Of a stretch of 64,000 nt of DNA, positions 1 through 64,000 are shown in pieces. Under the pieces are notes generated by a model, which did no database searches, was not told where the DNA came from, and saw nothing but the letters and a program-made list of their open reading frames with translations. This DNA comes from Paracidovorax citrulli (lineage in GTDB: Bacteria; Pseudomonadota; Gammaproteobacteria; Burkholderiales; Burkholderiaceae_C), in contig NZ_FNEY01000011.1 in NCBI RefSeq assembly GCF_900100305.1, positions 28,041-92,040 of the forward strand. The letters are read 5' to 3'. Numbering within the stretch: the stretch's first letter is position 1; every line of letters begins with the position of its first letter. Made by a program: the position numbers and the translations under genes.

Positions 1-36
1 GTTCCGGCCAGTGCGCATATCCCAGTGATCTAGACT
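1..36 (+). CRISPR. Probable terminal repeat of a type II-C CRISPR array
   Basis: These bases begin GTT, as type II repeats do. Bases 13-31 are the exact reverse complement of 4593-4611, inside the proposed tracrRNA anti-repeat; CCAG (8-11) and GTT (1-3) can also pair with 4613-4616 and 4622-4624. Only one copy is visible, so the array itself would lie left of the window. A 36-nt length is the family norm and is assumed here. The orientation implies crRNA transcription to the right, into the terminator that follows. Confidence 0.72.
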
Positions 37-47
37 CTGATCGCGAT

Positions 48-74
48 AACCCCTTGATTCGTCAAGGGGTTTTT
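48..74 (+). terminator. Rho-independent terminator of the CRISPR array
   Basis: A perfect 10-bp stem (48-57 with 62-71) closes on a TTCG tetraloop and runs into a T-rich tail on the plus strand. There is no T tract on the minus strand, so it serves rightward transcription, as expected if the pre-crRNA enters from the left. The leftward cas operon ends about 35 bases away. Confidence 0.85.
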
Positions 75-107
75 CGCTTTTGCGGTCCAGGAAAACATGG
101 CGTCTGG

Positions 108-434
108 CTAGAAAAGATCGAACTGGTCGGGTGCTTTTTGCGCTGGTTGCCGGCTGCGGCCATGGAAGGAAATGGCGCGTTCGTACTGCTTGTCGGTGAA
201 CTGGAAGATATGCACTTTGCCGCCGGGCGGCAAGGCCTGTTCCACCTGCCTGCAGAGCGTGTCCACCTGGGCCTGGCTGGTGCAAAAGCGCAGGTAAACG
301 CTGAACTGGCTCATCTGGAAGCCCGCGTCCAGCAAGGCATTGCGAAACCCCGTGGCCGCCTTGCGTTCGGCCTTGGTGATCACGGGCAGATCGAACATCA
401 CCACCATCCACATCAGTCGGTACCCCGTCAGCAT
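108..434 (-). CDS. cas2: CRISPR-associated endoribonuclease/integrase subunit Cas2
   Basis: This 108-residue protein matches the small ferredoxin-fold Cas2 family, which dimerises between two Cas1 dimers to insert new spacers. The N-terminal strand ends in FDLP, carrying the family's conserved Asp, followed by the TKAERK segment usual in type II-C Cas2. I chose the ATG at 434, which has AGGA nine bases upstream, over a TTG three codons earlier. It is the last gene of cas9-cas1-cas2; no csn2 or cas4 follows, which is the definition of subtype II-C. It converges on the array terminator. Confidence 0.95.
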   Translation of the reverse strand: MLTGYRLMWMVVMFDLPVITKAERKAATGFRNALLDAGFQMSQFSVYLRFCTSQAQVDTLCRQVEQALPPGGKVHIFQFTDKQYERAISFHGRSRQPAQKAPDQFDLF

Positions 435-458
435 GGTTTGCAATCCTGTCGGTCGGCA

Positions 459-1388
459 TCAATCGGGATCGAAGTTCCCTGCCAGCGACAGCGGCAGCCC
501 GGGCAGAGGCAGGTCCAGCCGGAGCCTTTCCCCCAGATACACCTGGGCCAACGAAGTCGCCATGCGCTGCATGCACACCATGACGGGCGTCACGCCCTGC
601 AGGGTCTGCATGTCGTCGTACAGCACACGCACCAGGGCGCGCTTGGTCTCGGGCGTGACGTGGGCTTCGCCCACCCGATGCAGTTGCCAGACCTTGAGGT
701 CCACCACCGGCCGGAAGGGCTCCATCAGATCGTCCACCAGCCGCATGGGATTGGCATCGTTGCTGTGGTGCAGGCCCAGGCTGGGGTGTAGGCCGGCCGC
801 CACCACGGCGCGGGCGGTGGCGGAGCGCAGCACGGTGTAGCCGTAGTTGAGCAGCGCATTCAGGCCGTCGCCATCCTGGTCGCGCCGGAAATCCGCACCG
901 AACAGCAGGTTCCAGTAGCGCTTGGCCCCCTGCCCTTCGATGTTCTCGGGGTCACCGCTGCGCACCTTGCCCACCAGGGCCAGCAGCGGGGCCGTGGCGG
1001 CGCCTGCGGCTTCCAGCGCAGCGGCCTGCTGTTCCAGCTTGGCCTTGACTACGGTGGCCCAGAGGCGCTTGAGCAGCGGCAGTCCGGCGGCCAGTTGCGC
1101 TTCGATGCGCTTGGCCTGCACATGGTGGCCGTCGACGGGCAGCAGCATGCCGACCGCGTTGTGGTTGGCTCCGCAGAGCACGAAGGGCGCCCCGCGTTCG
1201 GCCAGTGCCACCAACAGGTTGTTGGTGTAGCTCAGGCCGTGGGCATTGGCGATGACGGCGGCGATGTCGTCCAGGGGGATCTGGCCGAGTTCCTTGCGCT
1301 CTCCCTCGGTGTCGCGCACGACGAGAAAGCCGCGATGCACAAAAAGGTGCCGCCTGTCGTCCGCGATTTCGACGATGCGGCCGACCAT
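459..1388 (-). CDS. cas1: CRISPR-associated integrase Cas1
   Basis: This 309-residue protein is the metal-dependent integrase for spacer acquisition, acting with Cas2. The N-terminal beta domain is followed by the helical catalytic domain. The expected metal ligands are visible: Glu near 151 in NIEGQGAKRYW, His near 207 in GLHHSN, and Asp near 219-220 in LVDDLMEP. The length is normal for type II Cas1. It starts six bases after the cas9 stop and ends 24 bases before cas2, so the three genes should share one transcript. No truncation or frameshift is seen, so adaptation looks competent. Confidence 0.96.
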   Translation of the reverse strand: MVGRIVEIADDRRHLFVHRGFLVVRDTEGERKELGQIPLDDIAAVIANAHGLSYTNNLLVALAERGAPFVLCGANHNAVGMLLPVDGHHVQAKRIEAQLAAGLPLLKRLWATVVKAKLEQQAAALEAAGAATAPLLALVGKVRSGDPENIEGQGAKRYWNLLFGADFRRDQDGDGLNALLNYGYTVLRSATARAVVAAGLHPSLGLHHSNDANPMRLVDDLMEPFRPVVDLKVWQLHRVGEAHVTPETKRALVRVLYDDMQTLQGVTPVMVCMQRMATSLAQVYLGERLRLDLPLPGLPLSLAGNFDPD

Positions 1389-1394
1389 GGTGCG

Positions 1395-4300
1395 TCAGCC
1401 CTTGAAACCCGGATCGCGGAGTTCGCCGATGGGAGAGATGGTGACTTGGCGGGCCCTGGCTTTTTGGAAAGAACCAGCCATCTTGGAGACATAGGGCAAA
1501 TCGCCGCTTCTGTTGCGGGCATCCACGTTAGCTTGATTTACCTCTGACATGAAGACCTGTCCCGCCGCAGACATCTTCGCGATGCGCAAAGTTTGCAGGT
1601 TCCCATCACCTGTCTCCAGCCGCACGCTATCGCCAATCACCAGCCGCATGGCCAATGCCCGCCCATTCTGGCCTTGGGTTGGATGCCGCAACTGCTGTAG
1701 GCCGCCTTCCCGCACGATGCGATACGCATCGAAGGTGGAGATCACCCGCCCTTCCCACTTGCCCTCGTCGTTGACGGTGATCTCGATACAGTAGTTGCTG
1801 CCGCCCACATAGCCCTTGTAGGGCAGCGGCCGGCCTTCGGCATCGACGCCATGACGCATGGGTTGGCGGGGCTCGGCAATGCGGATCAGGTTGCTGATCT
1901 CGCGCCCCGCACTGCCGTCGACCTTGCGGCGCTGCTTGATGCTGCCGTCGCGCAGGATGCCGTAGCTGGTCTCCTCCATCATGGCGCCTTCGAAGCCGTG
2001 GTCGGGCTTGTGGCTGACCCAGATGTGGCGCACGGCGCGCTCCACGTGGGCGCGGTAGGTGGGCCAGGGCAGCGGCATGTCTTCGACGAGGCGTGTCAAA
2101 CCATCTTCACGCGCCTGCGCGTTGGCCTGGGCGAAGCGCTGCATCATGCGCTGGTCGGTCACGCCGATCACGCAGGCATCCACCGCATGGTGGCGGTGGT
2201 CGTTGCGGTTCTTCTCGCCGTCCAGGCCCAGCACGTCGTTCAGGCCGAACTTGCCGCGCAGTAGCGCCGTCATCTGGCCTGGGATCACCCGCGTGGCGCT
2301 GCCGGGGCACACCAGCCGCAGGTATTCCGCCGCCACGCGCGACAGATAGCGCGTGTCGTTGAGCGCACGGGCCAGGAAGTCCTTGTCCTCGCCCAGCCAG
2401 CGTTCATAGCCGTCGGGCGCGAAGCGGTAGCGCTTGCGCAGCGGCATCCGCTCGGCACGCTGCAGGATGCCGTCATAGATCCATCCGTGCGCCTCGAAGT
2501 CTGCGCGGGCATCCCACGGCGTGCGGTTGCGTTTGATGCGATTGGCTTCGCGCAGGGCCACCGTGCGGTTGTTCAGACTGTCGTCCAGGGTCACCGAGAA
2601 CGGCAGGATGTGCTCTATCTCGACGCGATCGCCCAGCAGCATGTTCGCGCTGATCTGCACGCCGCTGTAGGGACAGCGGCGGTCGGCCGCGTCGCGGCTC
2701 AGCTCTTCCCACAGGATCCATTTCTGGATGTCCAGAGCGCGCACCCGTTCCTCGCTGATGCCCAGCACCTCGGCGATGGAGCGGCGGATGCGCGCGTTGC
2801 GGCGCTGGTTGTCCGCCTGCCGCTGCTGCGCTTCCAGCTTCTGCTCGCGGCTCTGCTTGAGATCGCGCGCCAGCTCGATCACCACTTCGGCCGGCCGGCC
2901 ATAGCGACGGATCAGTGCGTTGACCACCGTGCGCATCTGGTTCAGGCCGATGTGAACGGTGGGGTTGGCGATCTTGCCGTAGCGCTTTTCTTCTGCGTCC
3001 TCGGGTTTGCCGCTGCCGAAGGCCACATGGCGCTGCAGCGCCCGCCCGTAGTACGGCAATTGCCTGAAGATGGGGACCGGCTTGATCTCTCCGGTAGAGG
3101 CAATGGTGCGTTCGCCGATGCATTCCACCTCGTCATCACCGTGGCCGAAGCTGAAACCCAAGTCGCTATGGTGCGCGAAGCCGGCCGCCTGCACGGCCTT
3201 GTCGTAGGTGATGACGTCGCGCCGCAGCTCCGGCACGATGCGGGCCAGTGCCGTGCGTCCCAGACTGCCGTAGCCTTCCGGCAGGCCGGCATTGGCGATG
3301 GCCTGCGCCCGCGCCTCGTCCACGCCCGTGTGTTCCTGCAGCCAGGCGATCAGGCGCGGCTCGCTTTCCTCGGTCATCAGCTGCGTGACGATCTCGTCCT
3401 GCAGGGCCGCATCGAAGTCCGTCCAACGCGGGCCGAACAAGTGCTTCTTGCCCAGCGCTGCCGCCGTGGCATTGCCTTTGAGGCCATCGCGCTTGGCGTC
3501 TTCCAGGTTGAAGAGAGCCGAAAAGCCCAGCGCCTTGCGCATCGCGGTGAAGGTCACTTTCGCCTGCTTCTCCAGCAGCGCCACGATCTGGTCGCGCTGC
3601 GTCAGGGTTAGCGGCTCTTCGCGCAGTTCACCCTCCAGCAGGCGCAGATTGTTGACCTCCTGGTAGATGCGGAAGCGCTGCGTGCTGGGTAGCGCCAGCA
3701 GGGCGCGGGGCTCGTCGGGTACCAGCGTGCAGCGGCCGGGCTGGACGGGACGCAGCTTGCGCTGGTGCAGCAGGGTGTCGCGCAGTTCGAAGCGGGCGGT
3801 CTCGTTGAACAGCACGGGGTTGAAGGCCGCCTGCGCGGCCCACAGCGCATCGAACTCCTGCGCCACCATGGCACGATCCACGTACAGGTCGTAGCGCTTG
3901 TCGATGCGCGGCTTGCCTTCATCGTTGGTGTAGCGGTTTTCGCGATAGCGGGCACGTACGCCCTGGCCTTTCACGCCTTCGGGCTTTTGCTCCATGCGCG
4001 CTTTCCAGAACCACTCACCCACCGTGCGGCAGCCGGATTCCTGCATCTGTGCCCGCAACGTGCCGATGGCCTGCTTGAGCGCACCGCTGTCGTTGTCCTT
4101 GCGGTCGGTCTTGCGGTTGCTCTGGAAACCCCGTCTCTGGTTCAGGTGGAACAGCGCGCGGCCGAATTCTTCCGGCTTGAGAGTGGACTCCAGCCCTCGG
4201 GCGCGCAACTCGTAGGGATTGAGCTTTTCCAGCGCCTTGCGGGCTGCCTCGTCCTGCGGAAAGAAACCATGCCGCTCCAGCGCGGCCAGCATGCGGGCCT

Positions 4301-4529
4301 TGCGCTTGAGGAGCCGGTCGCGCCGCCTTCGCATCGCACGTGCCGCGCGGCGGGTGACTGCCAGGGACGAACCGTCCTTTGGGTTACGGCCATCGCTGAA
4401 GATGCGTACGCCGGCCTTGATGATGGCCGAAGGCTCACCCGGCGCGCTCAGACGAAGCACGGCCCAGCCCAGCGACGTGGAGCCCAGGTCCAATGCCAGC
4501 CGATAGGCCAGCGGTTTTTCTTTCTGCAT
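1395..4529 (-). CDS. cas9: Cas9 RNA-guided DNA endonuclease, type II-C
   Basis: This 1044-residue protein is within the compact II-C size range. RuvC-I is LALDLGSTS with catalytic Asp14, followed by an arginine-rich bridge helix. RuvC-II carries Glu552 in VIELARDL. HNH carries His640 in EIEHILPFS, followed by the usual Asn-Arg motif. RuvC-III is HHAVDACVIG with Asp784. Both nuclease sites therefore look intact. I placed the start at the ATG at 4529, with GAGGGGG eight bases upstream, and rejected an ATG 19 codons earlier that would extend into the promoter. The C-terminal PAM-interacting part is present, but its PAM cannot be read from the sequence. Confidence 0.97.
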   Translation of the reverse strand: MQKEKPLAYRLALDLGSTSLGWAVLRLSAPGEPSAIIKAGVRIFSDGRNPKDGSSLAVTRRAARAMRRRRDRLLKRKARMLAALERHGFFPQDEAARKALEKLNPYELRARGLESTLKPEEFGRALFHLNQRRGFQSNRKTDRKDNDSGALKQAIGTLRAQMQESGCRTVGEWFWKARMEQKPEGVKGQGVRARYRENRYTNDEGKPRIDKRYDLYVDRAMVAQEFDALWAAQAAFNPVLFNETARFELRDTLLHQRKLRPVQPGRCTLVPDEPRALLALPSTQRFRIYQEVNNLRLLEGELREEPLTLTQRDQIVALLEKQAKVTFTAMRKALGFSALFNLEDAKRDGLKGNATAAALGKKHLFGPRWTDFDAALQDEIVTQLMTEESEPRLIAWLQEHTGVDEARAQAIANAGLPEGYGSLGRTALARIVPELRRDVITYDKAVQAAGFAHHSDLGFSFGHGDDEVECIGERTIASTGEIKPVPIFRQLPYYGRALQRHVAFGSGKPEDAEEKRYGKIANPTVHIGLNQMRTVVNALIRRYGRPAEVVIELARDLKQSREQKLEAQQRQADNQRRNARIRRSIAEVLGISEERVRALDIQKWILWEELSRDAADRRCPYSGVQISANMLLGDRVEIEHILPFSVTLDDSLNNRTVALREANRIKRNRTPWDARADFEAHGWIYDGILQRAERMPLRKRYRFAPDGYERWLGEDKDFLARALNDTRYLSRVAAEYLRLVCPGSATRVIPGQMTALLRGKFGLNDVLGLDGEKNRNDHRHHAVDACVIGVTDQRMMQRFAQANAQAREDGLTRLVEDMPLPWPTYRAHVERAVRHIWVSHKPDHGFEGAMMEETSYGILRDGSIKQRRKVDGSAGREISNLIRIAEPRQPMRHGVDAEGRPLPYKGYVGGSNYCIEITVNDEGKWEGRVISTFDAYRIVREGGLQQLRHPTQGQNGRALAMRLVIGDSVRLETGDGNLQTLRIAKMSAAGQVFMSEVNQANVDARNRSGDLPYVSKMAGSFQKARARQVTISPIGELRDPGFKG

Positions 4530-4552
4530 GCGTTCCCCCTCTGCTCTGCTAT

Positions 4553-4581
4553 TTGCCGTTTGTAGCGGATTCGGGTAGATT
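4553..4581 (+). promoter_or_regulatory. Candidate sigma70 promoter of the tracrRNA
   Basis: TTGCCG (4553-4558) and TAGATT (4576-4581) are separated by the optimal 17 bases and place a start near 4588, just before the anti-repeat. It lies face to face with the cas9 promoter in the same 35 bases. Confidence 0.55.
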
Positions 4582-4586
4582 CGCAA
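4559..4586 (-). promoter_or_regulatory. cas9: Candidate sigma70 promoter of the cas9 operon
   Basis: On the minus strand TTGCGA (4586-4581) and TACAAA (4564-4559) are 16 bases apart. Transcription would start near 4552, giving a short leader before the ATG at 4529. It overlaps the divergent tracrRNA promoter, so the two may compete for polymerase. Sequence-based inference only. Confidence 0.5.
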
Positions 4587-4587
4587 A

Positions 4588-4677
4588 CACTCAGATCACT
4601 GGGATATGCGCTCTGGACGCTAACAAGCTGAAAGATGCACCAAATGGAAGGCCCCGCATGCGGGGCCTTCGTCTTTT
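4588..4677 (+). ncRNA. tracrRNA
   Basis: This roughly 90-nt RNA begins with an anti-repeat (4591-4624) whose core 4593-4611 is perfectly complementary to repeat bases 13-31. A linker CAAGCTGAAAGATGCACC follows, resembling the nexus of the Neisseria meningitidis II-C tracrRNA. A strong hairpin (stem 4648-4656 with 4661-4669) and CGTCTTTT then act as terminator. It pairs with the crRNA repeat, allows RNase III processing, and is the scaffold held by Cas9. Its position directly upstream of cas9 and divergent from it is common in II-C loci. Exact ends are inferred. Confidence 0.82.
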
Positions 4678-4694
4678 CCGGGGCAGGACGCAAA

Positions 4695-7418
<2,724 letters not shown>

Positions 7419-7449
7419 GGGGCTCACCTGCGCGGACGGTGGGAAAGGA

Positions 7450-7564
7450 CAGGTGAGCGTCGTTGGCATCGATTCTTCGGCACGGGCTCCGAGCCTGACG
7501 GCGCACCCGCGGCGGTCGTGACCGACGCCGGCGGACGGGCCGCTGCAACGCTCCTCGGAGGGCG
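7450..7564 (-). promoter_or_regulatory. SAH (S-adenosylhomocysteine) riboswitch upstream of metH
   Basis: Read on the minus strand, the leader contains the three conserved blocks of the SAH riboswitch: CCGAGGAGCGTTGCAGCGG (about 7560-7542), CAGGCTCGG (7497-7489), and CAACGACGCTCACC (about 7464-7451). They are in the right order, and the first can pair with the other two. SAH riboswitches of beta-proteobacteria turn on ahcY/metH/metF when SAH builds up. The ATG lies about 32 bases beyond the last block. Identified from remembered consensus, not from a covariance search. Confidence 0.85.
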
Positions 7565-7615
7565 GGCGGATTTTAAACGGGGACGGCGGTGCGCCGCCGG
7601 GGGAGGCCTCTTCGC

Positions 7616-8383
7616 CTAGCGCACGGGCAGGAACTGCAGGAAGGTGCCGCCCACCAGGTTCTGCACGTAGCTGATGGCGGCGCGGCGGTACTTCTCGGCC
7701 ACCACGCCGGCCAGCAGGTCGAGCCGCGCGATGATCTTGCCGAACTCGCGCTCGAAGCTCACGTTGCGCACGTCCGGGCCGATCTCGTCGGCCAGCAGCA
7801 GCGGCCGGCCGTCGGGGCCCTGCCGCTGGGCGATGAGCCAGACGGCGATTTCCACGTTGCGCGCGGCGTTGTAGAGGTGCTGCGCATCCAGCCCGTCGAT
7901 CAGGAAGAAGCGGGTCTTGCCGCCGTGGGCGGTGACGATCATGTCGGCCGTGGCGTGGATGACCGCGGCCACCCGGTCGCCCGTGAACCCGGGGCTGAGC
8001 GAGTAGGCCAGCGCGGCGATGTCGCGGCGCCCCTGCAGCGGCGCCCAGGGCTGGCGCTGCTCGATGGCGTCGCGCACGCGCTGGGCGGCCAGGATGCGGC
8101 CCGGCAGCTGGTCCGGTGCCTGGCCCTTGCGCCACTCGGCCGGGTTGCGGCGGTAGAGCTTGTCCATCAGCCGGTAGAGGCTGTCCAGGTTGGCGCGCAT
8201 GCCCAGCGTGGCCATGCGGTTCACGTCGGACTGCGCCAGTTCGGTGGGCTCGATGTCGGCGGCCTGCACCTCGCCGCGCTCGGTATGGGCGGGCGTTCCG
8301 CAACCGGCCAGCAGGGCGCCGGCCAGCGCGCAGCCCTGCCCCAGCAGGCAGCGGCGGGAAAGGAGGGAATCGGCCTTCGTCAT
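7616..8383 (-). CDS. Putative lipoprotein of unknown function
   Basis: This 255-residue protein has an N-terminal [20 protein letters not shown] segment that ends in a lipobox with the acceptor Cys, so it should be an outer- or inner-membrane lipoprotein. The rest is soluble, with many charged residues, and I recognise no catalytic motif; it includes a [18 protein letters not shown] stretch. I chose the ATG at 8383 because the signal peptide starts there; the open frame upstream has no such feature. It is divergent from the GntR regulator across about 250 bases and tandem to metH, but has no evident link to either. Confidence 0.75.
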
Positions 8384-8598
8384 CACACGCGGATTATGGG
8401 CAGGCGCCGGGTGCGCTCCATCCCGGGCGCGGTGCTGCAGCGCACCAAATGCAGGCAGCGCGGCAGGCCGGAGCAGAGATGCACCATGCCCGCGCGTTCC
8501 GGCAAGTTTCTTCCACGATCCGGCCAGCGAACTTATCCACCCTCGGTGGGTTGCTCCTCTTTTTGATACTGGCACGCAAATCGCTTTTGGCTGGGCAC

Positions 8599-8609
8599 TG
8601 GTCCGACCT
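8599..8609. promoter_or_regulatory. Candidate FadR/GntR operator
   Basis: TGGTCCGACCT fits the TGGT-N3-ACCA half-dyad typical of the FCD subgroup of GntR regulators at all but the last position. It lies 26 bases before the regulator's start codon, a good place for autorepression of the transporter operon. Confidence 0.4.
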
Positions 8610-8634
8610 GTCAGGCCACCGATCCACCGAGCCC

Positions 8635-9402
8635 ATGCACCGCATTCCCTCCTCCGTCGCGCAGACGCTGCAGCAGCAGATCCTGAGCGGCCACTACGCC
8701 AGCGGCAGCCCGCTGCCCGCGCAGCGCGAACTGGCGCAGCGCCTGGGCATCAGCCGGGCCTCGCTGCGCGAGGCGCTGTCGGTGCTGGAGACGCTGGGCC
8801 TGGTGGACATCCTGCCCGGCCGGGGCGTGATGGTGCGGGGCCCGCATGCCAGCGGCGAGCGCACGCACCGCGCCTTCGCCACGCCCGAGATGGGCACCCT
8901 CTCGCCGCGCCAGCTGATCGAGCTGCGGCTGGTGCTGGAGCCCGGATGGACAGCCCTGGCCGCCGGCCGCGCCGACGCGGGCGCGCACCACCAGTTGCAG
9001 TGGCTGCAACAGCAGCAATCCGAAGCGCTGCGGCGCAACGACCTGCTGAGCGCCGCCGAGGCGGACCTGCATTTCCACCTGCTGCTGGCGCAATGGTCGG
9101 GCAACCCCGGCCTGATCGCCATGGCGCGGCAGCTGGAGCCGGCCATCGCCCACAGCCTGCGCCTGCCTTTCGCCCGCACGGGTGCCGACGACGAGCCCGC
9201 GCGCGAGCACGGCGCGATCGTGCAGGCGCTGCGCGCGGGCGATGCCGCGGCCAGCGCCCAGGCCATGCACGCCCACCTGCTGTCGGCGGCGCGCCGCGGC
9301 GGCATCGACATGGATGCGCCGGAGGCCCCCGCGGCCGGCGCGCCGGCTTCCTTTCGCCTCGTTCCCCCCTCTCCCCCTTTCCCTGAAGGAGTTTTCCAAT
9401 GA
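8635..9402 (+). CDS. GntR-family (FadR subgroup) transcriptional regulator
   Basis: This 255-residue protein has an N-terminal winged helix (RELAQRLGISRASLREALS, about residues 25-45) followed by an all-helical FCD ligand domain with the spaced Asp/His pattern of that family (EADLHFHLLLA, then REHGAIVQAL). FCD regulators bind small carboxylates or amino-acid-like metabolites. I chose the ATG at 8635, the first that begins at the helix-turn-helix; the open frame upstream overlaps the neighbouring divergent lipoprotein. Its stop overlaps the next gene's ATG (ATGA), so it is the first gene of the transporter operon and probably its local regulator. Confidence 0.9.
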   Translation: MHRIPSSVAQTLQQQILSGHYASGSPLPAQRELAQRLGISRASLREALSVLETLGLVDILPGRGVMVRGPHASGERTHRAFATPEMGTLSPRQLIELRLVLEPGWTALAAGRADAGAHHQLQWLQQQQSEALRRNDLLSAAEADLHFHLLLAQWSGNPGLIAMARQLEPAIAHSLRLPFARTGADDEPAREHGAIVQALRAGDAAASAQAMHAHLLSAARRGGIDMDAPEAPAAGAPASFRLVPPSPPFPEGVFQ

Positions 9403-10223
9403 CCCGCACCGCCACTTTCCCCTCGACCGCCCGCCGCGGCGCCCTCCACGCCCTGCTGGCCGCCACGGCCTTCGCGGCCGCAGCCCTGGGCGGCGCGGCG
9501 TCCGCCCGTGCCGACGTGCTGGCCAACATCCAGAAGGCCGGCGTGGTCCGCGTGGCCATTCCGCAGGACTTCCCGCCCTTCGGCTCGCTGGGCACCGACC
9601 TGAAGCTGCAGGGCTACGACATCGACATGGCCAACCTGGTGGCCAAGGAGCTGGGCGTGAAGGTCGAACTGGTGCCCGTCACCAGCACCAACCGCATCCC
9701 CTACCTGACCACCGGCAAGGCCGACCTGGTGATCTCCAGCCTGGGCAAGAACGCCGAGCGCGCCAAGGTGATCGATTTCACCCAGGCCTACGCGCCCTTC
9801 CCCAAGAGCGTCTATGGCCCCAAGGAGGCCGCCATCAAGGGCCCTGCCGACCTGGCAGGCAAGACCATCGGCGTGACGCGCGGCTCCACCGAAGACCTGT
9901 CGCTCACCAAGCTGGCCCCGGCCTCTGCCACCATCAAGCGCTATGAAGACAACAACGCCACGGCGCAGAGCTACCTCACCGGCCAGGTGCAGCTGGTGAC
10001 GCTGGGCAACATCGTCGCCAACGCCGTGAACGAGCGCACCAGGCTGCGCCAGCTGGATGCCAAGTTCGCCGTGGAAGACACGCCCTGCTACGTGGGTGTC
10101 GCCAAGGGCGAGGACGCGCTGCTGCGGAAGGTGGACGCGATCATCACCAAGGCCAGGTCCGACGGCCGCCTGAACGACATGTCGCAGCGCTGGATGAAGA
10201 TGCCGCTGCCCGCCACGCTGTAA
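9399..10223 (+). CDS. ABC transporter periplasmic amino-acid-binding protein
   Basis: This 274-residue SBP_bac_3 family protein has a signal peptide ending near ASARA. The mature part has the two-lobed fold marker GYDIDMANLVAKELG and the ligand-binding hinge sequence GKADLVISSLGKNAERAKVI. The family binds polar amino acids or related small nitrogen compounds in the periplasm. GAAGGAG lies eight bases before the ATG. The gene overlaps the regulator by four bases and is followed by two permeases and an ATPase. The substrate is unknown; the AllA-like gene at the end of the operon hints at a nitrogen-rich compound. Confidence 0.93.
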   Translation: MTRTATFPSTARRGALHALLAATAFAAAALGGAASARADVLANIQKAGVVRVAIPQDFPPFGSLGTDLKLQGYDIDMANLVAKELGVKVELVPVTSTNRIPYLTTGKADLVISSLGKNAERAKVIDFTQAYAPFPKSVYGPKEAAIKGPADLAGKTIGVTRGSTEDLSLTKLAPASATIKRYEDNNATAQSYLTGQVQLVTLGNIVANAVNERTRLRQLDAKFAVEDTPCYVGVAKGEDALLRKVDAIITKARSDGRLNDMSQRWMKMPLPATL

Positions 10224-10279
10224 GCGGCCGGGACCGCACCGTCCGCACAGGGCCACGTTGACCGGAAGAGACCTCCTCC

Positions 10280-10966
10280 ATGGCATATGCATTCGACTTC
10301 GGCGCCGTCTTCGACTACAGCGGCCAGCTGGCGCAGGGCGCCGCCTTCACGCTGGGGCTGACGGCGGCCGGTGCCGTGCTGGGCGGCGTGATCGGCGTGG
10401 CCGGCGGCGTCTGCCGCGCCTGGCGCATCGCGCCGCTGAACTGGCTGTTCAAGCTGTATGTGGAGGCCATCCGCAACACGCCCTTCCTGGTGCAGCTGAT
10501 GTTCGTGTTCTTCGGCCTGCCGTCGCTGGGCCTGCAGCTCAATGAATGGCAGGCCTGCCTGCTGACCACCGTGGTCAACCTGGGCGCCTACCTCACGGAG
10601 ATCGTGCGGGCCGGCATCCAGGAAACGCCGCGCGGCCAGCTGGAGGCCGCGAGCGCGCTGGGCATGGGCCGCTGGGCCTGCTTCCGGCACGTGGTGCTGC
10701 GGCCCGCGCTGCAGAAGGTGTGGCCCGCGCTCAGCAGCCAGATCGTCATCGTGATGCTGGGCACCTCGGTGGTGTCGCAGATCGCGGCGCAGGACCTGAC
10801 CTTCGCCGCCAATTTCATCCAGTCGCGCAATTTCCGCGCGTTCGAGACCTACATCGTGGTGACGGCGCTCTACTTCGCGCTGGCCCTGCTGCTGCGCCAG
10901 GCGCTGGCCTGGATCGGGCAGCACGTCATCGTGGCGCGCCGCGCGCCGGCCGGAGACGCCGCATGA
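10280..10966 (+). CDS. ABC transporter permease, polar amino-acid type (first)
   Basis: This 228-residue inner-membrane permease of the HisM/GlnP family has several hydrophobic helices. The ATPase-coupling EAA loop is seen in EAASALGMGRWACFRHVVLRPALQ near the middle, and the N-terminal EAIRNTPFLVQL segment is typical of this family. It should pair with the next permease as a heterodimer. The gap to the binding-protein gene is 56 bases, and its TGA overlaps the next ATG, implying translational coupling. Confidence 0.93.
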   Translation: MAYAFDFGAVFDYSGQLAQGAAFTLGLTAAGAVLGGVIGVAGGVCRAWRIAPLNWLFKLYVEAIRNTPFLVQLMFVFFGLPSLGLQLNEWQACLLTTVVNLGAYLTEIVRAGIQETPRGQLEAASALGMGRWACFRHVVLRPALQKVWPALSSQIVIVMLGTSVVSQIAAQDLTFAANFIQSRNFRAFETYIVVTALYFALALLLRQALAWIGQHVIVARRAPAGDAA

Positions 10967-11602
10967 TCGCCGACATTCCCCTGCTGCCCATCCTGCTCAA
11001 GCTGGCCGAAGGCCTTTGGGCCACCCTGCTGCTGTCGCTCATGGCTTTCGCGCTGGGCGGCGCGGCCGGCCTGGTGGTGCTGTTCGCCCGCGTGGGCCGG
11101 CACCCCGGCCTGCAGCGCGTGAGCCGCACCTATATCCAGGTGTTCCAGAACACGCCGCTGCTCATGCAGATGTTCCTGGTGTTCTTCGGTGCGTCCATGG
11201 CGGGCTTCGACGTATCGCCCTGGGCGGCCGCCGCCATCGGCCTCACGCTCTACACCAGCGCCTACCTGGCCGAAGTCTGGCGCGGCTGCGTGCAGGCCAT
11301 CCCGCGCGGGCAGTGGGAGGCGTCGTCCAGCCTCGCCATGGGCTACTTCCAGCAGATGCGCCACGTGGTGCTGCCGCAGGCCGTGCGCCTGGCCGTCGCG
11401 CCCACCGTGGGTTTCTCGGTGCAGATCGTCAAGGGCACGGCCGTGGCCTCGATCATCGGCTTCGAGGATCTCACCAAGCTCGGCTCCATGCTGGCCAACG
11501 CCACCTTCCAGCCCTTCCTCATCTACGGGCTCGTCGCCGCCGGCTACTTCCTGCTGTGCTGGCCGCTGTCCGCCTGTGCATCCCATCTGGAGAAGAAACT
11601 CT

Positions 11603-11616
<14 letters not shown>
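10963..11616 (+). CDS. ABC transporter permease, polar amino-acid type (second)
   Basis: This 217-residue permease is paralogous to the preceding one, with FQNTPLLMQMFLVFFG in the first half and the coupling loop EASSSLAMGYFQQMRHVVLPQA. It begins at the ATG overlapping the preceding TGA. The last 14 bases overlap the ATPase gene. The two permeases probably form a heterodimeric channel. Confidence 0.93.
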
Positions 11617-12336
<720 letters not shown>

Positions 12337-12340
<4 letters not shown>

Positions 12341-12852
12341 GCGGGGCAGTAGTGCTGCCGGTGCGGCCCCTCACCGCCGAAGCCTTCGCGCCCTACGGCC
12401 AGGTGATCGCACCGGGCGGCAACGGCACCCGGCAGATCCCCATCAACGACGGCCGCTGCATGCGCCACCACGACCTGGCCCGGCCCTTCGCCGCCGGCCC
12501 CGGCACCGTGGCCTTCAGCCTGTTCGATGCCGCAGCCACCGCGCTGCCCGCGCGGCTCACGCTGATGGAGCGGCACCGGCTGGGCAGCCAGTCCTTCGCG
12601 CCCTTCGGCGCCGCGCTGCAGCTGTTGGCCGTGGTGGCCGATGCGGGCATCGCGCCCGAAGCGCTGGGCCCGGAACACCTGCGCGCCTTCGTCACCGACG
12701 GCCGGCAGGGGCTGCAACTGGCCCCCGGCGTGTGGCACCACCCGCTGCTGTCGCTGCAGGCCGGCCTCTGGCTGGTGGCCGACCGCATCGCGGCGGAGGT
12801 GGATTGCGACGTGGTGCGCATCCACGCCTGGGGCGTGGACTGCGGGCTGTAG
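12337..12852 (+). CDS. allA: Ureidoglycolate lyase (AllA) family protein
   Basis: This 171-residue cupin-fold protein matches the ureidoglycolate lyase family, which splits ureidoglycolate into glyoxylate and urea late in purine/allantoin breakdown. Family markers seen are the AFAPYGQVI opening and the [16 protein letters not shown] segment with its metal-binding His. It starts inside the stop of the ABC ATPase (ATGA), so it belongs to the transporter operon. No other allantoin gene is present, so the true substrate could be a related ureido compound. It converges with the PLP-enzyme gene with nine bases between the stops. Confidence 0.8.
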
Positions 12853-12861
12853 GGCCGCGCG

Positions 12862-14247
12862 CTACAGGGCCGCGGCCTCGCGGGTGGCGAGCGCCGCATG
12901 CACCCGCACGATGTCTTCCGTCACCCGCAGGAACGCATCCACGTCCTGTGCCGTATGGCAGTGCAGCGGCGATACGCGCACCGCGCCGGCGAGGCCGAAG
13001 GATTCGAGCATGCGCCGCGAATACAGGCTCGCCACGCTGCGCTCATAGACCGTCACGCCGCGCAGGCCGTATTCGTGCACGGCCCGGGTGCAGTCCACCC
13101 CGTCGATGCCGATGGCGATGATGAGGTCGCGCAGGGTGAGGTCCGGGTGGTCCAGGAACACCTGCACGCCGGGCATGCCGCGCAGGCCGGGGCGGGCCGC
13201 GCCGTCGCCGTCCAGCAGGCGCGCCAGCAGGCCGCGCTCGTGCAGCATGATGCGTTCGATGCCGGCCGCGAACAGGGCCCGGCGCGGCGGCTCGCCGGCA
13301 TCCGCGCCCGCGTCCAGCACGGCGGCCAGCTCCGGCAGTTCCTTCAGGGCCTGGCAGCCCAGCCAGCAGACGTAGTCGGCGATCTCGGTCACCACGGCGA
13401 ACTGCCAGGGCGAGGAACTGCCCAGGTCCCAGAAGCCCTCCGGCTTGGCCGAGAGCTTGTGGTGCGGCAGCGCGGCCGCGCGGTCCGACAGCCAGGCCAG
13501 GCCCGATCCCCGGCAGCCGAAGAACTTGTAGGGCGCGAGATTGATGCCGTCCACCGGCGTCTTCTGCAGGTCGATCAGGCCGTGGGGGGCGTGCTGCACG
13601 GCATCCACCACGATGTAGAGGTCGGGCTTCACGGCGCGGGCCGCGGCCACGATGCGCTCCAGGTCCAGCTTGGCGCCGGAGATGTTGGAGGCGTAGATCA
13701 CGTTCAGCAGCGTCGTGCCTTCGTCCACCAGCCGCACGATGGCGTCCACGTCCACCCCGCCCGTGGCCGGATTGCTGGGCGCCACGCGCAGTTCGCGGCC
13801 GGTCTCGCGCGCATAGCGCTCCATGGCGTCGTAGGACGAGGGGTGCTCCAGCACCGTGGTGACCATGTTGGTGCCCGGCACGTTCAGCGCGATGGCACGC
13901 ACCATCTCGAACATGGCGCCCGATGCGGTGAGCGCGGCATGCACGCTGCCGCCCTCGGCATTGAGCATCATGCGCAGGTCGTCGGTGCCCGTGGCCTGGA
14001 TGGCCTGCAGCTCGCGCGCGACGGGGTGGATGCGCTCGGTGTTGTCGGGCACGGCGTCGATCTGCGCGAAGCGCTCCACCGCCGCCTTCAGGCGGAAGGA
14101 GCCGCCCGCGTTGTCGAAATACAGCCGCGGGCGCCCCGCGTGGTCGTGGTCCACCTGCAGGAAGCGGCCGCGCACCTCGCGCATCACCGCCTCCGGGAAC
14201 AGCAGGCCCTGCGGGTAGCGGGCCGAAATCGCGTCGTGGCCAGCCAT
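12862..14247 (-). CDS. PLP-dependent aminotransferase class V-fold enzyme (NifS/CsdA-like)
   Basis: This 461-residue fold-type I PLP enzyme has the cofactor Lys at about 241 in APYKFFGCRGSG and the supporting VDAVQHAPHG Asp/His motif. It resembles cysteine desulfurases and kynureninase-like enzymes, but the desulfurase cysteine loop is not obvious, so the reaction is unknown. It starts at the ATG overlapping the binding protein's stop (TGATG), so the two are translationally coupled. The open frame could start one codon earlier at a GTG. Its partner suggests it acts on the imported compound. Confidence 0.85.
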   Translation of the reverse strand: MAGHDAISARYPQGLLFPEAVMREVRGRFLQVDHDHAGRPRLYFDNAGGSFRLKAAVERFAQIDAVPDNTERIHPVARELQAIQATGTDDLRMMLNAEGGSVHAALTASGAMFEMVRAIALNVPGTNMVTTVLEHPSSYDAMERYARETGRELRVAPSNPATGGVDVDAIVRLVDEGTTLLNVIYASNISGAKLDLERIVAAARAVKPDLYIVVDAVQHAPHGLIDLQKTPVDGINLAPYKFFGCRGSGLAWLSDRAAALPHHKLSAKPEGFWDLGSSSPWQFAVVTEIADYVCWLGCQALKELPELAAVLDAGADAGEPPRRALFAAGIERIMLHERGLLARLLDGDGAARPGLRGMPGVQVFLDHPDLTLRDLIIAIGIDGVDCTRAVHEYGLRGVTVYERSVASLYSRRMLESFGLAGAVRVSPLHCHTAQDVDAFLRVTEDIVRVHAALATREAAAL

Positions 14248-15164
14248 CACACGCCCTTCTTGCTGGGGTTGCGGTAGGCCTCGCGCACGGCGTCCGTCAT
14301 CGGGAAGTTCAGGTTCACGTTGTTGGGCGGAATCGGCTGGGTGAACCAGCGGGCGTAGAGGCGCTCCATCTCGCCGCTCTTCATGAGCTGGGTGACGGTC
14401 TCGTCCACCAGTGCCTCGAACTGCGGATCGTTCTTGCGGAACATGATGCCGTAGGGCTCCTGGCGCAGCACCACGTCGCGCAGCATGCGGTACTCGCCCG
14501 GGTTGGGCGAGGAGGCGATGAGGCCGGCCAGTTGCACGTCGTCCAGCACATAGGCGTCGGCCCGGCCGTTGGCCAGCAGCAGGAAGGCATCGGCCGTGTC
14601 CTTGCCGCTCAGTTCACGCACGTCCAGCGCTTCGGCCCGCTTGTAGGTGCGCAGCAGTTGCACCGAGGTGCTGCCGGCCACGGTGGCCACCGTCTTGCCC
14701 GCGAGATCCGACAGGGAATTGATGCCCGAATTCTTTTTCACCGCCACGGTGATGCCCGCCACGAAATGGCTGGGCGCGAACGCCACCATCTGCTGGCGCA
14801 CCACGGAATTGGTGGTGGTGGCGCAATCCAGGTCCACCGTGCCGTTCTGCATCAGCGGGATGCGGTTGAGCGAATTGAGCAGCGTGTATTGCACGCGCAG
14901 CGCCGGCAGGCCCAGCTTCGCTTTCACCGCCTCGACGATCTTCAGGCAGATGTCGTTGGAAAAGCCCACCGGATCGCCGCCGCCCTTGGGGCTGTAGGAG
15001 AACGGAATCGAGCTGTCGCGGTTGCCGATGTGGATCACACCGGTCTGCTTGATGCGTGCCAGCGTGTCGATCTCCTGCGCGCTGGCGGCGGCGCCGTGGG
15101 CCAGCAGGCAGGCGCCCAGCACGGCGACCAGGGAGGAGGACGAGAAAAGGCGGCGAGAGGTCAT
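14247..15164 (-). CDS. Orphan ABC amino-acid-binding protein
   Basis: This 305-residue SBP_bac_3 protein has a signal peptide (start MTSRRLFSSSSLVAVLGACL, cleavage near AASAQ). Ligand-lobe markers are GFSNDICLKIVEAVK and GTVDLDCATTTNSV, as in glutamate/aspartate-type receptors. AGGAG precedes the ATG at 15164. No permease or ATPase accompanies it, so it may deliver ligand to the ABC complex encoded at 10280-12340 just across the convergent junction. It is transcribed with the PLP enzyme and divergently from a LysR regulator. Confidence 0.9.
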   Translation of the reverse strand: MTSRRLFSSSSLVAVLGACLLAHGAAASAQEIDTLARIKQTGVIHIGNRDSSIPFSYSPKGGGDPVGFSNDICLKIVEAVKAKLGLPALRVQYTLLNSLNRIPLMQNGTVDLDCATTTNSVVRQQMVAFAPSHFVAGITVAVKKNSGINSLSDLAGKTVATVAGSTSVQLLRTYKRAEALDVRELSGKDTADAFLLLANGRADAYVLDDVQLAGLIASSPNPGEYRMLRDVVLRQEPYGIMFRKNDPQFEALVDETVTQLMKSGEMERLYARWFTQPIPPNNVNLNFPMTDAVREAYRNPSKKGV

Positions 15165-15272
15165 GGCGGGCACTCCTGGATGAAGGCGGCTGCGGACGGA
15201 GGAAAAGCCGTGGGCGGTCAGCGCCACGGCCGGGATGCATCCCATTGTGAAAGCCGCGTTATTTCCCGAAAA

Positions 15273-15295
15273 GCGATTTTTTGTGCTCGAATCGC
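15273..15295. promoter_or_regulatory. Inverted repeat, candidate LysR site
   Basis: GCGATT and AATCGC flank 11 bases in the divergent region between the binding-protein gene and the LysR gene. The dyad touches the ATG at 15296; if that ATG is not the start, it lies about 30 bases before the alternative ATG at 15326, the more natural place for an operator. Confidence 0.4.
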
Positions 15296-16315
15296 ATGAA
15301 TAAAAGCGATGAATCGACACCCGCCATGATGACCTTCAAGCAACTGGAAGCCCTGTACTGGATCGGCCAGCTCGGCGGCTTCGCGCCCGCCGCCCGCAAG
15401 CTGCACACCACGCAGTCCGCCATCTCCAAGCGGGTGCACGAGCTGGAACAGGTCTTCGACACCGCCCTGTTCGACCGGAGCCAGCGCAGCGCGCGCCTGA
15501 CGGAAAAAGGCGAGGAGATGTTCATGCTGGCGCGCAAGCTGCTGCGCGAGCGCGATGCGGCGGTGGAGCAGTTCGGCAAGCCCGGGGTGATCGAACGGCG
15601 CCTGCGCATCGGCGTGACGGAGCTCACCGCCATGACCTGGCTGCCGCGCCTGGTGGGCCTGGTGCGCGCCCACTACCCCAAGGTCACGCTGGAGCCCGAC
15701 GTGGACGGCAGCCTGCCCCTGCGCGACAAGCTGCTGGCCGACGCGCTGGACCTCGTCATCGTGCCCGACGCCTTCACCGACAGCCGCCTGCCCGCCAAGC
15801 CCGTGGGCCAGGTCGAGAGCGCCTGGATGTGCCGCCCCGGCCTCGTGCAGTCCCCCGCCCCCGGCCGCCCCGTGCGCCTGCACGACCTGGCCGCCCACCG
15901 CCTGCTGGTGCAGGGCAATGCCTCCGGCACCGGCCGCATCTACGACGGCTGGATGCGCGAGCGCGGCGTGGAGCCCGCGGACACCCTGGTGGTCAGCAAC
16001 CTGATCGCCCTGGCCGGCCTCACCATCTCCGGCCTGGGCGTGAGCTACCTGCCCCGCCACTGCCTCGCCCCCCTGGTCGCCGCCGGCATGCTGGCCGAGA
16101 TCGAGGTGCAGCCACCGCTGCCGCCCGTGCCCTATGTGGCGATGGTGCGAGGGGAGCAGCGCAGCGCCCTGGTGGCGTCGGTGATCATGCTGGCGCAGTC
16201 GTGCTGCGACTTCACGCGGGTGTTCCAGGCGGGGGTGGATGTGGCCAGTGCAGAGCCCGGTCGCATGGAATCTCGACCAGGACCATTCCGGCAGGGCCGC
16301 GGTGCGAGCGCGTGA
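15296..16315 (+). CDS. LysR-family regulator (ArgP/CysB-like arrangement)
   Basis: This is a LysR regulator of up to 339 residues. The N-terminal winged helix reads KQLEALYWIGQLGGFAPAAR, then TTQSAISKRVHELE, followed by an effector domain. The start is uncertain: ATG 15296 or, better aligned with LysR proteins, ATG 15326. The last 30 or so residues are unusual for the family and overlap the methyltransferase remnant that follows. Divergent from the binding protein/PLP-enzyme pair, it is their likely regulator. Confidence 0.88.
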   Translation: MNKSDESTPAMMTFKQLEALYWIGQLGGFAPAARKLHTTQSAISKRVHELEQVFDTALFDRSQRSARLTEKGEEMFMLARKLLRERDAAVEQFGKPGVIERRLRIGVTELTAMTWLPRLVGLVRAHYPKVTLEPDVDGSLPLRDKLLADALDLVIVPDAFTDSRLPAKPVGQVESAWMCRPGLVQSPAPGRPVRLHDLAAHRLLVQGNASGTGRIYDGWMRERGVEPADTLVVSNLIALAGLTISGLGVSYLPRHCLAPLVAAGMLAEIEVQPPLPPVPYVAMVRGEQRSALVASVIMLAQSCCDFTRVFQAGVDVASAEPGRMESRPGPFRQGRGASA

Positions 16316-16565
16316 CAACCTTCTGAAAGCGCTTCCTGCCCTGCCCCATGCCAACGATGGCCACCCCATCGACATCCTCGCCCACGACCAGGCCGCCTGG
16401 GACCGCCAGGCCGCGCAGAGCTGCGAATGGTCCGCCCCGGTCGGCCCTGAAGCCATCGCCGCCGCGCGCGCCGGACGCTGGCAGGTCCACCTCACGCCGG
16501 GCCCGCTGCCCGCGGGATGGCTGGAGCAGGTTGCCGGCCCTGCGCATCTTGCATGGCTGGAATGA
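16239..16565 (+). pseudogene. Truncated class I SAM-dependent methyltransferase remnant
   Basis: The frame encodes 108 residues. The part from HDQAAWDRQAAQ through EQVAG matches what I recall as the N-terminus of a class I methyltransferase family, including the AARAGRWQVHLTPGPLP stretch. The glycine-rich SAM-binding motif that should come next is absent: the frame ends PAHLAWLE-stop. No continuation is found in any frame downstream, so this looks like a remnant after deletion. It overlaps the end of the LysR gene by 77 bases. Confidence 0.6.
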
Positions 16566-16707
16566 ATGGCGGTGTCGGCCGTGGATGCATGGGATATTGC
16601 TTCTGCGTACCATCCTCCCGGAGCGGGCGGCGGCGGCATCCCCGCATTCTCGCCCTGCCGCCTCCCCCCATGCACCGTGTCAGGCCACCCGCCCGGAAGC
16701 TCCCCAG

Positions 16708-16941
16708 ATGATCGATTGGATCCCCGTAGTCTTCATTGTGTTCAAGGTGCTCGTGTTCGGCACGTGCATGTTCTTCGCCATCAAGTGGCATTACGACCAG
16801 AGCGGGAGGAAGATGGACAGGCGCGCGCTGCTGCTGGCCACCTGCAAGCTCGGTGCCGCCTTCCTGCTGGCGCTTGCCGTGGTGCTGTGGTTGACGTTCG
16901 CGCTGGCCAGGCATCTCGGGATGGACCTGAGCCTGCCTTGA
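16708..16941 (+). CDS. Small two-helix membrane protein
   Basis: This 77-residue protein has two hydrophobic segments (about 5-22 and 45-67) joined by a basic loop (WHYDQSGRKMDRRAL). No family is recognised. It stands alone in a gene-poor stretch; AGCTCCCCAG before the ATG is a poor ribosome site. The GC-rich codon pattern and clear hydrophobic layout support a real gene, but its role is unknown. Confidence 0.55.
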   Translation: MIDWIPVVFIVFKVLVFGTCMFFAIKWHYDQSGRKMDRRALLLATCKLGAAFLLALAVVLWLTFALARHLGMDLSLP

Positions 16942-17008
16942 GGGCAAAGACCGGGCGTGGATAGAGGTCCGCGTCCGGTCTTGCAGTGGCCGCCAAGAAG
17001 CGCAGTGT

Positions 17009-17743
17009 TTACCCGCCGTACGCCGTCAACGCCATCCGGTGGCTCGACCAGTCAAAGGCCGCATTGAGCATTGCAATGGACACCTTCTGCCCCGGGCCCA
17101 GTTCCGGGTCATGGCAGATGACGTCTCCGTCTTCGTCGATGCCCGTGAGCACGATGGCATGGGCAACCAGTTCATCGTTGGGAGACTCGATGCGGGCCTC
17201 CAGCGGGCCATGCTGATCGAGCAGGGCCCTGATCTTGTCGGCATCCCAGGACTTGCCTGCAGGAACAGGGATGTTCTTGAGCTTGGCCTTGCGGTTTCTC
17301 GTCGCGTAATCCAGTGGCCCATTCAGCTCCTTGGGCACGCCTTCCGCATCGTACAGGTAGGCAAGTTGTCCCTTGTCGAGAGGCGGTTGCCCGAAGTAAG
17401 CCCGCAGCATGTTCATGGTGGCTTCCCAGCACCCTCTCGTCCCATTCTGGGGAATATAGGGAACTACAAGCTTGCAGCCTCCCGACGAGGAGCTGGACCC
17501 GGCACTTTGAAAATGCCCTCCGCCCAACGTCCTCGGCTTGCCCGCCGCGATGTCCAGGATGCCTTTCCTCGGGCGGATGCCGGGCGCCTGGGCCTCGGCC
17601 AGGTTCTTCCTGCCAGGTGTCAACGGCATGGCGTTGCCGTGGGACGCGCTCTTTGCACGGGCAGCGGGCGCCTGCACGGCAGCTCCGCCCTCGCGGGCAG
17701 CGTTCATGTTCCTGTGGTGGGCCACCGCATGGGTGATATGCAT
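17009..17743 (-). CDS. Papain-like cysteine protease (AvrRpt2/C70-like)
   Basis: This 244-residue protein has a low-complexity N-terminal half ending in a Gly/Ser linker (GSSSSSGG). The C-terminal half has a papain-like layout: nucleophile Cys105 in NGTRGCWEATMNMLRAYFG, His195 in LVAHAIVLTGID, and Asp212 in CHDPELG. The VPYIPQNGTRGCW style resembles the Papain-like family that includes the effector AvrRpt2 (C70). No signal peptide is seen, so secretion would need a type III or type VI system. I chose the ATG at 17743, the first in frame; 17707 is an alternative. GC and codon use are lower than the neighbours, consistent with acquisition. Confidence 0.7.
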   Translation of the reverse strand: MHITHAVAHHRNMNAAREGGAAVQAPAARAKSASHGNAMPLTPGRKNLAEAQAPGIRPRKGILDIAAGKPRTLGGGHFQSAGSSSSSGGCKLVVPYIPQNGTRGCWEATMNMLRAYFGQPPLDKGQLAYLYDAEGVPKELNGPLDYATRNRKAKLKNIPVPAGKSWDADKIRALLDQHGPLEARIESPNDELVAHAIVLTGIDEDGDVICHDPELGPGQKVSIAMLNAAFDWSSHRMALTAYGG

Positions 17744-17872
17744 TTCATCGTCCAGATACAAAATTGCGGCGACTCTACGCAGCGCGGCACGGACTGTGAA
17801 ATGCAACCATTCGGCTGACGGGCGAGTGCTTCGCCCGGGTTGGCGAGCACAACCTCCTCCAGACCTGCCGCC

Positions 17873-18922
17873 TCAATCCATCCGGATGTTGCGGTCCTTG
17901 ATCAGCGCGCCCCACCGCGCCATTTCCTTGTCCAGGTGCGTCGCCAGCTGCGCGGGCGTGCTGCCGATGGGCTCGGCGCCGATGGCGTCGAAGCGGGCTC
18001 TGGTTTCCGGCTGCTTCATGGCGTCCAGCAGGGCGGCGTTGAGCTTCTGCACGATGGGCGCGGGCGTGCCGGCCGGGGCGAACACGGCGAACCAGGGCGA
18101 GACCTCGTAGCCGGGCACGCCGGCCTCGGCGATGGTGGGCACGCCCGGCAGCGTGGCCGAGCGCCTGGCGCTGGTGACGCCCAGGGCGCGCAGCTTGCCG
18201 GACTGGATGTGCGGGGCGGCGGAGGTGATGCTGTCGAACATCAGGTCCACCTGCCCGCCCAGCATGTCGGTCATGGCCGGGCCGCTGCCCTTGTAGGGCA
18301 CGTGCAGCAGGTTGAGTTTGGCCATGGAGGCGAACACCTCGCCGGCCAGGTGGATGGAGGTGCCGTTGCCGGCCGAGGCGTAGGTGAGCTTGCCGGGCTC
18401 GCGCTTGGCGTGCGCGATCACGTCGGCCACCGTCCTGTCGGGGCTGTTGGCGTTGACGACGAGCACGTTGGGCACGATGGCCAGCAGGCTGACGGGCGCG
18501 AAGTCCTTCACCGGGTCGTAGCTCAGCCTGGCGTAGAGCGCCTTGTTGGTGGCCATGCCGATGGAGGTGATCATGATCGTGTATCCGTCGGCCGGCGACT
18601 TGGCCACGGCGTCCGCGCCGATGTTGCCGCCCGCGCCGGGGCGGTTCTCGATCACGAAGGGCTGGCCCAGGGTGCGGCCGGCGCGCTCGCCCAGGGTGCG
18701 GGCGATGACGTCCATGGCGCCGCCGGGCGGGAACGGGACGACCCAGCGGACGGGCTTGGCGGGCCAGGCGGCGGCGTCGGCCTGCTGCGCATGGGCCGGC
18801 GCGGGCAGCACGCCCGCCAGGGCGGCCGCGGCAGCGACCGCGCCACCGGCCGCAAGGGCCAGGACGCGGCGGCGCGTGGGGGCATGGGCGGACGGCAGTG
18901 CGTGGGCGCGGATGGATGGCAT
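17873..18922 (-). CDS. Bug/TctC-family periplasmic binding protein
   Basis: This 349-residue protein has a Tat-like signal (TRRRVLALAAGG...PAHAQ). The mature part carries the Bug-family fingerprint VPFPPGGAMDVIAR near the N-terminus, then NRPGAGGNIGADAVAKSPADGYT. Bug receptors bind carboxylates in the periplasm. It lies 63 bases downstream of the cycloisomerase gene on the same strand, so it may bind the same aromatic-derived acid. No tctA/tctB membrane genes are present here, which is common for Bug proteins. Confidence 0.92.
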   Translation of the reverse strand: MPSIRAHALPSAHAPTRRRVLALAAGGAVAAAAALAGVLPAPAHAQQADAAAWPAKPVRWVVPFPPGGAMDVIARTLGERAGRTLGQPFVIENRPGAGGNIGADAVAKSPADGYTIMITSIGMATNKALYARLSYDPVKDFAPVSLLAIVPNVLVVNANSPDRTVADVIAHAKREPGKLTYASAGNGTSIHLAGEVFASMAKLNLLHVPYKGSGPAMTDMLGGQVDLMFDSITSAAPHIQSGKLRALGVTSARRSATLPGVPTIAEAGVPGYEVSPWFAVFAPAGTPAPIVQKLNAALLDAMKQPETRARFDAIGAEPIGSTPAQLATHLDKEMARWGALIKDRNIRMD

Positions 18923-18985
18923 GGTGCTTGTCTCCGGATTCTGAGGTTCGATGAGGGTTGGATGGATGAAGGGGTGGCGCAGGCG

Positions 18986-20215
18986 TCAGGCAGAGGGGGC
19001 GGCAGGCGCCGGCTCCGCGGCCGGGGCGGCGGCCTGGCGGCCCATGTCCACGTGCACGGGCGCGAGGCCTTCGCGGGCGCGGTCGAAACGGCGCAGTGCT
19101 TCGGGCAGCACCTCCACGCCGAAGCCGGGGCCATCGGGCAATTGCAGCGCGAAGTCGCGCACGGTCATGGGCGTGGCGACGATGTCGTCCACCAGCAGTT
19201 GCGGGCCGAACAGCTCGCAGTTGTGGTGCGTGCCGGGCAGCGTGGCGAAAACGTGGGCCGATGCGGCACTGCCCAGCGACGTTTCCAGCATGGTGCCGCC
19301 GTACCAGCCGATGTCCGCGGCCTCGGCCACGGCGGCGACTGCGCGGGTGCGCAGCAGGCCGCCGTGCTTGGCGACTTTCAGGGAGAAGACATGGCAGGCG
19401 CCCTGCCGCGCCAGCAGCATGGCGTCCTGCGGCGTGCAGACGGTTTCGTCGGCCATCACCAGCGCGCCGGCGGGCAGGCCGGCGGTGAGCTGGCGCAGGG
19501 CCTCCACGTTCCATTGCGCGACGGGCTGCTCGATCAGGCTCACGCCCGCATCGATGAGCTGCGGCACGTAGCGGCGCGCGGTGTTGCCGTCCCAGGCCTG
19601 GTTGATGTCCACGGTCATGCCGGCGCGCCCGTCCAGGCCGCGGGCGATGCGGGTGACATGGGCCACGTCGTCCTGCGGGGCGCGCGCGCCGATCTTGAGC
19701 TTGAAGATGCGGTGGCGGCGGGCCTCCAGCATGCGCTCGGCCTCTTCCACGTCGCGGGCGGAATCGCCGCTGGCGAGCGTCCAGGCCAGGGGCAGGCTTT
19801 CGTGCTGCTTGCCGCCCAGCAGCTGCCAGGCGGGCAGGCCCAGGGAGCGGGCCACGGCGTCGATGGCGGCCATTTCCACGGCGCTCTTGGCGAAGCGATT
19901 GCCCTTGCAGACGGCGTCCATGCGCGCCAGCAGTTGCTCGAAGCGGCCCGCGTCCTGCCCGGCCACGGCGGGGCCGAGGTACTGCGTGATGGCGTGCAGG
20001 ATGGTCTCGGGCGATTCCTCGTTCCACGAGGGGCCGCCGATGGTGGCGGCCTCGCCGAAGCCGCAGGCGCCGTCCGCCAGCCACAGCTGCACCACCACCG
20101 GGCTCTGGCGGTGGATCGCTCCGAACGAGAACTTGTGCGGCCGGATGGTGGGGATGTCGAGGATGCTCGCCTCGATGCGCTCGATGCGCAGGCCGGCGGA
20201 GGGGATTGCGGTCAT
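18986..20215 (-). CDS. Muconate cycloisomerase-like enolase-superfamily enzyme
   Basis: This 409-residue protein belongs to the muconate lactonizing subgroup. It has the KxK base at Lys172/Lys174 (KLKIG), metal ligands Asp203 (VDINQAW), Glu229 (LIEQP) and Asp256 (ADETV), and the opposite-face Lys near 280 (SLKVAK). This pattern fits CatB-like cycloisomerases that lactonize cis,cis-muconate in beta-ketoadipate degradation. No catA or catC is beside it, so a different acid sugar or dipeptide epimerase-like substrate is possible. The C-terminus is an Ala/Pro-rich tail. It is divergent from a LysR gene with a palindromic box between. Confidence 0.82.
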   Translation of the reverse strand: MTAIPSAGLRIERIEASILDIPTIRPHKFSFGAIHRQSPVVVQLWLADGACGFGEAATIGGPSWNEESPETILHAITQYLGPAVAGQDAGRFEQLLARMDAVCKGNRFAKSAVEMAAIDAVARSLGLPAWQLLGGKQHESLPLAWTLASGDSARDVEEAERMLEARRHRIFKLKIGARAPQDDVAHVTRIARGLDGRAGMTVDINQAWDGNTARRYVPQLIDAGVSLIEQPVAQWNVEALRQLTAGLPAGALVMADETVCTPQDAMLLARQGACHVFSLKVAKHGGLLRTRAVAAVAEAADIGWYGGTMLETSLGSAASAHVFATLPGTHHNCELFGPQLLVDDIVATPMTVRDFALQLPDGPGFGVEVLPEALRRFDRAREGLAPVHVDMGRQAAAPAAEPAPAAPSA

Positions 20216-20272
20216 GGCTGCACCTTATCCCGGAGAAAGCCTGCGATCCAATGGTATATATGACACGATTCA

Positions 20273-20287
20273 TTCGATGCCATCGAA
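20273..20287. promoter_or_regulatory. LysR-type operator between cycloisomerase and LysR genes
   Basis: TTCGATGCCATCGAA is a 15-bp palindrome around one central base and contains a T-N11-A core. It lies 53 bases before the LysR start and 58 bases before the cycloisomerase start, the classic recognition-site position for a LysR regulator of a divergent target. Confidence 0.65.
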
Positions 20288-20339
20288 CGATAATGCACAC
20301 CTGCCATTCACCCGTTCCACCCATTCCCCAGGAGCCGCC

Positions 20340-21266
20340 ATGGAATTGCGCCAGTTGCGCTACTTCCTGAGCGTGGCCGAGACCGAGCACCTCACGCAAT
20401 CGGCCGACGCGCTCTTCGTCACCCAGTCCACCCTGTCGCACGGCCTGCGGCAGCTGGAGGCCGAACTGGGGCTGCCCCTGTTCGACCGGCTGGGACGGGG
20501 GCTGAAGCTCTCGCAGGCAGGCATGGCCTTCCGCAGCCACGCGGCGCGTGCGCTGCAGGAACTGGAGGCCGGCCGCATGGCGCTGGCCGACATGGCAGGG
20601 CTGCAGGCGGGCACGCTCACGGTGGGCGTGATCCCCACCTTCCTGACCCACCTGGTGCCGGACGTGGTGGCCGCCTTCAGCGCGGACTACCCCGGCGTGC
20701 AGGTGGTGGTGCGCGACCTGCGCGGCGGCCCGATCGAAGAGCAGCTCATTGCCGGCCGGCTGGACGTGGGCATCTCCTTCCACCCCGCGCACCGCGAGGA
20801 GATCGAGGCCGAGCCGCTGTTCGAGGAGCGCCTGCAACTGGTGGTGCACGCGGGCCACGCGCTGGCGCGCCGCCGCACCTTGCGCACGCGCGAGCTGGCC
20901 GGCGTGCCGCTGGCGCTGCTGCCCCGGAGCTTCGCCACGCGCCGCATGATCGACGCGGCCTTCGCCCAGGCCGGCGTGGTGCCCGTGGTGCGGGTGGAGA
21001 TGGAATCGGTGGACGCGCTGCTGCACGCCTGCCGCGGCGGGCCGCTGGCCACCATCGCGGCCGAGCGCGCGGCCGGCCAGGCCGGGCCGGACATGCGCGC
21101 GATCACGCTGACCGAGCCCGCCACCGTGCGCCGCGCGGGCGTGCTGTGGCGCCGGGATGCGTCGCGCAGCGCGGCAGCGCGGGAGTTCGTGGCGCGGCTG
21201 CGGCCCATCGTGGGCGCCACGGCCACCGCTGCCCGCCGTCCGGCAGCGTGCCGGACAATGCGGTGA
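20340..21266 (+). CDS. LysR-family regulator of the cycloisomerase unit
   Basis: This 308-residue LysR protein opens MELRQLRYFLSVAETEHLTQ, the winged helix typical of the CatR/BenM-CynR group, then an effector-binding domain of normal length. I chose the ATG at 20340, with AGGAG seven bases upstream. It is divergent from the muconate-cycloisomerase-like gene, whose inducer would be the substrate or product of that enzyme. Its TGA overlaps the ATG of the following small gene. Confidence 0.93.
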   Translation: MELRQLRYFLSVAETEHLTQSADALFVTQSTLSHGLRQLEAELGLPLFDRLGRGLKLSQAGMAFRSHAARALQELEAGRMALADMAGLQAGTLTVGVIPTFLTHLVPDVVAAFSADYPGVQVVVRDLRGGPIEEQLIAGRLDVGISFHPAHREEIEAEPLFEERLQLVVHAGHALARRRTLRTRELAGVPLALLPRSFATRRMIDAAFAQAGVVPVVRVEMESVDALLHACRGGPLATIAAERAAGQAGPDMRAITLTEPATVRRAGVLWRRDASRSAAAREFVARLRPIVGATATAARRPAACRTMR

Positions 21267-21781
21267 TGAACGACTCCCCCATGCAGAAGACCGCAGAGGC
21301 ATCTCCCGATACCTCCGAAGCGCCCATCCAGGAAGCGCGCCTGTGGAGCGACGGACGCTGGACGGCCGAGGTGATCAAGAACGAAGACGACGACGGCTGG
21401 GCCGTGTCCATGACGCTGCGCGGCGAATCGGAGCCGGCGCTGGTGGGCCCGTGGACGATGGGCCGCGACAAGAAGAATCCCAAGCCGCTGGACGTGACCG
21501 CCTTCCACACGCTGGTCAAGACCGCCTCCGAAGTGCTGCGCCGCCACGAGCAGCAGTTGCATGCGCAGCTGCACAAGGAGGTGACCGTGGGTTCCGGCGC
21601 GGACCTCGTCCGGGTGGCGCTGCGCATCGTGCCGGACGAGGAATATCCGTACGCGATGCTGACGGCGCATGACGCTTCCGGCCAGCTGCTGGGCGAGGCG
21701 CGCGTGGAGGCGAACTTCAAGCTCAGCCAGGGCAGCGCGCTGGCGTGGGTCGAGAGCGATTATTCGTCGAGCGGGCGCTGA
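21266..21781 (+). CDS. Conserved hypothetical protein
   Basis: This 171-residue soluble protein has an acidic N-terminus, no signal peptide and no membrane segment. The middle reads WTMGRDKKNPKPLDVTAFHTLVKTASEVLRRHEQQL, suggesting a long helix. I recognise no family. The start overlaps the LysR stop (TGATG), implying translational coupling, but a role in the same pathway is not evident. Confidence 0.75.
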   Translation: MNDSPMQKTAEASPDTSEAPIQEARLWSDGRWTAEVIKNEDDDGWAVSMTLRGESEPALVGPWTMGRDKKNPKPLDVTAFHTLVKTASEVLRRHEQQLHAQLHKEVTVGSGADLVRVALRIVPDEEYPYAMLTAHDASGQLLGEARVEANFKLSQGSALAWVESDYSSSGR

Positions 21782-22054
21782 CGGCACCGATGCCCCAGGG
21801 TGGCAGGGCGGGCCGTAGCTGCCGGCACCGGAGTTGCGCGCGGGTCGGGAGTCCCGGGCAGCCCCTTCCGCGAATGTCCCCCGGCTTCGCCTCCTCCTTG
21901 ATTTCGCTGCAGGGGCCACCCGGTGCTCCCGACCAGTTCACCGCTCTGCCGTGCCAGACTTCGCAAAGCCGCGGCGGCGCCGGCTGCCTGCGGTGGTGGC
22001 ATGCCGCCGCCGCAGGCCACCCCGAACCCGAACCCGGGCGCGAGACGCAGCCGC
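21782..22054. other. Intergenic region without a recognised gene
   Basis: About 270 bases lie between the hypothetical gene and the convergent PACE gene. I see no supported coding region, RNA gene or convincing terminator here. Confidence 0.5.
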
Positions 22055-22519
22055 TCAGTGGCGCGCCGAGGCCGGCAGGCCGAACACGCGGTCGAACACC
22101 CAGTTGAAGACGAAGGTGTAGCCCAGGAAGAACAGCAGCAGGCCCATGTCCATCACGAAGGCTTCCCACAGCCCGATGCCGAACCACCAGGCCAGCACGG
22201 GCACGAGGACCATCGCCAGGCCGCCCTCGAAGCCGATCGCGTGCGCCACGCGCCGCGCCATGCTGCGCCCGCGCACTGCCTGGCGAGATTCCCAGCGCTC
22301 GAACGCCCAGTTGAACGCCACGTTCCACACGATGGCGATGCCCGAGGCGATCGCGGCCACGGCGCCCGAATGGCCCGCGCCCTGGCCGGTGGCCCACATC
22401 ATCCCGAACGTGGCGAACGCGATGGCGATGAGTTCGTAGAGCGTGACATAGACCACGCGGCGCAGGGGGCCCTGCAGGCCGGAGGAACGGGCAACGGAAG
22501 GGGCGGAAGTGGACAGCAT
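22055..22519 (-). CDS. PACE-family antimicrobial efflux transporter
   Basis: This 154-residue protein has four predicted membrane helices arranged as two tandem bacterial transmembrane-pair domains. The hallmark of the second repeat, RxxHAxxFE, is seen as RRVAHAIGFE (90-98), and the first carries a matching Glu at 29 in YVTLYE. WN-x-x-FN motifs follow each (65-70 and near 138). The family (AceI type) exports chlorhexidine and other biocides or polyamines by proton antiport. The adjacent divergent LysR gene mirrors the aceI-aceR layout. Confidence 0.9.
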   Translation of the reverse strand: MLSTSAPSVARSSGLQGPLRRVVYVTLYELIAIAFATFGMMWATGQGAGHSGAVAAIASGIAIVWNVAFNWAFERWESRQAVRGRSMARRVAHAIGFEGGLAMVLVPVLAWWFGIGLWEAFVMDMGLLLFFLGYTFVFNWVFDRVFGLPASARH

Positions 22520-22542
22520 GCGGGCCACTTTATGTTCCAGAG

Positions 22543-22561
22543 GCTGATATATAAAGTCAGC
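22543..22561. promoter_or_regulatory. Inverted repeat in the PACE/LysR divergent promoter
   Basis: GCTGA and TCAGC flank a nine-base AT-rich centre (TATATAAAG), 24 bases before the PACE start and 31 bases before the LysR start. It is a candidate LysR binding site. Confidence 0.5.
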
Positions 22562-22591
22562 TTCTTTCAGTTTTTCTGATACATCGGAGCC

Positions 22592-23569
22592 ATGGCGTTT
22601 TCTTCCGACAGCGTGAATGTGTTCCTCGCCGTGCTGGACCACGGCTCTTTCTCCGCCGCGGCGCGGGCACTTTCGCGCGTGCCCTCGGCCGTCAGCATGA
22701 CCATCGCCCACCTGGAGGCGGAGCTGGACGTGCGGCTCTTCGATCGCGGTGGACGCGAGCCGCAGCCCACGGCCGCCGCGCGGGCCCTGGAGCCGCAGGC
22801 GCGGCTGCTGGCCGCGCAGCTGCGGCAGCTCAATGCGCAGGCCCTGGCGCTCACGCAGGGACTGGAAGAGCGCCTGACCATCGCCATCGCACCCGAGCTG
22901 CTCACCGGCCCCTGGACCGATGCGCTGGCCGCGCTGACCGCGGAATATCCCCAACTGCAGGCGGAAGTGCTGGCCGCCCCGCAGGCCGACGCCATGGCTT
23001 TGCTGCACGCCGGCCGGGCGCAGCTGGCGCTGGTGTTCGAGCGGTCCAGCCTGGACGGGCGCGAGGGCTTCCAGGAAGTGGGCAGTGAAACGCTGGTGGC
23101 GGTCATCGCGCCGCAGCACCCCGTGATGCAGGCCGCCGCGGGCGCACCGCTCAGCGAGGCCCACCTGACCACCACGCGCCAGATCGTCGTGGCCGGGCGC
23201 GACCTGGCCCAGACCGATCCGCGCTTCGTCTTCGCGCGCCACCACTGGCGCACCGACAACCACCTGGCCGCGCTCCGCCTGATCGAGGCCGGGCTGGGCT
23301 GGGGCTGGCAGCCGCGCGAACTGGTGGAGCCCGGCATCCAGGCCGGCACGCTGATGGAAATGCCGTTCGACAACCTCAGCAACGGCGTGGAGCTGTGGGT
23401 GGACGTGGTGTGGTCCAAGGAGCGGCCGCAGGGCCTGGGCGCACGGCGCTTCGTGGAGTGGTTGCGGCAGGCCGCGCAGGCCCCCGCGGGCCGCGGCGGT
23501 GGAGGTGGAGGTGGTACCGGTTTGCAGAAATTACATCCGGCAAAACAAAGGCACGGACCAGCACCCTAG
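22592..23569 (+). CDS. LysR-family regulator next to the PACE pump
   Basis: This 325-residue LysR protein opens FSSDSVNVFLAVLDHGSFSAAARALSR and contains VPSAVSMTIAHLEAEL. The effector domain is normal, followed by an unusual tail with eight consecutive Gly residues encoded by a GGT/GGA run at about 23497-23516, prone to slippage. Divergence from the PACE gene suggests an AceR-like activator responding to exported substrates. Confidence 0.9.
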   Translation: MAFSSDSVNVFLAVLDHGSFSAAARALSRVPSAVSMTIAHLEAELDVRLFDRGGREPQPTAAARALEPQARLLAAQLRQLNAQALALTQGLEERLTIAIAPELLTGPWTDALAALTAEYPQLQAEVLAAPQADAMALLHAGRAQLALVFERSSLDGREGFQEVGSETLVAVIAPQHPVMQAAAGAPLSEAHLTTTRQIVVAGRDLAQTDPRFVFARHHWRTDNHLAALRLIEAGLGWGWQPRELVEPGIQAGTLMEMPFDNLSNGVELWVDVVWSKERPQGLGARRFVEWLRQAAQAPAGRGGGGGGGTGLQKLHPAKQRHGPAP

Positions 23570-23599
23570 ACTGGGGCGTTTCCATTCCACGGATGGGTC

Positions 23600-24154
23600 A
23601 TGCCTGCGCCGCAGAAAATCAACTACCACCATACAGGCCCCTATGACCGGGTCGTTTTCCAGGAGGAGTTCACCCGCCAGTTCGGCACCAGCGGCGGGTA
23701 CAACGCAGCAGCCATTCCCGACATGCTGACCCTGCTCGGCATGATCGAACGCGACACGAACATCAACGACGTGCGCCAGGCCGCCTACATGCTCGCCACC
23801 GTGATGTGGGAGACCACGTCGCCGGTCACGGTCACCAAGGTGGCGACCCACAAGAAAGGGCAGCCGCTGCCGGACAAGAACCGGCAGCCCGTCGTCCTCA
23901 AGCAGAAGAATTGGCTGATGACCATGGCACCCGTGGCCGAGATCGGCCACGGCAAGGGGCGGCAGTACCACGAGCCCGTCAAGGTCAAGCTGCTGCCGGA
24001 TGGCGGGGCGCGCATCACCGGGCAGGACGGCGACCAGTTCTCGGTCACGGCGGCCGGGGACGTCTCCCCGCTCACCAAGGGTGCCAAGATGGGGACCAGG
24101 GACGGCGGTGCCGCCACCACGTCCACACCCACACCAGCCACCGCCACGCCATGA
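23600..24154 (+). CDS. Putative peptidoglycan hydrolase (phage lysozyme/GH19-like)
   Basis: This 184-residue protein lacks a signal peptide. The N-terminal 90 residues resemble phage endolysin or GH19-like lysozyme domains: a helix with RQAAYMLATVMWETTSP supplies a candidate catalytic Glu71, followed by MAPVAEIGHGKGRQYHEP, as in phage lysozymes with the GRGKGRxYG motif. The C-terminus is Thr/Pro-rich. The next gene starts within its stop codon (ATGA) and encodes a small secreted DUF4087-like protein, giving an effector/immunity-like layout. The identification is by remembered pattern and is moderate. Confidence 0.6.
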   Translation: MPAPQKINYHHTGPYDRVVFQEEFTRQFGTSGGYNAAAIPDMLTLLGMIERDTNINDVRQAAYMLATVMWETTSPVTVTKVATHKKGQPLPDKNRQPVVLKQKNWLMTMAPVAEIGHGKGRQYHEPVKVKLLPDGGARITGQDGDQFSVTAAGDVSPLTKGAKMGTRDGGAATTSTPTPATATP

Positions 24155-24576
24155 CACGCTGCAATCCCCCGACGACCCTGCGCGGCCCGGTGACGGCCCG
24201 CGTCCTCCATGCCCTGCTGTGGCTGGGTGCCTGCCAGATCGCCACCGCCGCGATGCCGCCCGATACGACCACGCGCTGCGGCTGGTTCGACAACCCGACG
24301 CCGGGCAACGCGACCCTGGCGGACAAGGACGGGGAATGGACCATCGGCATGCAGGGAGGCCACCAGGCCGAAGGCGACTGGCCGACGTTTCCCAAGGCGC
24401 GCTGGGTGGCGACCGGCGCCGGCAGCGCGGGCTACGGCTGCGCCTGCCTGAAACTGAGCGCCCGCGCCGATACGCGGGAAGTGACCCACATTTTCTCGGC
24501 ACGTGCGCAGCCCCTGTCGGTCTGCCGCAAGGACAAGGCGCTGACGGGCAAGGAACCCGAGAACCCCCTCAAGTGA
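24151..24576 (+). CDS. Secreted DUF4087-like protein, possible immunity partner
   Basis: This 141-residue protein has an N-terminal signal peptide (cleavage near IATAA). The mature part begins TTRCGWFDNPTPGNATL and contains a Cys-rich YGCACLKLSARAD stretch. The CGWxxNPTP opening is typical of DUF4087, a family of small periplasmic proteins. It overlaps the upstream lysozyme-like gene by four bases. A cytoplasmically made hydrolase paired with a periplasmic partner is how peptidoglycan-targeting type VI effectors and their immunity proteins are often arranged, but no T6SS gene is in the window. Confidence 0.6.
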   Translation: MTRCNPPTTLRGPVTARVLHALLWLGACQIATAAMPPDTTTRCGWFDNPTPGNATLADKDGEWTIGMQGGHQAEGDWPTFPKARWVATGAGSAGYGCACLKLSARADTREVTHIFSARAQPLSVCRKDKALTGKEPENPLK

Positions 24577-24627
24577 GTCCGGCGGCCCGGGCGTGCAGCC
24601 CCGGGGCAGCGTCGCGGTAATGCGACA

Positions 24628-24647
24628 GAGAATGAGAGTGGTTCTCA
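24628..24647 (+). promoter_or_regulatory. Fur box upstream of the TonB receptor
   Basis: GAGAATGAGAGTGGTTCTCA matches the 19-bp Fur consensus at 13 of 19 positions, with an inverted GAGAA...TTCTC core. It lies about 115 bases before the receptor start, so the receptor should be iron-repressed. Confidence 0.7.
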
Positions 24648-24761
24648 ACTTGATGTTACAGTTCGGCGCCTTCAAGGCCGAGCCGCGCACCGTTGCGCGC
24701 TGATCCGCTCCGTCCTTTCTCGTCACTTCCCGCGCCGGAGCTCCCTCCGGCCCTGCTGCAC

Positions 24762-26957
24762 ATGCCCGCTTTCTCGTCGCTTTCCACACCGGCCGCCGTG
24801 GCCGCGGCCAATTCGCGCCCCGCCATGCCCCGCCGCGCCCCGCTGGCGCGGGCCGTGCTGGCACTCGCCGCCAGCCTTTCCGCCCAGCACGTGGCCCACG
24901 CGCAGGAGGCCGCCACGGCCCCTGCGGCCCCCACCGCCACGCTGCAGGAAGTGCGCGTGCAGGATGCCACCGACGGCTCCGGCTACCAGGGCGCGCAGCG
25001 CCAGACCGCGGCCACGCGCACCGACACGCCCCTGATCGAGACGCCGCAGGCCGTGCGCGTGGTGCCGCGCCAGTTGATCGAAGACCTGGGGGCCAGGCGC
25101 CTGGCCGATACGGTGGACTTCGTGAGCGGCGTGACCCGCATGAACGACTTCGGCGGTACCTGGGACAACTATGCGATCCGCGGCTTCAGCAACACCGAAG
25201 GCGGCTCGCTGCTGAACGGCTTCGCCTCCGGCCGCGGCTACGGCCCGCAACGCGACGCGGCCACCATCGAGCGGGTGGAGTTCCTCAAGGGCCCGGCCGC
25301 CGCGCTCTACGGCAGCAGCGAGCCCGGCGGCACGCTCAACGTGGTCACCAAGAAGCCGCAGTTCACCGCCGCGCGCACCGCCGGCCTGCAGATCGGCACG
25401 CTGGGCATGCGCCGCGCCACGCTGGACCTGACCGGCCCGGCCACGCAGAACCTGGCCTACCGGCTGAACGTGGCGGCCGAGGACGGCGCCAGCCGCACGG
25501 GCCTCGTGGACAACCGCAAGTACGTGGTCGCCCCCGCCTTCGCCTGGACGCTGGGCGCCGATACGGTGCTGCAGTACGAGGCGGAGATCATCCGCATCCG
25601 CACCCCGCTGGACCGGGGCGTGGTGCAGGTGAACGGCAACGCCCTGGCCCTGCCCGCCGACCGCTTCCTGCAGGAGCCCGACCGCGGCAACCTGCACGTG
25701 AACGGCGACACGCACCAGGTCACGCTGGACCACGACCTGGGCGGCGGCTGGCGCACGCGCCTGGGCGGCACTTATCGCGAAACCGAGTTCCACGGCAATG
25801 CCGTGGACTTCGGCACGGGCCAGATCGGGCTGCTCGCGGCCAACGGCCGCACGCTGTCGCGCACCGACAGCTGGCGCACCCTGCCCTCGCGCGACGTGTC
25901 GGTGCAGGCCGAGCTGGAAGGCAAGTTCAGCACCGGCAGCCTGCGCCACACCGTGCTGGCCGGCCTGGAGTCCTGGCGCCTCTACATGGGGCAGGACATC
26001 CGCTATTCCGCGCAGAAATACCCGATCGACATCTACGATCCGGTCTATGGCACCGTGCCGCGCGGCCCGCTGGTGCAGGGCTACCTGCAGGACGACCGCC
26101 TGCGCGCCACCGGCCTGTTCCTGCAGGACCAGATCGACCTGACGCCGCGCTGGAAGCTGATGGCCGGCCTGCGCTTCGACCGCTTCCACGAGGATTTCGT
26201 CAACTGGATGACGAATGCGCGCCAGAACCAGCAGCATTCCTCGGCCACGCCGCGCGTGGGCCTGAGCTACATGGTGACGCCGGACAGCTCGGTGTACGTG
26301 TCCTACGGCCGTTCGTTCCGGCCCAATGCCGGCACCGACGCCGCAGGCAATTCCTTCGATCCGCAGGAGGGCAAGGCCTGGGAGGCCGGCGCCAAGTGGC
26401 AATCGCCCGACCAGCGCCTGAACGCCTCGATGGCCGTGTTCGACATCCGCAAGACCAACGTGCTCACGCGCGACCCCGCCAACGGCAATTTCAGCGTGGC
26501 GGCGGGCGAAGTGCGCAGCCGCGGCATCGAGGCCGACGTGGCGGGCAAGCTGGACGCGCACTGGCGCCTGACGGCCAATGCCGCCTTCACCGACACCGAG
26601 GTGCTGCGCGACAACAATCCTGCCCTCGTGGGCAAGCGCCTGCTGGGCGTCCCGCGCGTGAGCGCCGGCCTGTTCGCCATCCGCGAAGACCGCCTGGCCT
26701 CGGGCGGACGCTACGGCGTGGGCGCGGGCCTGGTGCACGTGGGCGAGCGCACCGGCACCGCCACCGACACCTACCGGCTGCCCGCCTACACCACGGCACG
26801 CCTCACGGGCTACTGGCAGATCGACCCGCGCACCCGGCTCACGCTGGACATCCACAACCTGTTCGACAAGCACTACGCCGCCGCCTCGTGGAACGCGATC
26901 GCGGTCATCCCGGGCATGGGGCGGCAGGTGGTGGCGGGGGTGCAGGTCAAGTTCTGA
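24762..26957 (+). CDS. TonB-dependent siderophore receptor
   Basis: This 731-residue outer-membrane receptor has a signal peptide ending near HVAHAQ. The plug domain contains DTPLIETPQAVRVVPRQLIEDLG and the conserved IERVEFLKGPAAALYGSSEPGG motif. The 22-strand barrel ends in a C-terminal aromatic (KF), with the LTLDIHNLFDKHY motif typical of ferric-siderophore receptors. The start is uncertain: ATG 24762, or ATG 24825 nearer the signal core. A Fur box lies upstream. No siderophore synthesis genes are adjacent, so it probably takes up xenosiderophores. Confidence 0.93.
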   Translation: MPAFSSLSTPAAVAAANSRPAMPRRAPLARAVLALAASLSAQHVAHAQEAATAPAAPTATLQEVRVQDATDGSGYQGAQRQTAATRTDTPLIETPQAVRVVPRQLIEDLGARRLADTVDFVSGVTRMNDFGGTWDNYAIRGFSNTEGGSLLNGFASGRGYGPQRDAATIERVEFLKGPAAALYGSSEPGGTLNVVTKKPQFTAARTAGLQIGTLGMRRATLDLTGPATQNLAYRLNVAAEDGASRTGLVDNRKYVVAPAFAWTLGADTVLQYEAEIIRIRTPLDRGVVQVNGNALALPADRFLQEPDRGNLHVNGDTHQVTLDHDLGGGWRTRLGGTYRETEFHGNAVDFGTGQIGLLAANGRTLSRTDSWRTLPSRDVSVQAELEGKFSTGSLRHTVLAGLESWRLYMGQDIRYSAQKYPIDIYDPVYGTVPRGPLVQGYLQDDRLRATGLFLQDQIDLTPRWKLMAGLRFDRFHEDFVNWMTNARQNQQHSSATPRVGLSYMVTPDSSVYVSYGRSFRPNAGTDAAGNSFDPQEGKAWEAGAKWQSPDQRLNASMAVFDIRKTNVLTRDPANGNFSVAAGEVRSRGIEADVAGKLDAHWRLTANAAFTDTEVLRDNNPALVGKRLLGVPRVSAGLFAIREDRLASGGRYGVGAGLVHVGERTGTATDTYRLPAYTTARLTGYWQIDPRTRLTLDIHNLFDKHYAAASWNAIAVIPGMGRQVVAGVQVKF

Positions 26958-27063
26958 GCCCCAGGCAGCCTGCAGGGCGGCCGTCCCAGGCGGCGCCGGT
27001 GGGGGCCCTGCGCGCGATGCGCGGTAACCTTGCCGGCGTACGACGCGAACGGAAGGCTTGCAC

Positions 27064-28542
27064 ATGGGCTTGGCGATGGGTTGGGACGAATGGGCCGCGC
27101 ACGACGCGGTGGGGCTGGCCGGACTGGTGCGCCAGGGCGAGGTGACACCCGTCGAACTGGCCGCCCAGGCGGCGGCCGGCGTGGCGAAGGTCAATCCCGC
27201 CCTGAGCGCGGTGGTCGAGGTCTTCGCCGATGCGGTGGCCGATCCGCAGCAGGCCGGCATGCAGGCCGGCGGCCCGCTGGCCGGCGTACCCTTCTTCATG
27301 AAGGACCTCGGCCCCACCCTGGCCGGGCGGCTGCAGGAACAGGGCTCGCTCTTCATGCGCGGCCACCGCCCCACCGAAGACGCCTGGCTCGCGCAGCAGA
27401 TGCGCCGCGCGGGCCTGAACCTGATGGGCCGCACCACCACCCCGGAATTCGGCGTGTGCAGCTCGGCCGAGAACCCGGCCGTCTATGTCACGCGGAACCC
27501 CTGGAACACCGGCTACACCACCTGCGGCTCGTCCGCCGGCACGGCGGCCATCGTGGCGGCGGGCGTGGTGCCGATGTCGCATGCCACCGACGGCGGCGGC
27601 TCCATCCGCATCCCCGCGGGCTTCAACGGCAACATCGGCCTCAAGCCTTCGCGCGGCGTGTTCTCCATCGCGCCCCATGCCTCGGACATCACGGGCTACG
27701 TCTCCACCCAGGGCTGCCACAGCCGCACGGTGCGCGACACGGCGGCCTTCGTCGATGCCTGCCGCGGCGGCGCGCCGGGCGAGTTCATGCCCTACTGGAC
27801 GGCGCCCGAGCCCTACACGGAACTGATCCGGCGCGACCCGGCCCGGCTGCGCATCGCCCTCTCGCACGAATGGGGCGACTACCGCGCCACGCCCGCCATC
27901 GTGGCGGAACTGGAAAAGGCGGGCCGCTTCCTCGAAGGCCTGGGCCACCAGGTGGAGTGGGCGCTGCCGCAGGTGGACCTGCGCGCCGCCTTCCGCGCCC
28001 AGACCACCTGCTACATCAGCAACTTCGCCCAGGTCATCAACGGCCTGCTGGAGCGGCGCGGCCTGGAGCGCCTGCCCGCCGACCTGATCGAGCCCATCAA
28101 CATCCGCATCTGGGAGGCGGGCCGCGGACTGCCCTACGCCGAGCGCCACCGCATGCAGGCCGTGTTCAACACCACGGCGCGCGGCTTCGGCGCGTTCTTC
28201 GAGGACTGGGACATCCTCCTCACGCCCATCACCGCGCGGCCCACGCCGCCCGTGGGCACCACCGAATACCTCACCACCAGCGGCAACCCCGACGTGCTGG
28301 ACTGGTTCGACAACCTCTGGCGGTTCTTCGCGTACACGCCGCTGTCCAACCTCTGCGGCATCCCGGCCATCTCGCTGCCCATGGGCACGCAGGACCACGG
28401 CCTGCCCTTCGGCATCCACGCCCAGGCGCGGCAGGGCCACGACGGCCTGCTGCTGCAGCTGGCAGCGCAGATCGAGCGCGCGCTGGACGGGCGCTGGAAC
28501 GGTGGCCGGCGGCCAGGGGTGCACGTGGCGCAGCCGCAGTAA
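27064..28542 (+). CDS. Amidase signature enzyme
   Basis: This 492-residue hydrolase has the amidase-signature Ser-cisSer-Lys triad region: the Lys in PFFMKDLGPT near the N-terminus, then TCGSSAGTAAIVAAGVVPMS and DGGGSIRIPAGFNG with the nucleophile Ser. The sequence resembles 6-aminohexanoate cyclic-dimer hydrolase-like amidases, so it may cleave amides or lactams, but the substrate is not evident. I chose the ATG at 27064 over a TTG two codons upstream. It stands alone. Confidence 0.92.
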   Translation: MGLAMGWDEWAAHDAVGLAGLVRQGEVTPVELAAQAAAGVAKVNPALSAVVEVFADAVADPQQAGMQAGGPLAGVPFFMKDLGPTLAGRLQEQGSLFMRGHRPTEDAWLAQQMRRAGLNLMGRTTTPEFGVCSSAENPAVYVTRNPWNTGYTTCGSSAGTAAIVAAGVVPMSHATDGGGSIRIPAGFNGNIGLKPSRGVFSIAPHASDITGYVSTQGCHSRTVRDTAAFVDACRGGAPGEFMPYWTAPEPYTELIRRDPARLRIALSHEWGDYRATPAIVAELEKAGRFLEGLGHQVEWALPQVDLRAAFRAQTTCYISNFAQVINGLLERRGLERLPADLIEPINIRIWEAGRGLPYAERHRMQAVFNTTARGFGAFFEDWDILLTPITARPTPPVGTTEYLTTSGNPDVLDWFDNLWRFFAYTPLSNLCGIPAISLPMGTQDHGLPFGIHAQARQGHDGLLLQLAAQIERALDGRWNGGRRPGVHVAQPQ

Positions 28543-28638
28543 CGGCAGGGAAGCACAGCCCGGCAGTGGCGCGTTTTCCCACGGCAGGGCACGCGGGGAG
28601 CGGGGTACAGTGGCCCATCGCCCAGGAGACACCCACCG

Positions 28639-29526
28639 ATGGAATTCGCCCCGCCCTTCTCCCGCATCGACCCCGCCCTGGCCCGCCAATGGGCCGGCTG
28701 GCAGCCGAAGGAGTTCGCCAGCCTCCCCGCCCTCCGCAAGGGCCTGCCCGCCCCACTGCCCCTGGAGCGCTTCGACCCCGGCGCCAAGCCGTTTTCCTCC
28801 GGCGAGAAAGCCATGGACAAGGCCGCCGTGGAGGCCCTGGCCGAAGAGCTGGACGGCCTGCAGAACCTGTTCTACGCCGACCGCCGCTACAAGCTGCTGG
28901 TGCTGCTGCAGGGCACCGACACCTCGGGCAAGGACGGCACCGTCCGCGGCGTGTTCGGCCGCATGAGCGCCCTGGGCGTGCGCGCCGTGGGCTGGAAGGC
29001 CCCCACCGAGGCCGAGCGCGCGCACGACTACCTCTGGCGCATCCACGCCCAGGTGCCGGCGGCCGGCGAGACCGTGGTCTTCAACCGCAGCCACTACGAG
29101 GACGTGCTGGTGCCCGTGGTGCAGGGCTGGATCACGCCGGAGCAGCACGCCCAGCGCCTGGCGCACATCAACGACTTCGAGCGCATGCTGGCCGAGACCG
29201 GCACGGTGATCGTCAAGTTCATGCTGCACATCAGCAAGGAAGAGCAGCGCGAACGCCTGCAGGCCCGGCTGGACGACCCGGCCAAGCACTGGAAATTCGA
29301 GATGGGCGACATCGCGGCCCGCAGGCAGTGGGACGACTACCAGCGCGCCTACGCCACGCTGCTGGCCGCCACGCACACGCCCTGGGCGCCATGGACCATC
29401 GTGCCGGCCGACTCCAAGACCCACCGCAACCTGATGATCGCCACCGTGCTGCGCGAGGTGCTGCGCAAGCTCGACCTGCGCTATCCCGCGGGCGATCCGG
29501 CGCTGGCGCGTTTCACGATCGAATGA
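28639..29526 (+). CDS. Polyphosphate kinase 2 family protein
   Basis: This 295-residue PPK2 enzyme has Walker A-like VLLQGTDTSGKDG, followed by the lid and the VFNRSHYEDVLVP Walker B segment. These enzymes transfer phosphate between polyphosphate and nucleoside di- or monophosphates. The single-domain length suggests class I or III. CAGGAGA lies about 10 bases before the ATG. It may act in nucleotide energy balance. No ppk1 neighbour is present. Confidence 0.93.
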   Translation: MEFAPPFSRIDPALARQWAGWQPKEFASLPALRKGLPAPLPLERFDPGAKPFSSGEKAMDKAAVEALAEELDGLQNLFYADRRYKLLVLLQGTDTSGKDGTVRGVFGRMSALGVRAVGWKAPTEAERAHDYLWRIHAQVPAAGETVVFNRSHYEDVLVPVVQGWITPEQHAQRLAHINDFERMLAETGTVIVKFMLHISKEEQRERLQARLDDPAKHWKFEMGDIAARRQWDDYQRAYATLLAATHTPWAPWTIVPADSKTHRNLMIATVLREVLRKLDLRYPAGDPALARFTIE

Positions 29527-29579
29527 TTCGGCCGCCATGCAGGCTGCGCCGGGAACGGTCAGGCAAGGAGCAACCGGAA

Positions 29580-29591
29580 GCAAATATTTGC
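29580..29591. repeat. Perfect palindrome in an AT-rich promoter region
   Basis: GCAAATATTTGC is a perfect 12-bp palindrome in an AT-rich stretch (29580-29645) that stands out against the roughly 69% GC background. The surrounding 29527-29706 has no gene. It probably holds the promoter and a regulator site for the secreted hydrolase that follows. Confidence 0.5.
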
Positions 29592-29706
29592 ATAAACAAA
29601 AATAATCACACCGCCGCGTTGTTGTTGGGTATTTTCATAGGTAACTCATCCATACGGCCCACGCCATCCGTCCAACCACGCATCGGCAACACCGGAGGTA
29701 TCCACC

Positions 29707-30609
29707 ATGCAACGTCGTGCACGCAAGACCCTGTTCCGCTCGTTCCTGCCATGGCTGGGCCTGCTCATCGCAGGCTCGATCGGCGGCCCCGCCTCGGCGG
29801 CGGACACCACCGGTTTCAGCATGTCCTACAGCAGCTATGGCACCACCTATGGCATCAGCGGCCAGGAGCCCGCCGCCGCGGGCCGGTACCCGGTGTACAT
29901 CCACATCAGCGGCACCGGCGAGCCCTACCAGAGCAATTGGTCTCTCGCCGCGGTGAACACGGCGGCCGCCAAGGGTTTCGTGGCCGCTTCCGTCCAGTAC
30001 GACAACAGCAGCTTCGGCGACTGCAGCGTGATCGGCAGCCGGGCCAGGGCGATCTTCGATGCCCGGAATCTCCAGAGCGCCATCGCCCAGGTCTGTTCGC
30101 GCGGCAAGGCAGACTGCTCCAAGGGCGTGGTGACCGGCGGCCTGAGCCAGGGCTCCATCATTTCGGTGCTTGCGCACGACTATGACAGCCGGGTCGTGGC
30201 ATCCTTCGGCCAGGGTACCGGCGCGACCTACAGCCCCTACTACAACCTCAGCAGCTGCATCGCCAACGGCAACCACTCGCTGCCCAGCGACCGGTTGCGC
30301 ATCATCAATGGCGAGCACGACATGTTCGTCGGCGGCAACGAGAGCATCGCCCGCGACTCGGCCACGCTGGTGACCGGCTTGACCTGTCCCGGCGCGCAGT
30401 CCTGCGGCGGCAGGAACGGCAGCGGCTGGTACATCGTCAAGGACAGCGAAGTGCAGGATGGGTATGCCGACCATTGCTTCATGGGCTACGGGGGTTACTA
30501 CGGCACCCAGTGCACCGGCCTGCTGGTGGACTCCGGCTACCTGTACGGCAACAGCGGCTGGGAACTCAATCCCACCCTGGATTGGCTCAAGAGCTTCGTG
30601 AAGCAGTGA
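29707..30609 (+). CDS. Secreted alpha/beta-hydrolase-like protein
   Basis: This 300-residue protein has a clear signal peptide (PWLGLLIAGSIGGPASA). The mature part has an alpha/beta-hydrolase core: nucleophile Ser in GGLSQGS, an acid in INGEHDMF, and a His in YADHCFMGYG. Six or more Cys suggest disulfides. No close family is recognised; secreted hydrolases of this type in plant-associated Burkholderiales can be cell-wall or cutin-degrading, but the substrate here is unknown. GGAGG lies nine bases before the ATG. An AT-rich palindromic promoter region lies upstream. Confidence 0.8.
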   Translation: MQRRARKTLFRSFLPWLGLLIAGSIGGPASAADTTGFSMSYSSYGTTYGISGQEPAAAGRYPVYIHISGTGEPYQSNWSLAAVNTAAAKGFVAASVQYDNSSFGDCSVIGSRARAIFDARNLQSAIAQVCSRGKADCSKGVVTGGLSQGSIISVLAHDYDSRVVASFGQGTGATYSPYYNLSSCIANGNHSLPSDRLRIINGEHDMFVGGNESIARDSATLVTGLTCPGAQSCGGRNGSGWYIVKDSEVQDGYADHCFMGYGGYYGTQCTGLLVDSGYLYGNSGWELNPTLDWLKSFVKQ

Positions 30610-30629
30610 TCCGGGCAGGCGATGCGGAG

Positions 30630-30657
30630 CCCGGTTATGCATCTGCCGCATAACCCG
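30630..30657. other. Inverted repeat after the hydrolase gene
   Basis: GGTTATGC (30633-30640) pairs with GCATAACC (30648-30655), with imperfect extension. It could fold as a 3-prime stem that stabilises or ends the transcript, but no T tract follows. Confidence 0.35.
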
Positions 30658-30744
30658 GAAACACTCAGGCCTTGGACAGCCCGGAGGGCCGGGCATACAG
30701 TCGCTGGCCTGACCCTACCTCCTATACCCAAGGGAAACATCCGC

Positions 30745-32046
<1,302 letters not shown>

Positions 32047-32114
32047 TGCATTGACATCGGCAATACCGACGGCCCTCCCGCCGTGCACGCCCACCGAGCA
32101 CGCACGGCAGAAAG

Positions 32115-32151
32115 AAGCCGCCAGCGCCTTACCCGGCCTGGCGGCTTTTTT
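32115..32151 (+). terminator. Rho-independent terminator of gdhA
   Basis: AAGCCGCCAG (32115-32124) and CTGGCGGCTT (32138-32147) form a perfect 10-bp stem ending in a six-T run. It is 70 bases after the gdhA stop. Confidence 0.92.
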
Positions 32152-32210
32152 CCATGGCACGGCGATGTGCCGCGTTGCGGGGGCGTGCCGCCTGCCGGAG
32201 CGCGGCCCGG

Positions 32211-33317
32211 TCAGGCCGGGCGGCGGGGCTCCACGCGCAGCGCCAGGCAGAAGGGCTGCTCGCAGGGCGCACGACCCTCGTAGGGGCAGCCCGGCTGGTC
32301 GCAGGGCGGCACCGCGCCCCGGTGCGCGGCGGCCTCGGCCTCCTCGTCCTCGCGGCGCCAGCCGCTGGCCTCCAGCGCCGCCATCTGCAGCCAGGGATCG
32401 GCGCGCAGGGCGGGCTGCATCCACTCGCGCCCGTACAGGCCCTGCTGGGGCGGCGGCTGGAACTCCAGGGACAGGAGCGCGCTCGTCCTGCCCGGCGTGC
32501 CCGGGCCGTCCCGGGCCGGGTGCAGCACCAGCGCGAACACGCCAGATTCCAGCCGGACCTGCCGCCCGGGGAACGGTACGGCCAGGGCCTGTGCGCCCGC
32601 GGAGGCCGCGGCACCCGCCAGGCCCGCGTCCGCCCCGGCGGCCGCGCCGCGCGCCGCCCAGGCCGACGGCACCTGGAGCGTGAAGGCGAATCCCCGCTCG
32701 CCGCCTTCCGCCTGCACGCGGCCCTGCCCCACGCGCCAGGTCTGCAGTGCGGCCGGACCGCCATGGGCCGACATGGCGGCCCGCAAGGCCCGCGCCATGT
32801 CCGCCGTCCAGGGCTGGGCCGCCACCACGCGCAGGGCCGGACCGCCGGCTTCCGCCATGCGGTGCACCAGCATGCCGAGCAGGGAGCGCATGGGGCTGCC
32901 GACCCCGCGGGCGGGCCATGCCTCCCTCGCGCCGTCCACCGGGGCCGTGCCGGCGGCCGGCGCAGGCATGGCCAGACCGGGCAGCCCGGCCGGAGGGCGG
33001 CCCGCCCCCGGCGAGCCATGGCCTGTGGTGCCGGGCACCGCAGCGCCGGGGCGTGGGGCGGCGGCCGGGCCGGGGCCCAGCGCCGCATCCGCGCGTGCGC
33101 GGGCCTCGGGCGACACGCTCACGCGTTCGGTGGACGGCAGGGGTCGGGGCGGCGCGGCAGCCCCGGGCGCGTGTGGCGGGGCCGGGGTCGAGGGGGCGGT
33201 ATCGCCGCCACGGTCGGTGCCGAGCAGCATGCCCTGCCGCTGCAGCGCGGCTTCCGCGAACAGGCGCGCCAGGGCGCCCTGCGGCGGGAGCAGGGGATCG
33301 ATGGATGAAGAGGGCAT
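32211..33317 (-). CDS. Conserved protein with FliK-like layout and C-terminal Cys pairs
   Basis: This 368-residue protein has a long Ala/Pro/Gly-rich N-terminal half (to about residue 150), a folded middle segment (LGMLVHRMAEAGG onward to EFQPPPQQGLYG), and a C-terminal CDQPGC...CEQPFC pattern that could bind a metal. The layout of a disordered N-terminus and a beta-rich C-terminal domain recalls FliK flagellar hook-length proteins, but no flagellar neighbours exist and similarity is weak. The start is ATG 33317. Function is unknown. Confidence 0.6.
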   Translation of the reverse strand: MPSSSIDPLLPPQGALARLFAEAALQRQGMLLGTDRGGDTAPSTPAPPHAPGAAAPPRPLPSTERVSVSPEARARADAALGPGPAAAPRPGAAVPGTTGHGSPGAGRPPAGLPGLAMPAPAAGTAPVDGAREAWPARGVGSPMRSLLGMLVHRMAEAGGPALRVVAAQPWTADMARALRAAMSAHGGPAALQTWRVGQGRVQAEGGERGFAFTLQVPSAWAARGAAAGADAGLAGAAASAGAQALAVPFPGRQVRLESGVFALVLHPARDGPGTPGRTSALLSLEFQPPPQQGLYGREWMQPALRADPWLQMAALEASGWRREDEEAEAAAHRGAVPPCDQPGCPYEGRAPCEQPFCLALRVEPRRPA

Positions 33318-33435
33318 GGCGTTTCCGGAGGCCGGCCGCGCACGGCAGCCTGACCGGATTGTGCGGCCTGGCGGCCGCGAGCGCCATGCCTGCCGGCGCA
33401 TGCCAGCGGCAACGCGCCAGCCAGGCCGCACCGCC

Positions 33436-34302
33436 TCAGGGCGCGGGGGCCTGCAGGGCCACGGCTTCCACGTGGGAGCGCAGCGCCGCCTGCAGGGAGG
33501 CGGCAGGCGCATTGCCTTCCGCGGATCCGGCCGACTTCAGGGCGATGCCCGTGCCGTCGCCCCGGGCCGTGGCCACGCGGCGTGCGACCAGGAACTGCTG
33601 CGCGTTGCTGCCGGCCGCCTGCGAGTAGCCCTCGCCGTCGTGGATGCTGTAGTTCATCACGTAGGCGCGCTGCAGCGTGCCGCTGCTGCCGACGCGCACG
33701 CACACCACACTGCCCGCCAGGGTACCGGACACCTGGTGCTCGCAGCCGAACAGGCCGTCGCTGCTCGCCAGCAGGCCATTGCCGTTGACGGAGCCCTGCA
33801 GCGGCGTGTCCAGCAGCACGGCGTCGGCGCGGGTGCCTTCGGAGCCCACCGAGGTGAAGGTCCAGATGCCGGCCAGGCTGGAAGGCTTCTGCGGGTAACC
33901 GAAGTTGAAGCGGGAGATGGGCTTTTCCGGCTCGTTCGGAAAAGTGATGAAGCCCGTCGTGCCACTCGTGAACCGGATGGTCACGTCGCCCGGGCTGCCG
34001 GCCTCGGTGCCGGACAGCGCGGGGCCGCCGAAATAGCGCCCGCCGGTGTACCGGTTCAGGCGCGCCGTGACCCGGTTGTCCGCCACGGCTCCGACGGCGA
34101 GGTAGAAAGTGGGCTGGCCGCTGCTCTCGTAGGCATACATCTGCAGGACGAGCGTACCGTTCTGCACGTCCACCGACAGGCCCCGCCCGGGTTTGCCGTT
34201 CTCTTCCGATGTCATGACCCAGGTACCGGCCTGGGGCTCGTAGGCGTGCGCGCCCGCGGCGCATGCCAGCAGCGCGACTGCTGCACATTGCTTGAAAACC
34301 AA
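33436..34302 (-). CDS. Secreted hypothetical protein with TTG start
   Basis: This 288-residue protein has a signal peptide (FKQCAAVALLACAAGAHA). The mature part is beta-rich with repeating GTW...GYP blocks and three Cys, and no known family is recognised. I chose the TTG at 34302 because GGAGGAG sits six bases upstream and the signal peptide follows at once; a GTG at 34317 is the alternative, but it sits before the ribosome site. It is opposite to gdhA and next to the DinG-like helicase gene, from which it is separated by about 130 bases. Confidence 0.7.
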   Translation of the reverse strand: MVFKQCAAVALLACAAGAHAYEPQAGTWVMTSEENGKPGRGLSVDVQNGTLVLQMYAYESSGQPTFYLAVGAVADNRVTARLNRYTGGRYFGGPALSGTEAGSPGDVTIRFTSGTTGFITFPNEPEKPISRFNFGYPQKPSSLAGIWTFTSVGSEGTRADAVLLDTPLQGSVNGNGLLASSDGLFGCEHQVSGTLAGSVVCVRVGSSGTLQRAYVMNYSIHDGEGYSQAAGSNAQQFLVARRVATARGDGTGIALKSAGSAEGNAPAASLQAALRSHVEAVALQAPAP

Positions 34303-34449
34303 AGCGCTCTCCTCCACGAGTGTTCACGCCGTTATACCCAAACGTGGAGAAAGCGTGAATATTTGTAATGCATTAACCCCCAGCCCTGGTCGGTCACGTG
34401 CTTCGTCAGCGGAGCGTAAGCACCGGGGAATAGCCGCGGCATCCCTGCT

Positions 34450-36846
34450 TCAGATGCTCCACCACGCGGGCAGCAGCCGCCGCACCTGCGCGCGCGCGAA
34501 GCGGTCGTCGATGAGGTGCACCACGCCCTCGTCCTCCGGCGTGCGGATCACCCGGCCCGCGGCCTGCACGACCTTCTGCAGGCCCGGGTAGAGATAGGCG
34601 TAGTCGTAGCCCGCCCCGAAGAGCCGGTCCATGCGTTCGCGCACCTGCTCGTTCACCGGGTTCACCTGCGGCAGCCCCAGGGTGGAGAGGAAGGCCCCGA
34701 TCAGCCGGCGGCCGGGCAGGTCGATGCCCTCGGCGAAGGCGCCGCCCAGCACCGCGAAGCCGATGCCCTCGCCATCCTCGGTGAAACGCTCCAGGAACGC
34801 GCGCTGCCCGGCCTCCTGCATGCGGCGCGACTGGCACCAGTGCGGCACGCCGGGATGGCGCTGCGCGAACACCTGCGCCACCTGCTGCAGGTAGTCGTAG
34901 CTGCTGAAGAAGGCCAGGTAGTTGCCGGGCCGCTCCGCGAACTGCCGCGCCATGAGGTCGGCGATGGGCTGCACCGAGGCCGCGCGGTGGGCATAGCGCG
35001 TGGAGATGTGGCGCGCGACGTGCACCTGCAGCTGCGCCGCACGGAAGGGCGAGGCCACGTCGGCGCGGGCGTGGTCCTGCGGCAGGCCCAGCAGGTCGGC
35101 GTAGTAGTCCATGGGCTGCAGCGTGGCGGAAAACAGCGTGCCCGACTGCGCGGCCTGCAGGCGCGGCCCCAGGAACGGCGCGGGCACCAGGTTGCGCACG
35201 CAGACCACGGAACCGACGGGGGCCGCGCCCTGCGCGGGGCGGCTCACGTCCACGATGGAATGCGCGTCCAGCAGTTCGGCCATGCGCAGCAGCTGCAGCA
35301 CTTCCAGGTGGAAGGTCTGCAGCGCGGCGTCCATCTGCTCCGGATGCTCGGCGAAGTGCTCGCCCAGCGCGACAGAGCACTGCTGCAGCGCCGCGAGCAG
35401 CTTGCCGGGGAAGGCCTCCAGCACGGCGTAGTCGGCCGGCTGCTCCCTGTCCAGTGCCATCCAGCCGCGCCGCACGCGGTCCAGGGCCTTCTTCACGGCC
35501 GGCACGGTGGCGGCGGTGGCCGAGCGGCGGGCCTGCAAGAGCGATTCCGGCAGCAGTTCCGCGCTGTACATGCGCCGGCCGCGCTCCACAAGGTTGTGCG
35601 CTTCGTCCACCAGCAGGGCCACGCGCCACTGGCCGGCCTGCGCCAGGCCGTGCAGCAGGCCGCCCATGTCGAAGTAGTAGTGGTAATCGCCCACCACCAC
35701 GTCGGCCCAGCGCCCGAGTTCCTGGCCCAGGTAGTAGGGGCACACCCCGTGGCGCAGGGCGGCATCGCGCACGCGGGCCTGGTCCAGCGGTGCCGGCGCC
35801 CCGCACGCCGGCGGGCGCAGCGCATCGGCCCGCGCGGCCGGCAGCCGGTCGTAGAAGCCGCGCGCGAGCGGGCAGGCGTCGCCGTGGCAGGCGCTGCCCG
35901 GGTATTCGCAGGACTTCTCGCGCGCCACCAGTTCCAGCACGCGCAGGGGCAGGGTCAGGGGCGCCGCAGGGGCCTGGTGCGACTCCTGCGGTGCCGCGAC
36001 GATGCGGGCGAGCGCATCCAGGGCGACCTGCCGCCCGGAGGTCTTGGCCGCGAGGAAGAAGACCTTGTCGATGCCCGCGCCCGGCGCGGCCTTGAGCAGC
36101 GGGAACAGCGTGCCCACCGTCTTGCCGATGCCCGTGGGCGCCTGCGCGAGCAGGCAGCGGCCGGCGGCGGCGGCCCGGTACACGGCTTCGGACAGGGGCC
36201 GCTGGCCTGCGCGGAAGCCCCCTGCGAACGGGAAGGCCAGGGTGCGCAACGCGGCGTCGCGCGCCGCGCGGTGGGCCACCTCCTGCGCGGCCCAGTCCAC
36301 GAAGCGGCCGCACAGCGCCTCGAAATGCGCTCGCAGCGCCTGCGCCGTCCAGTCTTCGGACAGCACGGTTTCCTTCTGCGTGCCGATGTCCAGGTACACC
36401 AGAGAGACAGTGAGCCCCGGCAGGCCGCGCGAGGCGCACAGCAGCCAGCCGTACACCCGGGCCTGTGCCCAGTGCAGCGCGCGGTGGGCGGCCGGCTGGC
36501 GGTCGAGCCGGCCCTTGAAGGTCTTGACCTCGTCCACGCGACCCGCCACGGCGTCGAATCCGTCGGCGCGGCCGCGCACGCGCAGCAGGCCGCACACGCC
36601 TTCCAGCGGCACCTCGGCCTCGTAGCCGGGGGACCCGGCCGCCCGCCGGGCCGCCACCGCGGCATGGCCCGCCATGCCCTCCCGCGCCGTGGGCGCCGGC
36701 GTGAAGCGCAGATCGAGGTCGCCCTGCTTGGCGGTGAACTCGCACAGCTCGCGCACGGCGATGGTGTAGCCCCACGGTTGCGCGCGGTCCGCGCCGGACG
36801 CTCCGGGGTCCGCGGGCTCCGTGGCCGGTTCCGTTGCCGTCTGCAT
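34450..36846 (-). CDS. DinG/XPD-type helicase with N-terminal Cas4-like nuclease domain
   Basis: This 798-residue protein has three parts. Residues 1-200 hold a PD-(D/E)XK nuclease-like segment with RADGFD then DEVKTFKG near 95-110, as in Cas4/RecB-type nucleases. A superfamily 2 helicase follows, with Walker A APTGIGKT (Lys242) and DEAH at 414-417 (LLVDEAHNLVERGR). The XPD-like iron-sulfur cluster cysteines appear as CEYPGSACHGDAC and later singles. The C-terminal helicase half contains GGAFAEGIDLPGRRLIG and a terminal VIRTPEDEG. It is preceded by a nuclease gene 11 bases upstream, sharing the LexA-box promoter. It resembles E. coli DinG plus an extra nuclease domain. Confidence 0.85.
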   Translation of the reverse strand: MQTATEPATEPADPGASGADRAQPWGYTIAVRELCEFTAKQGDLDLRFTPAPTAREGMAGHAAVAARRAAGSPGYEAEVPLEGVCGLLRVRGRADGFDAVAGRVDEVKTFKGRLDRQPAAHRALHWAQARVYGWLLCASRGLPGLTVSLVYLDIGTQKETVLSEDWTAQALRAHFEALCGRFVDWAAQEVAHRAARDAALRTLAFPFAGGFRAGQRPLSEAVYRAAAAGRCLLAQAPTGIGKTVGTLFPLLKAAPGAGIDKVFFLAAKTSGRQVALDALARIVAAPQESHQAPAAPLTLPLRVLELVAREKSCEYPGSACHGDACPLARGFYDRLPAARADALRPPACGAPAPLDQARVRDAALRHGVCPYYLGQELGRWADVVVGDYHYYFDMGGLLHGLAQAGQWRVALLVDEAHNLVERGRRMYSAELLPESLLQARRSATAATVPAVKKALDRVRRGWMALDREQPADYAVLEAFPGKLLAALQQCSVALGEHFAEHPEQMDAALQTFHLEVLQLLRMAELLDAHSIVDVSRPAQGAAPVGSVVCVRNLVPAPFLGPRLQAAQSGTLFSATLQPMDYYADLLGLPQDHARADVASPFRAAQLQVHVARHISTRYAHRAASVQPIADLMARQFAERPGNYLAFFSSYDYLQQVAQVFAQRHPGVPHWCQSRRMQEAGQRAFLERFTEDGEGIGFAVLGGAFAEGIDLPGRRLIGAFLSTLGLPQVNPVNEQVRERMDRLFGAGYDYAYLYPGLQKVVQAAGRVIRTPEDEGVVHLIDDRFARAQVRRLLPAWWSI

Positions 36847-36857
36847 GGGCTGGCGCG

Positions 36858-37766
36858 TCAGGGAGCGGCGGAGGGCGCCGGCGCAGCGGCCTCTGCCCGC
36901 ACATCGGCAGGCATACCGGAGGCCGGCGCCCCGCCCTCCTCGCCCAGCAGCGCCTGGGCAGGCTCGCCTTCGCTGTGCAGGGGCGTGGCGCGGCACAGCG
37001 CCATCCAGACGGCGAAGGGCAGCGGGCAGCGGGCGTGGCGCGCGGGGCGCAGCAGCTCGAAGCGGCCCGATTCGATCGCTCCGTGCAGCACCCACACGCC
37101 GAAGGGTTCGGGAATCTCCTCTGGCTCGGCGATGCCCGCCGGGAAGACGTAGTAGCACTCCTCGCACAGCCACTGGTAGGCCTCGCGCTTGGCCGCATGC
37201 CGCAGGTCGGAGAGCAGGTCGGCGCGGCTCGCCTTCACCTCGTGCACCATGGGCTGCAGGTAGGCGGGCACGCTGGTATGGCGGATCGAGAACAGGTCGG
37301 GCCGGGCCATGCGCCACACCCGCGCCACCGCGGGCGGCGGCAGGCAGGCGCCGTCCTGGGCCTCCTCCCCGTCCCACAGGCCGGCCGGGGCGCCGCGACC
37401 GGGCGCCGCTGGAGACAGCGGCGGCAGCGGCGCGGGAGACGGCTGCGGAAGGGCTTCCACGGCGGCGCGCAGCGACAGCTCGCGCCAGACGATGCGGCCC
37501 GCCGAGAGCAATTGCTCCGCGAAGCGCATCGCCAGCCGGTCGTGGGCGCTCAGGGCGCGCGCGCTGCGCTGCCGCGCCTGCGCCAGGCAGGCGATGCCTG
37601 CGTCGGTCAGGCGGAGCACCTCGTGCCCGCCCGGCTCCGGCACCAGGCGCAGCATGCCGGCGGCGAGCAGGTCGATCTCGACCGTATCGCGGCAAGGCCA
37701 GCCCGCGGACCGCCAGATCTGCAGCAGGCGGGTGCGATGGATGCGTTGGAGGGCGATGTCCGGCAT
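36858..37766 (-). CDS. PD-(D/E)XK nuclease domain protein, MmcB-like
   Basis: This 302-residue protein has an N-terminal winged-helix-like part (RTRLLQIWRSAGW), a Pro/Ala-rich linker, and a nuclease core: RPDLFSIRHTS followed by MVHEVKASRADLLSDL near residues 155-185, a PD-(D/E)XK pattern with the D and ExK present. The C-terminal region contains ECYYVFPAGI. It resembles MmcB-type DNA repair nucleases. I chose the ATG at 37766; the frame upstream runs through the SOS box. It is the first gene of a two-gene operon with the helicase. Confidence 0.72.
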   Translation of the reverse strand: MPDIALQRIHRTRLLQIWRSAGWPCRDTVEIDLLAAGMLRLVPEPGGHEVLRLTDAGIACLAQARQRSARALSAHDRLAMRFAEQLLSAGRIVWRELSLRAAVEALPQPSPAPLPPLSPAAPGRGAPAGLWDGEEAQDGACLPPPAVARVWRMARPDLFSIRHTSVPAYLQPMVHEVKASRADLLSDLRHAAKREAYQWLCEECYYVFPAGIAEPEEIPEPFGVWVLHGAIESGRFELLRPARHARCPLPFAVWMALCRATPLHSEGEPAQALLGEEGGAPASGMPADVRAEAAAPAPSAAP

Positions 37767-37779
37767 GGCGCGATTGGAA

Positions 37780-37799
37780 CACTGATTGTAAATACAGTG
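37780..37799. promoter_or_regulatory. LexA-type SOS box
   Basis: CACTGATTGTAAATACAGTG is a 20-bp near-palindrome with CTG-N10-CAG spacing and one mismatch to CTGT-N8-ACAG. It lies 14 bases before the nuclease start codon, overlapping the likely promoter. DinG of E. coli is SOS-regulated, so LexA control of this operon is a sensible inference. Confidence 0.75.
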
Positions 37800-37907
37800 C
37801 ATGGCCCGCCCCGCGCCGCCCTGCGGGCCGCAAGGGACATTGCCCTACGGCGCCGCGCGCGCGCCGGCGCTAGGGTGGACCTTCGCGCCCGTTCCGAGAC
37901 CGTCCGC

Positions 37908-39218
37908 ATGCCCCAGCTACCCGCAACCACGCACCTTCGCTTCCGCCCGTATCGCCCCCTTCGCCCGCTCCGGCTCCTGGCCTGCGCCACGTCCGCGCTG
38001 TGGCACATCGCCACGGGCACGGCGCATGCCCAGGCCGCGGATGCACCGCCCGCCGCGCTGCCGGCTCCCGCCTCCGCGCCGGCCTGGGTGCAGCCGCTGG
38101 AGCGCGCGCTGGCGCGGGCGGAGGCGGACAGCGGCGTGCGCATCGGCGTCCATGTACGCGATCTGGAGACGGGCGCCTCCGCATCGCTGCATGGCACGGA
38201 GCCGTGGTACCTGGCCTCGTCCATCAAGGTGCCGGTGGCGATCGCGGTGCTGCGCGGGGCGGAGCGCGGCGACTTCACGCTGGACACGCCCCTCACCCTG
38301 CGCGCCGCCGACTACGTGGACGGCGCGGGCCCCACCAACGGACGCCCCGTGGGCACGCCCCTCACCGTGCGCTACCTGCTGGAGCAGATGATCATCTACA
38401 GCGACAACACCGCCAGCGACATGCTCATCGGCCTGGTCGGCATCGGCACGGTGAACGCGGTGGTGCAGTCGCTGGTGCCCCGGGGCTTCGGGCGCATCAC
38501 CACGCTGGCCGACGTGCGCCGCCACGTGTACGGCGTGCTCACGCCCGCGGCATCGCACCTGTCCGGCACCGACTTCCTGGCGCTGCGGCAGCAGCAGCGG
38601 CTGCATGGCGACGCCGCGGCACGGTCCGCGCTGGCGACGCTGCTGCGCGTGCCCGAGCGCTCCCTCGCGCCCGCCGACCTGGCTTCCGCCTACGAGAGCT
38701 ACTACGCCACGGGCCTCAACAGCGGCCGGCTCGACGCCTACGCCGACCTGCTGCAGGCACTCGTCGAGGGCCGCGCGCTCGATGCCCGGCACACGGCCTA
38801 CCTGCTGTCCGTGATGGAGCGCGTGAAAACCGGCCCCCAGCGCATCAAGGCGGGACTACCGCCGGGTGCGCGCTTCGCCCACAAGACCGGCACGCAGCGC
38901 GCACGAACATGCGATTCAGGCTTGGTCACCGTGCCGCGCGCCCTTCCGGAGCGGCGGGTGCTGGTGGTGGCCTGCACGCGCGGCGAACCTTCCACGGCCC
39001 GGTCCGATCGCGCGCTCCGGCAGGTGGGCATCGCCCTTTGCCAGTCGGGCCTGCTGTCCGACGGGAGATCGCATGAACCACGCTGCCCCACCCTGCCCCC
39101 CCGGGCTTCCGGCGCCACGGCCGCGCCCGCAGGCGGCGAGGCGCCGGCGGCTCGCCCGCACGGTGCTGGCGGCGGTGCTGCCCCTGCTGCTGGCGGCGCT
39201 GGGGACGACGACGCCTGA
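37908..39218 (+). CDS. Class A beta-lactamase-fold serine hydrolase (first of a tandem pair)
   Basis: This is a 436-residue protein with a signal peptide (cleavage near AHAQA). Penicillin-recognising motifs: nucleophile Ser104-x-x-Lys107 (ASSIK), Ser165-Asp-Asn (YSDN), and HKTG near 327. The ExxLN omega loop with the deacylating Glu of true class A enzymes is not evident; Tyr appears in its place by my rough alignment, so it may be a PBP-like carboxypeptidase or altered hydrolase. The last 48 residues overlap the next gene in another frame and look non-homologous, so a late frameshift is possible. An upstream start at ATG 37908 fits the signal peptide. Confidence 0.85.
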   Translation: MPQLPATTHLRFRPYRPLRPLRLLACATSALWHIATGTAHAQAADAPPAALPAPASAPAWVQPLERALARAEADSGVRIGVHVRDLETGASASLHGTEPWYLASSIKVPVAIAVLRGAERGDFTLDTPLTLRAADYVDGAGPTNGRPVGTPLTVRYLLEQMIIYSDNTASDMLIGLVGIGTVNAVVQSLVPRGFGRITTLADVRRHVYGVLTPAASHLSGTDFLALRQQQRLHGDAAARSALATLLRVPERSLAPADLASAYESYYATGLNSGRLDAYADLLQALVEGRALDARHTAYLLSVMERVKTGPQRIKAGLPPGARFAHKTGTQRARTCDSGLVTVPRALPERRVLVVACTRGEPSTARSDRALRQVGIALCQSGLLSDGRSHEPRCPTLPPRASGATAAPAGGEAPAARPHGAGGGAAPAAGGAGDDDA

Positions 39219-40248
39219 GCGGGCGCTGGCCGCGCCCGCATGGGCCGAGGCCCTGAGGAGCCAGGTGGAGAAGCTCGAACGCGAAACGCCCGGCCAGTTC
39301 GGCCTGTACGTGAAACGCCTGGACAACGGCGAGACCTTCGCGTGGCAGGCGGACCGGCGCTGGTACCTGGCATCGTCCGCGAAGCTGCCCCTGGCCATCG
39401 CGGTGCTGCAGGAGGTGCAGCAGGGCCGCCTGCGCCTGGACCAGGAACTGCGCGTGGAAGAGCGCGACAAGATCGACGGCTCGGGTGCGCTGGTCTGGCA
39501 GCCCGTGGGCACGCAGCACAGCGTGGAGACGCTGCTGCGCCGCATGCTGATGGACAGCGACAACACCGCGGCGAACCTGCTGATCCGCACCATCGGGCCG
39601 GACACGTTCAATACACGCGCCCGGGCGCTGATGGGCGCGCGCAACGTGGGGCCGCTCACCAACTTCACCCAGGTGCGCCAGGATGTGTACGCGGAGCTGC
39701 ATCCCCGCGCGCGAGAGATCGCGCCGATGGAACTGGTGCGCGTGGCCGCGGCCCCCATGGGCTCGCAGCGCGTGCAGGCTTTGGCCCGCACGCTGCAGGT
39801 CCAGAAGGATGACCTGAAGGTGAAGACGATGGAAGAGGCCTACGACCGCTACTACGCGTGGGGCACCAACACCGCCACCCTGGCGGGCTACGGCGGCATG
39901 CTGGAAAAGCTGGTGCGCGGCCAGTTGCTGACGCCGCCGCACCAGCAGATGCTCTACAAGGACCTGAAGTTCGACACCTATGACGCCTACCGGCTGGAAG
40001 CCGGGCTGCCGCGCACCGTGCGCTTCATCCACAAGACCGGCACGCAGTACCACCGCGCCTGCCACATGGGTGTGATCGATCCGCAGGACGGGGGCGCGCA
40101 GGCGATCGTAGTGGCTACCTGCGCCGAGGACATGGACGAGATGCGCCAGGCGGGCCGCCTGTTCGAGCAGCTCGGGCGCGCGATCACCCGCACGCTGCTG
40201 AAGGACCGCCCGGCCACCGGTCCGGGCGCGGCGCAGGCCAGCGGCTGA
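39073..40248 (+). CDS. Class A beta-lactamase-fold serine hydrolase (second of a tandem pair)
   Basis: This 391-residue paralogue of the preceding protein has a signal peptide (LARTVLAAVLPLLLAAL, cleavage near ALAAP). Motifs: Ser101-x-x-Lys104 (SSAK), SDN in MDSDNTAANLL, and HKTGTQ near 320. The omega-loop Glu is again not apparent (YAELHP stands where EPELN is expected). The start is ATG 39073, 146 bases inside the end of the first gene. The tandem arrangement suggests duplication. True beta-lactamase activity is not assured. Confidence 0.85.
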   Translation: MNHAAPPCPPGLPAPRPRPQAARRRRLARTVLAAVLPLLLAALGTTTPERALAAPAWAEALRSQVEKLERETPGQFGLYVKRLDNGETFAWQADRRWYLASSAKLPLAIAVLQEVQQGRLRLDQELRVEERDKIDGSGALVWQPVGTQHSVETLLRRMLMDSDNTAANLLIRTIGPDTFNTRARALMGARNVGPLTNFTQVRQDVYAELHPRAREIAPMELVRVAAAPMGSQRVQALARTLQVQKDDLKVKTMEEAYDRYYAWGTNTATLAGYGGMLEKLVRGQLLTPPHQQMLYKDLKFDTYDAYRLEAGLPRTVRFIHKTGTQYHRACHMGVIDPQDGGAQAIVVATCAEDMDEMRQAGRLFEQLGRAITRTLLKDRPATGPGAAQASG

Positions 40249-40275
40249 CGCCGGCGCGCAGCGCGCGGTGCGGCG

Positions 40276-42234
<1,959 letters not shown>

Positions 42235-42503
42235 GGCGGTGGAACTCTCTGGTCGATGGCGTCGGGGGTGCCCGCGCGGCAGTGGCGCAGGGCAGGGTGC
42301 AGGGCAGGACGGCGTCCCGGCGGAGCCGCTGCGCTGCACGCAGGCAAGGTGCCTATTGTGCTCCGTCCCGCAGGCTGGAAGCGCGGCAACCATTCGCAAA
42401 AGCTATCGCACGCTTCAACGATTGAATTGGACGCGAATGGATGGTCCCCCCAAGATGCCCTCCAGGCCCGGCTACAGAGGCCGCCATTCCAGGAGACAAC
42501 CCC

Positions 42504-43487
42504 ATGCGTTTTTCCCTTTCCCGCGCCCTGCGGCGGGCCTGCGGCGCCATGGCCGCGCTGGCCGCGACGGCAGCGCTGGCCCAGGCGCCCGACTACCCCG
42601 ATGCGCCCATCACCCTCATCGTGCCCTTCGCCGCCGGCAGCGGCACGGACGCCGTGGCGCGCACCGTGGGCCAGAAGCTGGCCGAGCGCCTGAAGCAGCC
42701 GGTGCTGGTGGACAACAAACCCGGCGCCAACGCCCAGGTGGGCGCCCAGCTGGCGGCCCGGGCCATGCCCGATGGCTACACGCTGTTCATGACGACGAAC
42801 ACCTCGCATTCGGCCAATCCGGCGCTCTACGCCAGCCTCAAGTACGACCCCATCAAGGATTTCACGCCCGTGGCCCGCGTGGGCGAACTGCCCTTCGCGC
42901 TCGTGGTGAGCCCGGCCCTGCCGGTGAAATCGCTGCCCGAGTTCCTCGACTATGCCCGCGCCCGCCCCGGCACGCTGAGCTACGCCACGCCCAACAGCAC
43001 ATCGCTGGTGGCGATGGAGAGCATCAAGCACATCGCGAAGGTGGACATCCTGGGCGTGCCCTACAAGTCCAGTCCCCAGGCGCTCACCGACCTGCTGGGC
43101 GGGCAGGTGCAGGCCTACGTGGTGGACCTGGGATCGGGCAAGACCATGCTCACGGGCGACAAGGTGCGCACGCTGGGCATCACCACCGCCAAGCCCTCGC
43201 CCCTGCTGCCGGGCGTGCCACCCATCGGCCAGACGGTGCAGGGTTTCGACCTGACGTCGTGGAACGGCATCTTCGGCCCGGCCGGCATGCCGCCCGCCGT
43301 GGTGCAGCGCCTGAACACCGAGCTGCAGGCCGTGCTGGCCGACAGGGACACGCAGGACAAGCTCGCGCAGATCGGCTTCCAGGTCTGGCCCAGCAAGACG
43401 CCGGAGGAATTCGCGCAGTACGTGGCGCAGCAGCTGGCGCACTGGCGCACTTTGATCCGGCAAGCCGGTATTGAACCAACCCCCTGA
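42504..43487 (+). CDS. Bug/TctC-family periplasmic binding protein
   Basis: This 327-residue protein has a signal peptide (MRFSLSRALRRACGAMAAL...ALAQ). The mature part carries the Bug markers IVPFAAGSGTDAVAR and NKPGANAQVGAQLAARAMPDGYT. AGGAGAC lies eight bases upstream of the ATG at 42504. It is upstream of a CoA-transferase operon and may bind the carboxylate that operon activates; a palindromic repeat lies between. Confidence 0.92.
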   Translation: MRFSLSRALRRACGAMAALAATAALAQAPDYPDAPITLIVPFAAGSGTDAVARTVGQKLAERLKQPVLVDNKPGANAQVGAQLAARAMPDGYTLFMTTNTSHSANPALYASLKYDPIKDFTPVARVGELPFALVVSPALPVKSLPEFLDYARARPGTLSYATPNSTSLVAMESIKHIAKVDILGVPYKSSPQALTDLLGGQVQAYVVDLGSGKTMLTGDKVRTLGITTAKPSPLLPGVPPIGQTVQGFDLTSWNGIFGPAGMPPAVVQRLNTELQAVLADRDTQDKLAQIGFQVWPSKTPEEFAQYVAQQLAHWRTLIRQAGIEPTP

Positions 43488-43610
43488 GCGGCTGCGCCGC
43501 TTCCCCCTTCTCTCGCCGCGCTGCGCGCGGCGGGAAGGGGGACGACGCCGGTGGCCTGGCGGAGCCAGTTCCACGGCGTCTGCTCGCCTGGGCCGCGCTA
43601 GTGCAAAAGC
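43485..43610. repeat. Intergenic palindromic repeat (Comamonadaceae type)
   Basis: The repeat starts at the stop codon of the binding-protein gene with CCCCTGAGCGGCTGCGCCGC. It contains a long hairpin (43503-43541, CCCCCTT...AAGGGGG plus GCGC/CGCC arms) and the GGCCTGGCGGAGCCAGTTCC segment. It is recalled as a common Comamonadaceae element; family assignment is by memory. Confidence 0.6.
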
Positions 43611-43671
43611 CGTGGGCTCGGGCATAGGCATGGGCGACGTTGCCGAACGGACCTGTTCAACGGAACACGAG

Positions 43672-44928
43672 ATGACAGAAGCTTCTTCTTTCGCTGCCTC
43701 CCCACCACGCACCGGCCCGCTGGCGGGGGTGCGGGTGCTCGATCTCACCTCGGTGATCATGGGGCCGTTCGCCACGCAGATCCTCGCGCAGCTGGGTGCG
43801 GAGGTGGTGAAGGTGGAGACGCCCGAGGGGGACAACATGCGGCACGTGGGACCGATGCGGCACGCGGGCATGGGGCACATCTTTCTGCATGCGAACGCGG
43901 GCAAGCAGAGCATCGCGCTGGACCTGAAGCACCCGGACGGGCGCGAGGCGGCGCTGCGGCTGGCCGAGGGCTGCGACGTGCTCATCAGCAATGTGCGGCC
44001 GCAGGCGCTGGCCCGGCTGGGGCTGGATCACGGGGCGGTGAGCGCGCGCAATCCCCGCATCATCCACGTGAGCTGCTGCGGCTTCGACCAGGACGGGCCG
44101 GACGCCGCGCGTCCTGCCTACGACGACCTGATCCAGGGCGCCACCGGCATTCCCTGGCTCATGCAGCGCTACGGCGCGCCGGAGCCGTCGTATGCGCCCA
44201 CCACGCTGTCGGACCGGGTGACCGGGCTGCACGCGGTGTATGCCGTGACGGCGGCGCTCTACGCCCGCGAGAAGACGGGACGGGGCCAGGCCGTGGTCGT
44301 GCCGATGTTCGAGGCCATGGCGCAGTTCGTGCTGGGCGACCACATGGCGGGCCTCACCTTCGAGCCGCCGCTGGGCGAACCCGGCTACGCGCGCCTGCTC
44401 ACGGCCCACCGCAAGCCCTACGCCACGGCCGACGGCATGCTCTGCGTGCTGATCTACAACGACAAGCACTGGCGAAGCTTTTTCGCGGCGATCGGCGAGG
44501 ACGGCGATGGAGGCCTGGCGCACGACCCGCGCTTCGCCACGCATGGCGCGCGCGCCGCGCACATCGACGCCGTGTATGCCGAGGTGGCGCGCATCCTGCG
44601 CACGCGCACCACGGCCGCATGGCGGGCGGTGCTGGACGCGGCCGACGTGCCCAACATGCCCATGAATTCCCCGGCCGACCTGCTCGGCAACGCGCAACTG
44701 CGCGCGACCGGCTTCCTGCACGACACGGAGCATCCCAGCGAGGGACCGATGCACGCCATGGCGCACCCCACGCGCTGGTCCGCCACGCCCCCGGCGCGCG
44801 ACCTGCCCCCTGCGCCGCGCCTGGGCGAACACACGCGCAGCCTGCTGGCCGGGGCCGGCTACACGCCCGCGCAGATCGACGCCCTTCTGGCGCAGGGCGC
44901 GTGCCTCGCTGCCGGAGACACCGCATGA
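43672..44928 (+). CDS. Class III CoA-transferase (CaiB/BaiF family)
   Basis: This 418-residue enzyme moves CoA between acids. It has the N-terminal GVRVLDLTSVIMGPFATQILAQLGAEVVKVE typical of CaiB/BaiF and the catalytic Asp near 151 in RPAYDDLIQGATG. The first-codon assignment is ATG 43672 (GAG ATG ACA). It overlaps the cupin gene by four bases, followed directly by an acyl-CoA dehydrogenase: together these activate and then oxidise an unknown carboxylic acid, perhaps imported through the adjacent Bug receptor. Confidence 0.93.
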   Translation: MTEASSFAASPPRTGPLAGVRVLDLTSVIMGPFATQILAQLGAEVVKVETPEGDNMRHVGPMRHAGMGHIFLHANAGKQSIALDLKHPDGREAALRLAEGCDVLISNVRPQALARLGLDHGAVSARNPRIIHVSCCGFDQDGPDAARPAYDDLIQGATGIPWLMQRYGAPEPSYAPTTLSDRVTGLHAVYAVTAALYAREKTGRGQAVVVPMFEAMAQFVLGDHMAGLTFEPPLGEPGYARLLTAHRKPYATADGMLCVLIYNDKHWRSFFAAIGEDGDGGLAHDPRFATHGARAAHIDAVYAEVARILRTRTTAAWRAVLDAADVPNMPMNSPADLLGNAQLRATGFLHDTEHPSEGPMHAMAHPTRWSATPPARDLPPAPRLGEHTRSLLAGAGYTPAQIDALLAQGACLAAGDTA

Positions 44929-45371
44929 CCCCCACCACGACAGTCCCCACGACGACCGCCATGACCACTCCCGACGCCCCCTCCCGCTACCTGGTGCGCG
45001 CCGCCCAGGTGCCCGGCTACCAGCCCGCCAACCACCACCACACCGTGAACCAGCGCCTGATCGGCCCCGAGACCGTGGGCGCGCGGCAGATGGAAGTGCT
45101 GCTCGGCACGCTGCACAAGGGCGGCGGCGCGCTGCCGCACGCGCACCCGGGCATCGAGCAGGCCTGCTATCTGCTGGAAGGCACGGCCCGCGCCGAGGTG
45201 GAGGGCGAGGCCTTCGACATGGTGCCGGGCGACATGTGCTTCTTCCCGGCCGACCGCATGCACGTGTTCACCGTGACCAGCGACACGCCCGTGAAGCTCC
45301 TGGTGATCTACAGCCCGCCCTACGGCGAATCGCCCGACAAGGTGATCCGCCCGGCCGGGAAAGGCGCGTGA
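44925..45371 (+). CDS. Cupin-domain protein
   Basis: This 148-residue single cupin has the first motif with metal-binding histidines (GGGALPHAHPGIEQACYLLEG) and a second motif (PADRMHVFT). It begins at the ATG overlapping the CoA-transferase stop and ends overlapping the acyl-CoA dehydrogenase ATG, so all three are coupled. It may be a small metal-dependent isomerase, decarboxylase or dioxygenase for the same pathway. The N-terminal 20 residues are Thr-rich and unlikely to be folded. Confidence 0.85.
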   Translation: MTPTTTVPTTTAMTTPDAPSRYLVRAAQVPGYQPANHHHTVNQRLIGPETVGARQMEVLLGTLHKGGGALPHAHPGIEQACYLLEGTARAEVEGEAFDMVPGDMCFFPADRMHVFTVTSDTPVKLLVIYSPPYGESPDKVIRPAGKGA

Positions 45372-46534
45372 TGGACTTCGCCCTTTCGCCGGAACAGGAG
45401 CAGATCCGGGGCGCCATCGAGCGCGTCTGCGCGCCGTTCGATGCCGACTACTGGCTCGCGAAGGACCGCGAAGGCGGCTTTCCGCACGACTTCCACCAGG
45501 CGCTCGCAGATGCCGGCTGGCTGGGCATCGCCATGCCCGAGGCCTATGGCGGCGCGGGCCTGGGCATCAGCGAAGCCGCGCTGATGATGCACGCCATCTC
45601 CGCCACGGGCGCGGGCCTGTCGGGCGCCTCGGCCGTGCACATGAACATCTTCGGGCTGCACCCGGTGGTGGTGTTCGGCACCGAGGAACAGAAGGCGCGC
45701 TGGCTGCCGCCGCTGATCCGGGGCCGCGACAAGGCCTGCTTCGGCGTGACCGAGCCCAACACGGGCCTGAACACGCTGGGGCTCAAGACCCGCGCCGTGC
45801 GGGAGGGCGACCACTACGTGGTGCACGGCCAGAAAGTGTGGATCAGCACCGCGCAGGTGGCCAGCAAGATCCTGCTGCTCGCGCGCACCACGCCGCTGGA
45901 GGAATGCCGCGGCACCGAGGGCCTGAGCCTCTTCTACACCGACCTGGACCGCAGCACGGTGGAAGTGCGCGAGATCGAGAAGCTCGGCCGCAAGTGCGTG
46001 GACTCCAACCAGGTGTTCATCGACGGCCTGCGCATTCCCGTGGAAGACCGCGTGGGCGAGGAAGGCAAGGGCTTCCAGTACATCCTGCACGGACTCAACC
46101 CCGAACGCATCCTGATCGCGAGCGAGGCCGTGGGCCTGGGCCGCGCGGCACTGGCACGCGCGGCCGGCTATGCGCAGGAACGCGAAGTGTTCGGCCGCCC
46201 GATCGGGCAGAACCAGGGCATCCAGCATCCGCTGGCGCAGTCGTGGATGGAGCTGGAGGCCGCGCACCTCATGGTGCAGAAGGCCGCCTGGCTCTACGAC
46301 CGGCACCAGTCCTGCGGCGCCGAGGCCAACGCCGCCAAATACCTCGCGGCCGAGGCCTGCTACCACGCCTGCGAGCGCGCCATCCTGACCCATGGCGGCA
46401 TGGGCTACGCCAGGGAATACCACGTGGAGCGCTACCTGCGCGAATCGTGGATCCCGCGCCTCGCGCCCGTGAGCCCGCAGCTGATCCTGTGTTTCATCGC
46501 GGAGAAAGTACTCGGCCTCCCGAAATCCTATTGA
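45371..46534 (+). CDS. Acyl-CoA dehydrogenase
   Basis: This 387-residue FAD-dependent dehydrogenase has the N-terminal helical domain (FALSPEQEQIRGAIERV), the middle beta domain (CFGVTEPNTGLNTLGLKTRA, the family's signature 1 region), and the C-terminal helical domain with RPIGQNQGIQHPLAQSWMEL and THGGMGYAREYHVER, near the usual catalytic Glu site. It oxidises the CoA ester made by the CoA-transferase. The start overlaps the cupin stop. Confidence 0.95.
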   Translation: MDFALSPEQEQIRGAIERVCAPFDADYWLAKDREGGFPHDFHQALADAGWLGIAMPEAYGGAGLGISEAALMMHAISATGAGLSGASAVHMNIFGLHPVVVFGTEEQKARWLPPLIRGRDKACFGVTEPNTGLNTLGLKTRAVREGDHYVVHGQKVWISTAQVASKILLLARTTPLEECRGTEGLSLFYTDLDRSTVEVREIEKLGRKCVDSNQVFIDGLRIPVEDRVGEEGKGFQYILHGLNPERILIASEAVGLGRAALARAAGYAQEREVFGRPIGQNQGIQHPLAQSWMELEAAHLMVQKAAWLYDRHQSCGAEANAAKYLAAEACYHACERAILTHGGMGYAREYHVERYLRESWIPRLAPVSPQLILCFIAEKVLGLPKSY

Positions 46535-46560
46535 CCGCGGCCTGGGGCATCATCGCCCCC

Positions 46561-47469
46561 ATGAAACTGCACCTGCTGCGCTACTTCACCGTGCTGGCCG
46601 AGGAGCTGCATTTCGGCCGTGCGGCGGAGCGGCTGGCCATCACGCAGCCGCCGCTCAGCTCGGGCATCAAGGCGCTGGAGGACGAGCTGGGCGTGAAGCT
46701 CTTCGACCGCAGCAGCAAGCACGTGGCGCTCACGCCCGCGGGCGCGGCCTACCTCGCGGAGGCGCGCGTGGTGCTGGACCGCGTGGCGCGGGCGGGCGAC
46801 ACGGCGCGGGCCGTCGCCGCCGGCCGGCGCGGCCGGCTGGACATCGGCTTCACCGGCTCCATGGTCTATCGCGACATGCCGGCCATCGTGCGGGCCTTCG
46901 GCGAACGCGCCCCGGGCATCGAGGTGCACCTGCGCGAGATGTCCTCGGGCGAGCAGACCGAAGCATTGCTGCACCGCCAGCTGCATGCCGGCTTCATCAA
47001 CGCCAGCGTGGTGCCCGCGCCCCTGCGCTGCCTGCCGCTGGCGCACGACCACTTCGTGGCCTGCCTGCCCCAGGGGCATGCCCTGGCCGGCACGGCGCCG
47101 GTGGACCTGCACGCCCTGGCCGGGGAAACCTTCGTGATGTTCGCGCGCGACGTGGCGCCGGCCAACCACGACAACGTCATCGCCCTCTTCCACCGCGCCG
47201 GCATCCATCCGCACACGCGCCACGCCGCGCGCCAGTGGCTGACGGTGGTGGCGCTGGTCGCCATGCGCATGGGCGTGGCACTGGTGCCGGCCTCGATGGC
47301 GCAGGCCGCCGTGCAGGGCGTGCGCTTCGTGCCCATCGCCCACCTGGAGCACCCCACGGTGGGGGTGCTGGCCTGGCATGAAGAGGGCACGAATCCGGCG
47401 CTGCAGGCGTTCCTGGACGTGGCATCTGCCGCTTCGCAGCAGCACCGCCCGGCCTCCGAGGGTTCCTGA
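46561..47469 (+). CDS. LysR-family regulator of the CoA-transferase operon
   Basis: This 302-residue LysR protein opens KLHLLRYFTVLAEELHFGRAAERLAITQPPLSS, with full effector domain. It is on the same strand 26 bases after the dehydrogenase, so it may be co-transcribed and regulate the operon by feedback. Typical LysR targets lie divergently; here it is the last gene. Confidence 0.92.
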   Translation: MKLHLLRYFTVLAEELHFGRAAERLAITQPPLSSGIKALEDELGVKLFDRSSKHVALTPAGAAYLAEARVVLDRVARAGDTARAVAAGRRGRLDIGFTGSMVYRDMPAIVRAFGERAPGIEVHLREMSSGEQTEALLHRQLHAGFINASVVPAPLRCLPLAHDHFVACLPQGHALAGTAPVDLHALAGETFVMFARDVAPANHDNVIALFHRAGIHPHTRHAARQWLTVVALVAMRMGVALVPASMAQAAVQGVRFVPIAHLEHPTVGVLAWHEEGTNPALQAFLDVASAASQQHRPASEGS

Positions 47470-47622
47470 CAGACGGCGTCCGCTCCCCGCGCCAGGATCA
47501 CCGGCAGTTGCCGACACGCCTGAACCGGTGGTTGTGCAAAGCCATGGCGGAGTCAGGAGCAAAGGGGCGGAACCAGCACGGACAGGCCGGGGTGCGGGAC
47601 GCACTTTCTACAATGGAGGCTT

Positions 47623-48687
47623 ATGCAACCGCTCCACTACACCCGCGCCCGGCAATTGCCTGGCATCCTGGCCGAACGCATCGCCATCCTCGACGGCGCC
47701 ATGGGCACCATGATCCAGCGCTTCAAGCTGGGCGAGGCCCAGTACCGCGGCGAGGGCTACAGCGGCCCCGACGGTGCAGGCGACCGGTTCAAGGATTTCC
47801 CGCGGGACGTGAAAGGCAACAACGAGCTGCTCTCGCTCACGCGGCCCGACGTGATCCGCGACATCCACGAGCGCTACCTGGCCGCAGGCGCCGACCTGAT
47901 CGAGACCAACACCTTCGGCGCCACCACGATCGCGCAGGAGGACTACCACATGGCCGACCTGGCGCGGGAGATGAACCTCGCCTCGGCCCGGTTGGCGCGC
48001 GCCGCCTGCGACAAATACTCCACGCCCGACAAGCCGCGTTTCGTGGCCGGGGCCCTCGGGCCGACGCCCAAGACAGCGAGCATCAGCCCGGACGTGAACG
48101 ACCCCGGCGCACGCAACGTCGATTTCGAGCAACTACGTGCCGCGTACTACGAGCAGACCCAGGCGCTGGTCGAAGGCGGTGCCGACGTGCTGCTGGTGGA
48201 AACCATCTTCGACACGCTCAACGCCAAGGCCGCGCTCTTCGCCATCGACGAATACTTCGAGGCGAGCGGCGAGCGCCTGCCGCTCATCATCAGCGGCACC
48301 GTCACCGATGCCTCCGGCCGCATCCTCTCGGGCCAGACCGTGACGGCCTTCTGGCACAGCGTGCGCCACGCGCGCCCGCTGGCCATCGGCCTGAACTGCG
48401 CCCTGGGCGCCACGCTGATGCGCCCCTACATCCAGGAACTGAACCGGGTGGCGGAAGACACCTTCATCAGCTGCTACCCCAACGCCGGCCTGCCCAACCC
48501 CATGAGCGACACCGGCTTCGACGAGACGCCCGAGGTCACCAGCCGCCTGGTGCACGAGTTCGCCGCCGAGGGCCTGGTGAACATCGTGGGCGGCTGCTGC
48601 GGCACCACGCCGGACCACATCGCCGCCATCGGCCGCGCCGTGGCGCCGGTGCCCACGCGCAAGCTGTTCTACCCCGAAGCGGCCTGA
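47623..48687 (+). CDS. metH: Methionine synthase, homocysteine-binding half
   Basis: This 354-residue protein is the N-terminal homocysteine S-methyltransferase module of MetH. It has [12 protein letters not shown], the [26 protein letters not shown] segment, and the zinc cysteines in LNCALGA and [11 protein letters not shown]. The rest of MetH is the separate gene at 4695-7418. In related Burkholderiales the two halves are often neighbours, but here they are about 40 kb apart. No SAH or cobalamin riboswitch is seen in the 150 bases upstream. GGAGG lies four bases before the ATG. Confidence 0.95.
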
Positions 48688-48763
48688 TCCCGCCCGGCCG
48701 GCCCACCCCGGAGCCGGCGGATGGGCTGCTCTCCTACCGCCGGCTCATCCGTGGCCCTTTAGG

Positions 48764-50235
48764 ATGCGCACGTCTTCCACCCGGATCCCCCCCGTGCGCT
48801 CCCTGCGTATCCAACTCACCCTCTTCTGGACCCTGCTGCTGGGCGCCTGCGCCCTGGTGGCGGTCGTCCTCACGGTGCTCTACCAGTCGGGCTCCGGCGC
48901 GCAGGTGGCCGCCGGCCGCACCCGCGTGGCGCAGGCCTGCACCGACGTCGCCGGGCGCTACGCCCAGTCCGCGCCCGGCGTGGCGGCCGACGCCCCGCGC
49001 GAGGACCTGCTGCGGGTGCTCCTGCACATGGTCCTGCTGGAGGCGCCGCGCGTCGAAGGCGGCGCCTGGAGCGCCAGCGGCGGCATGCTGGCCTATGCCT
49101 ACCCCACCTACGAAGGCAGCGGCGTGAAAAGCGACGTGCCCTCCGCCGAGGAACCCCTGATCGTGGAGATGGCGCGACAGGCCAGCGCCGGGCGCCAGCC
49201 GCTGGTGAACCTGGTGCGCGGCAGCCGCGAGGTGCTCATCGTGGCGGCCTGCCCGCTGGCCGCGCACCCCGGCACGGCCGTCTGGACCATGACCCGCGTG
49301 CATGCCGGCGCCATCGCCGCGCAGGACAGCCTGCGCGCGGGCATCGCCATCCTGGCCCTGCTGGTGGCGGTGTCGGGCGCATGGCTCGGATGGATGCTGC
49401 AGCGCGGCCTGCGGCAGGTGCAGCGCCTGGAGGACGCCCTGGCGCAGGCCGGCGGCGACACCGTCCCCGTGCTCCAGCGCACCGGAATTCGCGAGCTCGA
49501 CCGGATCGTGGAAGGCTTCAACAGCTTCGGCGCCCGGCTGCAGGAAGCGCGCGAGCGCCTGCGCGAGGCGCTCGCCCAGCAGCATCGCGACATGCGCCTC
49601 ACGGCCCTGGGCCGCATGACGGCCTCGGTGGCGCACGAAATCCGCAACCCCATCGCCGCCATGCGGCTGAAGGCCGACAACGCCCTGGCGGCGCCCCCCG
49701 CCCGCCATGCCGACGCCCTGGCCGCCATCGGCACGCAGATCGACCGGCTGGAGGGCCTGGTGCAGAGCCTGCTGACCCTGGTGCAGCCCCTGCAACTCGA
49801 ACCCCACCCGGTGGACCTGCCCGCCTGGCTGCAGGAGCGGCTGGACACCGCCCGGGCCGCGGCCGAGGCCCGGGGCGTGCGCCTGTCGCTGCGCGGCGAT
49901 GTACCGGCCACGGCCGTCTTCGACCCCGTGCACGCGGCCCGCGCCATCGACAACCTGCTGGACAACGCCGTGCGCCATGCGCCGCGGGGAGGCGAGGCCG
50001 TGCTCTCGGCCCAGGTGGATGCCGCCCGTTCCCTGTGCGTGATCGCGGTGGAGGACGACGGCCCGGGCGTGCCCGAAGCATTGCGCGCCCAGCTCTTCGA
50101 GCCCTTCGCCACCGGCCGCACCGACGGCAACGGCCTGGGCCTGGCCCTGGCGCGCGAGGTGGCGCTGGCGCACGGGGGCGACCTGCACTACGCGCCGCGC
50201 GAAGGCGGCGGCGCCCGCTTCCTCCTGGAGCTGCC

Positions 50236-50251
<16 letters not shown>
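48764..50251 (+). CDS. Membrane sensor histidine kinase
   Basis: This 495-residue kinase has an N-terminal helix (SLRIQLTLFWTLLLGACALVAVVL), a periplasmic sensor of about 150 residues, a second helix (AILALLVAVSGAWLG), a HAMP-like segment, then the dimerisation domain with phospho-His291 in SVAHEIRNPIAAM, and the HATPase domain with DNLLDNAVRHAPRG (N box), DDGPGVP and GNGLGLALAREV (G boxes). It overlaps the response regulator gene by 16 bases. Autophosphorylates and phosphorylates the next protein. The start is ATG 48764, or GTG 48794 just before the helix. Confidence 0.93.
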
Positions 50252-51612
<1,361 letters not shown>

Positions 51613-51646
51613 AACGGATGGAGGCACCGGCGATGTCGCGAATCCG

Positions 51647-51657
51647 GACACAGTGTC
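51647..51657. promoter_or_regulatory. Palindrome, candidate enhancer site for the regulator
   Basis: GACACAGTGTC is a palindrome around one central base about 67 bases before the -24/-12 promoter, within the range of a sigma54 activator site. A neighbouring TGTC/GACA pair (51634-51650) overlaps it. Confidence 0.4.
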
Positions 51658-51723
51658 GTCGCACCATCCATGCATTGACGATGGCCAGCAACGCAAGTCA
51701 TTGATTCATAAGGCATTCCATGC

Positions 51724-51739
51724 TGGCACGCCTCTTGAA
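51724..51739 (+). promoter_or_regulatory. Candidate sigma54 (-24/-12) promoter
   Basis: TGGCACGCCTCTTGAA matches TGGCACG-N4-TTGCW with exact spacing and only one clear mismatch (TTGA for TTGC). It lies 35 bases before the ATG of the downstream secreted protein and follows the NtrC-family regulator that should act on it. Confidence 0.65.
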
Positions 51740-51773
51740 ATACCAGAGCTCCACAACCTGAAGGAGTTCTGCC

Positions 51774-52520
51774 ATGCGACTCAATACCCTGACCCGCGCC
51801 GGCCTCGCCGCCCTCCTGCTCGCCTGTGCCGGAGCGCAGGCCCAGCCCGCCCCCCCGGCCCCCGGTGCCGTTCCGCCGCCCCCCGGTGCCGTTCCGCCGC
51901 CCCCCGTGGCAGGCCAGCCGCCCGGCCCGATCGGCCAGCCTGCCGCCGTGGAGCAGGCCTCGCACAGCGGCGCCGTGCAGCGCTGGCTGCTCAACCCCAA
52001 CGGCGAAGCCGACGGCCTGCTGCTGCAGGATGGCGCGCAGGTGGCCTTCCCGCCGCACCTGTCCGATACCCTGACATCCTGGCTGCGCCCCGGCGACGCC
52101 GTGGACGTGGCCGGCTGGCACTATTCCGGCGTGCCCGTGCTGCGCATCAGCGCGATCAGCTCGCAGGGCCGCACCGTCCAGGACACGCCCCCGTCCCCGG
52201 GCCAGATGCCTCCGCCCCCGCCGCAGCGCCCTGCCCTGGTCGAACTGCAGACCGACGGGCGCGTGGCTACCGTCCTGCTCAACACCCGCGGCGATGCCCA
52301 CGGCCTGCTGCTCGACAACGGCGTGATCGTCCGCTTCCCGCCCCATGTGGCCGCCTCCATCGGCAACCTGCTGCAGACCGGCGCCACCGTGTCGGCCCGC
52401 GGCTGGGGCACGCGCAACGCGCTGGGCACGGCGCTGGAAGCCACGCAGTTGGGCTCCTCCGCCAGCACGCTGCAGGAAGTGTTCCGCGGCCCGGCCGGCG
52501 GCCCTCCCCGCCGCCCCTGA
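51774..52520 (+). CDS. Secreted protein with two copies of an unnamed beta domain
   Basis: This 248-residue protein has a signal peptide (RLNTLTRAGLAALLLACAGAQAQ), a Pro-rich tandem segment (two exact copies of a 21-base unit near 51864-51905, GAVPPPP), then two copies of an unnamed domain. The first is GAVQRWLLNPNGEADGLLLQ...FPPHLSDTL; the second is GRVATVLLNTRGDAHGLLLD...FPPHVAASIG. The shared pattern, GxxxxxLLNxxGExxGLLLxxG then FPPH, resembles small OB-like folds. Two further copies of a similar pattern occur in the next gene. It follows the candidate sigma54 promoter. Confidence 0.75.
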   Translation: MRLNTLTRAGLAALLLACAGAQAQPAPPAPGAVPPPPGAVPPPPVAGQPPGPIGQPAAVEQASHSGAVQRWLLNPNGEADGLLLQDGAQVAFPPHLSDTLTSWLRPGDAVDVAGWHYSGVPVLRISAISSQGRTVQDTPPSPGQMPPPPPQRPALVELQTDGRVATVLLNTRGDAHGLLLDNGVIVRFPPHVAASIGNLLQTGATVSARGWGTRNALGTALEATQLGSSASTLQEVFRGPAGGPPRRP

Positions 52521-52555
52521 GCGGCCCTGGTTCGCCATCCTCCACAGGAGACCGC

Positions 52556-53110
52556 ATGTCCCAACCCCAGGAAACCGTGGAAGTCTGGTCCCTCGAGGGC
52601 CGCTTCCAGCATCTGCTCCACAGCCCGCGCGGCGAGGTGGAAGGCGTGCTCATCGACGTGGACGGCGTCACCGCGCAGTTCACCTTCGGCAAGCATGACG
52701 AGTGCGCCGTGCGCGCCGCCGAAGCGCTGAAGCCCGGACAGGCTCTCGTGCTCGAAGGCAGCGTGGCGCCGCCCCCGCGGCACGGCGAGGCCTCGCACGA
52801 GGTCTATGCCTTCGAGCGGCTGGTGTCGATCGACGGCGAGCCCGCCGCGCCCGAAGAGGCCGTGCGGCGCGCCGAAGGCCGCGTGGCGCGCATCCACCAC
52901 GCCCGCCATGGCGAGCCCAACGGCGTGGTGCTGGACACGGGCGACTTCATCCACCTGCGTCCCGACGGCTACGCGGCGCTGCAGCTGCAGCCCGGCGACG
53001 CGGTCGAGGCCGCCGGCCCCGCCCGCCCGCTGCGCGGCGCGCAGGGCCACGTGATCGAGGCCCGCACCGTCAACGGCAAGCCCCTTCCCGCCCAGCCCCA
53101 CCACGGGTGA
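52556..53110 (+). CDS. Cytosolic protein with two copies of the same unnamed domain
   Basis: This 184-residue protein has no signal peptide. It carries two domain copies: GRFQHLLHSPRGEVEGVLIDVDGVTAQFTFGKHD and GRVARIHHARHGEPNGVVLDTGDFIHLRPDGYAA. The pattern GRhxxhhxxxxGExxGhhhxxG matches the copies in the preceding secreted protein. ACAGGAG lies eight bases before the ATG. It is tandem with the secreted protein and the MFS transporter, four bases ahead. Function is unknown. Confidence 0.72.
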   Translation: MSQPQETVEVWSLEGRFQHLLHSPRGEVEGVLIDVDGVTAQFTFGKHDECAVRAAEALKPGQALVLEGSVAPPPRHGEASHEVYAFERLVSIDGEPAAPEEAVRRAEGRVARIHHARHGEPNGVVLDTGDFIHLRPDGYAALQLQPGDAVEAAGPARPLRGAQGHVIEARTVNGKPLPAQPHHG

Positions 53111-53114
53111 CACC

Positions 53115-54470
53115 ATGACCACCGCCGCGCACCCCGCCATCGCAGACACCGTGCCCTCCCCGCTGTTCGGAGGCCCGGCCCCCCAGGAAAAACGGCCTGC
53201 CGGCGCAAGCACGCCGGTGGCCGCCGGGGCCTCCCTCACGGCCCTGGCCTGGATGGCGTTCTTCATGGCGGACGTGCGCGACGGGCTCGGTCCGTTCCTC
53301 GCCACCTACCTGCAGACCCAGCGCATCGACCAGACCATGATCGGCATCGTGATGTCGGCCGGCGGCCTGGCCGGCATGCTGGCCACCCCCGTGGCCGGCG
53401 CCTGGGCGGACCGCATCCGCGCCAAGCGGATGCTGGTCGCGATCGCCGCGCTGGCCATCCTGGGCGCGAGCGCGGTCGCCTTCGGCACCCGGTCGCCGGG
53501 CATGCTGGTGCTGTCGCAGGTTCTCACCGGCGTGGCCGGCGCGCTGCTGGCCGCCGGCCTCGCCGCGCTCACGCTGGGCCTGGCCCGCCGCCAGGGCCTG
53601 CGCCACCAGACCGGCCGCAACGAGGCCTACAGCCATGCCGGCAACATCGTTTCCGCGCTGGGCGCGGCGGCTTTCGCGCACTGGCTGGGCGCGCCCTGGA
53701 TGCTGGTCGTCATGACGGCCATGGCCGTGGGCGCCCTGGCCTGCCTGATGGCCATCCGCGACCGCGACATCGACCAGGTGGCGGCCCGCGGCGGCGAGCC
53801 GGCCCCGGAGGCACGCACGGACGCGGCACCGGCTGCCGCATCCGCCGGCGCCCCGGCCGCCCCCGAGGGCTGGCGCGCCTTCCTGTCGCACCGCGCGCTC
53901 TGGCTTTTCGGGCTGGCCTGCGCGCTCTTCCACCTGGGCAACGCGGCCATGCTGCCGCTGCTCAACCAGCGGCTGGCGGCCACCGTGCCCGACTCCGCGC
54001 CGCTCCTGTGGACCGGCATCGCCATCGTCGTCGCCCAGCTCACCATGGTGCCGGTGGCGCTGTGGGTGTCGCGCAGCCGCCGCCTCGACCTGCAGGTATT
54101 CATCTACATCGCCATCCTGGCGCTGCCCGTGCGCGGCATCCTGGCCTGGGCCATTCCCGATGCCTGGGCCAACATTCCCGTGCAGATCCTCGACGGCCTC
54201 GCAGCCGGCGCCCTGGGCGTGGCCACTCCCCTGATGGTGGAGCGCTACGTGCGCGGCAGCGGCCGCTACAACACCGCCCTCGGGCTGGTCATGACACTGC
54301 AGGGCGTCGGTGCCTCGCTGAGTCCGGCCATCGCCAACAGCGTGGTGGGTGCGCAGGGGCATTTCGGGCTGGCCTTCGCCGTGCTCGCGGGCTGCGCGAT
54401 GCTGGCGCTGCCGGTCTTCTGGTTCGCGCAGCGGCAGGCCGAACGGCATCCCGCACCGCATCCCGCCTAG
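53115..54470 (+). CDS. MFS transporter
   Basis: This 451-residue protein has about 12 membrane helices with the first after about 40 residues ([24 protein letters not shown]), [29 protein letters not shown] as the loop 2-3 signature, a central cytosolic loop (roughly residues 215-255), and six more helices. It looks like a drug or metabolite exporter of the DHA1 or related group. It starts four bases after the preceding gene, so it is probably in the same transcript as the domain-repeat proteins. Confidence 0.92.
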
Positions 54471-54479
54471 GGGAAGCGG

Positions 54480-54644
54480 CTACCGCCAGCTGGGCACGCA
54501 GGTGCGCGTGGCCACCTGTGGCGGCATGACCGGAACGACCAGTACCGGGGCCCGGGACATGCCCCGCCAGTGTTCGGCGCTTCGAGCCAGGGCGGCGACG
54601 ACGCGCAGTTCATCGCGGCCCCAGCGCTCGATGATGCCAATCCC
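54480..54644 (-). pseudogene. Possible remnant of a universal-stress-protein C-terminus
   Basis: Minus-strand translation from 54644 reads [24 protein letters not shown] then APVLVV and a stop near 54480. The closing APVLVV is typical of Usp proteins, but the upstream GxxGxG core is missing and a stop codon precedes the segment. If real it is a decayed fragment. Weak evidence. Confidence 0.25.
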
Positions 54645-54676
54645 CTACACCAGTCCTCCAAGGGACCCGGCCCGGG

Positions 54677-54706
54677 TTGACTTGGTCGTTCCCGCCGTAT
54701 TACAAA
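54677..54706 (+). promoter_or_regulatory. Candidate sigma70 promoter of the chemoreceptor
   Basis: TTGACT (54677-54682) and TACAAA (54701-54706) are 18 bases apart in an AT-rich patch. The chemoreceptor ATG is about 100 bases downstream. Between the MFS stop and this site, no other gene is supported. Confidence 0.5.
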
Positions 54707-54807
54707 ATGTATCCTTCTTTGCCTTTGGTTCTGTTCCGCGTCCTGCATCGGCGCCACGCTTTGCCGGCCCTCCCGCTCCACAGATACCACCCACCATCCG
54801 CCAGCCC

Positions 54808-56274
54808 ATGGGCAAAGCGAAACGAGGCCGCGACCTCTCCCCCAGCGCGCAACAGGCCCTGCAGACCATAGCCTGCCGGGCGGATGCCCTTCTGCTGGCC
54901 ATCTGTGCCCTCGGCGCGATCGTCGCGCTATGGATCGGTTTCGTATATGGCCGGCCCGGTACCGCAGCGATCTGGGGTGGTGCCCTGATGGCGCTGGCCG
55001 CATGGGCCTACCTGGCGGTGCGCGGCAGCCTGCTGGGCCGGCTGGCGCTCGTGACCGCCGGCATCGGGCTGGTGGCCCTGCACATCCAGCTCAGCCTGGG
55101 CGCCACCGAGATGCATTTCGGCGTCTTCGTCTTCCTGGCCTTCGTGCTGGCCTACCGCGACTGGCGGCCCGTCGTCTTCGCGGCAGTGCTGATCGCCGTG
55201 CACCACATCGCGTTCGATCGCCTGCAGCTGGCCGGGGGCCCGGTGTACTGCCTTACCGAACCCGACTTCGGGCGCGTCCTGGTACACGCCGCGTTCGTGG
55301 TCGTGCAGACCGCGGTGGAGGTGGCCATCACCCTGCGCACCCGCGCCGATGCGATCGAATCGGCGGAACTCCAGTACCTGTGCCGCCCCCAGCAGGACGG
55401 CCAGCTGTCGCTGGACGTGCGCGGCGTGCCGGTGGACAGCGCCGCGGCCCGGGCCCTGCAGGCCGCGCTGCTGCGGCTCAACGGGGTGGTGACCGATGTC
55501 CACCAGGCCGCGGCGGGCCTGGCGGCGGCGGCGGGCGAGATCGCCACGGGCAACCGCGACCTCAGCCAGCGCACCGAACGCACCGCCTCCCACCTGCAGG
55601 ACGCAGCGGCATCGATGGGCCAGCTGGACGGCGCCGTGCAGCACAGCGTGCAGGAGGCGGTGGCCGCCCGCCGGCTGACGCAGGAAGCCACCCAGGTGGC
55701 GGAGCACTGCGGCGGCGTGGTGACCGAGGTCGTCGCCACCGTGCAGGACATCCACTCCAGCGCCGGACGCATTGCCGACATCGTGGGCGTGATCGATGGC
55801 ATCGCCTTCCAGACGAACATCCTGGCGCTGAACGCCGCGGTGGAGGCGGCCCGCGCCGGCGAACAGGGCCGGGGTTTCGCGGTGGTGGCGAGCGAGGTGC
55901 GCTCGCTGGCCGGACGCAGCGCCGAAGCCGCCCGCGAAGTCCGCGCGCTCATCGCCGCCTCCGTGCAGAAGGCCGAGCGCGGCAGCCGGCTGGCGACGGA
56001 TGCCGGCGAGCACATGCAGAACGTGGTGGACTGCGCACGCCGTGCCTCCGAGGTGGTGGGCGCCATCAGCACATCGGTCGAAGGGCAATCGGGCGAACTG
56101 GGCCGCGTCAACGCCTCGGTGACCGAACTCGATCACATGACCCAGCAGAACGCGGCGCTGGTCGAGCAGTCCTCGGCCGCGGCGGCCAGCCTGCTGGAGC
56201 AGGCCGGCCGGCTCAGGAGCGTGGTGGACGGCTTCCAGTTCCAGCCCGAACGCCTGCTCGCCGCAGCGCGCTGA
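54808..56274 (+). CDS. Methyl-accepting chemotaxis protein
   Basis: This 488-residue receptor has an N-terminal half with six hydrophobic segments and almost no periplasmic domain, so it senses via the membrane or cytoplasm. The C-terminal half is a signalling coiled coil with the hairpin tip [44 protein letters not shown]. The first ATG of the real gene is 54808 (MGKAKRGRD). It has no HAMP domain that I can recognise, and no che genes are beside it. Confidence 0.9.
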
Positions 56275-56324
56275 ATTCATGCCGGAGCCGGCGCCGAAGG
56301 CCCGGAGCCCCGGCCCGGCCCGGC

Positions 56325-56654
56325 TCACGCGCCTTCGAGCTGCAGGTACACCTTGCCCTGCTCGATCCGCACGGGGTAGGTGCGCAGGCCCCGCGTGAGC
56401 GGCGCGCACAGCGCGCTGCCGTCCCGCACGTCGAAGCGGCCCTGGTGCAGCGGGCATTCGATCTCGTGCCCCTCCAGGAAGCCGTCGCACAGCCGCGCGT
56501 TGCCGTGGGTGCAGAGGTTGTCGGTGGCGAACACCTCGCCTTCCACCGAATAGAGCGCCACGTCGCGCCCGCCGACGGTCACGCCGATCACGTCGTCTTC
56601 CGGCACGTCGCCCAGTTCGGCGGCTTCGGTCCATCCGGTATCGATAGCGGTCAT
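56325..56654 (-). CDS. nagAb: Rieske-type ferredoxin of the aromatic hydroxylase (NagAb-like)
   Basis: This 109-residue protein carries a Rieske cluster with Cys48/His50 (CTHGNARL) and Cys67/His70 (CPLHQGRF). It passes electrons from the reductase to the oxygenase. The start is ATG 56654, 11 bases after the beta-subunit stop at 56666 on the same strand. Gene order reductase-alpha-beta-ferredoxin matches the nagAa-G-H-Ab order of salicylate 5-hydroxylase; the substrate here is inferred. Confidence 0.9.
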
Positions 56655-56665
56655 GGAATGTCTCC

Positions 56666-57154
56666 TCAGATGGGGTAGATGATGGAGTTCGGGATCATTT
56701 CGCTGTCGTAGATGCATTCCTTGCGGGCGAAGCGCAGCCCCTGGGGCGTGCGCACCACCACGTCGAGGTAGCGGCCCACGTTGAACACCGCGGAAGGCTC
56801 CGACAGCTTGGTGCGGAACACGGCGTAGTTCGCCTCGCACTCCCAGCGGCCCTCGCCGGCCGCGCGCACGCGCGGCGCGCCGATCACGTGGCGCTGGTAG
56901 TACGGATCGTGGAACAGCGTCTCGCGGATGCCATAGACGCGGTCCTTCAGCATGCCCTGGCTGTCGAACGAGAGCGTGGCCAGCGGCAGGCCGCGCTCGT
57001 GGTTCTCGCGCGGCTGCAGGCGATAGACGCAGTCTTCGGTGAAGAAGCCCGGCCAGCGGTCCCAGTCGGCGGCGTCCAGCGCCGAGGCATAGTCGGCATA
57101 GAGCTGCTGCAGCGCGAACCAGTCGGCGAAGTCGATGGGTGTCTTCATGCTCAT
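56666..57154 (-). CDS. nagH: Aromatic-ring hydroxylase small (beta) subunit, NagH-like
   Basis: This 162-residue protein belongs to the ring-hydroxylating dioxygenase beta family (SnoaL-like fold). It contains [28 protein letters not shown] and [13 protein letters not shown]-like segments typical of anthranilate/salicylate types. It starts four bases after the alpha-subunit stop and presumably forms the alpha3beta3 complex. Two adjacent ATGs (57154 and 57148) are possible starts. Confidence 0.9.
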
Positions 57155-57158
57155 GGCC

Positions 57159-58424
57159 TCAGTCCTCCTTCTCCATCACGCCGCGCCAGTATTCGTACAT
57201 GCCGCGGATCAGCGTCTCGGTCACCATGTGGTCGGTGTCGCCCACTTCGTGGCCGCCCAGTTCCACCAGCGCGCGGTGGAAGGGCTTCTGCTCGAAGCCC
57301 TGCTGCGAGAACTCGATCACCTCGCCGTCGTCGGCCGACACGAAGCCCGCCGGCCCGAACAGGTTGGACTGGCGCAGGCGGCGCTCGGTCATCTCGTCGG
57401 TGTCGTCCTCGTAGCCGAAATGCGTCCACACGAAATCGAAGGCATCGTGGCCCACGGGCTGGATGTGGCGCGTGGAGACGCTGTTGACCTGCTGCTGCAG
57501 GATCACGCTCGGGAACAGCGTGGTCATCACCGCCGTGGGGCCGCCCCACCAGGGCTCGGGCACGATGTCGAGAAAGCGCGGGTCTTCCAGCTGCATGCCG
57601 GCCTTGAAGCTGGAAACGTTCGACACGTCCGACTGCTTCTTGGCCTCGCCGCGCGTGGACACCATGGCCGCATGGCGGTGGCGCGCATCCATCTTCAATT
57701 CCGACTTGTTGTCCGCCCGCCAGAGGCCGAAGGTGACGAACCAGGTGTGCAGCAGGCCGGGGTGGTACGGGTCCTTGATGTTCTCCTGCATCAGCTTCCA
57801 GTTGCCCGGAATGCGCTGGCGGTTGTAGCCGAGGATCTTGAGCTTGCGGCCGTTGAACATGCGGTCGAAATAGCCCAGGATCACCGGGCCCATGAAGTCC
57901 TCCAGCGATTCCACGCCGTGGTCGAAAGAGGCGAACACCACCCCGCCGCGCACGGCCACCTTGAGCCGCGTGAGGCTGTGCTCCTCGAGCTTGAAATCCG
58001 CCGGCATGCCGCCATGCACCTTGCCGTCCTGCTTCACTCCGCGCCGGAACGGCACGCCCTGCAGCGCGCCATCGAGCCTGTAGCTCCACTGGTGGTAGGG
58101 GCAGACGAACTCCTTGCGGTTGCCGTGCCGCTCGCGGCAAAACCGCATGCCGCGGTGCGCGCAGACGTTCTCCACCACGTGCAACTGCATGTCCTCGCCG
58201 CGCACCAGGATCACCGAGCGCTCGCCGATCGCCGTGCGCTTGAAGTCGCCGGGGTTGGGCACTTCGGCCTCCAGCCCCACGTAGCACCAGTGGCCGCGGT
58301 AGAAAAATCGTTCCAGCTCGCGGCGGTAGATCTCTTCGCTGGTGTAGGCCGCGAACGGCACGCGATGGGTGCCGGGGCTCTCCCAGACGGGCTGCAATGG
58401 GAAGACGGGGTGGGGCGTGCTCAT
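57159..58424 (-). CDS. nagG: Aromatic-ring hydroxylase large (alpha) subunit, NagG-like
   Basis: This 421-residue Rieske oxygenase has Rieske ligands Cys88/His90 and Cys108/His111 (CAHRGMRFC...CPYHQWSY) and mononuclear-iron ligands around Asp218, His221 and His226 (DPYHPGLLHT). Length and order match salicylate 5-hydroxylase NagG (salicylate to gentisate). A related activity on another hydroxybenzoate or aniline is possible. No gentisate dioxygenase is in the window. The start is ATG 58424. Confidence 0.9.
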   Translation of the reverse strand: MSTPHPVFPLQPVWESPGTHRVPFAAYTSEEIYRRELERFFYRGHWCYVGLEAEVPNPGDFKRTAIGERSVILVRGEDMQLHVVENVCAHRGMRFCRERHGNRKEFVCPYHQWSYRLDGALQGVPFRRGVKQDGKVHGGMPADFKLEEHSLTRLKVAVRGGVVFASFDHGVESLEDFMGPVILGYFDRMFNGRKLKILGYNRQRIPGNWKLMQENIKDPYHPGLLHTWFVTFGLWRADNKSELKMDARHRHAAMVSTRGEAKKQSDVSNVSSFKAGMQLEDPRFLDIVPEPWWGGPTAVMTTLFPSVILQQQVNSVSTRHIQPVGHDAFDFVWTHFGYEDDTDEMTERRLRQSNLFGPAGFVSADDGEVIEFSQQGFEQKPFHRALVELGGHEVGDTDHMVTETLIRGMYEYWRGVMEKED

Positions 58425-58446
58425 GTCGTTGGCTCCTCGGGATGTG

Positions 58447-59442
58447 TCAGGGCGTACTGGCGTAGAAAGCGTCCGCATAGAGATGCTCGGGCGCGATGCC
58501 GCGCTGGCGCGCCAGCAGCGACACCGCCTCCACCATCGGCGGCGATCCGCACAGGTAGGCGCGCCAGCCTTCCAGCGAGGGCCAGTCCTGCGCGATCGCA
58601 TCGGTGACGAGGCCCGTGCGCTGGCCCGGCGCCGCATCGGCCGCGGCCACCACGGCATGCACCTGCAACCGCGGATGGCGCTGCTGCAGGTCGGCCAGCC
58701 ACTGCAGGCCATAGACGTCGCGCGCAGACCGCGCACCGGCATAGACGTGGATCGGATTGGGCATGCCGGCCTCCAGCGCGCCGCGCACGATGGAGAGGAT
58801 CGGCGCCAGCCCCGTGCCGCCCGCCACGCAGAGCATCGGCCCCTCGTACTTGCGGCGCAGGTAGGCCGAACCCAGCGGCCCGCTCACGCGCACCGCATCG
58901 CCCACCGCCAGCACGCTCGCGACGTGCGTCGAAACGAGCCCGCCTTCGACCAACCGCACATGGAATTCGAGTTCGCCGTCATGCGGCAGCCCGGCCATCG
59001 AATAGGGCCGCGCCAGGCCCGGCCCGAACTGCAGCTGCGCGTACTGCCCCGGCGAGAAATCCAGCGGCTTGGCCGGCTTCAGACGCAGGCGGCGGATGTC
59101 GTGCGTGAGCGTTTCCACGGCCGTCACCGTGGCCTTGAGCGTGCGGGCGGTGTGCACCACCACCTCGTCGGGCTCGGGGATCTCGATGGTGCAGGACTCG
59201 CTCAGCACCGTCTGGCAGGCCATCACGTACTGCGCCCCGCCATCGCCGCCCAGCGGCGGCATGCGCAGCGCCTGGCCGGAATCCAGCACCTCGCCCGCGA
59301 TGACCTTGCAGCGGCAGGTGCCGCACCGGCCCGCCATGCAGCTGTACGAAACGGGGATCTGGTGGGCGCGCAGCACTTCCAGCAGGTTGGCGCCGGGCGC
59401 CACGGGCAACACGCGGCCCAGCGGCTCGATATGCAACTCCAT
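58447..59442 (-). CDS. nagAa: Ferredoxin reductase of the aromatic hydroxylase (NagAa-like)
   Basis: This 331-residue protein has an N-terminal plant-type [2Fe-2S] domain with Cys35, Cys40, Cys43 and Cys76 (CMAGRCGTC), followed by FAD-binding (RPYSMAGLP) and NAD-binding ([15 protein letters not shown]) domains. It is the first gene of the operon, divergent from the NagR-like regulator. I chose the ATG at 59442. Transfers electrons from NADH to the Rieske ferredoxin. Confidence 0.92.
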
Positions 59443-59508
59443 CGGGGACTGTCTCCAGGTTTTCGTTATGGCCCCGATCATTCCCGCGATTGTTTCATCA
59501 GCCAATAG

Positions 59509-59543
59509 AATGGCATGAATACTCAGCATTAATGGCTTGAATA
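59509..59543. promoter_or_regulatory. Tandem direct repeats, candidate NagR-like operator
   Basis: AATGGCATGAATA (59509-59521) and AATGGCTTGAATA (59531-59543) differ at one base and are 22 bases apart, two helical turns, so they face the same side of DNA. They lie between the divergent regulator and reductase genes, near both start sites. Confidence 0.6.
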
Positions 59544-59553
59544 AAGGTTCGTC

Positions 59554-60464
59554 ATGGAACTGGAAGACATCGACCTCAACCTGCTGGTGGTCTTCCAGCA
59601 ACTGCTGGTCACGCGCAAGGTATCGCAGGCGGCCGAGAACCTGGGCCTGACGCAGCCGGCCGTGAGCAATGCCCTCGCGCGGCTGCGGCGCCTGCTGGGC
59701 GACGAACTGTTCCTGCGCACGGCCCATGGCATGCAGCCCACGCCCTACGCCGACCAGCTCGCGGAATCCGTGTCGTACGCGCTCGCGATGATCCACGGCG
59801 CCCTGAACCACAAGCTGGGGTTCGACCCCGCCACCAGCCGGCGCGTGTTCAAGGTGGGCATGACGGACATCGGCGAGATCTACTTCCTGCCCCGCCTGCT
59901 GGAGCGCCTGGCCCAGGTGGCGCCCGGCGTGCGCCTGGCCACCGTGCGCAATTCAGCGACGGATCTGAAGGACGCCATGGAAGCCGGCAAGATCGACCTC
60001 GCCGTCGGCCTGCTGCCGCAATTGAAGGCCGGCTTCTTCCAGCGCCGGCTGTTCCGCCAGCCCTACGTGTGCCTCTTCCGCCAGGGCCACCCGCTGCACA
60101 GGCGCCGCCGCATCGGGCTGGAGGATTTCGCGAAGGCGCAGCACGTGGTGGTCGTGTCCGAAGGCACGGGCCACGGCAAGGTGGACGAACTGCTCGAGCG
60201 CATGGGCGTGGCCCGCGACGTGCGCCTCACCGTGCCGCACTTCGTCGCCATCGGCCACATCCTCCAGGCCACCCGGATGATCGCCACCGTGCCCGAGAAG
60301 ATGGCCCAGAGCATGGCCGGGCCCTTCGGCCTGGCGTATGCGCCCCACCCCGTCAAATTGCCGCAGGTGGCGATCAATCTGTTCTGGCACACGAAGTACC
60401 ACCGGGATCCGGGGAACCAGTGGTTGCGGGGGTGGTGGTGGAGATGTTTGCGGAGGGGGAGTGA
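59554..60464 (+). CDS. NagR/NahR-like LysR regulator with a late frameshift
   Basis: This LysR regulator opens [43 protein letters not shown] and has the [12 protein letters not shown] motif near its end, as NagR/NahR do. After WLRG (60427-60432, a run of five G) the frame as written runs on for about 140 residues; inserting one base in the G run instead gives [10 protein letters not shown] and a stop at 60464, the expected family end. I give the coordinates of the corrected frame. The cause could be sequencing error, a real mutation or phase variation. Divergent from the Rieske operon. Confidence 0.85.
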
Positions 60465-60836
60465 GGGGGCACGGCGGCCCCGTCGTTCGGCCTTCGGAAT
60501 TCGGGATTTGGAAGCTATTGCGGCGCTACTTTTTCCATCAAGCACGGGGCACGTAGCAATGTCGCCTATAGGCTGGTTGCGGTCGTTCATTTTTGAATAC
60601 GGACGATCGCTGTCTCTGAAACCTGCCAGACGTGATTCAAAGGCTCCGTGGTCCGCAGTGCGCCAGTCACTGTCGATCGCCTTGGGGACCTGCCCGGCGG
60701 CAGTGCGGCGTAACGGGCTACTGCAAGTCTGTCGCATTGCTGTCACAAGCACGAAGTCGGTCGGGTCGAGACGATTGCCACTAGCTTGGGGGCATTCTCT
60801 CGAGACGCCGTCCTCTTACCCATTGACCAGACCAGG
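60465..60836. other. Intergenic region with no supported gene
   Basis: About 370 bases between the regulator and the convergent Res gene. It has a slightly lower GC content and several stretches recalled from a widespread degenerate repeat family (GGTTGCGGTCGTTC type), but I see no RNA gene, terminator or promoter I can support. Confidence 0.45.
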
Positions 60837-60860
60837 GCAGACGGTCAGTTGACCGTCTGC
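60837..60860. repeat. Perfect inverted repeat spanning the Res stop codon
   Basis: GCAGACGGTCA (60837-60847) and TGACCGTCTGC (60850-60860) are perfect 11-base inverted copies with two bases between. The Res stop codon (60845-60847) lies inside the left arm. It may fold as a 3-prime end structure; no T tract follows on either strand. Confidence 0.7.
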
Positions 60861-63841
60861 AGCACATCATCCAAGGACCTCGCGACTAAGTAGCGCGCCG
60901 GGTTCTCGCCGGTCGCCAGTGCTGCGAAGTGCGCTCGGCCGCACTCGATCTTGGCCCACTCCTTGTCACGTAGATCGTCAGCAAAGAGGCTGCTCTTGGT
61001 TTCCACGACGAAGTACAGGCGCTGCACGCCATCCTTCTGCAGCAGCACAGCCCAGTCCGGATTGTAGTTGCCCAGCGGCGTGGGCACCTTGAACCAGTTC
61101 GGCAGCTTGGCATACAGCAACACGTCCTGGTTGAACTCCAGCGCCTGAGCAAAGTCGCGCTCGGTGGCAGAGTCGTAAACCACATGCTCGTGGATGGACT
61201 TGGCCGTGTCCAGAAGCATGCTCTTCAGGTAGCCGGTCAGCTCCTGCTGCTCGAACAGCTCCTGCGCGTAGACCTGCTGGTCACCCAGCTTCTGATACTT
61301 GATGCCATCGACCAGCGCTAGGCGCTTGCAGCGGTTGATCTGCTCGGCCGTCTGCTCGATGAACTGCTGCGGATTGCGGCGGAAGTCATCCAAGCGCCCC
61401 GACTCGGTCAAGATGGAGACCAGGCTGCGGCGCGTTAATTGGGTACGGTCCTGCAGGTCCGTCAACAGGTCTGGCAGCTCGATGCCCGACTCGTCCAGCC
61501 CCACGGTATAGGCACCGTCCTTTTGCTCCTTGGTCTCGACGCCTGCCTTGCCGATGGCTATGTCGGCCTTGCGCCATTGCAGGCGCGCCTTGGGGATTGG
61601 CGGCGCATCGCGCAACGCCTTCGTGCAGTCTTGAAGCAGCTTCGCGTTGTCGAACTGAACCCGGTAGGTAGTCTTGTGCTTGATGCGGTCCCACAGGGCC
61701 TTGAACTCCTCACCCAGCGTGATCGCCTTGCCATCTGCGTCCTTGCGCAGCGCCACCGTCTTGCGCTCGTCCGCGTTCTTCACCTCCAGGCGACCGCTCA
61801 CCTTGCGCAGCAGCTCCAGCACCTGCGTTCGCTGTGCGGCGAACGCATCGGGCAATGCAAGCGTGCCGTCCTTCAGGGCTTGCTTGAGCGAGTCCTGCAC
61901 CTTGCCCTTGGCGTCGATCTGGCCGGCAGCCTTCAAGTGTTCCCACAACAGCCTGGACTGCTCTACCCCGAAGGCCGTCACCTGCCCGTCAGCGCCGGCC
62001 ACCGGAATGCCGGCGAACTGGTGTGGCTCGACGATGCCGAAGCGGATGCCCGTGTCGGCCTCGATTTCCTTCTGCAGGTTCTCCGCGAAGTCCTCGTACG
62101 ACTCGGTCGCTATGACGGTCAGGCGGTTGACGTCGAAGCCGCGCACCCGCTCCCCGGCCTGGTTCACACACAGGCGCAAGCCGCGGCCGATGGTCTGGCG
62201 CCGTTCACGCTCGGAGCCCATCTCGCGGAGCGCGCAAATCTGGAAGACGTTGGGGTTGTCCCAGCCTTCCTTGAGGGCGGAGTGGCTGAAGATGAACTTC
62301 AGCGGCGTGGCAAAATCCAGCAGCCGCTCCTTCTCCTTCATGATGAGGTTGTAGGCCCGCTCGGCGTTCTCGCGGCCGGCCGCGTTGTTGTCGGCCGTAT
62401 CTGTCCAGCCGCCCTTCTTGTCGATGGAGAAATAGCCGTTGTGCACCTCCTCGGCTGCGGTCGTCAGGTCCACCTCCGCGAACAGGCTCTGGTAGCTGGG
62501 CAGCTTGGCCGCGCGGCGATACTCCTCCTCGAAGATGCGCGCGTAGTCGCCCTTCACCGCCTGGCCTTGTGCATCGAGCTTGCGGTAGCGATCCACTGAC
62601 TCGATGAAGAACAGCGACAGCACCTTGATGCCCTTGGGCCGCAACAGCTTCTCTTTCTCCAGATGCTCGCGGATCGTGCGGCGGATCATCTCCCGCTGCA
62701 CGGCCAACTCGTCCACGCCGCCGTGCGCCTGGCCGATGGCCAGGGCCACCTCACCGCCGGGGTATCGCAGCTCGACGAACTCGGAGCCCTTGGCGGTGTT
62801 GATTTCGCCGACGCGGAAGTCGGCATAGATCGCGCGCTTGGTGACCTGCTGCAGGTCATCCCCGTCGCTGACGGACTCCTCCCTCAGCTTGGGCCCCGCA
62901 GCCTCTTGCACATAAAGTTCCAGCTGCGCGCTGATGCGGCCGCGCTTGTTGGTGACGGCTACCAGCCGCACGTAGGGCTTGTTGAAGGCGTCCTCCACGG
63001 TAGCCGCCGCCACCTCGATCTGCTTGACCAGCTTGCGCTCGTAGGCATCCACTGCGTCCAGCCGGAATACCATGTGGTGCTTGTCGGCATGAGTGGCCGA
63101 GTAGCGCAAGGTGCACAGCGGGTTCATCGCATCCAGCGCGGTCTTGCCCGCGCCGCTCAGGCCGCCGTCCACGCTCTGCGGCTCGTCGACGATGACGATG
63201 GGGTGCGTGGCCCGGATCAGGTCGATGGGCTTCTCGCCGCCGGTCTTCTCACTGTCCTTGTAGAGGTTGTTGACGTCCTTCTTGTTGATGGCGCCGACCG
63301 TCACGACCATCACCTGGATGGCCGAGCTGGTGGCGAAGTTGCGCACCTGCCCCAGCTTGGCCGAGTCGTACAGGAAGAAGTCCACCGGCACGCCGGCGTA
63401 CAGGGCCTTGAAGTGTTCCTCGGTGATCTGCAGCGACTTGTAGACCCCTTCCTTGATGGCCACCGAGGGCACGACGATGACGAACTTGGTGAAGCCGTAG
63501 CGCTTGTTCAACTCGAAGATCGTGCGCAGGTAGACGTAGGTCTTACCGGTACCAGTCTCCATCTCGACAGTGAAGTCGCCTGACGCCAGCGTGCCGGCTG
63601 GCGCCAGGCCGTTGCGCATCTGGACGTCCTGCAGATTCTTCAGCAACTGGTCATCGAGCAGGGTCAGGCGGTTGCCCACGCCCAGGTCGGTTTCGGCTAC
63701 ACCCAAGGTGAGCTGTTGCTCAGGCAGGCGCATCGTGACGGTGAACTCCGTCCGGCAGACCTCCTGACCTCGGAACAAGTCGCAGACCGACTCGATGGCC
63801 TGCTTCTGGTAATCCAGATCGGGCTCGAAATGCAGCTTCAT
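60845..63841 (-). CDS. Type III restriction enzyme Res subunit (helicase/nuclease)
   Basis: This 998-residue protein is the restriction subunit of a type III system. It has Walker A ETGTGKT with Lys100, DEPQ in IVIVDEPQS near 227, motif III YSATHADKHHMV, motif VI QTIGRGLRLCV, and near the C-terminus a PD-(D/E)XK nuclease with Asp near 929 (NPDWAVLL) and ExK near 946 (VETKSS). It should cut 25-27 bp from the Mod-recognised site after ATP-driven sliding. The start overlaps the next upstream gene (ATGA), which is cut at the window edge. No Mod subunit is in the window. Confidence 0.93.
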   Translation of the reverse strand: MKLHFEPDLDYQKQAIESVCDLFRGQEVCRTEFTVTMRLPEQQLTLGVAETDLGVGNRLTLLDDQLLKNLQDVQMRNGLAPAGTLASGDFTVEMETGTGKTYVYLRTIFELNKRYGFTKFVIVVPSVAIKEGVYKSLQITEEHFKALYAGVPVDFFLYDSAKLGQVRNFATSSAIQVMVVTVGAINKKDVNNLYKDSEKTGGEKPIDLIRATHPIVIVDEPQSVDGGLSGAGKTALDAMNPLCTLRYSATHADKHHMVFRLDAVDAYERKLVKQIEVAAATVEDAFNKPYVRLVAVTNKRGRISAQLELYVQEAAGPKLREESVSDGDDLQQVTKRAIYADFRVGEINTAKGSEFVELRYPGGEVALAIGQAHGGVDELAVQREMIRRTIREHLEKEKLLRPKGIKVLSLFFIESVDRYRKLDAQGQAVKGDYARIFEEEYRRAAKLPSYQSLFAEVDLTTAAEEVHNGYFSIDKKGGWTDTADNNAAGRENAERAYNLIMKEKERLLDFATPLKFIFSHSALKEGWDNPNVFQICALREMGSERERRQTIGRGLRLCVNQAGERVRGFDVNRLTVIATESYEDFAENLQKEIEADTGIRFGIVEPHQFAGIPVAGADGQVTAFGVEQSRLLWEHLKAAGQIDAKGKVQDSLKQALKDGTLALPDAFAAQRTQVLELLRKVSGRLEVKNADERKTVALRKDADGKAITLGEEFKALWDRIKHKTTYRVQFDNAKLLQDCTKALRDAPPIPKARLQWRKADIAIGKAGVETKEQKDGAYTVGLDESGIELPDLLTDLQDRTQLTRRSLVSILTESGRLDDFRRNPQQFIEQTAEQINRCKRLALVDGIKYQKLGDQQVYAQELFEQQELTGYLKSMLLDTAKSIHEHVVYDSATERDFAQALEFNQDVLLYAKLPNWFKVPTPLGNYNPDWAVLLQKDGVQRLYFVVETKSSLFADDLRDKEWAKIECGRAHFAALATGENPARYLVARSLDDVLQTVN

Positions 63842-64000
63842 GCACCCACCTGTTCTGCGGCAGGAAGCCAGCCCTTGGCATCGAGCACGTTCAATGCAAT
63901 ACCGATCTGCCGCGGGGTGAACTGCTTCTTCCGGTCGTTCCAGGCATGCGTCTCCCGGACAACGTCTTCAACGCCCCCACCTGCGACCGTGTGGGATGCC
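63838..64000 (-). CDS. Partial hypothetical gene upstream of res
   Basis: An open frame continues past the window edge and encodes the last 53 or so residues: it includes HAWNDRKKQFTPRQIGIALN and ends EQVGA. The stop overlaps the Res ATG, so it is translationally coupled to res. It does not look like a Mod C-terminus, and no family is recognised; it may be a small accessory gene between mod and res. Confidence 0.65.
   Translation of the reverse strand, partial: ASHTVAGGGVEDVVRETHAWNDRKKQFTPRQIGIALNVLDAKGWLPAAEQVGA

What the first reader, a model, noticed from the sequence alone, without database searches (positions are those of the whole stretch)
34450..37799. SOS-box-controlled nuclease plus nuclease-helicase operon
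A LexA-like box precedes a PD-(D/E)XK nuclease and a DinG-type helicase that itself carries a Cas4-like nuclease domain. Two different nuclease folds with one iron-sulfur helicase under damage control could be an undescribed DNA repair or anti-mobile-element system.
Basis: inference. Interest (0 to 1): 0.75.

Follow-up and report, generated by a model that had tools for sequence, protein, structure and literature searches.

The report
SOS-controlled FAN1-substitute nuclease and helicase operon
Behind a likely DNA-damage switch, this bacterium carries paired genes for a DNA-cutting enzyme and a DNA-unwinding enzyme; some relatives carry the same unwinding enzyme beside FAN1, the counterpart of a human crosslink-repair enzyme, so the pair is most likely a damage-induced repair machine in which one cutting enzyme has replaced another.

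Summary
On the minus strand a LexA-like box (37797-37782) precedes nuc (37766-36858, 302 aa) and, 11 nt later, hel (36846-34450, 798 aa). Alone the box is no better than chance, but 62 of 78 relatives with upstream sequence have one there, against 22 of 3756 random windows; the motif also precedes this genome's lexA. Hel meets the sequence features tested for the EndoDinG subgroup described in 2025. Nuc matches no Pfam, NCBIfam or PADLOC model at E up to 1; its predicted fold is a MarR-like winged helix plus an MmcB-like PD-(D/E)XK nuclease. Main new result: hel goes with either nuc or FAN1. In 250 genomes of the order, 26 have hel, 6 nuc, 15 FAN1; all 21 nuclease carriers have hel, none has both. 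In 100 family genomes the three hel carriers without nuc have FAN1 beside hel. Best reading: an SOS repair unit for crosslinks or blocked forks in which nuc stands in for FAN1. Regulation and swap are inferred from sequence, crosslink function by association. Defence against mobile elements has little support.

The parts
37782..37797 (-). LexA-like box CTGTATTTACAATCAG, 16-31 nt upstream of the nuc start codon
   Evidence: same motif upstream of this genome's lexA
37785..37790 (-). TACAAT, possible -10 hexamer inside the box (inference; -35 matches were no better than shuffled control)
   Evidence: 37 of 64 boxes carry TATAAT, TACAAT or TAAAAT at this place
36858..37766 (-). nuc: 302-aa winged-helix plus MmcB-like PD-(D/E)XK nuclease, stop codon included
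   Evidence: dN/dS 0.16-0.29 in four pairs
37551..37760 (-). nuc residues 3-72, MarR-like winged-helix domain
36936..37559 (-). nuc residues 70-277, MmcB-like nuclease domain (low-confidence stretch 122-139 inside)
37233..37301 (-). nuc catalytic stretch, P156-D157 ... H175-E176-x-K178
   Evidence: invariant in 78 of 78 sequences
34450..36846 (-). hel: 798-aa EndoDinG-type nuclease-helicase, stop codon included; starts 11 nt after the nuc stop
36247..36762 (-). hel N-terminal PD-(D/E)XK domain, about residues 29-200 (H61, E78, D95, E106, K108, Q128, Y132)
   Evidence: aligned with solved chain 9kqh_A
35740..35910 (-). hel Fe-S cysteines C313, C320, C325, C369
   Evidence: in 58, 55, 58 and 59 of 59 rows
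34456..34941 (-). hel C-terminal helicase motor, Helicase_C_2
   Evidence: Pfam PF13307, E 7.7e-38

Best explanation
An SOS-inducible two-gene repair unit. LexA bound to the box, which probably overlaps the promoter -10, keeps the operon low; after damage both proteins are made together. Hel loads on single-stranded DNA next to a blocked fork or crosslink, moves 5' to 3' and opens the duplex with its XPD-type Fe-S motor, and can cut with its own N-terminal nuclease. Nuc binds duplex DNA through its winged helix and makes the partner incision near the lesion, the task that FAN1 performs in relatives, so that interstrand crosslinks or similar blocks are unhooked. Supported here by sequence: the operon, the conserved box, intact active-site residues, the predicted folds, and the use of either nuc or FAN1. 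Inferred: LexA binding, polarity, incision, crosslink substrate.
For: LexA-like box: 62 of 78 loci, background 22 of 3756 windows; same motif at lexA. Hel directly downstream of nuc in 68 of 78 loci with room, at least one of them only a remnant of hel (L108). Hel motor, Fe-S and nuclease residues conserved. Nuc PD...ExK invariant in 78 of 78, MmcB-like fold. Order: hel in 26, nuc in 6, FAN1 in 15 of 250; both nucleases together 0, nuclease without hel 0. Family: the 3 hel carriers lacking nuc are the 3 with FAN1 beside hel; nuc-hel co-occurrence holds among the 78 genomes of 3.0 Mb or more (Fisher 8e-9). Seven of seven class-level hel carriers outside the family have a FAN1 match (own three-protein profile) upstream of hel. 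FAN1-hel operons have a box in 12 of 24 (no control of its own). Bacterial FAN1 (PA1865) is credited with crosslink unhooking and MmcB with mitomycin C protection (PMC12796719, PMC9578287, passages). dN/dS 0.16-0.30 for both genes in four pairs.
Against: No expression, binding or enzyme data. Of 42 family genomes with both genes 20 have them adjacent, 18 in tandem (coordinates); 13 of 100 have nuc without hel, one of them (G037) by a doubtful short match. Where the genes are apart a box is uncommon: 7 of 33 hel loci in the script's window, up to 10 if three boxes just inside the extrapolated start count, and 1 of 10 nuc-only loci examined of 13. Twelve of 24 FAN1-hel operons show no box. Five of 26 hel carriers in the order have neither nuclease. 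Relatives are not independent: starred branches force at least 4 changes of the nuc label and 1 of the FAN1 label. FAN1 of P. aeruginosa is reported as outside the LexA regulon (PMC12796719, passage).
Confidence: 0.6

Rival explanations
1. General SOS repair of stalled forks, R-loops or flaps: hel and nuc act on branched DNA without a special role in crosslinks, and FAN1 and nuc share only flap cutting.
For: DinG and YoaA are SOS helicases acting at forks and R-loops (PMC11981726, passages); no test here singles out crosslinks.
Against: Both alternative partners, FAN1 and the MmcB fold, are linked in print to crosslinking agents.
Confidence: 0.22
2. Anti-phage or anti-plasmid defence: SOS-induced destruction of invading DNA.
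For: A PADLOC type IV DinG model matches hel with 393 bits; presence is patchy, hel in 45 and nuc in 55 of 100 family genomes.
Against: Type IV Csf4 cut-off not met, 17.3 against 400 bits; no repeat array of more than two copies at 26-48 kb; partner is FAN1 elsewhere; nuc has no phage match and one distant plasmid match.
Confidence: 0.07
3. Nuc is a winged-helix regulator with a dead nuclease domain that controls hel.
For: MarR-like N-terminal fold; operator and probable promoter lie just upstream.
Against: PD...ExK invariant in 78 of 78; the slot is filled by FAN1 nuclease elsewhere; nuc is found without hel in 13 of 100 genomes, one doubtful.
Confidence: 0.05
4. The pattern is lineage and genome-size history, not function: both genes belong to larger Burkholderiales genomes and the swap is one or two transfers.
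For: Of 22 family genomes under 3.0 Mb 2 have hel and 4 nuc; the FAN1-linked hel of four family-f1 genomes group with two of family f174 on a starred branch, as one transfer would.
Against: Co-occurrence remains in the 78 larger genomes; adjacency, shared box, and 0 of 250 genomes with both nucleases.
Confidence: 0.1

Closest known systems
EndoDinG subgroup of DinG-like helicases (Bdellovibrio example, PMC11981726; solved relative 9kqh)
   Same: Same domain order, PD-(D/E)XK residues and four-cysteine Fe-S motor; match to 9kqh_A over residues 29-796, E 5e-98.
   Different: The review's sections 5 and 13 and the passages seen name no operon partner and no LexA control for EndoDinG; its main text holds no 'FAN1' or 'MmcB'.
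FAN1 (HTH, SAP, VRR-NUC)
   Same: Occupies the same place before hel, behind a LexA-like box in 12 of 24 loci; also a helix-turn-helix domain followed by a PD-(D/E)XK nuclease (fold class recalled).
   Different: No FAN1 domain match in nuc or its 29-member alignment, no profile similarity; about half as long.
MmcB (PF06319)
   Same: Predicted nuclease fold like 3dnx, itself matched by an MmcB sequence at E 3e-26; similar ExK region (hhalign P 1.3e-4, probability 54); SOS control in Caulobacter.
   Different: Added winged-helix domain, operon with hel, and no Pfam match for the window protein.
CasDinG / Csf4 of type IV CRISPR
   Same: Related DinG/XPD motor; PADLOC model PDLC01439 matches with 393 bits.
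   Different: Csf4 score far below cut-off, no CRISPR-like array nearby, Fe-S cysteines and nuclease residues present.

Membership tests
EndoDinG | Walker A, DEAH and C-terminal helicase motifs | tested here: met
   at least 55 of 59 rows at each residue
EndoDinG | N-terminal PD-(D/E)XK with H, E, D, E and K | tested here: met
   H61 in 54, E78 58, D95 59, E106 58, K108 58 of 59 rows
EndoDinG | CCCC Fe-S motif | tested here: met
   C313, C320, C325, C369
EndoDinG | shortened Arch domain, no beta7 strand | not tested
   no model of hel was made
EndoDinG | endonuclease and helicase activity | not testable with these tools
   needs protein
MmcB (PF06319) | Pfam score over the family's cut-off | tested here: not met
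   no match for the window protein; 1 of 29 alignment members at E 0.013; own genome no match over whole genome
MmcB (PF06319) | fold of the nuclease domain | tested here: met
MmcB (PF06319) | protection from mitomycin C | not testable with these tools
   needs mutants
FAN1 | FAN1_HTH, SAP and VRR_NUC domains | tested here: not met
   none in nuc or its alignment at E up to 0.5; no VRR_NUC in the own genome
Type IV CRISPR CasDinG | Csf4 model over cut-off and CRISPR locus | tested here: not met
   17.3 against 400 bits; no array at 26-48 kb
SOS regulon | LexA-like box at the promoter, kept in relatives | tested here: met
   62 of 78 loci
SOS regulon | LexA binding and damage induction | not testable with these tools
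   needs DNA binding and RNA assays

The most novel reading that the evidence does not exclude
Bacteria have a compact SOS-run counterpart of part of the Fanconi pathway: an Fe-S helicase of the XPD/FANCJ class (class recalled) with its own nuclease works with an exchangeable second nuclease, FAN1 or a winged-helix MmcB-type enzyme, and either one completes the same crosslink-unhooking machine.
Probability: 0.45. Interest if true: 0.78.

Novelty: new variant of a known kind. Interest (0 to 1): 0.58.

Why it matters
It ties three separately described and poorly placed bacterial proteins (EndoDinG, FAN1, MmcB-type nucleases) to one probably damage-controlled unit, gives an unannotated nuclease family a likely task, and makes the question of how bacteria unhook crosslinks testable by removing or exchanging one gene. 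It also parallels the eukaryotic use of FAN1 and a DinG/XPD-class helicase (FANCJ, recalled) in crosslink repair.

Tried and rejected
Anti-mobile-element role: looked for a CRISPR-like array, PADLOC models, phage and plasmid copies of nuc and plasmid copies of hel (hel was not searched in phages). Only the PADLOC DinG model and a patchy distribution favour it. Of 11 plasmid records with hel, 7 (Burkholderia, Cupriavidus, Caballeronia) are replicons of 1.3-3.5 Mb that look like second chromosomes (inference); the other 4 are Firmicute records at 29-33% identity.

Box by chance: true for the window alone, rejected by relatives. My first box scan did not orient the loci and is superseded. The matrix rests on 6 sites of this genome (7) that I chose from the 10 places (its reversed-pattern control gave 3 and 1 matches against 7 and 7); three sites were left out throughout and one more from then on.

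PA1044-PA1045 of P. aeruginosa as a counterpart: PA1045 is called DinG and both are LexA-regulated (PMC12796719, passage), but I had no sequence, so it is not used as evidence. PA1865 is FAN1 there; whether PA1866 is an EndoDinG was not tested.

A -35 element: no better than shuffled sequence. A third nuclease in the five 'neither' genomes: the genes read directly before hel in three are a biotin carboxylase, a reductase and a GST-like protein; the other two (L162, L164) were only listed as ORFs.

Literature; no listing showed a paper joining FAN1 or MmcB with EndoDinG. Some listings were cut (20 of 26, 15 of 33, 10 of 29 and 12 of 23 papers), the papers listed were mostly not opened, and subscription papers are mostly not held, so this is weak. 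Gwon 2014 and Jin 2018 were not held and are known only as cited in PMC12796719. Seen: PMC11981726 abstract, sections 5 and 13 whole, passages elsewhere; PMC12796719 and PMC9578287 passages only.

Full report
What is there. On the minus strand, 37797 to 34450, lie a LexA-like box, a 302-aa gene (nuc, 37766-36858) and, 11 nt after its stop codon, a 798-aa gene (hel, 36846-34450). The nearest named relatives are Paracidovorax species, so the window is from that group of Burkholderiales (inference). The flanking genes are two Beta-lactamase2-family genes and recQ on one side and a protein without Pfam match on the other.

Hel. Pfam finds DEAD_2 and Helicase_C_2; NCBIfam finds rad3, YoaA and DinG models, all far below their cut-offs. 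The solved chain 9kqh_A ('DNA 5'-3' helicase') matches residues 29-796 with E 5e-98, so the N-terminal domain is part of a known architecture. A 2025 review defines this as EndoDinG: an N-terminal PD-(D/E)XK domain with H, E, D, E and K, a CCCC Fe-S motif and the DinG motor, with endonuclease activity given as unpublished data (PMC11981726, section 13 read whole). I file hel as EndoDinG by sequence.

Control. The box alone could be chance: 14 one-mismatch matches in the window, 16.6 expected. A matrix from 6 strong sites of the own genome, one of them before lexA itself (L004: LexA DNA-binding domain and S24 peptidase), was run on the best 80 loci, of 486 confirmed, from a genome collection. 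A box of at least 10 bits lies within 150 nt upstream of nuc in 62 of the 78 with upstream sequence; random 160-nt windows of the same loci give 22 of 3756. Among the 66 of these with hel next to nuc, 55 have a box. The loci include near relatives, so they are not 78 independent cases. In 37 of 64 boxes (62 loci, window included) the place reads TATAAT, TACAAT or TAAAAT with a TCAG end, so the box probably overlaps the -10 (inference); no -35 match exceeds the control.

Partner swap. In 100 family genomes nuc is in 55 at E up to 0.001 (one, G037, is a doubtful short match), hel in 45 at E up to 1e-30, both in 42. The three hel carriers without nuc (G003, G010, G079) are the three with a strong VRR-NUC hit directly before hel (two weak VRR-NUC hits lie elsewhere, in G016 and G027). 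Those three proteins carry FAN1_HTH, SAP and VRR_NUC and have a box upstream. Of the 42, 20 have the two genes adjacent: 18 in tandem, one divergent, one convergent (my reading of the coordinates); in 22 they lie apart. In 250 genomes of the order hel is in 26 (E up to 1e-40), nuc in 6 (E up to 1e-10; one of them, G528, weaker at 113 bits), FAN1_HTH over cut-off in 15 (3 more hits lie under the cut-off, in genomes without hel). All 6 and all 15 are hel carriers, none has both, 5 have neither (Fisher 3.5e-26 for a nuclease with hel, 0.002 for exclusion among hel carriers, both ignoring relatedness). FAN1 lies beside hel in 14 of the 15, nuc in 4 of the 6. In 274 class genomes hel is in 9; besides the own genome and G206 (same family, neither nuclease found), 7 of 7 have FAN1 matches upstream of hel, scored with my own three-protein FAN1 profile, in one (L142) in two frames. 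Nuc was found in 2 of 274 class genomes, the own and one distant without a hel match, so it is largely a Burkholderiales gene.

Genome size. Of the 22 family genomes under 3.0 Mb, 2 have hel and 4 nuc; in the 78 larger ones nuc and hel still go together (40 both, 3 hel only, 11 nuc only, 24 neither; Fisher 8e-9).

History. A quick tree of 75 hel rows (window, 17 of the 80 named loci, and the loci that hold hel; rooted by me on four distant class-level rows, all FAN1 partners) needs 12 label changes (shuffled mean 25.4), but starred branches force only 4 for nuc and 1 for FAN1; the FAN1-linked hel of four family-f1 genomes group with two of family f174 on a starred branch. The simplest reading is that FAN1-hel is the older form, nuc took the place in the Comamonadaceae/Sphaerotilaceae line, and a FAN1-hel operon is found in some of that family without nuc. 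Direction and number of swaps are inferences; the tree is quick, has 24 weak branches of 71 and long outgroup branches.

Results against. Box and operon go together: where hel stands apart from nuc a box is seen in 7 of 33 loci in the script's window (three more, L158, L164 and L216, lie just inside the extrapolated start), and in nuc-only genomes in 1 of 10 examined of 13. Of 24 FAN1-hel loci 12 have no box. P. wautersii (L082) keeps nuc but has no hel within the fetched 8 kb, and one Aquabacterium genome (L176, same place as L108) has only an N-terminal piece of hel after nuc. So nuc either works alone too or is decaying there.

Mechanism and likelihood. Shown by sequence: the operon, the conserved box, intact active-site residues in both proteins, purifying selection (dN/dS 0.16-0.30, four pairs), and nuc or FAN1 but not both. 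Inferred: LexA repression (about 0.85), functional equivalence of nuc and FAN1 (about 0.7), crosslinks as the main substrate (about 0.55). The crosslink inference rests on published roles of FAN1 (PA1865, unhooking; PMC12796719, passage) and MmcB (mitomycin C protection, SOS-regulated; PMC9578287, passage). A general fork-repair role is the main rival.

Novelty. EndoDinG, FAN1 and MmcB are known; no listing of the ten searches named under Tried and rejected showed a paper joining them. A SOS-type operon that pairs EndoDinG with exchangeable nucleases, one of them an unannotated winged-helix MmcB-like enzyme, is a new variant of a known kind.

Noticed in passing
window 37570-37655 +: ARAGORN calls a tRNA-Arg (tcg) antisense inside nuc; nuc is conserved there, so most likely a false hit in G+C-rich sequence.
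   Followed up: no
window 37908-39218 + and 38866-40248 +: Two neighbouring Beta-lactamase2-family (PF13354) genes whose open frames overlap, beside recQ at 42399-40276.
   Followed up: partly
L007, L002, L005, L001, L003, L006 (own genome): A box-like site 4 nt before the start of another DEAD_2 helicase frame (L007); two radical SAM genes lie beside boxes (L002, L005); of the other three, the frames scanned for L003 and L006 had no Pfam match and none was scanned for L001.
   Followed up: partly
L082 (Paracidovorax wautersii): nuc kept, hel absent from the fetched 8 kb downstream, although the window's glutamate-dehydrogenase-like neighbour (name recalled) is still nearby.
   Followed up: partly
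L176 / L108: Only an N-terminal piece of hel (query residues 21-91) follows nuc, in an open frame of 453 aa: hel decaying or replaced.
   Followed up: no
L215 and L216 (Cupriavidus, Caballeronia large replicons): hel without a FAN1 or nuc match in the 4 kb on either side, with a LexA-like box near its start.
   Followed up: partly
PDB 9kqh_A alignment: At the place of conserved D95 the solved chain reads Ala, perhaps an engineered catalytic mutant (inference).
   Followed up: no
L054 (G016): nuc and hel are divergent there with a LexA-like box between or at their starts, so one operator could serve both genes.
   Followed up: no
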